Part shown: positions 1-46,234 of the stretch, one piece after another | Position numbering within the stretch: the first letter of the stretch is position 1 | How the letters are laid out: each line of letters opens with the position of its first letter | Source: Chlorobiaceae bacterium | GTDB taxonomy: Bacteria; Bacteroidota; Ignavibacteria; Ignavibacteriales; Ignavibacteriaceae | NCBI GenBank assembly: GCA_013824085.1 | Contig: PNNF01000019.1 | Coordinates: forward strand, 1 to 46,234 | Direction: 5' to 3' | Length of the DNA stretch: 46,234 nt | Position numbers and translations under genes: made by a program | The notes under the pieces: model-generated | The model's input: the letters and a program-made list of their open reading frames with translations, nothing else | What the model was told of the DNA's origin: nothing | Database searches by the model: none

Positions 1-120
1 AAGCCAGGCAAGAAAGGATATAAACTACATCTAGCACCTAAAGATCATCCTTGGAGAAGAATGAATCAAAAAATAAGAGAGGATAAAGAGCGGAATTTTT
101 TTTCATCAGTTTTAGGGTAA
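1..120 (+). CDS. C-terminal tail of a transposase (partial, cut by window edge)
   Basis: The frame is open from the first base and stops at 118-120, giving 39 residues of a basic C-terminus containing the stretch APKDHPWRRM. A basic tail with an HPWR motif is typical of integrase-core (DDE, rve-type) transposases of IS481/ISNCY-like elements. This is family knowledge recalled from memory, not a search. The call is supported by what follows: about 140 bases downstream are two copies of a TACTGACATTT-type repeat ending in TTATTACA, as expected for the right end of such an element. The catalytic domain lies outside the window. It could be another DNA-binding protein, but the adjacent terminal repeat makes a transposase most likely. 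Confidence 0.6.
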   Translation, partial: KPGKKGYKLHLAPKDHPWRRMNQKIREDKERNFFSSVLG

Positions 121-173
121 CTACAGCCTGCCTCGGCGGCAGACGGGTCGGGCTACGCCCTCCTTACGTTACC
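121..173. repeat. G+C-rich double mini-hairpin between transposase stop and IS end
   Basis: This is a G+C-rich island in very A+T-rich surroundings. It holds two small perfect hairpins: CTGCC (128-132) with GGCAG (138-142), and GGGC (150-153) with GCCC (157-160). It directly follows the transposase stop codon. It looks like an intergenic palindromic repeat of the kind scattered through Bacteroidota-type genomes. Only one copy is visible here, so its repeat status is inferred. Confidence 0.4.
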
Positions 174-211
174 ATAAAACAAAACTTTAATTAACTCATT
201 TACTAAATTAA

Positions 212-264
212 TACTGACATTTCTATGGAGTTTTAAATACTGACATTTTTAAAGAGTTATTACA
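212..264. mobile_element. Right end of an insertion sequence (duplicated terminal repeat)
   Basis: Two tandem near-copies of one motif lie at 212-232 and 238-264, both starting TACTGACATTT and continuing to a GAGTT core. The outer copy ends TTATTACA at 264. Read inward it begins TGTAATAACTCTTTA, and this matches 5254-5280 in reverse complement with one difference over 27 bases. The TGT start and the doubled internal repeat resemble IS481/ISNCY-type ends. With the transposase tail at 1-120 on the same strand, this is the right end of that element and the element body lies to the left. No target duplication could be recognised next to the distant matching end. Confidence 0.6.
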
Positions 265-407
265 ATGAATTATTCAGGAGATATTTTCTGTTGACTTTAA
301 TCAATATTATAATTAGGTTTCAACAGGAAACATGAAAAATGTTTAAAGATCTTTTTCGCATTAATTACAATCATTATGTAACTGTTCCTTTATTATTTGG
401 AGTATAT

Positions 408-2234
408 ATGTGGCGTGTATTGTTTTTTTTCTCGTTTCTTTCTATTCTTAACGGTTGCGATCCTTCAACCGATGCGGGTGACCCTAAATTAGACCCAACA
501 GGGTCTGATGCAAAGGTTCAACTCGCAAACCAATCTCTTGAAGCTACATTTGTGTTCTGGGCTTCAAACTCATTTAATTCTGCAGCCGATTTTGACAGGC
601 TAAACTTCAAAACCTCTAATACACTTTACAAGGAAGCTCTTGTCCTCAATCCGGGGAATAATGCAGCAAGTTTTGGCGCGGCATTAACTGAAATATTAAC
701 TGCTTATGCGGATCCTGATATCAATGCGCTTCTTAAAAAATTCGAAGCATCAGGCTCCAACAAGGCACTGAGCAAGGCATTATTTAATATCGGACTTTAT
801 CAGTCAACAGGACAAATGCAAGTTCCATTGACAGCTATGGCAGAGAACACACTTTTTATGTTCCAAAAAGCTATGACAGATCCGCCTTTAATAAGCGAGG
901 TTCAAACTGTTCTCAAGAACAAATTATTACCGCGTATAATTTATGCTGTTGAGCAGCTTAATAAAGTTGCTGCTAATGATAATTTCAAATTTGAAGTAAC
1001 AGGAAGAATGCAAGGCGATCAGAACAGAAGCTCTGTCTATATTTATCCTGCCGAAGTTCACTTCTTCACTGCCGCTGTTAATGGTGTAAAGATGATGCTT
1101 GAACAAATGATGGTATATAAATTTGAGATGCCTAATTATTCGCAGCAAAGCTTAATTCAAGCACTCGATCAAAACGGTACTACCTTTTTCGCGTTAGCCG
1201 CCGATGGTACATCAAGAGCCGCGAATGCTAAAAGTGCGATGAATGAAATGATAAATAAATTCATTTCAGGTGTTCAGAAATTGGAAACAATTTCAGGCAG
1301 AAAAACAGATGCCATCATTAAAATTGGTAATGATGGGATGAAACAACAAGATATTGATACTCTTAAAGTCTATTTGCAGAAAATGAAAAGTGCTATAACT
1401 TCTCCGGTTTCAATCTTCGTAGAAAATGGAGATAGAGACGGAAACAGTTATACCATTCAGGTCAACTTATCAAGATTGTTTGATAATCCTGTCGCTAATC
1501 CTAAAAAATCCTTTATCCCTACATATCAAGTTCTAGCCGTAGGGACAAAGGACATTCAGATAAAATTTGCTGCAGAAACTTATGCACAATTCACTTTTCC
1601 AGATCCGACTTTTAACGGTCTATTCCCTGGTATGACTAACAGTAACCTTAAAAAACTGTTGCGCATTGATGAGGCTTTTGCTTTTAGATTGGAGGGCAGT
1701 ATTAATTCCGGTAATCAACCTTTACTATACTTGCCAAAACTAAGATTAGTGACAGCAGCTAAAACATATGAAGTAACCGCAAAAAAATATGGCTCTGGTT
1801 TTTATGCATGGTATGAGTATGAGTTCTTCATTCCTGATGTTAACAATGTGAGCTATACATTCTTTGTTGATTATGGTTCAGGATATGAAGAATTTATTGC
1901 AAACGAGCCTTTGATTATTAAAACAAAGCAGCATCTATGGAAGGAAATTAAAATTGATTTTCCGTCAGGTCTTCAATATTATTTAAATAGTAATCCTTGG
2001 TCTATCGACCTGTTTTGGCAGGGCTCATATACCTCAAGCGTTGTTCAAAAAGCTACAGGGGGTGGAAATTTTGTAGATCATATGCCGATGTCTTATTCTA
2101 ATTATTATCGGGATAACTTTATTACTCAAGGAACGACGTATAGATATAGAATAAGAACTTCGACAGTTGCTCAAAATGACCAATTTGTTCCCAAAAACCC
2201 TAAATATTCAAATATTGTGACGGTAAATCCATAG
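408..2234 (+). CDS. Large lipoprotein of unknown function
   Basis: This is a 608-residue protein starting at the ATG at 408, preceded by a TGGAG ribosome site at 397-401. A longer in-frame ATG at 339 would put 23 extra residues ahead of the signal peptide, so 408 is preferred. Residues 1-17 form a lipoprotein signal with the lipobox ILNGC, making Cys17 the acylated residue, with Asp at +2. Residues of about 25-150 look helical and TPR-like, with a NTLYKEALVLNPGNNAA stretch. The middle mixes helices with Ser/Thr-rich strands. The last 150 residues are strand-rich with aromatic repeats, like an Ig or fibronectin-type fold. It ends two bases before a beta-barrel-like gene, so the two probably form one envelope operon. 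I do not recognise the family. Base composition looks richer in G+C than most genes to the right, compatible with acquisition. Confidence 0.7.
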   Translation: MWRVLFFFSFLSILNGCDPSTDAGDPKLDPTGSDAKVQLANQSLEATFVFWASNSFNSAADFDRLNFKTSNTLYKEALVLNPGNNAASFGAALTEILTAYADPDINALLKKFEASGSNKALSKALFNIGLYQSTGQMQVPLTAMAENTLFMFQKAMTDPPLISEVQTVLKNKLLPRIIYAVEQLNKVAANDNFKFEVTGRMQGDQNRSSVYIYPAEVHFFTAAVNGVKMMLEQMMVYKFEMPNYSQQSLIQALDQNGTTFFALAADGTSRAANAKSAMNEMINKFISGVQKLETISGRKTDAIIKIGNDGMKQQDIDTLKVYLQKMKSAITSPVSIFVENGDRDGNSYTIQVNLSRLFDNPVANPKKSFIPTYQVLAVGTKDIQIKFAAETYAQFTFPDPTFNGLFPGMTNSNLKKLLRIDEAFAFRLEGSINSGNQPLLYLPKLRLVTAAKTYEVTAKKYGSGFYAWYEYEFFIPDVNNVSYTFFVDYGSGYEEFIANEPLIIKTKQHLWKEIKIDFPSGLQYYLNSNPWSIDLFWQGSYTSSVVQKATGGGNFVDHMPMSYSNYYRDNFITQGTTYRYRIRTSTVAQNDQFVPKNPKYSNIVTVNP

Positions 2235-2235
2235 A

Positions 2236-3597
2236 ATGAGATTAAGCTTTTTATTATTCATCTTTCTTTTTACCGGAATCTGCGAGACAATAAACTCACA
2301 GATTCCGGTTTACTTACCTCAGGATAATATTTTTGAAACTTCTGTTTCTTTTAACTATTTTGACATTTATAGAGAAAGAACAGACATTTCTAATTTGACT
2401 GCATATTACTATGAAGCCAAGTCAGGTGTTTCGTATAAAACCGATAATTTTCGCCTTTCTTTGTCAATTGAAGAATCAAGGTTCAGGTTCAATAAAATAT
2501 CTTCAAAGCATAATGCACTCGATTCAGATGTGTTGATTAAAAAACAATCGCTTGCACCAATGTTTCAATATAATTTTAAGAATACTTCAGCGACTGCTTT
2601 TTTATCGATGGAAAAAAACAATGGTACTAGTGAAAATTCATACGGTTTTAACTTTGAACTTAAAAAAAGAATTCTATTACTTGAAAAAATCAGTCTTCAG
2701 TTAAGCAAGATAAATATTCCGTTCTCGGCGTCTTTCAATTATGATGAAGACAATTTACACTTAAACAAATCGTTTCCTTTATTTATACTAAAGCAGTCGT
2801 TTGATTTCATACCCGTCCATAATCTTCAATCAAAAATAGATTTATATCAAATGTGGAATAGACGAGGCTCATCTTTTGCGGATTATCATACAATCACACA
2901 AGAGGCGCTGTTCTACGGATTTGAATTCAGAAATGATTACGACAAGAATATAAATTTATCAATCAAATACTTTGAAGGAGAAAGTGATCTCTTCTTTGAG
3001 CATCGAACTAATCTTTATGGAGAAAGTTCAATCTCAAACACTCAGATACTGCAGCTTGAAATTGGCATAGATTTAACTAAGCGGCTCTCCTTTCTGAAAA
3101 AGCTACAGCTTGGTTATTTGAATTTAACTTCTAAAGTTGTAGGTGATATGCAGTCTTGGCCCTTTACAGACGTGGTAACTTCTATTATTGCGAACAGGCT
3201 ATACTATCGAGGCGAGTGTAACATTGACGCTTTTTATTCTTCTCTGAGTACAGACTTTAATTTGATGAATATTAGAGTCAGTCCGGAATTGACTTTCATA
3301 CATTTTGAAGCTAACGGACAGATTGAAAATTGGCAGCCCCTGTTTCTTGTTTTTGGTGTGAAAAACTTCTCAAGCAGCCCAATAGACATTTTAAAATTGG
3401 GTGCCATCCATTTCAGTTTACAAACGAAAATAAATTTTGAGGAAATTTCACTGCTGATTTCTGCTGGGCAACTACTGCCCATTTATAAAGTTAAAAAAGC
3501 AATTGTAACAACGCCCGGATTACCAACACCTTCCGTATATAAAAAAAGTGATGGTGGTCGGTGGATTTCTATGGTTATTATAAAATATTTCAATTGA
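2236..3597 (+). CDS. Outer-membrane beta-barrel-like protein
   Basis: This 453-residue protein follows the lipoprotein stop after one base, which indicates translational coupling. Residues 1-21 are a signal peptide (MRLSFLLFIFLFTGICETI then NSQ). The remainder is a long series of alternating amphipathic strands with many Tyr/Phe residues, such as FNYFDIYRERTD and LSIKYFEGESDLFFEH. The C-terminus, WISMVIIKYFN, ends with aromatics as barrel strands often do. No enzymatic motif is visible. The likely location is the outer membrane, as partner of the upstream lipoprotein. I do not recognise the family. A transport or surface-assembly role would be a guess. Confidence 0.6.
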   Translation: MRLSFLLFIFLFTGICETINSQIPVYLPQDNIFETSVSFNYFDIYRERTDISNLTAYYYEAKSGVSYKTDNFRLSLSIEESRFRFNKISSKHNALDSDVLIKKQSLAPMFQYNFKNTSATAFLSMEKNNGTSENSYGFNFELKKRILLLEKISLQLSKINIPFSASFNYDEDNLHLNKSFPLFILKQSFDFIPVHNLQSKIDLYQMWNRRGSSFADYHTITQEALFYGFEFRNDYDKNINLSIKYFEGESDLFFEHRTNLYGESSISNTQILQLEIGIDLTKRLSFLKKLQLGYLNLTSKVVGDMQSWPFTDVVTSIIANRLYYRGECNIDAFYSSLSTDFNLMNIRVSPELTFIHFEANGQIENWQPLFLVFGVKNFSSSPIDILKLGAIHFSLQTKINFEEISLLISAGQLLPIYKVKKAIVTTPGLPTPSVYKKSDGGRWISMVIIKYFN

Positions 3598-3648
3598 AAA
3601 TGTTCTCATGTTTAAAAATTAACTTCCCGAAAATAGAAATGCAAGATT

Positions 3649-3786
3649 ATGCTAAACTATATTCGTGATGAAATTTATTCCAAATTCAAAGAATATCAAT
3701 CGTTTTACATCTCCGTTATGTGGCACGAAATGTGTCAAATTCAAGTCGAAAAAGGGAAGAATTACTGGGGGAATGAAATTCGATAA
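3649..3786 (+). CDS. Small open frame of 45 codons, possibly a gene remnant
   Basis: An ATG at 3649 opens 45 codons that read like normal protein (starting MLNYIRDEIYSKFKEY, with an MWHEMCQIQ stretch) rather than random A+T-rich filler. There is no clear ribosome site. The 3' half overlaps the left arm of a large hairpin at 3745-3828. It could be a tiny protein, the remnant of a larger gene, or chance. No family is recognised. Confidence 0.2.
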   Translation: MLNYIRDEIYSKFKEYQSFYISVMWHEMCQIQVEKGKNYWGNEIR

Positions 3787-3828
3787 CACATAGTTTCGGA
3801 TTTCAACATAATGCTTCCCTTTTTTTAT
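3745..3828 (+). terminator. Long-loop hairpin with T-tract after the lipoprotein/barrel genes
   Basis: An 11-base arm at 3749-3759 (AAAAAGGGAAG) pairs perfectly with 3814-3824 (CTTCCCTTTTT). The pairing continues inward, after one mismatch, with ATTA against TAAT. A run of T follows the right arm. The loop is long (about 50 bases) and contains a weaker GAAAT/ATTTC pairing. The best reading is a branched terminator for the operon ending at 3597, though it lies 150 bases downstream. A structured small RNA is an alternative. Confidence 0.45.
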
Positions 3829-3911
3829 CTTCCGAACCAGATTTCAAAAATATTTTATTAACTTTTAATCCATTTTGTAAATTTTTTATCTAATCATTTC
3901 AGGAACTCTAA

Positions 3912-4454
3912 TTGCAAATATCTGAACTATTAATTTGCTATCTCTGCGGCGAGACATGTGAAACCGAAACTATTAACATTGAAGAAAAACTTTTCTGTTG
4001 TGAAGGTTGTAAAATGGTTTATGAAATTCTTGAGGGCAGCAACCTTTGTTCGTCTTAATTATAAGTATGAGAAGAATCCAGGGACAAGTCAAAGGGTAAT
4101 TATCGCAAAAAATAAATACGAATATTTAGACGATGTAGATGTACAGCAAAAATTACTTGATTATTCTGATGCTCGGCTAAGCACTATAACTTTTTTCATC
4201 CCTCTTATGCACTGCGCTTCTTGTCTCTGGTTGCTCGAAAATTTAAGCCGCTTAAATCCCGCTACTCAAAATTCCCGCGTGAATTTTTTGAGTAAGAAAT
4301 TATCTATTAGCTTTTCTACAAATGAAATCACTTTGCGCCACGTAGCAGAGCTCTCCCCGCTATTGGTTATGAGCCTTTAACAAATTTAGAAAACTTAGAG
4401 AAAAAAACACAAACTTCTTACTACAAAAAACTCTATTACACAGATAACGACTGA
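3912..4454 (+). pseudogene. ccoI: Decayed CcoI/FixI-type copper P-type ATPase (N-terminal remnant)
   Basis: The gene opens with TTG at 3912 after an AGGAA ribosome site. The first frame gives CYLCGETC and later CCEGCKMVYEILEGSNLC, the cysteine-rich metal-binding domain found at the start of CcoI-type ATPases. It stops at 4056-4058. The next frame then continues the same protein: YEKNPGTSQ, then the heavy-metal-associated motif MHCASCLWLLENL with NSRVNFLSKKLSISF, stopping at 4378-4380. The original frame resumes as AIGYEPLTNLENLEKK and stops at 4452-4454. Further decayed similarity may run to about 4560. The transmembrane, CPC, DKTGT and hinge regions are absent. This is a multiply frameshifted and truncated gene. 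CcoI normally supplies copper to cbb3 cytochrome oxidase; no cco genes are nearby. Confidence 0.8.
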
Positions 4455-4567
4455 AGAAATGGCATTGTTCTCTCTGTCCAATACAATATTTTGTCGAAAA
4501 TATTTGTTCCGGCATTCAATAATTTTTATTTCTTTTTTTTATTTGGAATTGATTTGGGAGAAAAAAG

Positions 4568-4924
4568 TTAGTCGAGACCAAAAACAATTTTCAGTGCTTT
4601 GTCTATTTCTGTAATTTTATTTTCAGATAGTTGACCACGTATTTTTACAAGTCTAAAGTGATAATCAATTGGTCGGGTCTGCAGACAATCTGCTATCGAT
4701 TTTTTCGTGAGTCCACTCTCTTTAGATGGTTCTAATAAAACGTTAGTAAGTATTTGAGATTTTTTTTCATCCCAAGATGTTATTGGAACAACTTGAATTA
4801 CTGGAATCCTCTGATTGTAAACATCGTTCGTAACAACAATACAAGGGCGTATCTTTCCTGTTTCAGATCCTTTGACTGGATTCAAATCAATATCAATTAC
4901 CATTCCTCTTTTTATGGATTTCAT
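4568..4924 (-). CDS. mazF: MazF/PemK-type endoribonuclease toxin
   Basis: This is a 118-residue protein of the usual MazF/PemK size. Visible family features are the opening RGMVIDIDLNPVKGSETGKIRPCIVVTND, in parts the DLxPxxGSExxxxRP loop that carries catalytic and RNA-binding residues, then VVPITS, a QTRPID segment, and a closing helix. Family role: a sequence-specific mRNA endonuclease held inactive by its antitoxin. It overlaps the upstream antitoxin gene by four bases (ATGA), the standard coupled antitoxin-toxin layout. It has no deletion or frameshift. It lies between a dead ATPase gene and an insertion-sequence end, consistent with an accessory, mobile location. Confidence 0.85.
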   Translation of the reverse strand: MKSIKRGMVIDIDLNPVKGSETGKIRPCIVVTNDVYNQRIPVIQVVPITSWDEKKSQILTNVLLEPSKESGLTKKSIADCLQTRPIDYHFRLVKIRGQLSENKITEIDKALKIVFGLD

Positions 4925-5154
4925 TTAGGCCAATTTCCTATTGCCGAATTTGTTAATTCCCTTAATTCAGAATCCTCTTGATAAACCTGAGCATAAAGTT
5001 TAGCAGATTTTTCCAATTTTTCTTTTTCCAATGATCTCATAAATTCATCAATAGCAGAACGCACCAACGAACTTTTATCTTTATAGCCCAATTCCTGATA
5101 CTTACTTAAAAATATTAAGTGGTTTTCTTCAAAACTTATTTTAGCCTGTTGCAT
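4921..5154 (-). CDS. Ribbon-helix-helix antitoxin partner of MazF
   Basis: This 77-residue protein is followed, with a four-base overlap, by the MazF-like toxin. The N-terminus QQAKISFEENHLIFLSKY followed by YKDKSSLVRSAIDEFMRSLEKE fits a short strand plus two helices, the ribbon-helix-helix DNA-binding fold. The acidic C-terminal tail would wrap the toxin. A GAGG ribosome site lies just before the ATG on the minus strand. As in other toxin-antitoxin pairs it should repress its own promoter, which would fall in 5155-5250. The assignment as antitoxin comes mainly from position and size. Confidence 0.75.
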   Translation of the reverse strand: MQQAKISFEENHLIFLSKYQELGYKDKSSLVRSAIDEFMRSLEKEKLEKSAKLYAQVYQEDSELRELTNSAIGNWPK

Positions 5155-5253
5155 AGCATCCTCTTTTAGCTCCTAAGTTAGCTCTTATTTACGCCCCTAA
5201 TATAGGTAACAAGAAAATAATTTGCAAAAGGTTTGAATCCAAATTTTTTGCTG

Positions 5254-5308
5254 TGTAATAACTCTTTAGAAATGTCAGTAAATAGACTTCTATAAAAATG
5301 GCTGAGGC
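5254..5308. mobile_element. Solo insertion-sequence end (left-end remnant)
   Basis: 5254-5280 begins TGTAATAACTCTTTA and reads through AATGTCAGTA. It is the reverse complement of 238-264 with one mismatch in 27. A second, more degraded copy of the same motif follows at 5285-5308 and corresponds to the inner repeat at 212-232. Its orientation makes it a left end with the element body to the right, but no transposase follows and phoA begins within 130 bases. It is therefore a stranded end or the scar of a deleted copy. Confidence 0.55.
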
Positions 5309-5340
5309 TAAATCAGAAATGAAATAACAAAAAAATTCTC

Positions 5341-5371
5341 AAAAAAAAAGACTCCAAATTTTTGGAGTCCT
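5341..5371 (-). terminator. Intrinsic terminator of phoA
   Basis: An inverted repeat GACTCCAAA/TTTGGAGTC spans 5350-5369. On the minus strand it is followed by nine or more T residues (the A run at 5341-5349). It sits 13 bases beyond the phoA stop codon. Confidence 0.85.
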
Positions 5372-5382
5372 TGTATTTATAA

Positions 5383-6468
5383 TTAAAAAACAACGCTTGG
5401 TTTTAGTAACCAAATTAAGTTTCTTCCAATAAAATAATTATTGTAAACTCCAGAAAAATTTTCTGCACTGGGTCCGTATGCAAATACGCCAACCATTTCA
5501 GCGGTGTGTCCTTTCGAAGTAAAACGGAGATCAAGATTTTCGCCCGATAAAGTTCCGCCGTTAATCGACATTCCACCTGTTTCATGATCTGCAGTTACGA
5601 GGACTAAAGTTTTGCCATCATTTTTTGCAAATTCTAAAACGTAATTTACTGCGTTTGAAAATTCATTCGTCTCTGCTAAAAGTGCTGCGGAATTGTTATC
5701 GTGTCCAGCCCAATCAATTTGCGAGCCTTCTATCATAAGGACAAAACCATTTTTATTTTTTGATAATTGCTCAATCGCTTTTTGAATTAATTCTGGTAAG
5801 AAGTACTTTCTCTCTAACGTTGGATTGAGTGCGGCTGAATCTAAAAGTGCATAAAATTTGTTTGAAACAGTATTTGTCATCAAAGAATTTATATCAGTAA
5901 AAACGGAGTAGCCATTCGTTACTAATTTTTTTGTTAAGTCTATTTCATCTTCTCTTGCTCCACCAATTGACTTCGGAGTGAAAAATTTTAATCCTCCTCC
6001 TATCACTACTTCAAGCGGTTCATCGTAAAATTGTTTTGCAATTTCTGTCTCTTTTTTTCTATCGTTTACGTTCGCAATAAATGTTGCAGGAGTAGCATGA
6101 GTAACTGAGCTTGTAACAACCACACCCGTCGATTTATTCAATTCTTCTGCATAATCAAAAATTGATTTTAAGTTGTTGCCAAGAGTATCAACAGAGATAT
6201 ATCCGTTCCTTGTTCTGTATCCAGTGGCTATTGCTGTGCCTCCTGCTCCAGAGTCAGTAATTAATTTATCGAGTGACGAAGTATTCGACAACCCAATAAA
6301 TTTAAATTTCCTAAACGGAGAATTAGGATCGGAGATTACATTTGTGGAGACGTAATTTATTCCCATTCCATCGCCAATCATAATGATGATATTTTTTGGT
6401 TTTTCCGAGGTGTAAACTATTGTAGAAAAAAGTAGAAAAAAGATTATGTGTAGTTTTAAGTTTTTCAT
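5383..6468 (-). CDS. phoA: Alkaline phosphatase, PhoA family, exported
   Basis: This is a 361-residue phosphomonoesterase of the alkaline phosphatase superfamily, acting outside the cytoplasm to release phosphate. The start at 6468 is chosen because it begins the signal peptide MKNLKLHIIFFLLFSTIVYT; a longer frame from 6528 would bury it. Active-site motifs are complete: IGDGMG with Asp33, TDSGAGGT with nucleophile Ser73 after Asp72, THATPATF for the magnesium site, IDWAGHDNN with Asp252 and His256, TADHETGG with Asp294 and His295, and GHTAEM with His321. It is shorter than E. coli PhoA and lacks obvious disulfide cysteines. It is followed by a strong terminator and preceded by the ilvE terminator, so it is probably a single-gene unit. 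No Pho box was identified. Confidence 0.93.
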   Translation of the reverse strand: MKNLKLHIIFFLLFSTIVYTSEKPKNIIIMIGDGMGINYVSTNVISDPNSPFRKFKFIGLSNTSSLDKLITDSGAGGTAIATGYRTRNGYISVDTLGNNLKSIFDYAEELNKSTGVVVTSSVTHATPATFIANVNDRKKETEIAKQFYDEPLEVVIGGGLKFFTPKSIGGAREDEIDLTKKLVTNGYSVFTDINSLMTNTVSNKFYALLDSAALNPTLERKYFLPELIQKAIEQLSKNKNGFVLMIEGSQIDWAGHDNNSAALLAETNEFSNAVNYVLEFAKNDGKTLVLVTADHETGGMSINGGTLSGENLDLRFTSKGHTAEMVGVFAYGPSAENFSGVYNNYFIGRNLIWLLKPSVVF

Positions 6469-6483
6469 AGTAATAAAAAATAA

Positions 6484-6511
6484 AAACTCTCTCAATTGCT
6501 CAAGAGAGTTG
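6484..6511 (-). terminator. Intrinsic terminator of ilvE
   Basis: AACTCTCT at 6485-6492 pairs with AGAGAGTT at 6503-6510 across a 10-base loop. On the minus strand the hairpin is followed by a T-rich run. It lies about 50 bases past the ilvE stop and before the phoA start. Confidence 0.7.
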
Positions 6512-6560
6512 TGAAAAAATAGATGCAATGGAAAAATAAGAATTAAATATTAAGCTAAAG

Positions 6561-7649
6561 TTAAGAATCTATTAAAGATAATTCTTCAACTTTTGTAAGC
6601 CAATTATATTTATCTGCTACAAGCCCATATTGGATTGAAGTAATTTCTTCAAAAAGTTTGAGTGCAAGTTCACCATTGTTTCCATTGTTAATAATCATTT
6701 TATGATTTTTATATTTCATTTCGCCAATGGTAGAAATCACAACAGCTGTTCCTGAGCCAAAAACTTCAAGCACGTTTCCTGCTTTGTATTGATCTAAGAA
6801 TTCATCAATACTAACGAGCCGTTCAGTAATATTTACGCCCCAATATTTTAAGATATGAATTACAGAAGCTCTTGTAACTCCGTGTAAAATTCCACCCGTT
6901 AATTTTGGAGTAACAACTTCATCCTTAAATCTGATAAAGATATTCATCGCTCCAACTTCTTCAATGAAGCGTTGTTCAATTCCATCAAGCCAAAGCACTT
7001 GCGAGAAACCTTGTTGCCGTGCTAATTCACTTGCTAACAAGCTTGCTGCATAATTGCCCGGAGTTTTACATTCTCCCAAACCTTTTCTAACAGCTCTCAC
7101 AAATTGGTCTTGAACTAAAATTTTTACGGGCTTAAATCCTTCGGGATAGTAAGCACCAACAGGAGATAACAAAATAATAAACTTATACGATTTAGAAGGA
7201 CGAACTCCAAGCACTTCGTCTGTTCCATACATAAATGGTCTTATGTATAAAGCTTCTCCTTTTTTTGTAGGTATCCAATTTCGATCAATAGAGACAAGCT
7301 CCTTTAATGCTTCAATTGCAAAATCGATATCCACAGTTGGCATGCATAATCTTTGAGCAGAATTATTTAAGCGCTGAAAATGTTTTTCAACTCTAAAAAT
7401 TACAACATCTTCGCTTGCAGATTTGAATGCTTTTAATCCTTCAAACAATGCTTGTCCATAATGAATAAACATAGCTGCGGGATGTAAACTTAATTTTTCG
7501 AGAGGCTTTATAATTGCGTTGTGCCATCCTTTTTCGGGAGTATAATCCATCTCGAAGACATGGTCTGTAAAGATTTGGCCAAAGCCCAACTCTTCAGGTA
7601 AAACAATAGGTTCTGTTCTGTTTTTAATTTGATATGTAACGTTTTTCAT
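6561..7649 (-). CDS. ilvE: Branched-chain amino acid aminotransferase
   Basis: This is a 362-residue PLP enzyme of fold type IV. It performs the last step of valine, leucine and isoleucine synthesis, transferring an amino group from glutamate to the branched 2-oxoacids in the cytoplasm. Visible signatures: YGQALFEGLKAFK near residue 64, YIRPFMYGTDEVLGV near 135, and the catalytic lysine at Lys195 in GECKTPGNYAAS. Also present are WLDGIEQRFIEEVGAMNIF and the late phosphate-binding GSGTAVVISTIGEM. Length and layout match the long BCAT group (BCAT2-like) rather than the shorter E. coli type. It has its own terminator. No leader peptide or T-box was found upstream at 7650-7792. Confidence 0.95.
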   Translation of the reverse strand: MKNVTYQIKNRTEPIVLPEELGFGQIFTDHVFEMDYTPEKGWHNAIIKPLEKLSLHPAAMFIHYGQALFEGLKAFKSASEDVVIFRVEKHFQRLNNSAQRLCMPTVDIDFAIEALKELVSIDRNWIPTKKGEALYIRPFMYGTDEVLGVRPSKSYKFIILLSPVGAYYPEGFKPVKILVQDQFVRAVRKGLGECKTPGNYAASLLASELARQQGFSQVLWLDGIEQRFIEEVGAMNIFIRFKDEVVTPKLTGGILHGVTRASVIHILKYWGVNITERLVSIDEFLDQYKAGNVLEVFGSGTAVVISTIGEMKYKNHKMIINNGNNGELALKLFEEITSIQYGLVADKYNWLTKVEELSLIDS

Positions 7650-7792
7650 AAGAAACTCAATTAATTTCTTTTAATTTTAGTGTATATTTAATCAATTATT
7701 TTTTAAGAAAAAAATTAATTAAACTGTTAACATTATTATCGATTATTAGGCAATTTAATTAACTAACATTAATTATTTAAGGAAATACTCGA

Positions 7793-7960
7793 TTGGAATT
7801 AAGAAACTTCGGTTTATCGAATTTAAAAGTCACAGTTCTTGGTTTCGGCTGTGGAAAAATTGGTGATGAAAGTCATTCCGATAAATTTATTGAAAAATTC
7901 TTGAACGAAGTGCTTGATTCCGGAATAACTCTTTTAGATATAGCGAGTTTATTTTCTTAA
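7793..7960 (+). pseudogene. N-terminal fragment of an aldo/keto reductase
   Basis: A TTG start at 7793 with an AAGGA ribosome site at about 7779 opens 55 codons. They read ELRNFGLSNLKVTVLGFGCG, then a KFLNEVLDSGITLLDIAS segment, the standard first strand and helix of aldo/keto reductases. It stops at 7958-7960, just before the conserved Asp/Tyr active-site region would appear. The remaining roughly 250 residues are missing, and the 3' edge overlaps the end of the convergent AlkD-like gene. It appears to be a deletion scar: the start signals are intact but the enzyme cannot be functional. Confidence 0.75.
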
Positions 7961-8661
7961 ATTTTTCCGTGTAAATAATCTTTTCGTTTTTTCTCGGGAA
8001 ATTTTTCTATTGCATATCGAAGCATAGTGCGTGGCATTTCTTTGTAATGTATCTTTAGAAATTCTTCTTCTGTTTCCAAATCTCTCTTCCCAACTTCCCG
8101 CAACATCCAGCCAACAGCTTTTTGAATTAAGTCGTGTTCATCATGCAAAAGTATTTTTGAGATTTTTAATGTATCAGCAAAATCGTTTCGAGCTATAAAA
8201 AATGCGGTTGATATTATGCTTACTCTTTTCTCCCATAAATTTTTTGATTTGGCAAGATTGTATAAAACTTTGCGATCTCGAAAAAATAAAAATGCTCCAA
8301 CTATTTTATGAGCACTGGAATCAACCAAATCCCAATTGTTGACATGCTTTAAGTTTTTTAAATAAAAATTATAAATTGTTTCGCGCTGAATTTCATTGCC
8401 TCTCTCGAACTGATGAATCAAAATAAAAAGTGAGATCAATCTTTCTTCATGAATTTTTGATATCAATAATTCTTCTACTTCTTTCAGCGATAAATCAGAA
8501 AAAGTTTTTGCAATCCTTCTTTGAATCGGAACTTTTATTCCTAAAAAAATATCACCTTCCCCATATTCCCCTTTTCCAGTTTTGAAAAATCTTTGTAGAT
8601 TAATACTCTGTTGATAATTTGATTCTTTAATAATCTCTTTTTTTATCTCAGCAAGTGCCAT
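7957..8661 (-). CDS. DNA alkylation repair glycosylase, AlkD-like
   Basis: This 234-residue HEAT-like repeat protein belongs to the DNA alkylation repair family, which excises N3- and N7-alkylated purines without flipping the base. The residues known to matter in AlkD all have counterparts here: Trp110 and Asp114 in NNWDLVDSSAHKIVG, Arg146 in LWEKRVSIIST, and Trp185 in AVGWMLREVGKRD. The closing MPRTMLRYAIEKFP segment is also typical. The start is ATG at 8661, divergent from ferritin with 124 bases between them. The 3' end abuts the truncated aldo/keto reductase. An exact gene symbol is not assigned because AlkC/AlkD subfamilies overlap, although the Trp/Asp/Arg pattern favours AlkD. Confidence 0.9.
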   Translation of the reverse strand: MALAEIKKEIIKESNYQQSINLQRFFKTGKGEYGEGDIFLGIKVPIQRRIAKTFSDLSLKEVEELLISKIHEERLISLFILIHQFERGNEIQRETIYNFYLKNLKHVNNWDLVDSSAHKIVGAFLFFRDRKVLYNLAKSKNLWEKRVSIISTAFFIARNDFADTLKISKILLHDEHDLIQKAVGWMLREVGKRDLETEEEFLKIHYKEMPRTMLRYAIEKFPEKKRKDYLHGKI

Positions 8662-8736
8662 AAAAGCTCATTTTAAAATTGTATTCTATTTTTTACTTCG
8701 AAAAGATAAAACATAAATTTGTTCATACAGAGCATT

Positions 8737-8757
8737 TTTGTAATTTACTACTACAAA
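8737..8757. promoter_or_regulatory. Inverted repeat upstream of ferritin, possible operator
   Basis: TTTGTA (8737-8742) and TACAAA (8752-8757) form a 6+6 inverted repeat with a 9-base spacer, 28 bases before the ferritin ATG in the alkD-ftn divergent region. Position and symmetry suit a metal- or peroxide-responsive regulator, but it does not match a Fur or PerR consensus closely. In such A+T-rich DNA it may be chance. Confidence 0.25.
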
Positions 8758-8785
8758 TTAAACACAAATAATATGAGGTTTCAAT

Positions 8786-9295
8786 ATGTTAAATAAAAAA
8801 TTGGAAGTTGGTCTCAACAAACAGATTAACGAAGAGTTGTACTCAAGTTATATCTATCTTTCTATGTGTGCATATTTTGAATCAAAAAACTTAAGCGGCT
8901 TCGCAAAATGGATGCGTATGCAAAGTCAAGAAGAATATTTGCACGCTAATAAACTTTATGATTACGTTATACAAAAAGGTGGTAGAGTTGCTTTAACACA
9001 AATCGGAACTCCTAAAGCTGAATGGAAGTCTGTTCTTGAAGTCTTCGAAGATACTTTAGCGCATGAAAAATTTATTTCAAAATGTATTGATGAGCTTGTT
9101 AATCTTGCTCACGAAGAAAAAGATCATGCTACAACTAATTTCTTGCAATGGTACGTAAGCGAACAAGTAGAAGAAGAAGCTAATGCAACGAAAATTGTTG
9201 ATGACTTAAAAATGGTCGGTGAAAATAATTATGGAATTTTTATGCTTGATAGAGAACTCGGACAGAGAAAAGCCGAAGCTGCCGACGCTGAATAA
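8786..9295 (+). CDS. ftnA: Ferritin, iron-storage protein
   Basis: This is a 169-residue non-heme ferritin. Twenty-four subunits form a cytoplasmic shell that oxidises Fe(II) and stores the mineral. The di-iron ferroxidase ligands align at the same numbers as in E. coli FtnA: Glu17, Glu50, His53, Glu94 and Gln127, with Tyr24. SQEEYLHANKLYDY and the ASN-rich long helix are clear. A GAGG ribosome site at 8775-8778 supports the ATG at 8786. It has its own terminator and forms a single-gene unit divergent from the AlkD-like gene. Genes for heme synthesis (hemH, hemB) lie in the same window but not in the same operon. Confidence 0.96.
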   Translation: MLNKKLEVGLNKQINEELYSSYIYLSMCAYFESKNLSGFAKWMRMQSQEEYLHANKLYDYVIQKGGRVALTQIGTPKAEWKSVLEVFEDTLAHEKFISKCIDELVNLAHEEKDHATTNFLQWYVSEQVEEEANATKIVDDLKMVGENNYGIFMLDRELGQRKAEAADAE

Positions 9296-9316
9296 AAAAA
9301 TATTTGCTGATAGAAT

Positions 9317-9354
9317 AAATCCTCTTTCTTAAACAAGGAAGAGGATTTTTTTTT
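9317..9354 (+). terminator. Intrinsic terminator of ferritin
   Basis: AAATCCTCTT at 9317-9326 pairs with AAGAGGATTT at 9339-9348 and is followed by a T run, 21 bases after the ftnA stop. This is a strong, classical terminator. The following 130 bases up to 9484 hold nothing I recognise. Confidence 0.9.
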
Positions 9355-9484
9355 GTTTACCAATCCCACTGCAAGCCGACTTTAAACTTCAATAAATTCA
9401 AGCTTGATTAAGACAAATATTTGAGAGCGATTAAAGATGAGTTTAAATTTTATAAAATAATCCTTCCAAACTTACACGCTGCAG

Positions 9485-9727
9485 TTAACTCTTTTCCTCT
9501 TTTTTATTTGTCCCCGTAACCATATCTGCAGTCTCTTTTATTTTTGCTTTTACTTTATCAAGTATTTTTTTTGCCCAGATAAATTCAGTAGCGAGAATGG
9601 TTAAGCCAATCGGTATAACGATAAATGCAGGTCCAGGCAGCACCATCAATGCTATACCAATAGCGAGTATCGTCCCGCCAACAACAAGTACGATAAGTTT
9701 CTTAATTTGTTTTATTGTATTCATCAT
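9485..9727 (-). CDS. Small PGPGW-type membrane protein
   Basis: This is an 80-residue protein starting at the paired ATG codons 9727/9724. The longer in-frame extension upstream lies inside the preceding esterase and is not expected to be translated. Two hydrophobic segments (about residues 8-30 and 31-50) are joined by VLPGPAFIVIPIGLTILATEF, in parts the LPGPG-like turn that marks the putative transmembrane PGPGW family. A charged Lys-rich tail follows. Function is unknown in the family. It begins 20 bases after the esterase stop and probably shares its transcript. Confidence 0.75.
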   Translation of the reverse strand: MMNTIKQIKKLIVLVVGGTILAIGIALMVLPGPAFIVIPIGLTILATEFIWAKKILDKVKAKIKETADMVTGTNKKEEKS

Positions 9728-9746
9728 ATAGTTATAAACATTAAAA

Positions 9747-10475
9747 TTAAAAATCAGTTCCCAAAAAATAAGGTAACATTTTATGCCACGTCGGCCAATC
9801 GTGAGGCATATCTTCGCCCCACAAATCAAGCTTGTGCGGAATTCCCTTTGAACTTAATACTTTTGATAATCTTTTTGAAGCAGTAGGATCTTCATAATCG
9901 CCTCTACCTGCAGCTATAACAATTTTTCCTTTACGAATTTCATTCAACATCTTTTCATCATTCCAATTCGATAAATAATCTTCAGGCGAATTACGAAAAA
10001 CATTTTCATCGTAATATCCCCTTGCATAATATTTTAAATTATAACTTCCGCTCATTGCAATTACACCACGAAACAAATCAGGTCGCTGAAAAAAAATATT
10101 TGCTGCCAAAAAAGCACCGAGCGATGCACCCGTTGTAATTATTGGCACGTGTCCGTTGCAATGATTAAATATGAACGGAACTACTTCTTCAATCACGTAT
10201 TTATTGTATTGTTGATGACGAATAGCTTTCTGCTCAATCGAAAGATTTTTCCTCAGCCAGCTTTCACCATTGATACTATTGATCGAAAAGACTTTACACT
10301 TTCCTGAATTTATGAAATGACTAATTGAATCGATCAATTGACATCTTTCATATTCAAGATAATCTTCGCCAGCAGTTGGGAACATTAGAAGAGAAAATCC
10401 ATAATGCCCATAAACTACAACGTCCATCTCCTTATCGAGATTTGAACTCCACCACTTATGAAACTCTTTATGCAC
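9747..10475 (-). CDS. Alpha/beta-hydrolase, putative esterase (D-like)
   Basis: This 242-residue cytoplasmic protein (no signal peptide) starts at a GTG. It matches the putative esterase family (PF00756-like). The nucleophile elbow is TGASLGAF with Ser118. A likely acid, Asp193, sits in AAGRGDYEDP, and the likely histidine is His225 in MPHDWPTWHKMLPYF. The HDWPxW ending is characteristic of a subgroup of small esterases found next to many unrelated genes. The substrate cannot be read from sequence. It appears to be in an operon with the PGPGW protein downstream, 20 bases away. Confidence 0.8.
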   Translation of the reverse strand: MHKEFHKWWSSNLDKEMDVVVYGHYGFSLLMFPTAGEDYLEYERCQLIDSISHFINSGKCKVFSINSINGESWLRKNLSIEQKAIRHQQYNKYVIEEVVPFIFNHCNGHVPIITTGASLGAFLAANIFFQRPDLFRGVIAMSGSYNLKYYARGYYDENVFRNSPEDYLSNWNDEKMLNEIRKGKIVIAAGRGDYEDPTASKRLSKVLSSKGIPHKLDLWGEDMPHDWPTWHKMLPYFLGTDF

Positions 10476-10543
10476 TAATACTTTTACTCAGAAATTTTCG
10501 TTAATAAAAACTTGAATCAAATATACTCCAAATTAAAAATATT

Positions 10544-13500
10544 TTACAATTTACGAGCAACAACAATTACAGTTTTTTCTTTATCCTCAACACCATTTGA
10601 AGAATTTAAAGCTTCGAGCAACACAACATAAATTCCAATTCGTAGCGGGTTTCCCGAATCATCAAGCCCATCAAATGTAATCGCTCCCGATGATCCGCTT
10701 CCTTGATTGTTTGCAAGTGTTCTAACCAAGCGACCATTGCTATCAAAAATTCGTACTCTAATTTGTGATGTTGAAGCAGATAGATTGTAATTTATTATTG
10801 CGAAATCTTCAAAGCCATCATTATCAGGTGAAAATGGATTTGGTGAAATCGAAATGTTTGAAGTCATTGTTTCAAGCTGAGTAAAAATACTATTCTTCAA
10901 TGCTGGAGTTGATCCTAAAGCCGCAACACTGCTGTTCCAATTCTTAGAATCATTTCCACTTAAGCTTGGATTTATTCTTTCCAACGAAGTATTTTTTGTT
11001 ATTAATAAATTTCTGTTAGTCCAATTATCCGAATAGACAACAGAGTCAATCACATTTCCTTTTACATCTTTAAGTAAAATCAGCTCGCCACTATTGGTTA
11101 AACCGAGAGATGATTGATTTACAATATTTTTATATTTATCATTTGATAGATGCGAAAACATTGAAAGTATTATCGAATCTGCTGCAAGTATAAAATAAGA
11201 GTTGGGCGTCAAAATTAAACTTGTATCGGAAACGACAAAAAAGTTTTTGTTCTCATCTTCTACTCGCCAGCCACCCAGATTAATATCTGAATTGGTTGGA
11301 TTATAGAACTCTATAAACTCACTATTATCAATATCGGGCTCAAACATTATCTCATTAATTACTAAACTATTTTTTTCGTATGCTGGAATTAATGTGAATG
11401 AATTTTCCGCTCCAACAGTATTTCCATTTGGACTAAGAGAAGTTGACCAATTAATAGAATCAGAAATTGCTAAGTTAGATAAATTAATTCTCTCGAGCGA
11501 TTTTCCATTTCTTCCGCCTTGTTTGGAATTGTATTTCATCTTTCCAATTCGTGAATCTCTCTGATCAAAAATATTTACTTCATCTTCAGTGTTGCTTAGC
11601 GAACTAAAATTTCTAATTATGATTTTAGATTGTGTTGAATAAAAATTATAAAATGTTGAATCTCTTGCAATAACCAAATATTCGTTAGGACCTAAAACTA
11701 AATCAACGAATGATAATGAAATTTTATTTGTCTGAACATTATCACTAAGCGACCAATTCTTTAAATTTAAATCTTCTTTGGTTGGATTATAAAGTTCTAT
11801 CCATTCAGGCCCAACAATTGGAGCATACATAACTTCGGTTATCAAACTAAAAATTTGCGGATAACCAGATTCGATAAAAGATTCAAAATAATTATTTAGA
11901 GTGTCATTGTCCGAAGGGTAATGAATATTGACTGAAATCAATGTTCGCTTTACAATGTTAGTCAGTAAATCTGATGTAACAACAATTGAGTCCGCTGGAT
12001 TAATCTGATTAGAAATTGTTCTCGAAGAAAAAATTCTATCAGGAATATTATTTGAATCAGTATCAACAGAAAATGTAATTGTAAATTGTGTTGATGGATT
12101 CAGTCCTTGATTTCTCACAACAGCATTGATTGCTACAGATTCACCACTTCTAAAAAATTCATTTTCAGCTTTTAATGAAGCGACAGTTAAATCTTGTTCT
12201 TTTGGAGTAACACTATTTAATCTGCCGGGAGTACTAAATTCAATGTCGAGCGATGACGCCCAATTACTCGGGTTGTTACTTGGAGCTGAAATTTCTTTTC
12301 TTTCTAACGAAGCATTACTTCTATTGCCCCAATTGCTTACGTATCTAACTGAATCCATTACTGAGCCGCGTCTGTCTCGCAGAATCACGCCATCAGCATC
12401 ATTGTTGAGCACTGGCAAGGGCACTACAACTATTCTCGATGGAATATGTCGATAATAATTTACAATTGATTGATCTCTTGCTAACACAAGATAAGAGTTA
12501 GCAGGAATAAAAATATTGGATGTAATTCTTGCTGTCACAGGAGTTGTAACAATATCAGTAATCGTATAATCACGCAGACTAACAGAATCGTTTGTTGTAT
12601 TATAAATTTCAATCCACTCAGGTTCGCCACCAGTTGGCACAAACATAATTTCATTGATTACAATTTTGTTTCTTTCAAGTCCCGAAAAAATAGATTTTAT
12701 TCCAACATTATTTATTGTGTCCTGATCTAAATTATAAATTGCTTTTACTACAAATGAACGTTCATTAATTAAATTTAGAATTTTAAAATTGAAACTGTGG
12801 CGAGTCGAGTCATTCACATTCAATAATATTTGAGATGATGTTTCAATTAAATTATCAGGAATAGAATCGAGATTTGTATCTTCAAAAAGCTGCAAAATAA
12901 ATTGTGAATTATTTAAACCAATATTTTTTACTGAAGCAAAAATATTTACATCATTTCCAAAAGTTGGAGCAGTGGGATTAAAAATAATATCATTAACAAT
13001 TATGTCATAATCTTTTTGCGTTACAGAATTTATGGAACCAGGTGTTGCTCTTAAACGACTTGTTGACGAACTCCAATTTGCAGAATCGAGTGAACTCAAG
13101 TTTGGATTTTTTCTCTCTAAAGATTTATTCGATCCGCCTCCCCAACGTGATAAATAATGGACAGAATCGATTACGCGATTAAGAGAATCGAGCAACATAA
13201 TATGATCGAAATCGTTATTTAATATTGGAAAACTTCTAAATACAATTTTTGAATTTATTGAATAAAAATTTCTTATTGAACTATCCCTCGCAATAACAAT
13301 AAATTCTTTTGGACTTAAAATAATCGGAGTGCTAATTACAATCGACGTATCACCTCTGTCGCCAATTTTATAATTCATCAGATTAATTTGTTTATTGCTT
13401 CGATTAAAAATCTCAATCCATTCGGGTTCGGGTGAAGTTGGTGCATACATTATTTCGTTAATCACCAAATCATTTCTGATTTCATTAATGTTTACAGCAT

Positions 13501-15208
13501 TAAAATTAGTAAATGCAAAGTTGTTTGATGTATCTTCATCAATAGTAGTAGCTATCTGAGCAATAAAATAATTACGACCAATATCAAATCCTGAGAAAGA
13601 GAAATTGTGTCTGGCACTATCATTTGCATTCAACGCAGAAAAATTATTTGAATTTACAAGCTCACTTTCTTGTGCAATTGAATCAATATTTTGATCATAA
13701 AAAATATTTAAACGATAGCTTTGAGAAGTAAGTAGTCCGCGATTTCTTACTGTTGTCGCAAAAACTATTTGACCACCTTGAATTGCAAAATTTGTAAGCG
13801 TAGAAAAATTTGAAATTGCTAAATCATTATTTTTTGGAGTGACAGAATTAATGCGTCCGGGCGTTGCTTTTATAACACCTTCAGAAGTTTTCCAATTTGT
13901 TCGATCGTTACTTCCCAGCTCAGTATTAATTCTTTCTAAAGATCTTCCTCCAGAACTTCCGCCCCACGTTGAAACATACGAAACGCTATCAATAATTAAT
14001 CCCGTTGAATCGCTTAGATAAATAACATCTGCGTTATTGTTCAATATCGGAAGATTTATTACTCGCACTAAAGATGGAACTGAGTAGTGATTAAAGATAG
14101 ATGAATCACGGCTGAGGACAATGAATGATTTTGCAGGAAGAGTTAAACTTAATGTTGATACTATTGCATTAGCTGCGGGATCTGAAATTCTCCAATTACG
14201 CAAATTGATTGCTGAATTAGAACGATTAAAAATTTCTATCCATTCGGGTTCAGGTGAAGTTGGTGCATACATAATTTCATTGATAACAACATCATTAAAA
14301 TTATTTCCCGGAGGAAAAACTGTAAATCGAGAAATTAAATTATTGTTGAGAATATTTTCATCACCAACCAAAGTAACTCGAACTAATATTTGATAATTCC
14401 CGAGTGGAGCATTATTAATACTAGTCGAAACTGCTATTGAATCAAGAGAACGCAATGACGAAATATTTTGTGAAAGCAATTGCTCTTGAACTGTTCCAAC
14501 AGAATCAAAATTAGTGTCATTAAAAATTGTAACATTAAAATTATCTGCGTTGTTTGCGCCAAGATTTCTTACAATTGCTGAGATCGAAACATTATTTCCT
14601 TGAATTGGAACTGCTGGCAAAATATTTATTCGAGAAACTGCGACGTCAAATAGTAATGGAGTAACACTATTTTTAGCGCCGGGTGTGCCGTTAAGAACCA
14701 ACGAGTTAAGCCAATTTGAAGCTAAATTATTTTTTGATAGAATTATTTTTTCGTCAGAAATTCCTGTTGCGTTGTTCGCAGAATAAGTATAAGTCTCTAA
14801 CGTATCAGTTGTTCCTCGAATTATCCAAAGTTGACGAGCTTCAGTATTTGCAAGCCCCGAAGCACCAAATGCGTTATCAGAAATTCTGAGTCGTAACGCA
14901 GAAGGAGGAATAAGAGCATTATAAATTCCAGATAACGAATCATAATCTCCTTCCAAAATAACAGCATAAGAACGTGCTGGAAGAATGGTACCAAATCCTG
15001 CCGAGACAATTACATCAGGTGTTGCGGTAGAATATTTAATCCTATGATTACTAAGATCAACGGGCTGCGAACTGAGATTATAGATCTCAATAAATTCATT
15101 GTTGGTGCCACTTGAGTTGAACATCACTTCAGAAAAAGTGAGTGAATCAGTTTGTGAATATCCCACAACACTGAATAAAAATAACGAAATTAAAATTATC
15201 TGTTTCAA
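10544..15208 (-). CDS. Giant secreted lamin-tail repeat protein with FlgD-like C-terminus
   Basis: This 1554-residue exported protein starts at a TTG that directly begins the signal peptide MKQIILISLFLFSVVGYSQ. It is built of repeats. Six lamin-tail domains begin near residues 21, 311, 584, 851, 1124 and 1284, each marked by xINEIMYxP...EWIEIFN. After each of the first four comes a CARDB-like adhesion domain with the pattern VRNxGxN (about 190, 460, 735 and 1000). The fifth and sixth lamin-tail domains follow one another directly. The last 100 residues (about 1450-1554, PNPFSPDNDGFEDF then RIFDSNGRLVRTL) form a FlgD-like Ig or type IX sorting-type domain. The repeats at 311 and 584 share at least 20 identical residues, so they duplicated recently. 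The family suggests a cell-surface or secreted anchoring role; no catalytic motif is visible. Confidence 0.85.
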   Translation of the reverse strand: MKQIILISLFLFSVVGYSQTDSLTFSEVMFNSSGTNNEFIEIYNLSSQPVDLSNHRIKYSTATPDVIVSAGFGTILPARSYAVILEGDYDSLSGIYNALIPPSALRLRISDNAFGASGLANTEARQLWIIRGTTDTLETYTYSANNATGISDEKIILSKNNLASNWLNSLVLNGTPGAKNSVTPLLFDVAVSRINILPAVPIQGNNVSISAIVRNLGANNADNFNVTIFNDTNFDSVGTVQEQLLSQNISSLRSLDSIAVSTSINNAPLGNYQILVRVTLVGDENILNNNLISRFTVFPPGNNFNDVVINEIMYAPTSPEPEWIEIFNRSNSAINLRNWRISDPAANAIVSTLSLTLPAKSFIVLSRDSSIFNHYSVPSLVRVINLPILNNNADVIYLSDSTGLIIDSVSYVSTWGGSSGGRSLERINTELGSNDRTNWKTSEGVIKATPGRINSVTPKNNDLAISNFSTLTNFAIQGGQIVFATTVRNRGLLTSQSYRLNIFYDQNIDSIAQESELVNSNNFSALNANDSARHNFSFSGFDIGRNYFIAQIATTIDEDTSNNFAFTNFNAVNINEIRNDLVINEIMYAPTSPEPEWIEIFNRSNKQINLMNYKIGDRGDTSIVISTPIILSPKEFIVIARDSSIRNFYSINSKIVFRSFPILNNDFDHIMLLDSLNRVIDSVHYLSRWGGGSNKSLERKNPNLSSLDSANWSSSTSRLRATPGSINSVTQKDYDIIVNDIIFNPTAPTFGNDVNIFASVKNIGLNNSQFILQLFEDTNLDSIPDNLIETSSQILLNVNDSTRHSFNFKILNLINERSFVVKAIYNLDQDTINNVGIKSIFSGLERNKIVINEIMFVPTGGEPEWIEIYNTTNDSVSLRDYTITDIVTTPVTARITSNIFIPANSYLVLARDQSIVNYYRHIPSRIVVVPLPVLNNDADGVILRDRRGSVMDSVRYVSNWGNRSNASLERKEISAPSNNPSNWASSLDIEFSTPGRLNSVTPKEQDLTVASLKAENEFFRSGESVAINAVVRNQGLNPSTQFTITFSVDTDSNNIPDRIFSSRTISNQINPADSIVVTSDLLTNIVKRTLISVNIHYPSDNDTLNNYFESFIESGYPQIFSLITEVMYAPIVGPEWIELYNPTKEDLNLKNWSLSDNVQTNKISLSFVDLVLGPNEYLVIARDSTFYNFYSTQSKIIIRNFSSLSNTEDEVNIFDQRDSRIGKMKYNSKQGGRNGKSLERINLSNLAISDSINWSTSLSPNGNTVGAENSFTLIPAYEKNSLVINEIMFEPDIDNSEFIEFYNPTNSDINLGGWRVEDENKNFFVVSDTSLILTPNSYFILAADSIILSMFSHLSNDKYKNIVNQSSLGLTNSGELILLKDVKGNVIDSVVYSDNWTNRNLLITKNTSLERINPSLSGNDSKNWNSSVAALGSTPALKNSIFTQLETMTSNISISPNPFSPDNDGFEDFAIINYNLSASTSQIRVRIFDSNGRLVRTLANNQGSGSSGAITFDGLDDSGNPLRIGIYVVLLEALNSSNGVEDKEKTVIVVARKL

Positions 15209-15283
15209 ATTGTTTCTTCTACGTTTTTAATATTTAAAAAATTAATAAACAAAAGTAATTAAAGTTTTTGTGAGTTCTTTGCA

Positions 15284-16072
15284 TCATCTCTGCTTTACAT
15301 TATTTGTTCTTTGCTTCAAATGCATTTTGGCAATTACATCAAAAATAAAATCTGGGAATATCTTTATGAGTCGCGATAAAATTACAATCGGCAATGGGAA
15401 CTGAATTATTTTTTTTCGTTTCATTATTCCGTTAAAAATAATTTCTGCAGAGACTTCTGGCTCAACTAAAAAAGGCATTTTAAAATTATTTTTACTTGTC
15501 ATCGGCGTTCTTACAAAACCGGGTCGAACAATTAGAACATCAATTCCGTATTGATAAAGCTCATTCCTAACGCTTTCGAGATATGTTGTCAGTGCAGATT
15601 TAGTCGCAGAATAGATTCCGCTTTTCGGAAATCCTCTTGCATCGGCAAGACTTGAAACACCAACTATTACGCCAAATTTTTGATTAATCATTTTTTCTGT
15701 TAATTGTGAAAGACAATAAACAACGCCGAGCAAATTAGTGTTAATCATCTCTTCTGCTTTTTGTAAATCAAATTTTTCAATGTGAAGTGCATAACTAACG
15801 GCTGAATTTAAGATTGCAAAATCAATGTTACTTACTTCACTATAAATTTTATTAAAACAATCTTCAACATTTTTTTTATCTGATACATCACACTTAAACA
15901 AGAATAACTTGCTTCCATTTTTTTCAATCTCACCTCTATATTCTTCTATCAATTCTGTTCTGCGTGAAATTAAAATCAAATTACATTTTTCTTTTGAAAA
16001 TCTTAATGCAAGTTCTTTTCCAATTCCGGTTGATGCCCCTGTTATCAAAACATTTTTATTTTGTATGTTCAA
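15284..16072 (-). CDS. Short-chain dehydrogenase/reductase
   Basis: This is a 262-residue classical SDR. The N-terminal Rossmann motif TGASTGIG occupies 11-18, with an Arg pair after the second strand (SRRTELIEEY) suggesting NADP(H). The catalytic set is complete: Asn113, Ser140 or Ser141, Tyr154 and Lys158 (YSATK). The usual NNAG is NSAV here. The C-terminal 50 residues are hydrophobic and basic (FPLPIVILSRLIKIFPDFIF), as in membrane-associated lipid-modifying SDRs. The start is a TTG with AAGGA upstream; the in-frame stop at 16076-16078 excludes anything longer. The substrate is unknown. It is divergent from the DUF3109-rpoN operon, with 92 bases between. Confidence 0.88.
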   Translation of the reverse strand: MNIQNKNVLITGASTGIGKELALRFSKEKCNLILISRRTELIEEYRGEIEKNGSKLFLFKCDVSDKKNVEDCFNKIYSEVSNIDFAILNSAVSYALHIEKFDLQKAEEMINTNLLGVVYCLSQLTEKMINQKFGVIVGVSSLADARGFPKSGIYSATKSALTTYLESVRNELYQYGIDVLIVRPGFVRTPMTSKNNFKMPFLVEPEVSAEIIFNGIMKRKKIIQFPLPIVILSRLIKIFPDFIFDVIAKMHLKQRTNNVKQR

Positions 16073-16164
16073 TTTTCATATTCCTTATAAAAAAAAATTT
16101 ACAATAGAGAAAATATTTTCATTTCTAAGTTTAATTGTTATTTTTGTAGCAAAAATTATACCAG

Positions 16165-16731
16165 ATGAATAATACAAATTTTGTTTCAGTTGATGACGTT
16201 TTAATCAACATGGAAGTTATAACGACGCCATTTGCTTGCGATGTACAAAAATGTAAAGGTGCTTGTTGTACTTTTGAAAGTAGTTATGGAGCACCATTAA
16301 AAAAAGAAGAAATAAAAATCATCGCTACAATTTATGATAATGTAAAAGAATTTATGATGCCAATTTATATCAAAGAAGTTGAGCAGTATGGCTTTTATGA
16401 ATTTAAAGAGGATGAATATTTTACAAGAAGTTTTAATGATAAAGATTGTGTTTTTGTTTATTATGAAAAATCGATTGCAAAGTGTGCAATTGAAAAAGCT
16501 TTTGTAGAAGGAAAAATAAATTTCAAGAAACCAATTTCTTGTCACTTGTTTCCAATTCGGGTAAATAGTTTTGGTGGCGACGTTTTGAAATTTGAAAAAT
16601 TTAAAGAGTGTGAACCAGCGCTTGAGAATGGTGCTAAATCAAATATCAGTGTTGCCAAATTTTGTAACGAAGCTTTAATTCGATATCGAAATAAAAAATG
16701 GTATAGTGCATTAATTAATTTAGGTTTATGA
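16165..16731 (+). CDS. DUF3109 cysteine-rich protein
   Basis: This 188-residue protein is of the DUF3109 family, related to the YkgJ-type zinc/iron-chelating proteins. The signature is an early CDVQKCKGACC (Cys25, 30, 34, 35), then further cysteines in KDCVFVYY, AKCAIEKAF and SCHLFPIR, and one in FKECEPAL. Together these are enough to bind a metal centre. Function is unknown in the family. The stop overlaps the rpoN start by four bases (ATGA), so its production is tied to sigma-54. The start ATG at 16165 lacks a strong ribosome site. Confidence 0.85.
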   Translation: MNNTNFVSVDDVLINMEVITTPFACDVQKCKGACCTFESSYGAPLKKEEIKIIATIYDNVKEFMMPIYIKEVEQYGFYEFKEDEYFTRSFNDKDCVFVYYEKSIAKCAIEKAFVEGKINFKKPISCHLFPIRVNSFGGDVLKFEKFKECEPALENGAKSNISVAKFCNEALIRYRNKKWYSALINLGL

Positions 16732-18179
16732 GTATGTTAAATCTTTCGCAAAAATTAACTCAGTTACAGAAATTATCGCCTCAACAAATTCAGTATCAAA
16801 AGTTGCTTCAACTTAATACTCTATCGCTTGAGCAACGCATTAAAACTGAGCTTGAGCTTAATCCTTTACTCGAAGAAGAGATGGACTTAAAGCAAGAAGA
16901 AAAAGATTCGGATGATGATTTTGAAAATGAGACGGATCAAGATAAAGAAGAATTTGCTCTTGAAGATTTCATGAATGATGAAGATTACTTTGATGACAAT
17001 GCTAACCTAAATAAAAATTTACAAGAAGACGATAGAACTGAACACATCGTTCGCGCCAAAGTATCATTGACTGAACATCTTCTCGACCAATTAAATATGA
17101 TGGATTTAGATGACCGCCTCATGATTTTGGGTGAGGAAATAATTGGTAATCTTGATAAAGTTGGATACTTAAAACAAAGTCTTGAAAATATTGTTCAAGA
17201 GCTTGAGATGTTTCAGCACATAACAATCAAGCTTGAAGAAGCTGAAGCAGTTTTAAAAGAGATTCAAAAATTTGATCCTGTTGGAATTGGTGCACGATCA
17301 CTTCAAGAATGTTTATTGATTCAAATTCACTACTCATCTTACGATCCATATTATTCATTCCTAGCTGAAGAGATGTTGAGAGATCATTTTTTAGCATTCA
17401 CGCAAAAGCGATATGATATAATAATGGACAAGATGAATTTAAAAGAAGAAACACTTCGGTCTGTGCTTGATTTAATACAAAAATTAAATCCAAAGCCGGG
17501 TGAAGGAACTTTTGGTGATATTGAACAAAATCAGATCACCCCTGATTTTATTATAGAAAAAGATCATAAAGACAATTACATTATTATTCTCAACGATCGT
17601 TCGTTGCCTACAATTACGGTGAGCAAAACTTATCTTGAAATGATTGGCGAAAGAAAAGGAAAAAGAAAACTTTCTGATCGCGAAAAAACTACTTATAAAT
17701 TTTTAAGAGAAAAATTTGAATCGGCTAAGTGGTTTATTACCTGCTTGGAACAACGACGCGATACACTAATGAAAGTGATGCGTGCAATTCTTGAAAGACA
17801 ATATCGATTTTTTGAAGATGGTCCCAAAAAACTCCGCCCAATGATTTATAAAGATATTGCCGAAGATATCAGTATGGATATTTCAACTATTAGTCGTGTA
17901 GCTAATGGGAAGTTCGTTCAGAGCCATCAAGGAATTCATGAACTGAAATATTTTTTTAGCGAAGGATTAGGAACTGAATCAGGTGAAGAAGTTTCAAACA
18001 AACATATCAAAGAAAGAATTAAAGAAATTATCGAATTCGAAAAAAAGAATGACCCATTCAGCGATGAAGAGATAACTTCGATATTGAATGAAGAAGGAAT
18101 TCACATAGCTCGCAGAACAGTTGCAAAATATAGAGAGAGTTTAAGAATTTCAGTCGCAAGACTACGCAAAGGATTATGA
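16728..18179 (+). CDS. rpoN: RNA polymerase sigma-54 factor
   Basis: This is a 483-residue sigma-54. Region I is the Leu/Gln-rich start (LSQKLTQLQKLSPQQIQYQKLL, in parts, then LEQRIKTELELNPLLEEE). An acidic region II spans about 48-100, the core-binding domain follows, and the RpoN box ARRTVAKYRE lies near residue 460, close to the C-terminus, for recognition of the -24 element. Length and order are standard. The protein needs an AAA+ enhancer-binding activator, and none is encoded in this window. It overlaps DUF3109 by four bases at its start and the membrane methyltransferase by four bases at its end, giving a tightly coupled three-gene operon. Confidence 0.96.
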   Translation: MSMLNLSQKLTQLQKLSPQQIQYQKLLQLNTLSLEQRIKTELELNPLLEEEMDLKQEEKDSDDDFENETDQDKEEFALEDFMNDEDYFDDNANLNKNLQEDDRTEHIVRAKVSLTEHLLDQLNMMDLDDRLMILGEEIIGNLDKVGYLKQSLENIVQELEMFQHITIKLEEAEAVLKEIQKFDPVGIGARSLQECLLIQIHYSSYDPYYSFLAEEMLRDHFLAFTQKRYDIIMDKMNLKEETLRSVLDLIQKLNPKPGEGTFGDIEQNQITPDFIIEKDHKDNYIIILNDRSLPTITVSKTYLEMIGERKGKRKLSDREKTTYKFLREKFESAKWFITCLEQRRDTLMKVMRAILERQYRFFEDGPKKLRPMIYKDIAEDISMDISTISRVANGKFVQSHQGIHELKYFFSEGLGTESGEEVSNKHIKERIKEIIEFEKKNDPFSDEEITSILNEEGIHIARRTVAKYRESLRISVARLRKGL

Positions 18180-18805
18180 CAATTTTTTTTGATCTTCTAA
18201 TTATAATTTTTCTTTTTTTTATTTTTGCTCTTAGTCATTCATATTTTGCTTCGCTCAATTTTAAAAATTTTATTGGCAAACGTTTCCCGAAATCTCTTCC
18301 CTATTTTAGATTAACTTATAACATCGTTTCGTTGATTACATTCTATCTAATTTTTTTAATTTCTCCTCAACCTGAAATCACAATTTATGATTTACACTCG
18401 CCTTGGGATTTGATAATTCTGATTCCGCAATTTCTTAGTCTGTTCGGATTAATCTGGACATTGCGTTACATCGACATAAAAGAATTTCTTGGGATTAATC
18501 AAATTTTGCGCGCACAAAAAGGAAGATATAATTTTGAATCTATAGATGAAGAATCAGTTTTAAGAATTGAAGGTCCTTATAAATTTACACGACACCCTCT
18601 CTATTTATTCACTATTTTGTTTCTTCTTTTCAGACCAACAATGAGTTTATTTTATCTGCTCTTTCTCGTCTTTGTCGTTCTATATTTTTATATCGGTTCA
18701 TCAATTGAAGAGAAGAAAATTGAGAATAAATTTGGGGCTGAATATTTGAATTATAAATTAAAAGTAGGGAAAATTTTTCCAAGAATAAAAACATTTTTCT
18801 CTTAG
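18176..18805 (+). CDS. Membrane methyltransferase-like protein (ICMT/NnrU-type)
   Basis: This 209-residue integral membrane protein has about five hydrophobic segments, the first at residues 3-22. The cytosolic signature is GPYKFTRHPLYLFTI near residue 138, followed by RPTMS and a final EEKKIENKFGAEYLNYK. The RHPxY plus EE pattern is that of isoprenylcysteine carboxyl methyltransferase-like and phospholipid methyltransferase proteins, which bind S-adenosylmethionine at this C-terminal site. The substrate is not predictable. MddA-type thiol methyltransferases and NnrU-like proteins share the pattern. It is translationally coupled to rpoN through a four-base overlap. Confidence 0.75.
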   Translation: MTIFFDLLIIIFLFFIFALSHSYFASLNFKNFIGKRFPKSLPYFRLTYNIVSLITFYLIFLISPQPEITIYDLHSPWDLIILIPQFLSLFGLIWTLRYIDIKEFLGINQILRAQKGRYNFESIDEESVLRIEGPYKFTRHPLYLFTILFLLFRPTMSLFYLLFLVFVVLYFYIGSSIEEKKIENKFGAEYLNYKLKVGKIFPRIKTFFS

Positions 18806-18886
18806 GGAATAAAAAATATCTCAACTAAAAATATTTGTTAAGAAGATTTTAGTTAATTTTAATAATAAAAAAAGAAATTAATATTT

Positions 18887-19420
18887 ATGGAAATAATAAA
18901 AGCGACAACAATAATTGGTATCATTCACAAAGGCGAAGCAGCACTAGGCGGTGATGGTCAAGTTACGCTAGGCAATACAATTATGAAACACAACGCAATG
19001 AAGATTAGAAAAATTGCAAATGGAAAAGTCCTTTGCGGCTTTGCTGGTGCTTCGGCTGATGCATTTACGTTGATGGAAAAATTTGAAGATAAACTTGAAC
19101 AATACAGAGGCAATGTTAGCAGAGCCGCTGTTGAGCTTGCGAAAGAATGGCGAACTGATAAATATTTACGAAGACTCGAAGCAATGCTCGCAGTAATCTC
19201 AAAAGACAACGCCCTTCTAATTTCTGGTAATGGTGATGTAATTGAACCCGACGATAAAATTGTTGCTATTGGCTCAGGTGGAATGTATGCACTTTCAGCA
19301 GCAAAAATGTTAAAGAAATTTAGTTCATTGTCTGCTAGTGAGATTATTGCAGAATCTCTAAAAACCGCTTCTGAGATTTGCATTTATACAAACGACAAAA
19401 TTCATGTTGAAACTATCTAA
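18887..19420 (+). CDS. hslV: ATP-dependent protease subunit HslV
   Basis: This is a 177-residue Ntn-hydrolase peptidase. After removal of about six residues the N-terminal threonine is Thr7 in [18 protein letters not shown] and the [11 protein letters not shown] segment are typical. Two rings of six assemble with HslU rings to degrade misfolded proteins in the cytoplasm. hslU follows 8 bases later, giving the usual hslVU operon. Upstream at 18806-18886 there is only A+T-rich DNA with a weak inverted repeat, so a promoter may lie there. Confidence 0.97.
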
Positions 19421-19428
19421 TAGGAATT

Positions 19429-20808
19429 ATGAAAAAAGAAATTATGAATAATCAATTAACCCCAACTCAGATTGTATCTGAATTAAATAAATTTATTATT
19501 GGTCAAGATGACGCAAAGCGAGCTGTCGCTATCGCATTAAGAAATAGATGGCGCCGCCAACAAGTTGAAGGAAAACTTAAAGATGAAATTATGCCGAACA
19601 ATATCATCTTGATTGGTCCAACTGGAGTCGGTAAAACAGAAATTGCACGACGCTTGGCAAAACTTGCTAATGCTCCATTTATAAAAGTTGAAGCTTCAAA
19701 ATATACCGAAGTCGGATACGTTGGCAGAGATGTAGAGTCAATGATACGAGACCTTACTGATCTCGCAGTGAACATGGTAAAACATGAAAAGGTTGAAGAA
19801 GTTAAACCTAAAGCTGAAGAGTTAGCTCTTGAAAAAGTTCTTGACTTGTTGATTCCTCCCGTCAAAGTTTCCTCTGATAATATTAATGAAAATGAGAATA
19901 CTGAAGTTGTTGATGAAGGCTTAAGAAATCAAAAGACTCGCGATTGGATGAGAGAAAAAATTAAGAATGGCGAGATGGATGCTAAAATGGTTGAGTTCGA
20001 TATTAATACATCGGCTGTTGGTATGCAGATTCTCGGACCACTTGGCACCGATGATTTTTCGCTTAACATGCAGGAGTTAATGAGCTCAATGCTTCCAAAG
20101 AAAAAGAAGAAAAGAAAAACAACTATTAAGGAAGCAAAAGAAATTTTTGCACAAGAAGAAGCTGCAAAACTAATCGACATGGAAGCTGTTCAAAAAGAAG
20201 CGATAATTAGAGTTGAAAATAGTGGAATAATTTTTATCGATGAAATTGATAAAATTGCTGGCGGTGGAAAAGGACAAGGTCCCGATGTTTCGCGTGAAGG
20301 TGTTCAAAGAGATTTACTTCCTATTGTTGAAGGCTCGAATGTGAATACAAAATTTGGCGTAGTAAAATCGGATCACATTCTCTTTATTGCATCAGGTGCT
20401 TTTCACGTTTCTAAACCTTCTGATTTAATTCCTGAACTACAAGGAAGATTTCCGATTAGAGTTGAATTGAAAAGTTTGACTGAAGATGATTTTGTAAAAA
20501 TATTAACGATGCCTCAGAACGCACTCTTGAAACAATACTCAGCTCTTCTTGAAACTGAAGGAGTGAAACTTGAATTCAAGAAAAATGCAATTAAAGAAAT
20601 TGCAAAAATTTCTCATGAAGTTAATGAGCAAGTTGAAAATATTGGGGCAAGAAGACTTCACACAATATTGACAACTATTCTTGAAGATTATTTATTTAAT
20701 GTGCCTGATGAGTTTGGTGAAAAATCAATTGCTGTTGATGCAGAACTCGTACACAAAAAACTTGATGCTATTGTAACGAATCGTGATTTAAGTAAATATA
20801 TTTTGTAA
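19429..20808 (+). CDS. hslU: HslU, AAA+ unfoldase of the HslUV protease
   Basis: This is a 459-residue ClpX-class unfoldase that feeds unfolded substrates to HslV. The Walker A GPTGVGKT is at 63-70. The intermediate domain covers about 110-230, with a Lys-rich KKKKKRKTT stretch. Walker [11 protein letters not shown] is near residue 265 and the sensor-2 arginine is in GARRLHT near 410. The C-terminal tail LSKYIL is the piece that docks into HslV. An AGGA lies just upstream of the first ATG; a second in-frame ATG at 19444 is a possible alternative. The stop is 7 bases from the convergent DinB-like gene. Confidence 0.97.
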
Positions 20809-20815
20809 AATAATT

Positions 20816-21379
20816 TTACTTCCCATATTCAAGTTTTTCAAATACTCTTTTGGCTTGACGAAGATGTCTTTCGTTGTGATAATTTATTATCAAGTAGATG
20901 TCGGCAATATTGAATTTAATTAAGCTATTAAGAGGGGACGAAACTTTAACATCACTCAAATTTGAAAAGCTGAATTTCTCTGCGAGTAAAATTAATTTTT
21001 CATTTGATTGCAAAAATTTTTCGATGATAGAATTATCATTGCGCTGAATTGCGGGAATAAAAATTTTCGGTGTTTTATATCTCATTTTCGAGTTAGGATT
21101 ATTTATCCTTAAAAATATTCTTCCCAAAAAAGATTTATTAATTTCAAGTCCACTTGAGTTTTCATCGCTTGATAAATTAGAAATTGTTTTTTCAAGTTGT
21201 GACAGATATGAATCATTGACAATAACTAGATGAGCAATATTTTCAGCAATTGACCATTTCTTTTCGTCATCTCTTTGATTTATTTTTTTTTCTGAATAAA
21301 ATAAAAATTTTTCTCTTACAATCGAATTGCAATTCTCTAATTCCCTTTTCTGAATTTCAAAAAATGTTTTTTGACGCAT
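20816..21379 (-). CDS. DinB-like four-helix metal-binding protein
   Basis: This is a 187-residue all-helical protein of the DinB/YfiT superfamily. The expected metal-ligand histidines are present: His50 in WSIAENIAHLVIVNDSYL and His168 and His172 in NYHNERHLRQAKRV. Some family members are thiol (bacillithiol or mycothiol) S-transferases. Which thiol, if any, is used here cannot be told. It stands alone, convergent with hslU (7 bases) and divergent from the copZ-like gene (126 bases). Confidence 0.8.
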   Translation of the reverse strand: MRQKTFFEIQKRELENCNSIVREKFLFYSEKKINQRDDEKKWSIAENIAHLVIVNDSYLSQLEKTISNLSSDENSSGLEINKSFLGRIFLRINNPNSKMRYKTPKIFIPAIQRNDNSIIEKFLQSNEKLILLAEKFSFSNLSDVKVSSPLNSLIKFNIADIYLIINYHNERHLRQAKRVFEKLEYGK

Positions 21380-21505
21380 TAAAACAACCTAAATCTTTCT
21401 TCACAAATTAATGATTCTGTTTTCAAAATTGCATAACTTTTATAAAACAATTTTATTAATTTCTATTGTACAATTTATTAAAAGAAAAAAAATATTGGAA
21501 ACAGC

Positions 21506-21721
21506 ATGAATAGAGTTGAATTAAAAATTGAAGGAATGAATTGCAACAACTGTATCAAGCACCTTAAAGAAGAATTTCTAAATAATGAAAACATAAATGT
21601 CATTGATGTTCAAATTGGCGCCGCAACATTGGAATATGATGTGTCGAAAATTTCGCGCGATTATCTTGCGGAAATTATTGATGAAGCAGGTTACAAGCTT
21701 GTTGACTTAAAAATAGTTTAG
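21506..21721 (+). CDS. copZ: Copper chaperone-like heavy-metal-associated domain protein
   Basis: This 71-residue single HMA domain has the motif GMNCNNC (Cys13 and Cys16) at the expected place, followed by LxxExLNNENINVIDVQIG and a DEAGYKL ending. It should carry Cu(I) in the cytoplasm and hand it to the CopA pump encoded after the repeat array. A GGAAA ribosome site precedes the ATG. The central residues differ from the usual CxxC dipeptides (Asn-Asn here), so metal preference is not certain. The symbol is given by similarity and by proximity to copA. Confidence 0.85.
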   Translation: MNRVELKIEGMNCNNCIKHLKEEFLNNENINVIDVQIGAATLEYDVSKISRDYLAEIIDEAGYKLVDLKIV

Positions 21722-21742
21722 ACAATTACTTTAAAATCTAAA

Positions 21743-22231
21743 CTTCTGAATTATTTTTTTCAGTCATGTTGAACGAAGTGAAACATCTTGATTTAGATGG
21801 CTCTTAGACTCTTCACTTCGTTCAGAGTGACAGCAGTAGAGATTTTTAAGAGAACTTATGTAGCGACTTCTGAATTATTCTTTTCAGTCATGTTGAACGA
21901 AGTGAAATATCTTGATTCAGATGGCTCTGAGACTCTTCACTTCGTTCAGAGTGACAGCAGTAAAGATTTTTCAGAGAACTTATGTAGCGACTTCTGAATT
22001 ATTTTTTTTAGTCATGTTGAACGAAGTGAAATATCTTGATTCAGATGGCTCTGAGACTCTTCACTTCGTTCAGAGTGACAGCAGTAGAGATTTTTCAGAG
22101 AACTTATGTAGCGACTTCTGAATTATTTTTTTTAGTCATGTTGAACGAAGTGAAACATCTCCATTTAGATGGCTCTGAGACTCTTCACTTCGTTCAGAGT
22201 GACAGCAGTAGAGATTTTTAAGAGAACTTAT
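21743..22231. repeat. Array of four tandem 124-bp hairpin repeats between copZ and copA
   Basis: The units start at 21743, 21867, 21991 and 22115, each exactly 124 bases apart, and the fourth loses similarity near 22231. Each unit holds a perfect 13-base inverted repeat, TGAACGAAGTGAA with TTCACTTCGTTCA (first copy 21770-21782 and 21812-21824). Inside it is a small CATCT/AGATG hairpin, and outside are GTCA/TGAC ends. In units 2 and 3 the inner pair changes C-G to T-G, keeping the fold as RNA. The unit looks like a palindromic intergenic repeat that was tandemly amplified with its flanking spacer. The array ends 15 bases before the copA start. Confidence 0.95.
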
Positions 22232-22246
22232 ATAAAAAATAAAGAA

Positions 22247-24481
22247 ATGAACAGAACAGAAAAAATTACAGTTCCAGTTGAAGGAATGACTTGTGCAAGT
22301 TGTGTTCTTCGTGTCGAAAGAACATTGAACAAAATATCCGGAGTGAAAAATCCAGTTGTAAACTTGGCACTTGAACAAGCAACTTTTGAATATGATTCAT
22401 CAATAGTAAATCTCAAATCAATTGCTGCGAGAATCGATAAGAGTGGTTATAAATTATTATTGCCGGAAAATAAAAAAGAAGAGACAAGTAATCGCGTTGA
22501 TTTAGATAAGAGACAAATGGAAAATTATTTTTTCGTAAAGAAGGAATTTTATTTCTCTTTATTTCTCACAATTCCCGTAAGTGTTATTTCAATGTTTTTG
22601 ATGATACCGCCAATTCAAGAAATATCCGCATTAAATATGGAGAGTTGGAATAAAGTATTTTTTATTTTTACGACGTTAATCCTTTTTAGACCCGGTAGAA
22701 GATTTTTTATTTTGGCAGTTAAAGCAGCAAAACAATTTACTGCTGATATGAATACTTTAGTTGCGATTGGAACTGGCTCGGCTTATGTGTATAGCAGTAT
22801 GGCAATATTTTTTCCAGAATTATTAAACGTAGATCCCGCATCACATCTATATTTTGATACTACTGCAGTGATTATCACGTTGATTTTATTGGGCAAAATG
22901 CTTGAAGCAAAAGCAAAAAATAAAACTTCAGAAGCATTAAAAAAACTAATTGGCTTGCAATCAAAATTTGCAATCGTTGTCAGAAATGGCGTTGAACTTT
23001 TGACTCCAATATTAAAGTTACAAAAAAATGATATCGTTCTTGTAAAACCCGGCAGCACAATTCCTGCGGATGGTGTTATCGTTTCTGGTCAATCAACAAT
23101 AAATGAATCGATGCTAACTGGTGAAAGTTTTCCGATTGAAAAATCTGTTGGTGCTCAAGTCGTTGGTGGGACAATGAATTTATCGGGTTCATTTACTTTT
23201 AAAACAACGGCTATCGGTAAAGAAACTGTCATCTCTAAAATAATTGAGTTAGTTGAAAACGCACAAACATCAAAAGCACCAATTCAAAAATTGGTTGACA
23301 AAGTCGCTTCCATATTTATTCCGATTGTTCTTCTTCTTGCGATTTCTACTTTTGCGATTTGGTATTTTCTTCTCGACGCATCATTCTCAGCAGCGATGAT
23401 TAATTTTATTTCAGTATTGATTATCGCTTGCCCATGTGCATTAGGTCTTGCAACACCAACAGCAATAATGGTCGGGACTGGATTAGGAGCAACGAAAGGA
23501 ATATTAATAAAAAATGTTGAAAGTCTTGAAAAACTTTATAAAGTAACCACAATCGTCTTTGATAAAACTGGAACGTTAACTGAAGGTAAACCGATTGTCT
23601 CAAAAATATTTTCATTTGAGAATTTTTCAGAAGAATCTGTTTTGTCAATTGCAGCTTCTGTTGCAAAAAATTCCGAACATCCTTTTAGTGAAGCTATTAC
23701 AAATTATGCAACTCAAAATAAAATTGAATTAACTGAAGTAAAATCATTTTCATCATTTCCCGGTTTAGGCGCAATTGGAAAATTAGAATCAGGAACTGTT
23801 ATCTATGGAAGTGAAAAATTTATGAATGAAAATAATTTCGATTTAAGTTTGCATAAAAAAAATATAAATGATATTTCAGAGACGCTCAATAGCATTGTCT
23901 TTATTGGGTTCAATAAACAGTTAATTGGAATTATTTCTTTAGAAGATGAAATAAAAGTTGACGCAAAAAAAAGTATTTCTAAATTGAAAGAGATGAATTT
24001 AGAGATGATAATTCTTTCGGGTGATCAAAAAGTGATTGTAGATAACTTGGCGATGCAAGTGGGAATTGAAAAAAGTTTTTCTAAATTAATGCCTGAACAA
24101 AAGGTTGAAAAAATAAAAGAATTGCAGTCTGCAGGAAAAACTGTTGCGATGGTTGGAGATGGAATTAATGATTCTCCTTCGTTGGCTCAAGCTGACGTTG
24201 GCGTGGCGATTGGAACAGGAACTGATATTGCAATTGCAACTGCAGATGTAACATTGATAAAAGGACAACTGCCTACTTTAATTACAGCAATTAATATTTC
24301 CAAAAGAACAATTAATACAATAAGACAAAATTTATTTTGGGCTTTTATTTATAACGTCGTTGGAATTCCAATCGCAATGTTGGGAATATTAAATCCAATG
24401 TTCGCTGCCTTTGCGATGGCTTTTAGTTCAGTAAGTGTAGTATCAAATTCGTTGCGGTTACGATATAAAAAATTGGATTAA
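22247..24481 (+). CDS. copA: Copper-exporting P-type ATPase
   Basis: This is a 744-residue P1B-type ATPase that pumps Cu(I) out of the cytoplasm using ATP. One HMA domain carries MTCASC (Cys16, Cys19). The transmembrane part follows, with the metal-transport CPC at 395-397, TGES at 291-294, the phosphorylated Asp439 in DKTGT, SEHP in the nucleotide-binding domain, and [10 protein letters not shown]. All key residues are present. The start at 22247 is chosen because it begins the HMA domain; an in-frame ATG at 22169 lies inside the last hairpin repeat and would add 26 repeat-derived residues. It is co-oriented with copZ, with the 124-bp array between them. Confidence 0.96.
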
Positions 24482-24546
24482 TTTCAACTAAAAAATCAGT
24501 TCAATTAAATTTATATTTGTATTAATATTTTTAGCTGGTAACCATA

Positions 24547-25710
24547 ATGATAAAAAAAATAACAATAATTTTTATTCTACTGATTATTAATCAAATAATT
24601 TATTCACAAAACATATCTGTCAAATTTGAAATTACAATTCCCTATCTGCCAGAAAATCCCAATGTTTATATATCGGGTAACAAGACTGAATTGGGTGAGT
24701 GGCAACCAAACATAATAAAATTTGAAAATTTAACTGCTCAAAAAAGAATTAAACAATTTTCATTTCCCAAAGGAACAATCTTAGAATTTAAAATTACTCG
24801 TGGCTCTTGGGATAACGAAGCGATTTATCACGCGAATGAGATTCCACAAAATTTTTTCCTGAAAATTACTAACGATACAATTGTTCGAATAACTGTTCCT
24901 ATGTGGAAGGATCAAGTTGGAAGAAGTAACGATCGTACTTCAATAGTTTCAACTATCACAGGCAATATTAAGTATCATATAAGTTTAGTTTACAGAAATT
25001 TAACACCAAGAGATATTATTGTTTGGCTTCCTCCAAGTTATTTTTCAAATCCAGAAAAAAAATTTCCTGTGTTGTATATGCAGGATGGACAAAATATTGT
25101 TGACCCCGCAACTTCAAGTTTTGGCAATGAGTGGAAAATTGATGAAGTCGCTGATAGTTTGATAAAACTTGAAGAAATTCATGAAATGATTATTGTCGGA
25201 ATCAATAATACTTTTGATCGGCGACAAGAATATACGCCGGGAGAAAAGGGTGAAATGTATATGAGCTTCATCGTCAATAGCTTGAAGCCCTTTATCGACA
25301 GTGTTTACAGAACTAAACCTGAAAGAGAATTTACCGCAGTTGGTGGCGCATCAACAGGTGGAACAATTTCTTTTATGTTACTTTGGAAGTACGATAATAT
25401 TTTTTCAAAAGCAATTTGTATGTCGCCTGCATTTCAAATCAGTGATGTCGATGTAGTCTCTTGGGTAAAAAATTATTATGGCGAAAAAAAAGATATTCTT
25501 CTTTATATTGATAATGGCGGTGTTGGATTAGATTCTGTTTTGCAATTTGGAATCGACAAAATGATGAAAACTTTAGAAACAAAAAATTATAAAAAAGGAA
25601 TTGATTATTTTTGGTTTCTTGATGAGAAAGCACTTCACAACGAAATTGCTTGGGCATCTCGCATCTATAAGCCATTAAAATTATTTTATGAAAGAAAAAA
25701 AACAATATGA
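24547..25710 (+). CDS. Exported esterase with starch-binding-like N-terminal domain
   Basis: This 387-residue protein has a signal peptide at 1-20 (MIKKITIIFILLIINQIIYS). Residues 22-120 resemble a CBM20/E-set fold (VYISGNKTELGEWQP). Residues 140-380 are a PF00756-type esterase: Ser269 in GGASTGGT as nucleophile, Asp322 in LYIDNGG, and His364 in ALHNEIAWASR. The combination resembles Fes/IroE-type siderophore esterases or feruloyl-esterase-like enzymes. The last four bases overlap the hemH start (ATGA), giving direct translational coupling with ferrochelatase. The substrate is not determined. Confidence 0.75.
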   Translation: MIKKITIIFILLIINQIIYSQNISVKFEITIPYLPENPNVYISGNKTELGEWQPNIIKFENLTAQKRIKQFSFPKGTILEFKITRGSWDNEAIYHANEIPQNFFLKITNDTIVRITVPMWKDQVGRSNDRTSIVSTITGNIKYHISLVYRNLTPRDIIVWLPPSYFSNPEKKFPVLYMQDGQNIVDPATSSFGNEWKIDEVADSLIKLEEIHEMIIVGINNTFDRRQEYTPGEKGEMYMSFIVNSLKPFIDSVYRTKPEREFTAVGGASTGGTISFMLLWKYDNIFSKAICMSPAFQISDVDVVSWVKNYYGEKKDILLYIDNGGVGLDSVLQFGIDKMMKTLETKNYKKGIDYFWFLDEKALHNEIAWASRIYKPLKLFYERKKTI

Positions 25711-26663
25711 ACAAAACTGCAATTGTACTTTTAAATCTTGGTGGACCAGATTCACTCGAAGCGGTACAACCATTTCTTGAAAATCTATTTAATGATCCTG
25801 ATATCTTTAAACTCCCTTTCCAAAAAACTCTTGCGCAAATTATTTCCAAAAATAGAGCACCGAAAGTCATGGAGGAGTATAAATTAATTGGTGGAAAATC
25901 ACCGCTCGGAGAATGGACTGAGATTCAACGAAAAGGTTTAGAAGCGTTGCTTAGAAAAAATAATGTTGACGCTGATGTGCTTGTAGCAATGAGATATTGG
26001 CATCCGCTAACGCAAGAGGTTGTAAAGAAAGTGAAAGAAAAAGGATATGAAAAAATTCTACTCCTTCCTCTTTATCCACAATTCTCAATCTCAACTACGG
26101 GCTCGTCCTTCAATGAGTGGAATAGAATATATGATGGCGATAAAAAGAAATTAATTTATGTCCAGTCTTATCATAACAATAAAAAATACGCTCTTGCTAT
26201 TAATCAAAGAATTGATGAAACACTCAAAAAATTTCCTCAAGATTTATTAAAAAGTGTTCAGCTTGTATTTAGTGCTCATGGAACTCCTGTAAGTTATTTG
26301 AAAAAAGGCGATCCTTATCTTGCACAGATTAAAAGCAGCGTTGAAGAAGTTATGAAAATTCGGAATTATGATTTGGAACACCACTTATGTTTTCAAAGTA
26401 AAGTTGGACCAATGAAATGGCTTGAACCCGCAACTGATGTTATGATAGAAAAACTTGCCAAAGAAGGAAAAATGAATCTGTTAATTATTCCAATTAGTTT
26501 TGTGTCAGATCATATCGAAACTTCGTGCGAGCTTGATATTGAATATCGACACGTTGCAGAGAAAGCCGGAATAAAAAATTATTTAGTTATGACCGGACTT
26601 AATGAGTCAGAATTATTTATTGAAGCTTTGTGTGAAGTTACAATCAATCACCTAAAAAATTAA
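25707..26663 (+). CDS. hemH: Ferrochelatase (heme synthesis)
   Basis: This 318-residue enzyme inserts Fe(II) into the porphyrin ring; in the coproporphyrin branch, coproporphyrin III is the substrate instead. The start NKTAIVLLNLGGPDS is typical. The metal-inserting pair is His191 in VFSAHGTPVSY and Glu271 in SDHIETSCELD. LPLYPQFSISTTGSS is also conserved. It overlaps the esterase upstream by four bases and is followed 11 bases later by a HemY-type oxidase. It is probably the first committed heme gene in this operon. Confidence 0.96.
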   Translation: MNKTAIVLLNLGGPDSLEAVQPFLENLFNDPDIFKLPFQKTLAQIISKNRAPKVMEEYKLIGGKSPLGEWTEIQRKGLEALLRKNNVDADVLVAMRYWHPLTQEVVKKVKEKGYEKILLLPLYPQFSISTTGSSFNEWNRIYDGDKKKLIYVQSYHNNKKYALAINQRIDETLKKFPQDLLKSVQLVFSAHGTPVSYLKKGDPYLAQIKSSVEEVMKIRNYDLEHHLCFQSKVGPMKWLEPATDVMIEKLAKEGKMNLLIIPISFVSDHIETSCELDIEYRHVAEKAGIKNYLVMTGLNESELFIEALCEVTINHLKN

Positions 26664-26674
26664 ATTGATAAAAA

Positions 26675-28063
26675 ATGAATAGTAAAAAGAAGATAGTAAT
26701 AATTGGCGGCGGAATTTCTGGCTTAACAACTGCATATCAATTATTTAAAGCTGGGCTTGACGTTACAGTACTCGAAAAGAATAAAGAAATTGGTGGCTCA
26801 ATGGAAACAATTTCTGAAAATGGATTTCTCTTCGATCGTGGTGCAAATAGTGGACTTGAAACAGTTCCGCTAATTAGAAAAATTGCTGATGAAGTGGGAC
26901 TCAAAGATGAATTTATTCATGCAAATGCAAAAGCAAACAAACGATACATTCTTCGTAACAATAAACTTCATGCATTACCAATGAGTCCGCTTGAATTTAT
27001 TAAAACAAAATTATTTTCTACAAAAGCAAAATTTAGATTGCTTGCCGAACCCTTTATTGGTAGGTCTAAAGACGGCTACTACCAAAGTATTGGGCAATTC
27101 GTAAGGCGAAGATTGGGAAGCGAATTTCTGGATTATGCAATTAATCCTTTCGTCTCCGGTGTTTATGCGGGCGACCCTGATGAATTAAGTGTCCGCTCAT
27201 CTTTCCCAAAATTATATGAGCTTGAAGAAAAATATGGCGGATTAATTGTTGGAACAATTCGAAGTATTAGAGAAAGAAAAAAACGGAAAGAAATTGCAAA
27301 GCAAAGTGCAAAAATGTTTTCATTTAAAAGTGGAATGCAAATTTATCCGCAAACAATTGCCAAAGTAATGGATGAAAGAGTAATTACATTCGCCGATGTA
27401 ACTAAAATTGAAAAGCAAGATTCGATGTATAGAATCAGCTATGATAATGCAGGACACACCAAACATATCGATGCGGATATTGTAATTTCTACAATTCCAG
27501 CTTACGCTTGTGCTAATCTTATTCGTCACTTTGACTCCGAAGTAGGGTTGCATCTCGATTCAATTTTTTATCCTCCTGTGATGGTGCTTTATCTTGGATA
27601 TAAAAAAGAAGACGTGAAAAGAAATTTAGATGGATTCGGATTTTTAATTCCTGAGAAAGAAGAGAAATCTTTCCTTGGAGCAATTTGGAGTTCAACAATT
27701 TTTCCGAATAGAAGTAAAGAGAATGAAGTAGCGTTTACTTTGTTTGTTGGTGGTTCAAGAAATAAAGAGATGTTTTCAAAAGTTGATAAAGAAATTATTA
27801 TTAATAATGCGATAGATGAGTTCGAAAAAATTATGGGGATAAATGAGAAGCACATTTATAAATCCTATCGATATTGGAGCAAAGCAATTCCGCAGTACAC
27901 AATTGGTTATGTTGAGCACGAAAGATACTTCGATAAATTTGAAAAAAAATTCCCCGGCTTAATTTTAAGTGGAAATTATAGAGGCGGAATTTCTGTTGGA
28001 GATTGTATCAAAAATTCTGAATTGATGTATGAGAAAATTGTTTCGACAATTGGCAATGCCTAA
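26675..28063 (+). CDS. hemY: Protoporphyrinogen/coproporphyrinogen oxidase, HemY type
   Basis: This is a 462-residue FAD-dependent oxidase. The dinucleotide-binding GGGISGLTTAYQ is at residues 11-22, followed by VLEKNKEIGGSMET. A RGANSGLET stretch, PFVSGVYAGDPDELSVRSSFP and a C-terminal GLILSGNYRGGISVGDCI give the usual HemY order. It oxidises the porphyrinogen before iron insertion, in line with its placement right after hemH. Protoporphyrinogen and coproporphyrinogen substrates cannot be separated by eye. The 80-base gap after it suggests a new promoter for the DUF362 gene. Confidence 0.92.
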   Translation: MNSKKKIVIIGGGISGLTTAYQLFKAGLDVTVLEKNKEIGGSMETISENGFLFDRGANSGLETVPLIRKIADEVGLKDEFIHANAKANKRYILRNNKLHALPMSPLEFIKTKLFSTKAKFRLLAEPFIGRSKDGYYQSIGQFVRRRLGSEFLDYAINPFVSGVYAGDPDELSVRSSFPKLYELEEKYGGLIVGTIRSIRERKKRKEIAKQSAKMFSFKSGMQIYPQTIAKVMDERVITFADVTKIEKQDSMYRISYDNAGHTKHIDADIVISTIPAYACANLIRHFDSEVGLHLDSIFYPPVMVLYLGYKKEDVKRNLDGFGFLIPEKEEKSFLGAIWSSTIFPNRSKENEVAFTLFVGGSRNKEMFSKVDKEIIINNAIDEFEKIMGINEKHIYKSYRYWSKAIPQYTIGYVEHERYFDKFEKKFPGLILSGNYRGGISVGDCIKNSELMYEKIVSTIGNA

Positions 28064-28143
28064 AATTATTGATTAGACTTTTAGTAAAAAAAATAGTTAG
28101 TTGCTGTGTAATTAATTTAATATTAATCTTTTTGTGAGTTTAT

Positions 28144-29067
28144 ATGGATAGAAGAATTTTTATTAAAACATTAACTGGGGCGGGCGTAGTCGCATATTCA
28201 TCATTGCTATTTCCAAATGTTATAACTTCCAAGAAGAGCAAAAATTTTTTAGCATCAGATTTTGATCTTGTTGCTGTAAGAGGCGGCGAACCAGAAATAA
28301 TGTTTGATCGCGCAATCGAGTCTTTGGGTGGAATGCAAACTTTCGTAAAAAAGAATCAAAAAGTTTTAGTAAAACCTAACATTGCTTGGGATGTAGTTCC
28401 TGAAAAAGCTGCAAATACAAATCCCAAATTAGTTGCAAGAATAATTGAACACTGCTTGAATGCTGGTGCTAAAGATGTTTACGTTTTTGACCACACTTGC
28501 GACAACTGGCAAAGAGCTTACAGAAATAGCGGAATTGAAAAAGCTGTTCGTGATAGCGGTGGGAAAATGGTTCCAGGAAATGATGAAAGACTCTATCAAA
28601 ATTATGATATTAAGTCAGGGAAAAGATTAAGAACTACAAAAATTCATGAACTCGTTTTTGATACGGATGTTTTTATTAATGTTCCTATCTTAAAACATCA
28701 TAGCTCTACAAAACTTACAATTGCAATGAAAAATTTAATGGGAATAATTTACGATCGTGGATATTGGCACAAGAATGATCTCAATCAATGTATCGCTGAT
28801 TTTGCAACTTTGCAAAAACCATTGCTGAATGTTGTTGACTGTTATCGAGTATTAAAAAGAAACGGACCAAGAGGCGTTTCATTAGCTGATGTTGCAACTT
28901 ATAAAGCATTAGTAATTTCAAAAGACATTGTAGCTGCTGATGCTGCATCAACTCGAATTTTTGGATTAGAAGCTGAAGACATTCCACATATTAGAATTGC
29001 GGATCAAATGAAAGTTGGAACAAAAAATTTATCAAACTTAAAAATTAATAGAATAAATTTGAATTAA
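28144..29067 (+). CDS. DUF362 protein with Tat-like N-terminus
   Basis: This is a 307-residue DUF362 family protein. The N-terminus DRRIFIKTLTGAGVVAYSSL resembles a twin-arginine signal, with a following hydrophobic stretch. The conserved core includes VLVKPNIAWDVVPEKAANTNP, INVPILKHHSSTKLTIAMKNLMG and a late ADAASTRIFG. Family function is unknown; members are often paired with ferredoxins. Here the stop and the start of the downstream polyferredoxin share one base (TAATGA), a tight coupling that supports joint work in electron transfer or cofactor handling outside or at the membrane. Confidence 0.85.
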   Translation: MDRRIFIKTLTGAGVVAYSSLLFPNVITSKKSKNFLASDFDLVAVRGGEPEIMFDRAIESLGGMQTFVKKNQKVLVKPNIAWDVVPEKAANTNPKLVARIIEHCLNAGAKDVYVFDHTCDNWQRAYRNSGIEKAVRDSGGKMVPGNDERLYQNYDIKSGKRLRTTKIHELVFDTDVFINVPILKHHSSTKLTIAMKNLMGIIYDRGYWHKNDLNQCIADFATLQKPLLNVVDCYRVLKRNGPRGVSLADVATYKALVISKDIVAADAASTRIFGLEAEDIPHIRIADQMKVGTKNLSNLKINRINLN

Positions 29068-30623
29068 TGAAGCTCTCTGATTTAAAGAAAATCAGAATCT
29101 TTTTTTCGCTTCTGTTTTTTCTTCTTACTGGATTTTTATTTTTAAATTTCATTTATAGAGTTAATCCTCTCTTGTTTGATACTGTAATCTATTTACAGTT
29201 TATTCCATCGTTAGTAAATTTTATTAATGTTCCGAGTCTCTTTGTTATTGGCTTCGCTATTGTTCTTCTTTCAACTTTTTTTTTAGGAAGAGTTTATTGT
29301 TCCACTGTTTGTCCGCTTGGAACTCTGCAAGATTTAATTATCTATTCATCAAACAAGCTGAGTAAAAAGAAAAAAAGTACTTTTGAGAAAGAAAAAAAAA
29401 TACTTCGCTACAGCTTCTTCTTTCTTACACTTTTGTCACCTCTTTTTTTTTCTATTTTAATTATAAATCTTTTAGATCCATTTAGTTCATTCGGAAAAAT
29501 TTTAACAAATATTTTTCAACCGATTCTGATATTTATTAACAACACGATTAGTTATTTTTTATTCAATCTAAATAATTATTCTGTTCCTCCAACTGAGTTC
29601 AGAGGCGTTGAACTTCCATCAGTTATTTTTTCTCTCTTCTTGTTTTTTACAATATTGACTTTGGCGCTGTTAAAAGGACGACTCTATTGCAACACTGTTT
29701 GTCCCGTCGGAACACTGCTTGGACTAATAGCCAAAGTATCTTTTTTAAAGATTGCAGTTGATGAAAGTAGTTGCTCGGGCTGTGGTGTTTGTCAATATTC
29801 TTGCAAAGCAAATTGTATTGATAAGAGTAACAAATCGGTTGACTATTCGAGATGTGTAAATTGTTTCAATTGTTTTACAGCGTGCAAGACAGATGGGATT
29901 GTTTTTGAACGACGTTACAAGAGAAGAGAAAAAAGAGAAAGTGTTGATCAATCAAAAAGAAAATTTTTATTTGATACAGGTTTATATTCCTTCTCAGTTG
30001 CAACATTTGGATTGCTGCTTCAAAAAATAATTGTCTATAAAAAAACGCTTATTCCTGAATCGAGAACATTTCCCGTCTCTCCTCCCGGTTCAGTTAGTTT
30101 AGACCATTTCAACAGCAACTGCACGGCTTGCCATTTGTGCGTTTCAGTATGTCCAACAAAAGTGCTTCAACCTTCATATTTAGAATATGGGTTATTAGGA
30201 TTTTTGCAACCGCGAATGGATTTCATAAAAAATTTTTGCAACTTTGAATGTAAACTTTGTGCTGATGTTTGTCCAACTGATGCAATAAAAAAAATTGATA
30301 TTGCAGAAAAAAAACTTGTTCAAATTGGTAAAGTAAAATTTATAAAAGACAATTGCATCGTCGTTACACAAGGAACAGAATGTGGAGCTTGTTCTGAACA
30401 TTGTCCAACAAAAGCAGTTTATATGATTCCTTACAAAAATTTATTTTTACCTGAATTAAAAGTTGATTACTGTATCGGCTGCGGTGCTTGTGAATTTGCG
30501 TGTCCAACGATACCCTATAAATCGATCTATATTGATGGGAATGAATTTCATCAAAAAGCTGTAATGAAAAAAGAAGAAGAATTGAAAAAAGAATTTATCT
30601 ACAAAGAAGAATTCCCTTTTTAA
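29067..30623 (+). CDS. Membrane polyferredoxin, NapH-like with multiple 4Fe-4S motifs
   Basis: This 518-residue protein has two to five N-terminal transmembrane segments in residues 1-230 with two CxxxCP boxes (YCSTVCPLG, YCNTVCPVG), as in NapH/NosR/RdxA-type electron-transfer proteins. A string of ferredoxin cysteine motifs follows: CSGCGVCQYSC, CVNCFNCFTAC, CTACHLCVSVCP, CKLCADVCP, CGACSEHCP and CIGCGACEFACP. That is room for roughly six clusters. It starts on the last base of DUF362 and ends one base before an HEGGH membrane protein. The electron donor and acceptor are unknown. Confidence 0.85.
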   Translation: MKLSDLKKIRIFFSLLFFLLTGFLFLNFIYRVNPLLFDTVIYLQFIPSLVNFINVPSLFVIGFAIVLLSTFFLGRVYCSTVCPLGTLQDLIIYSSNKLSKKKKSTFEKEKKILRYSFFFLTLLSPLFFSILIINLLDPFSSFGKILTNIFQPILIFINNTISYFLFNLNNYSVPPTEFRGVELPSVIFSLFLFFTILTLALLKGRLYCNTVCPVGTLLGLIAKVSFLKIAVDESSCSGCGVCQYSCKANCIDKSNKSVDYSRCVNCFNCFTACKTDGIVFERRYKRREKRESVDQSKRKFLFDTGLYSFSVATFGLLLQKIIVYKKTLIPESRTFPVSPPGSVSLDHFNSNCTACHLCVSVCPTKVLQPSYLEYGLLGFLQPRMDFIKNFCNFECKLCADVCPTDAIKKIDIAEKKLVQIGKVKFIKDNCIVVTQGTECGACSEHCPTKAVYMIPYKNLFLPELKVDYCIGCGACEFACPTIPYKSIYIDGNEFHQKAVMKKEEELKKEFIYKEEFPF

Positions 30624-30624
30624 G

Positions 30625-31167
30625 ATGGAACTAAATTACTTAAATAAGCTGGATGCCTTTTTCGCATTTATGAAAAAATGGGGAAGCTTAATAATATTAA
30701 TTCCTTTAATGATTTACTTCGCCGCAAATCGTGGAACATTTTTCTTTATCGATTATCTCAATTTATTAATTCACGAAGGTGGACACGGCATTTTCGGCTT
30801 AATTGGAATTCGATTCATTACTGTCGCCGGTGGAACAATCATGCAATTATTAATTCCATTTTTATTTGTTTTTAGTTTTTGGATTAAGCGGCAGACAATA
30901 GGCACGCAGTTTTCGTTGGTATGGCTTGGACAGAACTTTATCAATGTTAGCGTTTATGCTGCAGATGCAGTTGAGCAAAAACTTCCGCTAATTGGTGGAC
31001 TCAGTAAAGCTCATCATGATTGGAGTTATCTTTTGTTTGAACTTGGAATTTTACAATCAGCTTCTGAAGTTGGTTATTTTTTTTATATTATTGCAATCTT
31101 GATTTTTATTTTAGTAGTAATTATTCCTTTAATTTTTAATGAGGGTAAACGTGTTTTGTATCTATAA
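30625..31167 (+). CDS. Small membrane protein with HEGGH metalloprotease-like motif
   Basis: This is a 180-residue protein with four or five transmembrane segments. Within the second segment is LLIHEGGHGIFG, where His50, Glu51 and His54 form an HExxH zinc motif; a later SKAHHDW (His130, His131, Asp132) could give a further ligand. This resembles M50 (site-2 protease-like) intramembrane metalloproteases, but the usual NPDG motif was not found. It starts one base after the polyferredoxin stop and is followed by hemB at 31186. I recognise the motif but not the family. Confidence 0.65.
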   Translation: MELNYLNKLDAFFAFMKKWGSLIILIPLMIYFAANRGTFFFIDYLNLLIHEGGHGIFGLIGIRFITVAGGTIMQLLIPFLFVFSFWIKRQTIGTQFSLVWLGQNFINVSVYAADAVEQKLPLIGGLSKAHHDWSYLLFELGILQSASEVGYFFYIIAILIFILVVIIPLIFNEGKRVLYL

Positions 31168-31185
31168 TTTATTCGGGAAACAAAA

Positions 31186-32169
31186 ATGAATTTTTCAATA
31201 AAAAGACATCGCAGACTTCGATACAATCCTTTAGTTAGAGATATGGTGAGAGAAACTGTTCTAACGAAGAATGATTTAATCTATCCACTTTTTGTAGTGC
31301 CCGGAGAGAAAATAAAAAATCCGGTAAAATCAATGCCCGGCGTTTTTCAAATGTCGATTGACACATTAGTTGAAGAATGCAAAGAAGTTGTGAGCTTAGG
31401 AATTCCTGCAGTAATTTTATTTGGGATTCCAAGTGCAAAAGATGAAGTTGGTTCTGATGCATACAACGACAACGGAATTATTCAGCAATCAATTCGTGCA
31501 ATAAAAAAAGAAGTAAAAAATTTAGTTGTAATTACAGATGTTTGTTTGTGTGAATATACTTCGCATGGACATTGTGGTGTCTTGAGCGGTGAAGAAATTT
31601 TAAATGATGAAACTCTCAAGCTTCTCGTAAAGGAAGCAGTGTCACACGCAAAAGCAGGCGCTGATATTATTGCTCCTTCAGATATGATGGATGGAAGAGT
31701 AACCGCAATTAGAGAAGGTTTAGATGAAAATGGATTTTATAAAATTCCGATTTTAAGTTATGCAGCAAAATATGCTTCGGGATATTACGGCCCATTCAGA
31801 GATGCTGCAGAATCAACTCCGGCATTTGGTGACAGACGCTCACATCAAATGGATATTGGAAATGTAAATGAAGCATTGCGTGAAGTTGAAACTGATATTG
31901 AAGAAGGGGCTGATATGGTGATGGTAAAACCGGCTGGTCCATACTTAGATATTATTACCAAAGTCAAAGAAATTTTCGGTTTGCCAACTGCAGCTTATCA
32001 AGTGAGTGGAGAATATGCAATGATTAAAGCTGCGGGAATGAACAATTGGATTGATGAAGAACGCGTTATGATTGAATCGCTCGTCTCAATAAAAAGAGCT
32101 GGCGCAGATATGATCTTAACTTATTTTGCAAAAGATGTAGCGAAATACTTAAACAGAACTTCAAAATAA
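31186..32169 (+). CDS. hemB: Delta-aminolevulinic acid dehydratase (porphobilinogen synthase)
   Basis: This 327-residue enzyme condenses two aminolevulinate molecules to porphobilinogen, the second step of tetrapyrrole synthesis. The Schiff-base lysines are Lys195 ([15 protein letters not shown]) and Lys248 ([11 protein letters not shown]). The zinc-binding cysteines Cys120, Cys122 and Cys130 in [14 protein letters not shown] mark it as a Zn-dependent form rather than the Mg-only kind. It is separated from the HEGGH protein by 18 bases and from glgA by 24, so the same transcript may cover all three. Confidence 0.97.
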
Positions 32170-32193
32170 TTTATTACAAATAATAGTTGATAT

Positions 32194-33663
32194 ATGAAAA
32201 TAGCATTTGTCTCTTCAGAAGTTGAACCCTTCGCAAAAACCGGAGGACTAGGGGATGTCGCAGCCTTGCCAAAAGCACTCAAAAATCTTGGGCACGATGT
32301 AAAAGTTTTTATGCCTAAGTATGCGCTCGTTGATCATTCAAAATTTGATCTCGACTACGATTGGTCAATTGGAGAAATTCCAATTCGCGTTGCAGGTAAT
32401 GTTTATAACGTTAATGTTTATCATTCAACTCTTCCTGAGTCTTATGTTGAAATTTATTTTATTGACTCACCTCATTTTTATAATCGCAATCATATCTACA
32501 CAACTGATATCGATGAAGATGAAAGATTTATTCTCTTTAGCAAAGCTGTTATTGAATCTCTTCAACGATTAAAATGGAAACCTGATGTCATTCATTGCAA
32601 CGATTGGCAGACAGGATTGATTCCACTTTACATTAAAGATAATTATGCGTGGGATAAATTTTTTGAGACTGTTGCAACTGTTATCACCATTCATAACATT
32701 GGTTATCAAGGAAGATTTTCACCTGCGTCGCTAAGCAAAGCTGAGATTCGCAGTGAACTTTTTTATCTAAACAGTCCTGTAGAAACAATGGGTGAAGTAA
32801 ATTTTTTGAAAACTGGATTGATGTTTGCTGATGCAATAAATACAGTTAGCGAAACTTATGCTAAAGAAATTATGACTTATGAATATGGTTCGGGGCTTGA
32901 TGGAGTTCTACATTATCGTGCAAAAGATTTCAGAGGAATTGTAAATGGAGTTGATTATTCTGTTTGGAATCCTGAAACTGACAAACACATCCCATTTCAT
33001 TTTTCAGTTGGTGACTTATCTGGAAAATTAGAGAATAAAAAAGTTCTATTGAAAAAAATGAGATTACCTTTTCATGAAAATATTCCACTTATAGGAATTG
33101 TTTCGCGATTAGTTTCACAAAAAGGTTTTGACCTTCTCGAAAATTCAATTAATGAATTGATGGAGATCAATGCCCAATGGATAATTCTTGGAAGTGGTGA
33201 GGAACGATATGAAGAACTTTTTAGAAGTATGGCTTTCTCATTTCCTGATAAAGTTAGCGTCTATCTTGGTTTTAATAATGGACTTTCACACTTGATTGAA
33301 GCGGGCTCTGATATCTTTTTAATGCCTTCAATTTATGAACCATGTGGACTGAATCAAATTTATAGCTTGCGATATGGAACTGTTCCTGTTGTTAGAAAAA
33401 CTGGTGGACTTGCTGACACAGTTCATGATTGGAATAACTCTTTGGAAGAAGGTGAAGGCGCGGGAAATGGTTTTACTTTTGATGAACCGAACTCTGAAGA
33501 ACTAATCTCAACTGTTAATCGAGCTGTCAGTTACTTCAATAACAAAATAATTTGGAATAAGATTATTAGAAATGGAATGATAAAAAATTATTCTTGGGAT
33601 TTTTCAGCGAATAAATATTTGGAACTTTATAAACATGCAATTTCAAATAGACGAAAGAGTTAG
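32194..33663 (+). CDS. glgA: Glycogen synthase (ADP-glucose type)
   Basis: This is a 489-residue GT5 glycosyltransferase that extends alpha-1,4-glucan from ADP-glucose. The nucleotide-sugar motif KTGGLGDV includes Lys15. HNIGYQG and NTVSETYAKEI occur in the first Rossmann domain. The second domain holds FLMPSIYEPCGLNQIYSLRYGTVP, in parts, with the catalytic Glu of the EPCGLNQ box, followed by a C-terminal helix. Length matches bacterial GlgA. It ends before a strong bidirectional-looking terminator. Confidence 0.95.
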   Translation: MKIAFVSSEVEPFAKTGGLGDVAALPKALKNLGHDVKVFMPKYALVDHSKFDLDYDWSIGEIPIRVAGNVYNVNVYHSTLPESYVEIYFIDSPHFYNRNHIYTTDIDEDERFILFSKAVIESLQRLKWKPDVIHCNDWQTGLIPLYIKDNYAWDKFFETVATVITIHNIGYQGRFSPASLSKAEIRSELFYLNSPVETMGEVNFLKTGLMFADAINTVSETYAKEIMTYEYGSGLDGVLHYRAKDFRGIVNGVDYSVWNPETDKHIPFHFSVGDLSGKLENKKVLLKKMRLPFHENIPLIGIVSRLVSQKGFDLLENSINELMEINAQWIILGSGEERYEELFRSMAFSFPDKVSVYLGFNNGLSHLIEAGSDIFLMPSIYEPCGLNQIYSLRYGTVPVVRKTGGLADTVHDWNNSLEEGEGAGNGFTFDEPNSEELISTVNRAVSYFNNKIIWNKIIRNGMIKNYSWDFSANKYLELYKHAISNRRKS

Positions 33664-33704
33664 TTGTAAATAATTTTTGCGAGGAATTTAAAAATATTTT
33701 TTTC

Positions 33705-33737
33705 AAAAACCGTATTAATCAATACGGTTTTTTTTTA
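33705..33737 (+). terminator. Intrinsic terminator of glgA
   Basis: AAAACCGTATT (33706-33716) pairs with AATACGGTTTT (33721-33731) around a four-base loop and is followed by eight or more T. It ends glgA on the plus strand. On the minus strand the same hairpin includes the stop codon of the FMN reductase gene, with the A run behind it acting as a T-tract, so it likely terminates both converging genes. Confidence 0.9.
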
Positions 33738-34285
33738 TCTCTTTGATTTTTTAATGCCTCAAGATACCATTCGAATTCGTCAAGGAATTTTTTTGCACGT
33801 CTTTCATAATCACCACTTACAGAAGTTCCATCTTCATTTATTGATTCGTGTACTTTGGAAATTGGAAGCGAAGTTGGGATTGCAAGACATTTAAGTTCAG
33901 CACAAATATTTCTCAAATGTTCTGTTGCTCTTACTCCACCAAATGGTCCACTCGAGTAAGAAATTATTCCACTCGGTTTCCAATAATATTCTTCACGATA
34001 ATAGTCGAGTAAATTTTTTAATGCAGGCGGAACACTATGATTGTATTCAGCAGTGACAAGCACAAAACCATCCGCTTCATCTAAAATTTTGTGGACAGTT
34101 TTATATTTTTCTTCAGGATTTGTCATCTGCTTAAACATCAAAGTCAGTAGAGGAAAATCAAGTTCCATTGGGTCGAGCAGAGTTGTTTCCCAATTTTTTG
34201 TTTCCAAAATATTTTTTGTAAACAAAGCAACTCTTGCCCCGTCTCTATTAGCTCTAACCGAACTTGAAATAATTGCAATCTTCAT
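33719..34285 (-). CDS. NADPH-dependent FMN reductase-like flavoprotein
   Basis: This is a 188-residue flavodoxin-fold protein. The FMN phosphate loop is SSSVRANRDG at the N-terminus. TAEYNHSVPPALKNLLDYY and SYSSGPFGGVRA are the classical FMN_red signatures. It probably reduces FMN or quinone-like acceptors with NADPH. The start directly abuts the gyrA stop (34286-34288), with no bases between. It is thus the last gene of the dnaN-gyrA transcript, although its function is unrelated. Its stop codon lies in the shared terminator hairpin. Confidence 0.9.
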   Translation of the reverse strand: MKIAIISSSVRANRDGARVALFTKNILETKNWETTLLDPMELDFPLLTLMFKQMTNPEEKYKTVHKILDEADGFVLVTAEYNHSVPPALKNLLDYYREEYYWKPSGIISYSSGPFGGVRATEHLRNICAELKCLAIPTSLPISKVHESINEDGTSVSGDYERRAKKFLDEFEWYLEALKNQRDKKKPY

Positions 34286-36727
34286 TTATAATTCTGGCTG
34301 ATCGTCTTCAGGAATTACTCTTGCAATATCAGCGATATGATCATCATCATTTAATCTAATTAATCTAACGCCTGCAGTATTTCTGCCCATCACACGAATG
34401 TCAGTAATGTTTTGTCGAATTACAATTCCTTGCGAAGTAATGATTACGAGTTCATCATTATCATTCACTTCTTTCATTGCAATAAGTTTTCCATTTCTTT
34501 CTGAAGTTTTAACAGTGATTACACCTTTTCCACCACGACGAGTCAATCTGTAATCTTCAATTTCTGAACGCTTACCAAAGCCTCTATCTGTAACAACTAA
34601 AAGGGTCGTAGCATTCTTTACAACAATCATTCCGATGACTACATCGCCTTTGGATAATCTAATGCCTCTAACTCCCGCTGCAGTTCTTCCCATAACGCGA
34701 ACATCTTTCTCCTTGAAACGAATAGCCAATCCATCACTTGTTCCAATAATGATATCGTTGTTGCCGTCACTCAATTTCGCTTCCATTAAACTATCTTCTT
34801 TGTCAAGAGTGATAGCAATTATTCCGCCTCTACGAATATTTGAGTAAGCAGAGAGAACTGTTTTTTTAATTGTTCCATTCTTTGTTGACATCACAATAAA
34901 TTTATCATCTGTAAATTCTTTTACAGTTACGAAAGCAGAAATTTTTTCTTCTTTTTCTTTTTCAAGAAGATTTAATATTGATCTTCCTTTTGCTGTTTTT
35001 CCACCTTCAGGAATTTCATGAACTTTTAACCAATAACATTTTCCTTTATCAGTGAAGAACATTATGTAGTGATGAGTAGATGCAACAAACATATGTTCGA
35101 TAAAGTCTTCGTCTTTGGTACCAACACCTGTTGCGCCCTTTCCGCCTCTTATTTGTCTTCGATATCCACTCACAGGAAATCTCTTAATAAATCCTTGATG
35201 CGAAATAGTTACGACAACATCTTCTTCGGCTATAATATCTTCTAAAGAAAATTCTTTTGAATCATATATTATTTCTGTTCTTCTTTCGTCACCATATTTA
35301 TCTTTGAGAAAAAGTAATTCATCTTTTATCAACTGTTTTCTCTTTCGTTCAGTATCGAGAATATATTTTAACTTCTCAATAAGTTTTATTACTTCTTTAT
35401 ACTCTTCTTCTATTTTCTTTCGTTCAAGTCCCGTCAATCTTTGTAAACGCATCTCAAGAATTGCTTTTGCTTGAATTTCAGACAACTTGAAATTGTTCAT
35501 CAAATTATTTTTTGCTGACTCAACATCTTTAGATTTTTTTATCGTTAAAATTATTTCGTCAATATTATCGAGAGCAATAATGTAACCTTCTAAAATGTGG
35601 GCACGTCTTTCAGCAGCTTCAAGTTCAAATTTAGTTCTGCGTATAAGCACAATCATTCTGTGGTCAAGAAAATATTGCATCATTTGTTGAAGCGTGAGAA
35701 CTCTTGGAATTCCATTTACTAACGCAAGCATAATTACACCAAACGTAACTTGCATTTGAGTATGCTTATACAATTGATTTAGCGTTGTTGCGGGCTGACC
35801 ATCACGTTTCATTTCAATTACAACTCTTAATCCATCTCTATCAGACTCATCACGAATATTAGAAATTCCCTCAACTTTGCCATCTCTAACAAGGTCAGCA
35901 ATTTTTTCAATCAATGAAGATTTATTTACTTGATATGGAATTTCAGTAATGATAATATTTTCGCGATCATTTTTCAGAGTTTCAATATTTGCTTTTGCAC
36001 GTAGCGTAATTTTTCCACGTCCCGTTGTAAATGCTTCACGAACTCCATCGTAGCCATAAATAATTCCGCCAGTAGGGAAATCAGGTGCTCTAACAAATTT
36101 TATTAAATCTTCAGAAGTAAGTTTTGGATCATCGATCAACGCAACCAATCCATCAATTATTTCTGAGATGTTGTGAGGAGGAATATTTGTAGCCATTCCG
36201 ACAGCAATACCGCTTGCACCATTTATTAATAGGTTCGGTAAGTATGCGGGCATCACTGAAGGTTCTTGCAATGACTCGTCAAAATTTGCGACAAAGTCAA
36301 CTGTATTCTTATCAAGATCACGTAGCATTTCATCTGCAATTCGTGCTAATCGAGCTTCGGTGTAACGCATTGCCGCAGGGCTGTCGCCATCAATTGAGCC
36401 AAAGTTACCTTGACCATCGACGAGTGGATAGCGTAAAGAAAATTCTTGTACCATTCGCACCATTGAATCATAAACAGCTGTGTCACCGTGTGGATGGTAC
36501 TTACCAAGCACCTCTCCAACGATACGAGCAGATTTTTTATAAGGACGATTATGAGGAAGTCCTAATTCGTGCATACCGAACAAGACTCTTCTGTGAACAG
36601 GTTTTAATCCATCTCTTACATCAGGAAGTGCACGCGAAACGATTACGCTCATTGCATAATCGATGTAAGAAGATTTCATCTCTTCTTCTAAAGTAATAGG
36701 AACGATTTTTTCAAAGATTGTTGACAT
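34286..36727 (-). CDS. gyrA: DNA gyrase subunit A
   Basis: This is an 813-residue type IIA topoisomerase subunit. The active-site Tyr122 is in [16 protein letters not shown]. The quinolone region [18 protein letters not shown] keeps E. coli numbering, with Thr83 in place of Ser83 and Asp87 conserved. The C-terminal beta-pinwheel begins near 510 with an [10 protein letters not shown] GyrA-box, and repeats such as RRGGKGVI follow. With GyrB it introduces negative supercoils. The start at 36727 is 34 bases from the gyrB stop. The Thr83 variant is natural in many bacteria and is not evidence of resistance. Confidence 0.98.
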
Positions 36728-36761
36728 AAATTATTTTTTGTTCTTAATATTATTAAAATTG

Positions 36762-38750
<1,989 letters not shown>

Positions 38751-38758
38751 CTAAATCT

Positions 38759-39046
38759 TTATCCTAAAAATATAATTTGTTTAATTCTCTCTTCTTGAAA
38801 GAATTCATTAATTTTTTCTACAAGTATTTCTTTCTGTAAGAACAATTCATTTCTCCAACTTGGATTTTCAACTTTAAGAACTAAAGTATTTTTTTCAAGT
38901 TTTATCGGTTCAACAATTTTTTCTAATTGCGGAAATATTTCATTGAATCGATTAATTACTTCTGAAGTTTCAATTAATTTTTTTACTTTTTTTAATTCGG
39001 GAGCGTTATTAATCACTTCTCCGAGCGACATAAAATCATTAAGCAT
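38759..39046 (-). CDS. DUF721 protein, DciA-like helicase-loading factor
   Basis: This is a 95-residue protein with a DUF721/DciA-type domain (PSWRNELFLQKEILVEKINEFF). In its family DciA interacts with the DnaB helicase at the replication origin. The ATG at 39046 is preferred because GGTGAGG lies 5 to 11 bases before it; an in-frame ATG at 39061 lies within recF. The gene overlaps the recF end by eight bases. Location between recF and gyrB is the usual one for this family. A DciA function is inferred from family and context. Confidence 0.8.
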   Translation of the reverse strand: MLNDFMSLGEVINNAPELKKVKKLIETSEVINRFNEIFPQLEKIVEPIKLEKNTLVLKVENPSWRNELFLQKEILVEKINEFFQEERIKQIIFLG

Positions 39047-40151
39047 AGCTGACCTCACCATTTGTTATTAACAATTTTGCGTCATCTTCTTCTTTGTGTA
39101 GAAAAGAAAAATTTGCAAAATCTGTAATTGTAATAAATGCTTGTCCAACTTGTTTTAAGTACTGACTAATTCTTATTGCCCTTTTGGAATCCAACTCACC
39201 AAAAACATCATCCAGTAAAAAAATCGGGAGTCTTCCAATTTTATCTTTTAAGTAAAAATATTGTGCGAATCTAAGTGCAACTTGAAAAGTTTTATGTTGT
39301 CCTTGCGAACCAAAAATTTTTAATTCGTTCTCATTAATTAAAAAAATAAAATCATCTCGATGCGGTCCAACAAGATTTGATCTTCTTCTAATCTCTTCAT
39401 CTTTTTTTTCTATCAATAATTTTTTAAACATCTCTTCGATTGAATCGCCTGAATATGAGTTTAAGTAATCATACTTTATGACGGGCTTTTCAGAGTCATC
39501 AACAATAAATCTAAATGATTCTTCAACATATTTTTCAAATTCCAAAACAAACTTCATACGAAAGCGAATCAGCTCAGTGCCAGTGTTTATTAATTTCTCA
39601 TCCCAAGCTTCAAGCTGATCTATCAAGCTTGAACTATAATTTTCGTTCAGTCGAAAGAGCAGATTACTTCTTTGTCTAAGAGTTTTATTGTAATCTAGAA
39701 GAGAAGAGAGATAAAGCTCGCTTGCTTGACAAATAACAGAATCAACAAATTTTCGTCTTTCAGCAGGATAACCTTGAGTTAAGCTGTGATCTTCAGGCGT
39801 CAATAACACGATTGGAAACTTTCCAATAATTTCGGCATTTCTATTTAACTGTTTTCCATTCTGGAAATAATATCTTTTGTTATCCGATTTATTAAAATAA
39901 ATTCTGATTATGTCTTCAGTCAAATCTTCAAATTTTCCATCGATCTCAAACTCATTTCCACCAAATCTTGTTAGCTCAGAATCTGAAGAGGCTTTGAAAT
40001 TTTTTGTGGTGCACATAATGTAGATTGCTTCTAAGATAGAAGTCTTACCTTGTCCGTTACCGCCTACAATGAAGTTCAAGTTGTTTGAAAAAGTTATATC
40101 TGATTTCTTATGAATTCTAAAATTTTTTAACGACAAATTCTTTAAGGTCAT
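39039..40151 (-). CDS. recF: RecF DNA repair and recombination protein
   Basis: This is a 370-residue SMC-like ATPase that helps load RecA on gapped DNA at stalled replication. The Walker A GGNGQGKTS is at about residues 30-38. The signature stretch is LFGSQGQHKTFQVALRFAQ or similar near 280, and Walker B FLLDDVFGELD is near 320. It begins one base after the dnaN stop, so dnaN and recF are coupled. Standard length and no missing motifs. Confidence 0.95.
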   Translation of the reverse strand: MTLKNLSLKNFRIHKKSDITFSNNLNFIVGGNGQGKTSILEAIYIMCTTKNFKASSDSELTRFGGNEFEIDGKFEDLTEDIIRIYFNKSDNKRYYFQNGKQLNRNAEIIGKFPIVLLTPEDHSLTQGYPAERRKFVDSVICQASELYLSSLLDYNKTLRQRSNLLFRLNENYSSSLIDQLEAWDEKLINTGTELIRFRMKFVLEFEKYVEESFRFIVDDSEKPVIKYDYLNSYSGDSIEEMFKKLLIEKKDEEIRRRSNLVGPHRDDFIFLINENELKIFGSQGQHKTFQVALRFAQYFYLKDKIGRLPIFLLDDVFGELDSKRAIRISQYLKQVGQAFITITDFANFSFLHKEEDDAKLLITNGEVSYA

Positions 40152-40152
40152 A

Positions 40153-41262
40153 TCATGAGTTTATACGAACCGGCATCAGTAACATCAAAATATCTTCATT
40201 CTCGTTCTGTTTTACTGGCTCAATTAATACTGCTTTTGTTGGAGATGAAATTTTAATTACAATTTCTTCACAACTAAGATTAGAAATAATATCGTTAAGG
40301 AAATCAGTATTAAATCCAAGAATCATTTCTTCTTCAGTAAAGTCACAAGGAATCACTTCCTTACCGCTTGCACCGTGATCAATATCTTCCGAAGAAATTT
40401 CAATTTTATCTTTTGTCACAATCAGTTTAATCTGTCTGTAATTAATCGAAGAGAATAAAGTTATTCTTCTAACTGCTGCTTGAAATTCTGGTAATTTTAT
40501 TTTTAATAATTTTTCATTTTCGACCATGATTACTACTTTGTAATCAGGATATCGTTGTGCAATTAAGCGAGTAATAAATTCTATTTCGCCAATTTGAAAA
40601 GTTAAATTTGAATCACTTAAAAATATTTTGACATCTGTTTCATATAACAATTTTGGTAAAACTTCACCAGCTTTTAAAGGCAAAATATATTGTTCGTTGA
40701 TAGGAAGATTTTCAAACAGCTGTGAATACTTTACTAAACGATGTCCATCAGTTGCAACAAAATTTATTCCTTCAGGATGGAACTCAAGTAAAGTTCCAAT
40801 CATTGCAGGACGAACCGCATCTTTGCTGATTGCAAATTTTGTTTGTTCAATTCCTTTTTTGATAATTTTACCATTCAAGGTTACAAATTTATCTTTATTA
40901 ATCGTTGGCACTACTGGATAATCATCAGCCGAAGTAAAACCAACTTCATAAACACCATTATCAGTTCTAATTTTTAATTTTGAATTTTCTTCAGTAGTAA
41001 AATATATTGTCGTGTCGCCAAGTGCTTTCACAATTTCAAAAAGTAATTTTGCCGGAACTGTAAATCTTTTATTTTCATTCGAGTCTATTGACATTGAAGA
41101 ACGAAGAAAAATCTCGAGGTCCGTTGCAGTAACTGTCAATTTTCCATCTTCAAATTCAAAGAGAAAATTTTCTAGTGCAGCCATTGGAGTACGAGATGGA
41201 ACAGCTTGATAAACCTTTGACAATAACTTTTCTAATACTTTACTATTAGTATTAAATTCCAT
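40153..41262 (-). CDS. dnaN: DNA polymerase III beta sliding clamp
   Basis: This 369-residue protein forms a ring dimer around DNA that holds polymerase III and many repair enzymes. Typical stretches: KLLSKVYQAVPSRTPMAALENF at the start, in parts, TATDLEIFLRSSM, FVATDGHRLVKYSQ, and a C-terminal LMPVRI. The three similar domains are visible as repeats of the beta-alpha-beta pattern. It is the first gene of the gyrA-ward transcript (dnaN, recF, DUF721, gyrB, gyrA). Confidence 0.97.
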   Translation of the reverse strand: MEFNTNSKVLEKLLSKVYQAVPSRTPMAALENFLFEFEDGKLTVTATDLEIFLRSSMSIDSNENKRFTVPAKLLFEIVKALGDTTIYFTTEENSKLKIRTDNGVYEVGFTSADDYPVVPTINKDKFVTLNGKIIKKGIEQTKFAISKDAVRPAMIGTLLEFHPEGINFVATDGHRLVKYSQLFENLPINEQYILPLKAGEVLPKLLYETDVKIFLSDSNLTFQIGEIEFITRLIAQRYPDYKVVIMVENEKLLKIKLPEFQAAVRRITLFSSINYRQIKLIVTKDKIEISSEDIDHGASGKEVIPCDFTEEEMILGFNTDFLNDIISNLSCEEIVIKISSPTKAVLIEPVKQNENEDILMLLMPVRINS

Positions 41263-41424
41263 TTTTTGTGCCTTTATTATTTTTACAAAATTAAGAAATT
41301 TTTGATGCGTTTCATAGCAATATTTTAGCTCGTTTTGATCAATAAAAACTTTTTTAGCGAGATAATTCTCTGTTTATTGCCCAGAATGGAAGTATGGCTA
41401 AGAACCGATTTTGTAACACCAATT
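41263..41424. other. Intergenic region upstream of dnaN
   Basis: This A+T-rich 162-base gap probably holds the dnaN promoter on the minus strand. No DnaA box (TTATNCACA) was seen on either strand, and there is no obvious terminator for the helicase gene ending at 41425. A minus-strand reading contains GVTKSVLSHTSILGNK, vaguely like a helix-turn-helix remnant; I do not treat it as a gene. Confidence 0.5.
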
Positions 41425-44400
41425 TTACTCGAAATTTTTCCTTCTTATTTTATTAATTATATCTGTAACTAATTTTTCAAACTCATCAATCTCATTAACA
41501 GAAAAAGATTTTTGCAAAACTTTTTCTGGAAACTTTGTAAAAATTATTCTAATAGAAAAATTTTGAATGCTTGGAAATTTATTTTTCACAAGTAAAGAAT
41601 AAAATTTTAGTTGTGGGCTATACTTCTTGAAATAATCATTCAACTGATTTTCTTGTATGTTATTTGTTTTAAAATCAATTATTGTGGCGTTGTCCCCATC
41701 AATTATAAGTTTATCTAAAATTCCATGTAAAAAATATTTTTCTACTTCCGAATAAAAATAAATTTCATATTCATTTAGCGATGATTTCTTCTCAATTAAT
41801 TCCAAATAAATTTTTGAATTAAAATATTTTTCCATCTCAGACATAATTTCATTGCCGAACAATTCTATTTTCGCTTCATCAGTTTTGTAAGGGAAATCAA
41901 TTTCATTTAAAATTATTTCTTTCAAATATTTTTCGGTAAGCTCATCGGACTTGATGTTCTTCGATAATAACAAATGGATTGCAGTTCCCTTCAGTCTTGA
42001 AAAATCTACAAGTTGCTCATCCGGTTCTAAATCACTTTCATAATCATCTACTGATTCTATTTTATAAAACTTTTTTAACCCAAGGTCATATCTTAAATAA
42101 TATTCTTTAGGTGAATTAATAAATGTCGAAATTTTTGATGCTGAATAGATTTCATCGGATTCTAAATATTCTTTTTTATTTTCGATTAAAACTTCAAACT
42201 TCGGCTGCTCATCGTCTTCAATTTTAACTACACTAACATCTTCAATTTCAGTTACAAGTGGAATGTTGATATTTAAATTTTCGATTTCGTTAATGTATTT
42301 CTCGATGTTTAAAAATTTTATTTCACCTGATAATGAAATACTCTCCTCTTTCTTTTCTAAAAGATTATTAAAGTTTGGTGTTTCAAACAAACTGCTTTCT
42401 ATCAATCCAATAAAAGAATCTTCACTATATTTTTTTTCCTTTTTTGCTGATATGAAGAGAAACCTCGCAGCCCTTGTTATTCCTACATAAAGTAAACGTT
42501 TTATTTCTTCTCTATTTTTTTCATTTTCGATTGCGTCATATACTTTGCAGATAGGTGCAGAACTATATTTTTCAAAATAATTTTTTACTGGAAGTGACGT
42601 CAGGAATCCCACCTCCTTGTGTATTAAAATCGTCTTTGACTTTACTATATTTTTTTGTGCAACTGCCTCCGAACTGAATAGCACGACTACAGGAAATTCC
42701 AATCCTTTGGCTTGATGCAGCGTCATAATTTTTACCATATTATCATCGCTTATTACTGCAGCTTGCCCCTCCTTTTCTTCTTCAATGATTGAAGTTTTTA
42801 GGAAGTCAACAAAATCAAAGAGAGTAAAAAAACCATTGGAGGAGAATTGTATTGAGAGTGAAATTAATTTTTCAATATTCTCTAATTCTTGTTTGCCATT
42901 TGCTCGTGAAGCAACCACAGTTATGAATGGCGTAGTTTTTAATATTTCTCTTAGTAAAGAAGAAACATCAATTTTTTTTGAGATGGCAATATTGTATTGA
43001 AGTAGTTCAATAATTTTCTGATGCTTCGAGATAGATTTTAATTTCTCCCAATAAGATGTTTTATCGATTTGAGATAATTCGAAAAGTTCAAGTTCTGAAA
43101 AAGAAAAAAATGGCGAACGCAACAGACTAACCAGAGCAAGATCATCCATCTCGTTTGATAAAAAAGCGAGATAATTATAAATATCAAAAATGACTTGCCT
43201 TTGGTAAAAACCAAGTCCACCCATTATCAGAAAAGGAACTTTGTATTTTTCAAACGCTTTTTCTAATTCTAAAAAGAAAGAACGCTTCCTACAAAGAACT
43301 GCAATATCCCGAAAACTAACTCCCCTAAATTTTTCTTCTCCATTTTCTTTTTCTAAAATTTTTAATTCACTCTCATTAATCATTTTTAAAATTCTTTTCG
43401 CAACAAGTTCAGCTTCGTTTTCATTCTCAGAAAATAAAAACTCAACTTTGCCCACAGCTTCTTTACCGATTCCACATATCAGCGGTGAATGAGTAACACT
43501 TGATAGACTTTTCTCTTCAGAAAAAAATAATTTTTCAAAAATAATATTTGTAAACAAACAGTTTTCTTTTGCCATTCTAAAGCTATGAAGCAGTTCAATT
43601 AACTGTCCTGAGCTTTTCTCAATATCAATTTTAGTTTGATTAAAAACCTCCAGCTCAGCATTTCTAAATCTATAAATGCTCTGCTTCTCATCACCAACAA
43701 CAAAGAGATTTCCACGCTTAAGATTGTCGAGAATTGGCATTACAAGATCGTACTGAGTTTGATTTGTATCTTGATATTCATCAATCATTATGTAGTCGAA
43801 TTGATTTATCATTTCATCAACTACATTTGAATTTTTCATTACATCATTAGTCTTAAGAATAATATCTTCAAAATCGATGAAAGCATTTTCCATCTTTTTG
43901 GATTCGTACAATTCATTTAACAATTTAAATATTTTAAATACTGCCAAATTGAACTTCGCTAATTCTAAGTTAAGGATTTTCTCATCACCAATAGATTCGT
44001 ATTTCTTTATCCCCTTAAAATATAATTCTGAGCAATCTATTTTATCTTGAAGCGCCTGATGCGAATCCCTTAGTTCGGAATTCAAATATCCATTTATTTT
44101 AATTGTCCCGCTTTTAGTGAATACAGATTCTTTCGATAAACATTTGATAAACTCAAAAAAAGATGCTTTGTTTTTATTAGCAATGAATTTAGAAAAGTTA
44201 TTCCTAAATTCATTAGCAATTCTATTTTCAGGATCTTTTTCTAAGACTACAGAATTAATTTCACTTAAATTATTTATAAAAGCATCGAACTGCTTCAATA
44301 TTTTATCTTTAAAGTATTCATTGAATTCTTGATCAAAAAAATCTGCGAGTTCTTCTTGATTTTTATTCCCAATTAATTCTTCAAAATATTTTATAGTATC

Positions 44401-44928
44401 CCTTTTTTTAAAGAGTTCGGTTATAACCCTTGAAAACATTTTTTTAGACGCAAAAACTCTGATTAAATATTTTATATCTTCTGAACTATTATCTCCAAGC
44501 AATAAAGAATTTTTTACTAATTCCTCAACGCATTTTTCAAGCAGTTCACTTGAAATTCTGGCATCAATGGGAGTAAAATTGACATCAAGATTAGATTCAA
44601 TTGGGAATTTTTTAAGTACCGAAACACAAAAAGAATGTATTGTTGAGATATTAGCGGAAACTAATTGGCTTCTAAGTTTTTTTAACAATTCGGAAGAGTT
44701 ATCTGTTAAGATTTTTTTATCCAATTCATTTGCTATTTTTTTATATAATTCAGCTGATGCTTTTTCAGTATAAGTTATTGCAATAATTTTTCTTAAATCC
44801 TCAAGAGCAATTGCTTTTTCAACGAATCTAGATGCAAAAATACTTGTTTTGCCGGAACCAGCATTTGCTGTCACAACCGTATGGCTATCGGAATTAATTG
44901 CTTTTTTTTGTTCCTTGGTATATATCAT
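41425..44928 (-). CDS. addA: AddA-type helicase-nuclease subunit
   Basis: This is a 1167-residue UvrD/Rep-type superfamily 1 helicase fused to a C-terminal PD-(D/E)XK nuclease. The Walker A ANAGSGKT is at 21-28, motif II MIDEYQDTNQTQYDL is near residue 380, then VGDEKQSIYRFRNAE, and a late KIMTLHQAKGLEFPVVVLF and RLLYVGITRAA. The nuclease residues GILDKLIIDG and TIIDFKTN are near residues 1064-1090. This composition is AddA-like: double-strand break resection and recombination. It overlaps the AddB-like gene by four bases (ATGA), the usual coupled addB-addA order. RecB-like or UvrD-only enzymes are less likely because of the nuclease. Confidence 0.88.
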   Translation of the reverse strand: MIYTKEQKKAINSDSHTVVTANAGSGKTSIFASRFVEKAIALEDLRKIIAITYTEKASAELYKKIANELDKKILTDNSSELLKKLRSQLVSANISTIHSFCVSVLKKFPIESNLDVNFTPIDARISSELLEKCVEELVKNSLLLGDNSSEDIKYLIRVFASKKMFSRVITELFKKRDTIKYFEELIGNKNQEELADFFDQEFNEYFKDKILKQFDAFINNLSEINSVVLEKDPENRIANEFRNNFSKFIANKNKASFFEFIKCLSKESVFTKSGTIKINGYLNSELRDSHQALQDKIDCSELYFKGIKKYESIGDEKILNLELAKFNLAVFKIFKLLNELYESKKMENAFIDFEDIILKTNDVMKNSNVVDEMINQFDYIMIDEYQDTNQTQYDLVMPILDNLKRGNLFVVGDEKQSIYRFRNAELEVFNQTKIDIEKSSGQLIELLHSFRMAKENCLFTNIIFEKLFFSEEKSLSSVTHSPLICGIGKEAVGKVEFLFSENENEAELVAKRILKMINESELKILEKENGEEKFRGVSFRDIAVLCRKRSFFLELEKAFEKYKVPFLIMGGLGFYQRQVIFDIYNYLAFLSNEMDDLALVSLLRSPFFSFSELELFELSQIDKTSYWEKLKSISKHQKIIELLQYNIAISKKIDVSSLLREILKTTPFITVVASRANGKQELENIEKLISLSIQFSSNGFFTLFDFVDFLKTSIIEEEKEGQAAVISDDNMVKIMTLHQAKGLEFPVVVLFSSEAVAQKNIVKSKTILIHKEVGFLTSLPVKNYFEKYSSAPICKVYDAIENEKNREEIKRLLYVGITRAARFLFISAKKEKKYSEDSFIGLIESSLFETPNFNNLLEKKEESISLSGEIKFLNIEKYINEIENLNINIPLVTEIEDVSVVKIEDDEQPKFEVLIENKKEYLESDEIYSASKISTFINSPKEYYLRYDLGLKKFYKIESVDDYESDLEPDEQLVDFSRLKGTAIHLLLSKNIKSDELTEKYLKEIILNEIDFPYKTDEAKIELFGNEIMSEMEKYFNSKIYLELIEKKSSLNEYEIYFYSEVEKYFLHGILDKLIIDGDNATIIDFKTNNIQENQLNDYFKKYSPQLKFYSLLVKNKFPSIQNFSIRIIFTKFPEKVLQKSFSVNEIDEFEKLVTDIINKIRRKNFE

Positions 44929-46234
44929 TCTTCAATCTCTTTAATTCTACACAAATAAAAATAATCACAATACTGACAAAGTTTTTTTCTGCCTTTTTGT
45001 TGCGAGTTAAACCTCCCTTGATTTGCTGAAGAAATAAATCTATTTATATGCTCAATCGAATCGTTTACTATCTTATTGTCTATTTTTGTTTCATTAAGAT
45101 CAAAGTCGTTCACATTATACTTCAAGCAGTAGATGTATGCACCTTCAAGCTCATAATCAAAACCAAAATTATTTTTTAGAATAAACTTTGCGACTAAAGA
45201 ATAAAGCGGTAATTGCAATGATTGTCCAGTCTCTAAATCATTTTTTGTAAATTTTGCAGCTCCCGTTTTGTAGTCAATCACTCTATAAAGTTTTTTCTCA
45301 TGATTGACATCAATTCTATCAATTTTGCCTTTAAGTACACCATTCTTTATTCCATTCATATTTAGATCTTTAGAGTCAAAGTCGATCTCGAACAGAAAAG
45401 GTATAAATCCAGATTTAATTACATCTTTTTCTTTTAGAATAAATCTGTACAAGATTGAATCCGATTTTATACCTGATATTCCTAAAATTTTTTCTCTATC
45501 ATAAAATGCTAATGGAGAAGTTAGATTGAAATCAGAAATTACTTTTTCTGCGATTGAAAATATTTTGTTAATCAAATCGTTAGCACTTGTCTTAATTAGA
45601 TCAATTTTTTCTTCCTTTACACTTTGATAATAGACCTTGAGTATTTCATGAATTAAACTACCAAACTCATTTGCCTCAATATCTTCGCTTGGATCTGAAA
45701 CAAAATTTGGACGAAGAATTTTTTCAGCAAAGAATTTATAAGGACAAGACGCAAACGTTTCTAATTGTGATGCTGAAAATTGTCGTTCATTAAAATATTC
45801 ACTGAAAGAAGATCGTGTAGCATCAGAATTAATATTTTTTTCAGGAATATCATTTAATATGCGTTTCACTTCAATAGCTTCATCGAAATTATTAAGGAAA
45901 CCAGTATATTCAGTTTGTGCGAAGGGTGAGGTAAATCGTAATTCGTCAATTTTTTGCGAACCTAATAATTCTGAAAAATCTATCTTAAGTAATTTTTGAT
46001 TTTCTTCAGGCAGTAAAAAATATTTTTTTTGAATTTCATATTGTGAATATAGTTTATTTGAGTAATCGCCTTCAGTTTTAACTATATGATTGACATTTTC
46101 TAAATAGTTTTTCAGGAAGATCGATTTCTCATTTTCACTATTGTTATCTCTTGTTGGATAGCTTAAATAAAGTTTTTTGTTTCCACTTGAAATCGAATTA
46201 TGGAAGTGAAATAATTGTTCCGAAATATGTTCTT
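44925..46234 (-). CDS. addB: AddB-type helicase-nuclease subunit (partial at window edge)
   Basis: The frame stays open from the window edge to the stop at 44925-44927, giving at least 435 residues of the C-terminal part; the start lies outside. A GTG at 45869 is internal and not a real start, because upstream codons read KKLYLSYPTRDNN (the LYLSYP motif of AddB). Domain content: FASCPYKFFAEKIL with a Cys, then a nuclease core GKIDRIDVNHEKK...VIDYKTG, then CQYCDYFYLC with three cysteines. The four cysteines form the 4Fe-4S-stabilised nuclease of AddB. It partners AddA in double-strand-break processing and overlaps the addA start by four bases. Confidence 0.85.
   Translation of the reverse strand, partial: EHISEQLFHFHNSISSGNKKLYLSYPTRDNNSENEKSIFLKNYLENVNHIVKTEGDYSNKLYSQYEIQKKYFLLPEENQKLLKIDFSELLGSQKIDELRFTSPFAQTEYTGFLNNFDEAIEVKRILNDIPEKNINSDATRSSFSEYFNERQFSASQLETFASCPYKFFAEKILRPNFVSDPSEDIEANEFGSLIHEILKVYYQSVKEEKIDLIKTSANDLINKIFSIAEKVISDFNLTSPLAFYDREKILGISGIKSDSILYRFILKEKDVIKSGFIPFLFEIDFDSKDLNMNGIKNGVLKGKIDRIDVNHEKKLYRVIDYKTGAAKFTKNDLETGQSLQLPLYSLVAKFILKNNFGFDYELEGAYIYCLKYNVNDFDLNETKIDNKIVNDSIEHINRFISSANQGRFNSQQKGRKKLCQYCDYFYLCRIKEIEE

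Follow-up and report, generated by a model that had tools for sequence, protein, structure and literature searches.

A tandem array between copZ and copA in an Ignavibacteria genome is probably an amplified MITE with IS5-type ends

The copZ and copA genes of an Ignavibacteria metagenome-assembled genome (MAG) are separated by a tandem array, which lies in the 46,234-nucleotide stretch of DNA analyzed here (the window; contig PNNF01000019.1). It is very probable that this array is a worn, tandemly amplified MITE that goes back to one insertion of an IS5-ended element followed by duplication in place. A MITE origin, indicated by the ends of the units, the target duplications (TSDs) of relatives, the dispersed copies, and an IS5-type partner, accounts for both the hairpins and the period without a copper-specific purpose. 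The earlier guess of copper regulation is thus replaced by a concrete, testable origin, and a MITE family is described, for which an IS5-type partner is likely and the size of the target duplication has been measured.

Array and unit structure between copZ and copA

TRF reported 4.0 copies with a period of 124, 96% matches, 0% indels, and a score of 889 at 21742–22231, and the spacing between the repeats was 124, 124, and 124 in a repeat search of the window, which agrees with the four units with few differences given in the preliminary description. The 13-base perfect inverted repeat that had been seen in each unit (TGAACGAAGTGAA/TTCACTTCGTTCA) is indeed present in all four, and its exact 13-mer has eight matches in the 2.65-Mb genome, all of them inside the array. 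On one side of the array, a plus-strand ORF at 21506–21721 encodes a copZ-like copper chaperone of 71 aa with an HMA domain (PF00403, 30 bits), which CopZ family models match below cut-off. On the other side, the plus-strand ORF at 22247–24481 encodes a copA-like copper-translocating P-type ATPase of 744 aa (TIGR01511, 578 bits with a cut-off of 397). The names copZ and copA are therefore backed by HMA and P1B-ATPase family matches. The array lies between the copZ end at 21721 and the copA ATG at 22247, and as its last base is 22231, the 15 bases previously counted before the copA start hold.

The array also separates the two genes, as had been claimed. The copZ–copA gap is 525 bp here and 29 bp once the array is subtracted, whereas most of the relatives checked, among Ignavibacteria with copZ and copA adjacent, keep the pair within about 100 bp (intergenic distance about −8 to +101 bp). 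A distance of −95 (L077) is the product of an uncertain start codon. One exception of 903 bp (L065) apparently holds other coding sequence, and a search of that gap revealed neither a GTC-type REP nor a TIR pair. The closest copA relatives belong to Ignavibacteria, the group to which the genome is assigned on this basis, with the best match just 51% identical, and a plasmid search with the array gave no match. Judged from these sequences, a single insertion into a compact operon would be the natural reading of a 525-bp gap set against short ones.

The copA frame stays open back into array unit 4, with an ATG at 22169 (770 aa, window 22169–24481), so a gene caller could misplace the copA start inside the array. 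The units also yield spurious small ORFs of 61–69 aa.

A better phasing divides the 124-bp unit into a 119-bp element and a 5-bp spacer, 119 bp being a common length among single copies of the family and 5 bp the size of its target duplication. The array then reads element-ATGTA-element-ATGTA-element-ATGTA-element-ATATA, with all features on the plus strand. Unit 1 (21739–21857) has the left end TAAACTTCTGAA, which is without the first G of the family end and shows two mismatches to it, and scores 98 bits with profile R1, a profile built partly from the array's own sequence. Units 2 (21863–21981), 3 (21987–22105), and 4 (22111–22229) were placed by end search, phasing, and profile and have the left end GCGACTTCTGAA. 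Phasing by ends puts the ATGTA spacers at 21858–21862, 21982–21986, and 22106–22110, and ATATA, which shares four of five bases with them, at 22230–22234; the latter is likely the outer right copy of the target duplication. No TSD copy is recognizable in the left flank of unit 1 (AAATC versus ATGTA). While the left ends of the array are near-intact, the right end is worn, with about 7–8 of 12 bases matching (TTAAGAGAACTT in unit 4).

Repeated insertion of separate MITE copies side by side, each into the same 5-bp target, would equally give a 119 + 5 arrangement with the same five bases at every junction. However, the four units all share one orientation and are 92–97% alike over 119 bp, whereas outside the array the closest copy in this genome matches a unit at 76% identity, and serial insertion is accordingly most unlikely. 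Among the variable columns, column 23 splits units 1 and 2 from units 3 and 4, and columns 46, 56, and 110 split units 1 and 4 from units 2 and 3. All four combinations therefore occur at columns 23 and 46, which is most simply read as exchange or conversion between units, although MAG assembly could fake the pattern. To this extent, the earlier idea of a hotspot for unit gain and loss is compatible with the sequence. The unit count of four rests on one MAG assembly, and a 124-bp repeat at 96% identity in 75 contigs raises the question of whether misassembly of short repeats accounts in part for the copy number or for the mosaic of variants. This seems unlikely to us, as private unit variants (columns 1–3, 18, 51, 52, 67, and 101) and regular junctions speak against it, and the MITE nature of the unit is independent of the unit count.

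A dispersed MITE family and its IS5-type partner

A search of this genome with one unit revealed weaker matches on other contigs, to full or partial copies, and relatives gave more. Reading copies with their flanks defined 12-bp family ends (left, GAGACTTCTGAA; right, TTCAGAAGTCTC). When 164 genomes of the order were searched, the exact paired-end pattern had matches in five other genomes, whereas a reversed control pattern had 0. In the complete genome G001, many ends form converging pairs about 80–150 bp apart. Elements of the family are 80–152 bp long, non-coding, and bounded by terminal inverted repeats. With the genome census done by searches, a profile made from 14 copies located worn copies at 22 or more additional sites of this genome, and the dispersed copies were intergenic where checked. 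Good family copies are present in other genera of the order as well. Profile matches were obtained in 32 of 59 genomes, which is an upper bound for the MITE itself because many of the relatives' matches cover the inner REP part only. Several one-mismatch end matches standing alone in apparent coding sequence of this genome were judged to be chance, and a 1.5-kb TIR-like pair (L207) was set aside, as it sits within an open ATPase/protease-like gene.

Short exact target duplications are what cutting by a DDE transposase usually leaves behind. Among 36 non-identical elements with recognizable ends, a set to which searches for these ends had contributed, 15 are immediately flanked by an exact 5-bp direct repeat, compared with 0.57 expected when left and right flanks are drawn from different elements. 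Exact repeats of 4 bp and of 6 bp were each seen three times in the same set.

The family right end also lies 150 bp downstream of a broken IS5-type transposase in G151. Searching the order with the C-terminal part of this transposase gave 13 close homologues, and in 11 of them the right end occurs 102–211 bp past the aligned C terminus (10 with no more than two mismatches and the eleventh with three). One intact IS5-type element (L235) possesses a 330-aa ORF, both ends, and an AAATA/AAATA duplication, and its ORF matches NF033581 (IS5 family) at 240 bits, PF01609, and DUF772. The autonomous relatives with matching ends are this element and L236, in other genomes of the order. On the strength of these shared termini, IS5-family elements with the same ends are likely the source of the transposase. 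No IS5-type transposase of this kind was detected when this genome was searched, and its MITE copies are therefore probably stranded.

More distant transposase relatives bear different ends, GGCACTTCTAAAAAC. A related IS5-type group (L244, L246, L247, and L249), with ends GGCACTTCTAAAAAC...GTTTTTAGAAGTGCC, looks like a sister element with changed ends. The PF01609 loci L224, L225, L227, L228, and L230–L232 had no pair of family-type ends.

REP hairpins and the copper operon

Each element encloses a head-out pair of GTC-tagged REPs. In unit 1, the left arm, GTCATGTTGAACGAAGTGAAACATCT, occupies 21763–21788 on the plus strand and repeats at 21887, 22011, and 22135, and the right arm, GTCACTCTGAACGAAGTGAAGAGTCT, occupies 21806–21831 on the minus strand and repeats at 21930, 22054, and 22178. 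The GTC tag, the self-complementary stem opening with A-T pairs, and the head-head dimers match the description of CGTC-tagged REPs. Across 35 REP arms, the outer stem positions (five per arm) are paired in 169 of 175 cases, compared with a mean of 137 and a maximum of 153 in shuffles, a comparison that is no formal probability because the arms are related to one another. The stems differ between arms (for example, ATTCT/AGAAT, ACTCT/AGAGT, ATGTT/AACAT, and ATATT/AATAT), and the two arms of one unit have different stems, each self-matching. This suggests that every arm folds alone as a separate hairpin and that the long unit hairpin is a consequence of two arms being present. Nearest-neighbour DNA folding of a single arm gave no excess stability, so the support for the arm hairpin comes from covariation. 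As RNA, one unit folds with z = −4.1 relative to shuffles, and the whole spacer region with z = −5.0.

Such pairs might instead form a plain REP/REPIN cluster, with tandem REP dimers that a RAYT (Y1/HUH tyrosine transposase) produces and maintains. The head-out pair with covarying stems in each unit, the presence of REPs without outer ends in relatives, and one RAYT-like gene in this genome (L001) would all fit this possibility. However, homology between copies reaches past the REPs to the inverted ends with their 5-bp target duplications, the RAYT-like gene scores below the model cut-off (63 versus 80 bits), and its locus has GTAG-type and related palindromes instead of a GTC-type REP. We therefore consider a RAYT-driven cluster very unlikely. 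Free high-copy REPs are not seen either, as the strict REP pattern finds just eight arms in this genome, all within the array.

The RAYT-like gene itself (L001:1453–2241) contains a GTAGGGGC-type palindrome in its reading frame (GADLRVCP), and related GGGGCGAACCTGCGTGTTCGCCC palindromes lie on its flanks. In many MITE copies of G001 (L179 and L183–L194), one REP loop is larger because it contains a nested palindrome, CCTGCCTGCCGGCAAGGCAGG. Same-ended MITEs with other internal hairpins occur in G151 (for example, GTCATTCTCGCGAAAGGGAGAATC; L182 and L202) and G062 (for example, GTCATGCTGAATTCATTTCAGCATC; L178 and L220), and, as far as their sequences tell, it looks as if REP cargo was exchanged within the same ends.

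The preliminary description had proposed that the hairpins stabilize upstream mRNA, attenuate copA expression, or tune the chaperone-to-pump ratio. A selected copper-regulatory array, in which the hairpins would act on copA by attenuation or fix the copZ-to-copA ratio and selection would tune the unit number, is in keeping with a strongly folding array that sits between the two genes. However, the same element recurs at 22 or more other sites of this genome and is not confined to copper genes, and the copZ–copA gaps of relatives are short. Moreover, no terminator-like (intrinsic) site was found in the array region, and Rfam gave no match at the gathering score, the weak ones being far below it. 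These searches thus revealed no terminator or known RNA family that would mark a copper-responsive riboswitch or attenuator, and most relatives have no long gap. Attenuation of copA is not favored on these grounds, and a selected array is distinctly unlikely; of the earlier interpretation, the separation of copZ from copA stands, and the variant pattern among units fits the idea of gain and loss. As the hairpins are strong, mRNA stabilization is possible, and an effect on copZ message stability or copZ–copA coupling is plausible.

Under the preferred reading, that of an amplified MITE, a nonautonomous element of about 119 bp with IS5-type ends and a head-out REP pair would have inserted once into a short copZ–copA gap, using the transposase of an IS5-family element, and would have made a 5-bp TSD to leave TSD-element-TSD. 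The element and one TSD copy may then have been duplicated by replication slippage or unequal exchange, processes that the hairpins and flanking direct repeats presumably favored, to give (119 + 5) × 4, and later exchange between units would have shuffled the variants. Both this order of events and the mechanism of slippage or exchange are what we infer. The units are now probably immobile, but recombination may still lengthen or shorten the array. Provided that the operon is still transcribed as one unit, the array would add about 0.5 kb of strongly folded RNA; it is probably a passive spacer that weakens copZ–copA coupling, and it may protect the upstream copZ end. Overall, we regard the array as most likely a remnant of mobile DNA with a possible effect on the operon, not as a switch built for copper, and a neutral or mildly disruptive mobile-element relic is the most economical view.

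Comparison with known systems

MITEs, IS5 elements, and CGTC-tagged REPs have all been described before. In the searchable literature, with most subscription papers and ISfinder outside its scope, we found no prior description of this MITE family, of REP dimers within IS5-type ends, or of a bacterial tandem array made of a whole MITE plus a TSD-sized spacer. Only unrelated papers came up in literature searches for the TIR, the REP core, and SERSEE, a spurious peptide of that core.

Like prokaryotic IS-derived MITEs (PMC10969869), the present elements are short, non-coding, and mostly intergenic, with inverted ends, target duplications, and an autonomous IS relative; however, their interior is a head-out REP pair, and here the whole element stands in a fourfold tandem with a TSD-sized spacer. 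They share the terminal sequence GAGACTTCTGAAAAATT, or one near it, with IS5-family insertion sequences (NF033581), of which one intact copy has the AAATA duplication, whereas the array units are without a transposase gene and such an IS is undetected in this genome. With the CGTC-tagged REPs, including neisserial dRS3, they have in common the GTC tag (TGTC variants allowed), the A-T stem start, and the head-head dimers (PMC3733652). In contrast, the stem here consists of five outer pairs, a GA/GA interruption, and two inner pairs, and the REPs are enclosed in IS5-type ends, with the eight strict arms of the genome all in the array. CGTC REPs are reported to be predominantly head-head dimers with no dedicated transposase, and their mobilizer was given as unknown (PMC3733652). 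The IS5-ended MITE is one possible carrier for GTC-tagged REPs. We tentatively put forward, as a possibility on which we would not yet rely, that GTC-tagged REPs have spread in this order at least partly as passengers of IS5-family MITEs, and that an inserted MITE with its TSD can become a recombining satellite in an operon.

RAYT-mobilized REPINs (PMC3116915) also consist of paired inverted REPs able to form one long hairpin, whereas the elements here have extra inverted ends with 5-bp target duplications and no cognate RAYT was found in this genome. The BrickBuilt MITE of Porphyromonas gingivalis (PMC4596501) similarly ties tandem repeats to an intergenic MITE, but its 23-bp repeat lies inside the MITE, whereas here the whole MITE is the repeat unit. 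The 119 + 5 structure points to a way in which one insertion could become the starting point of a tandem array within an operon; such a route is more familiar from satellite DNA of eukaryotes (PMC9659126).
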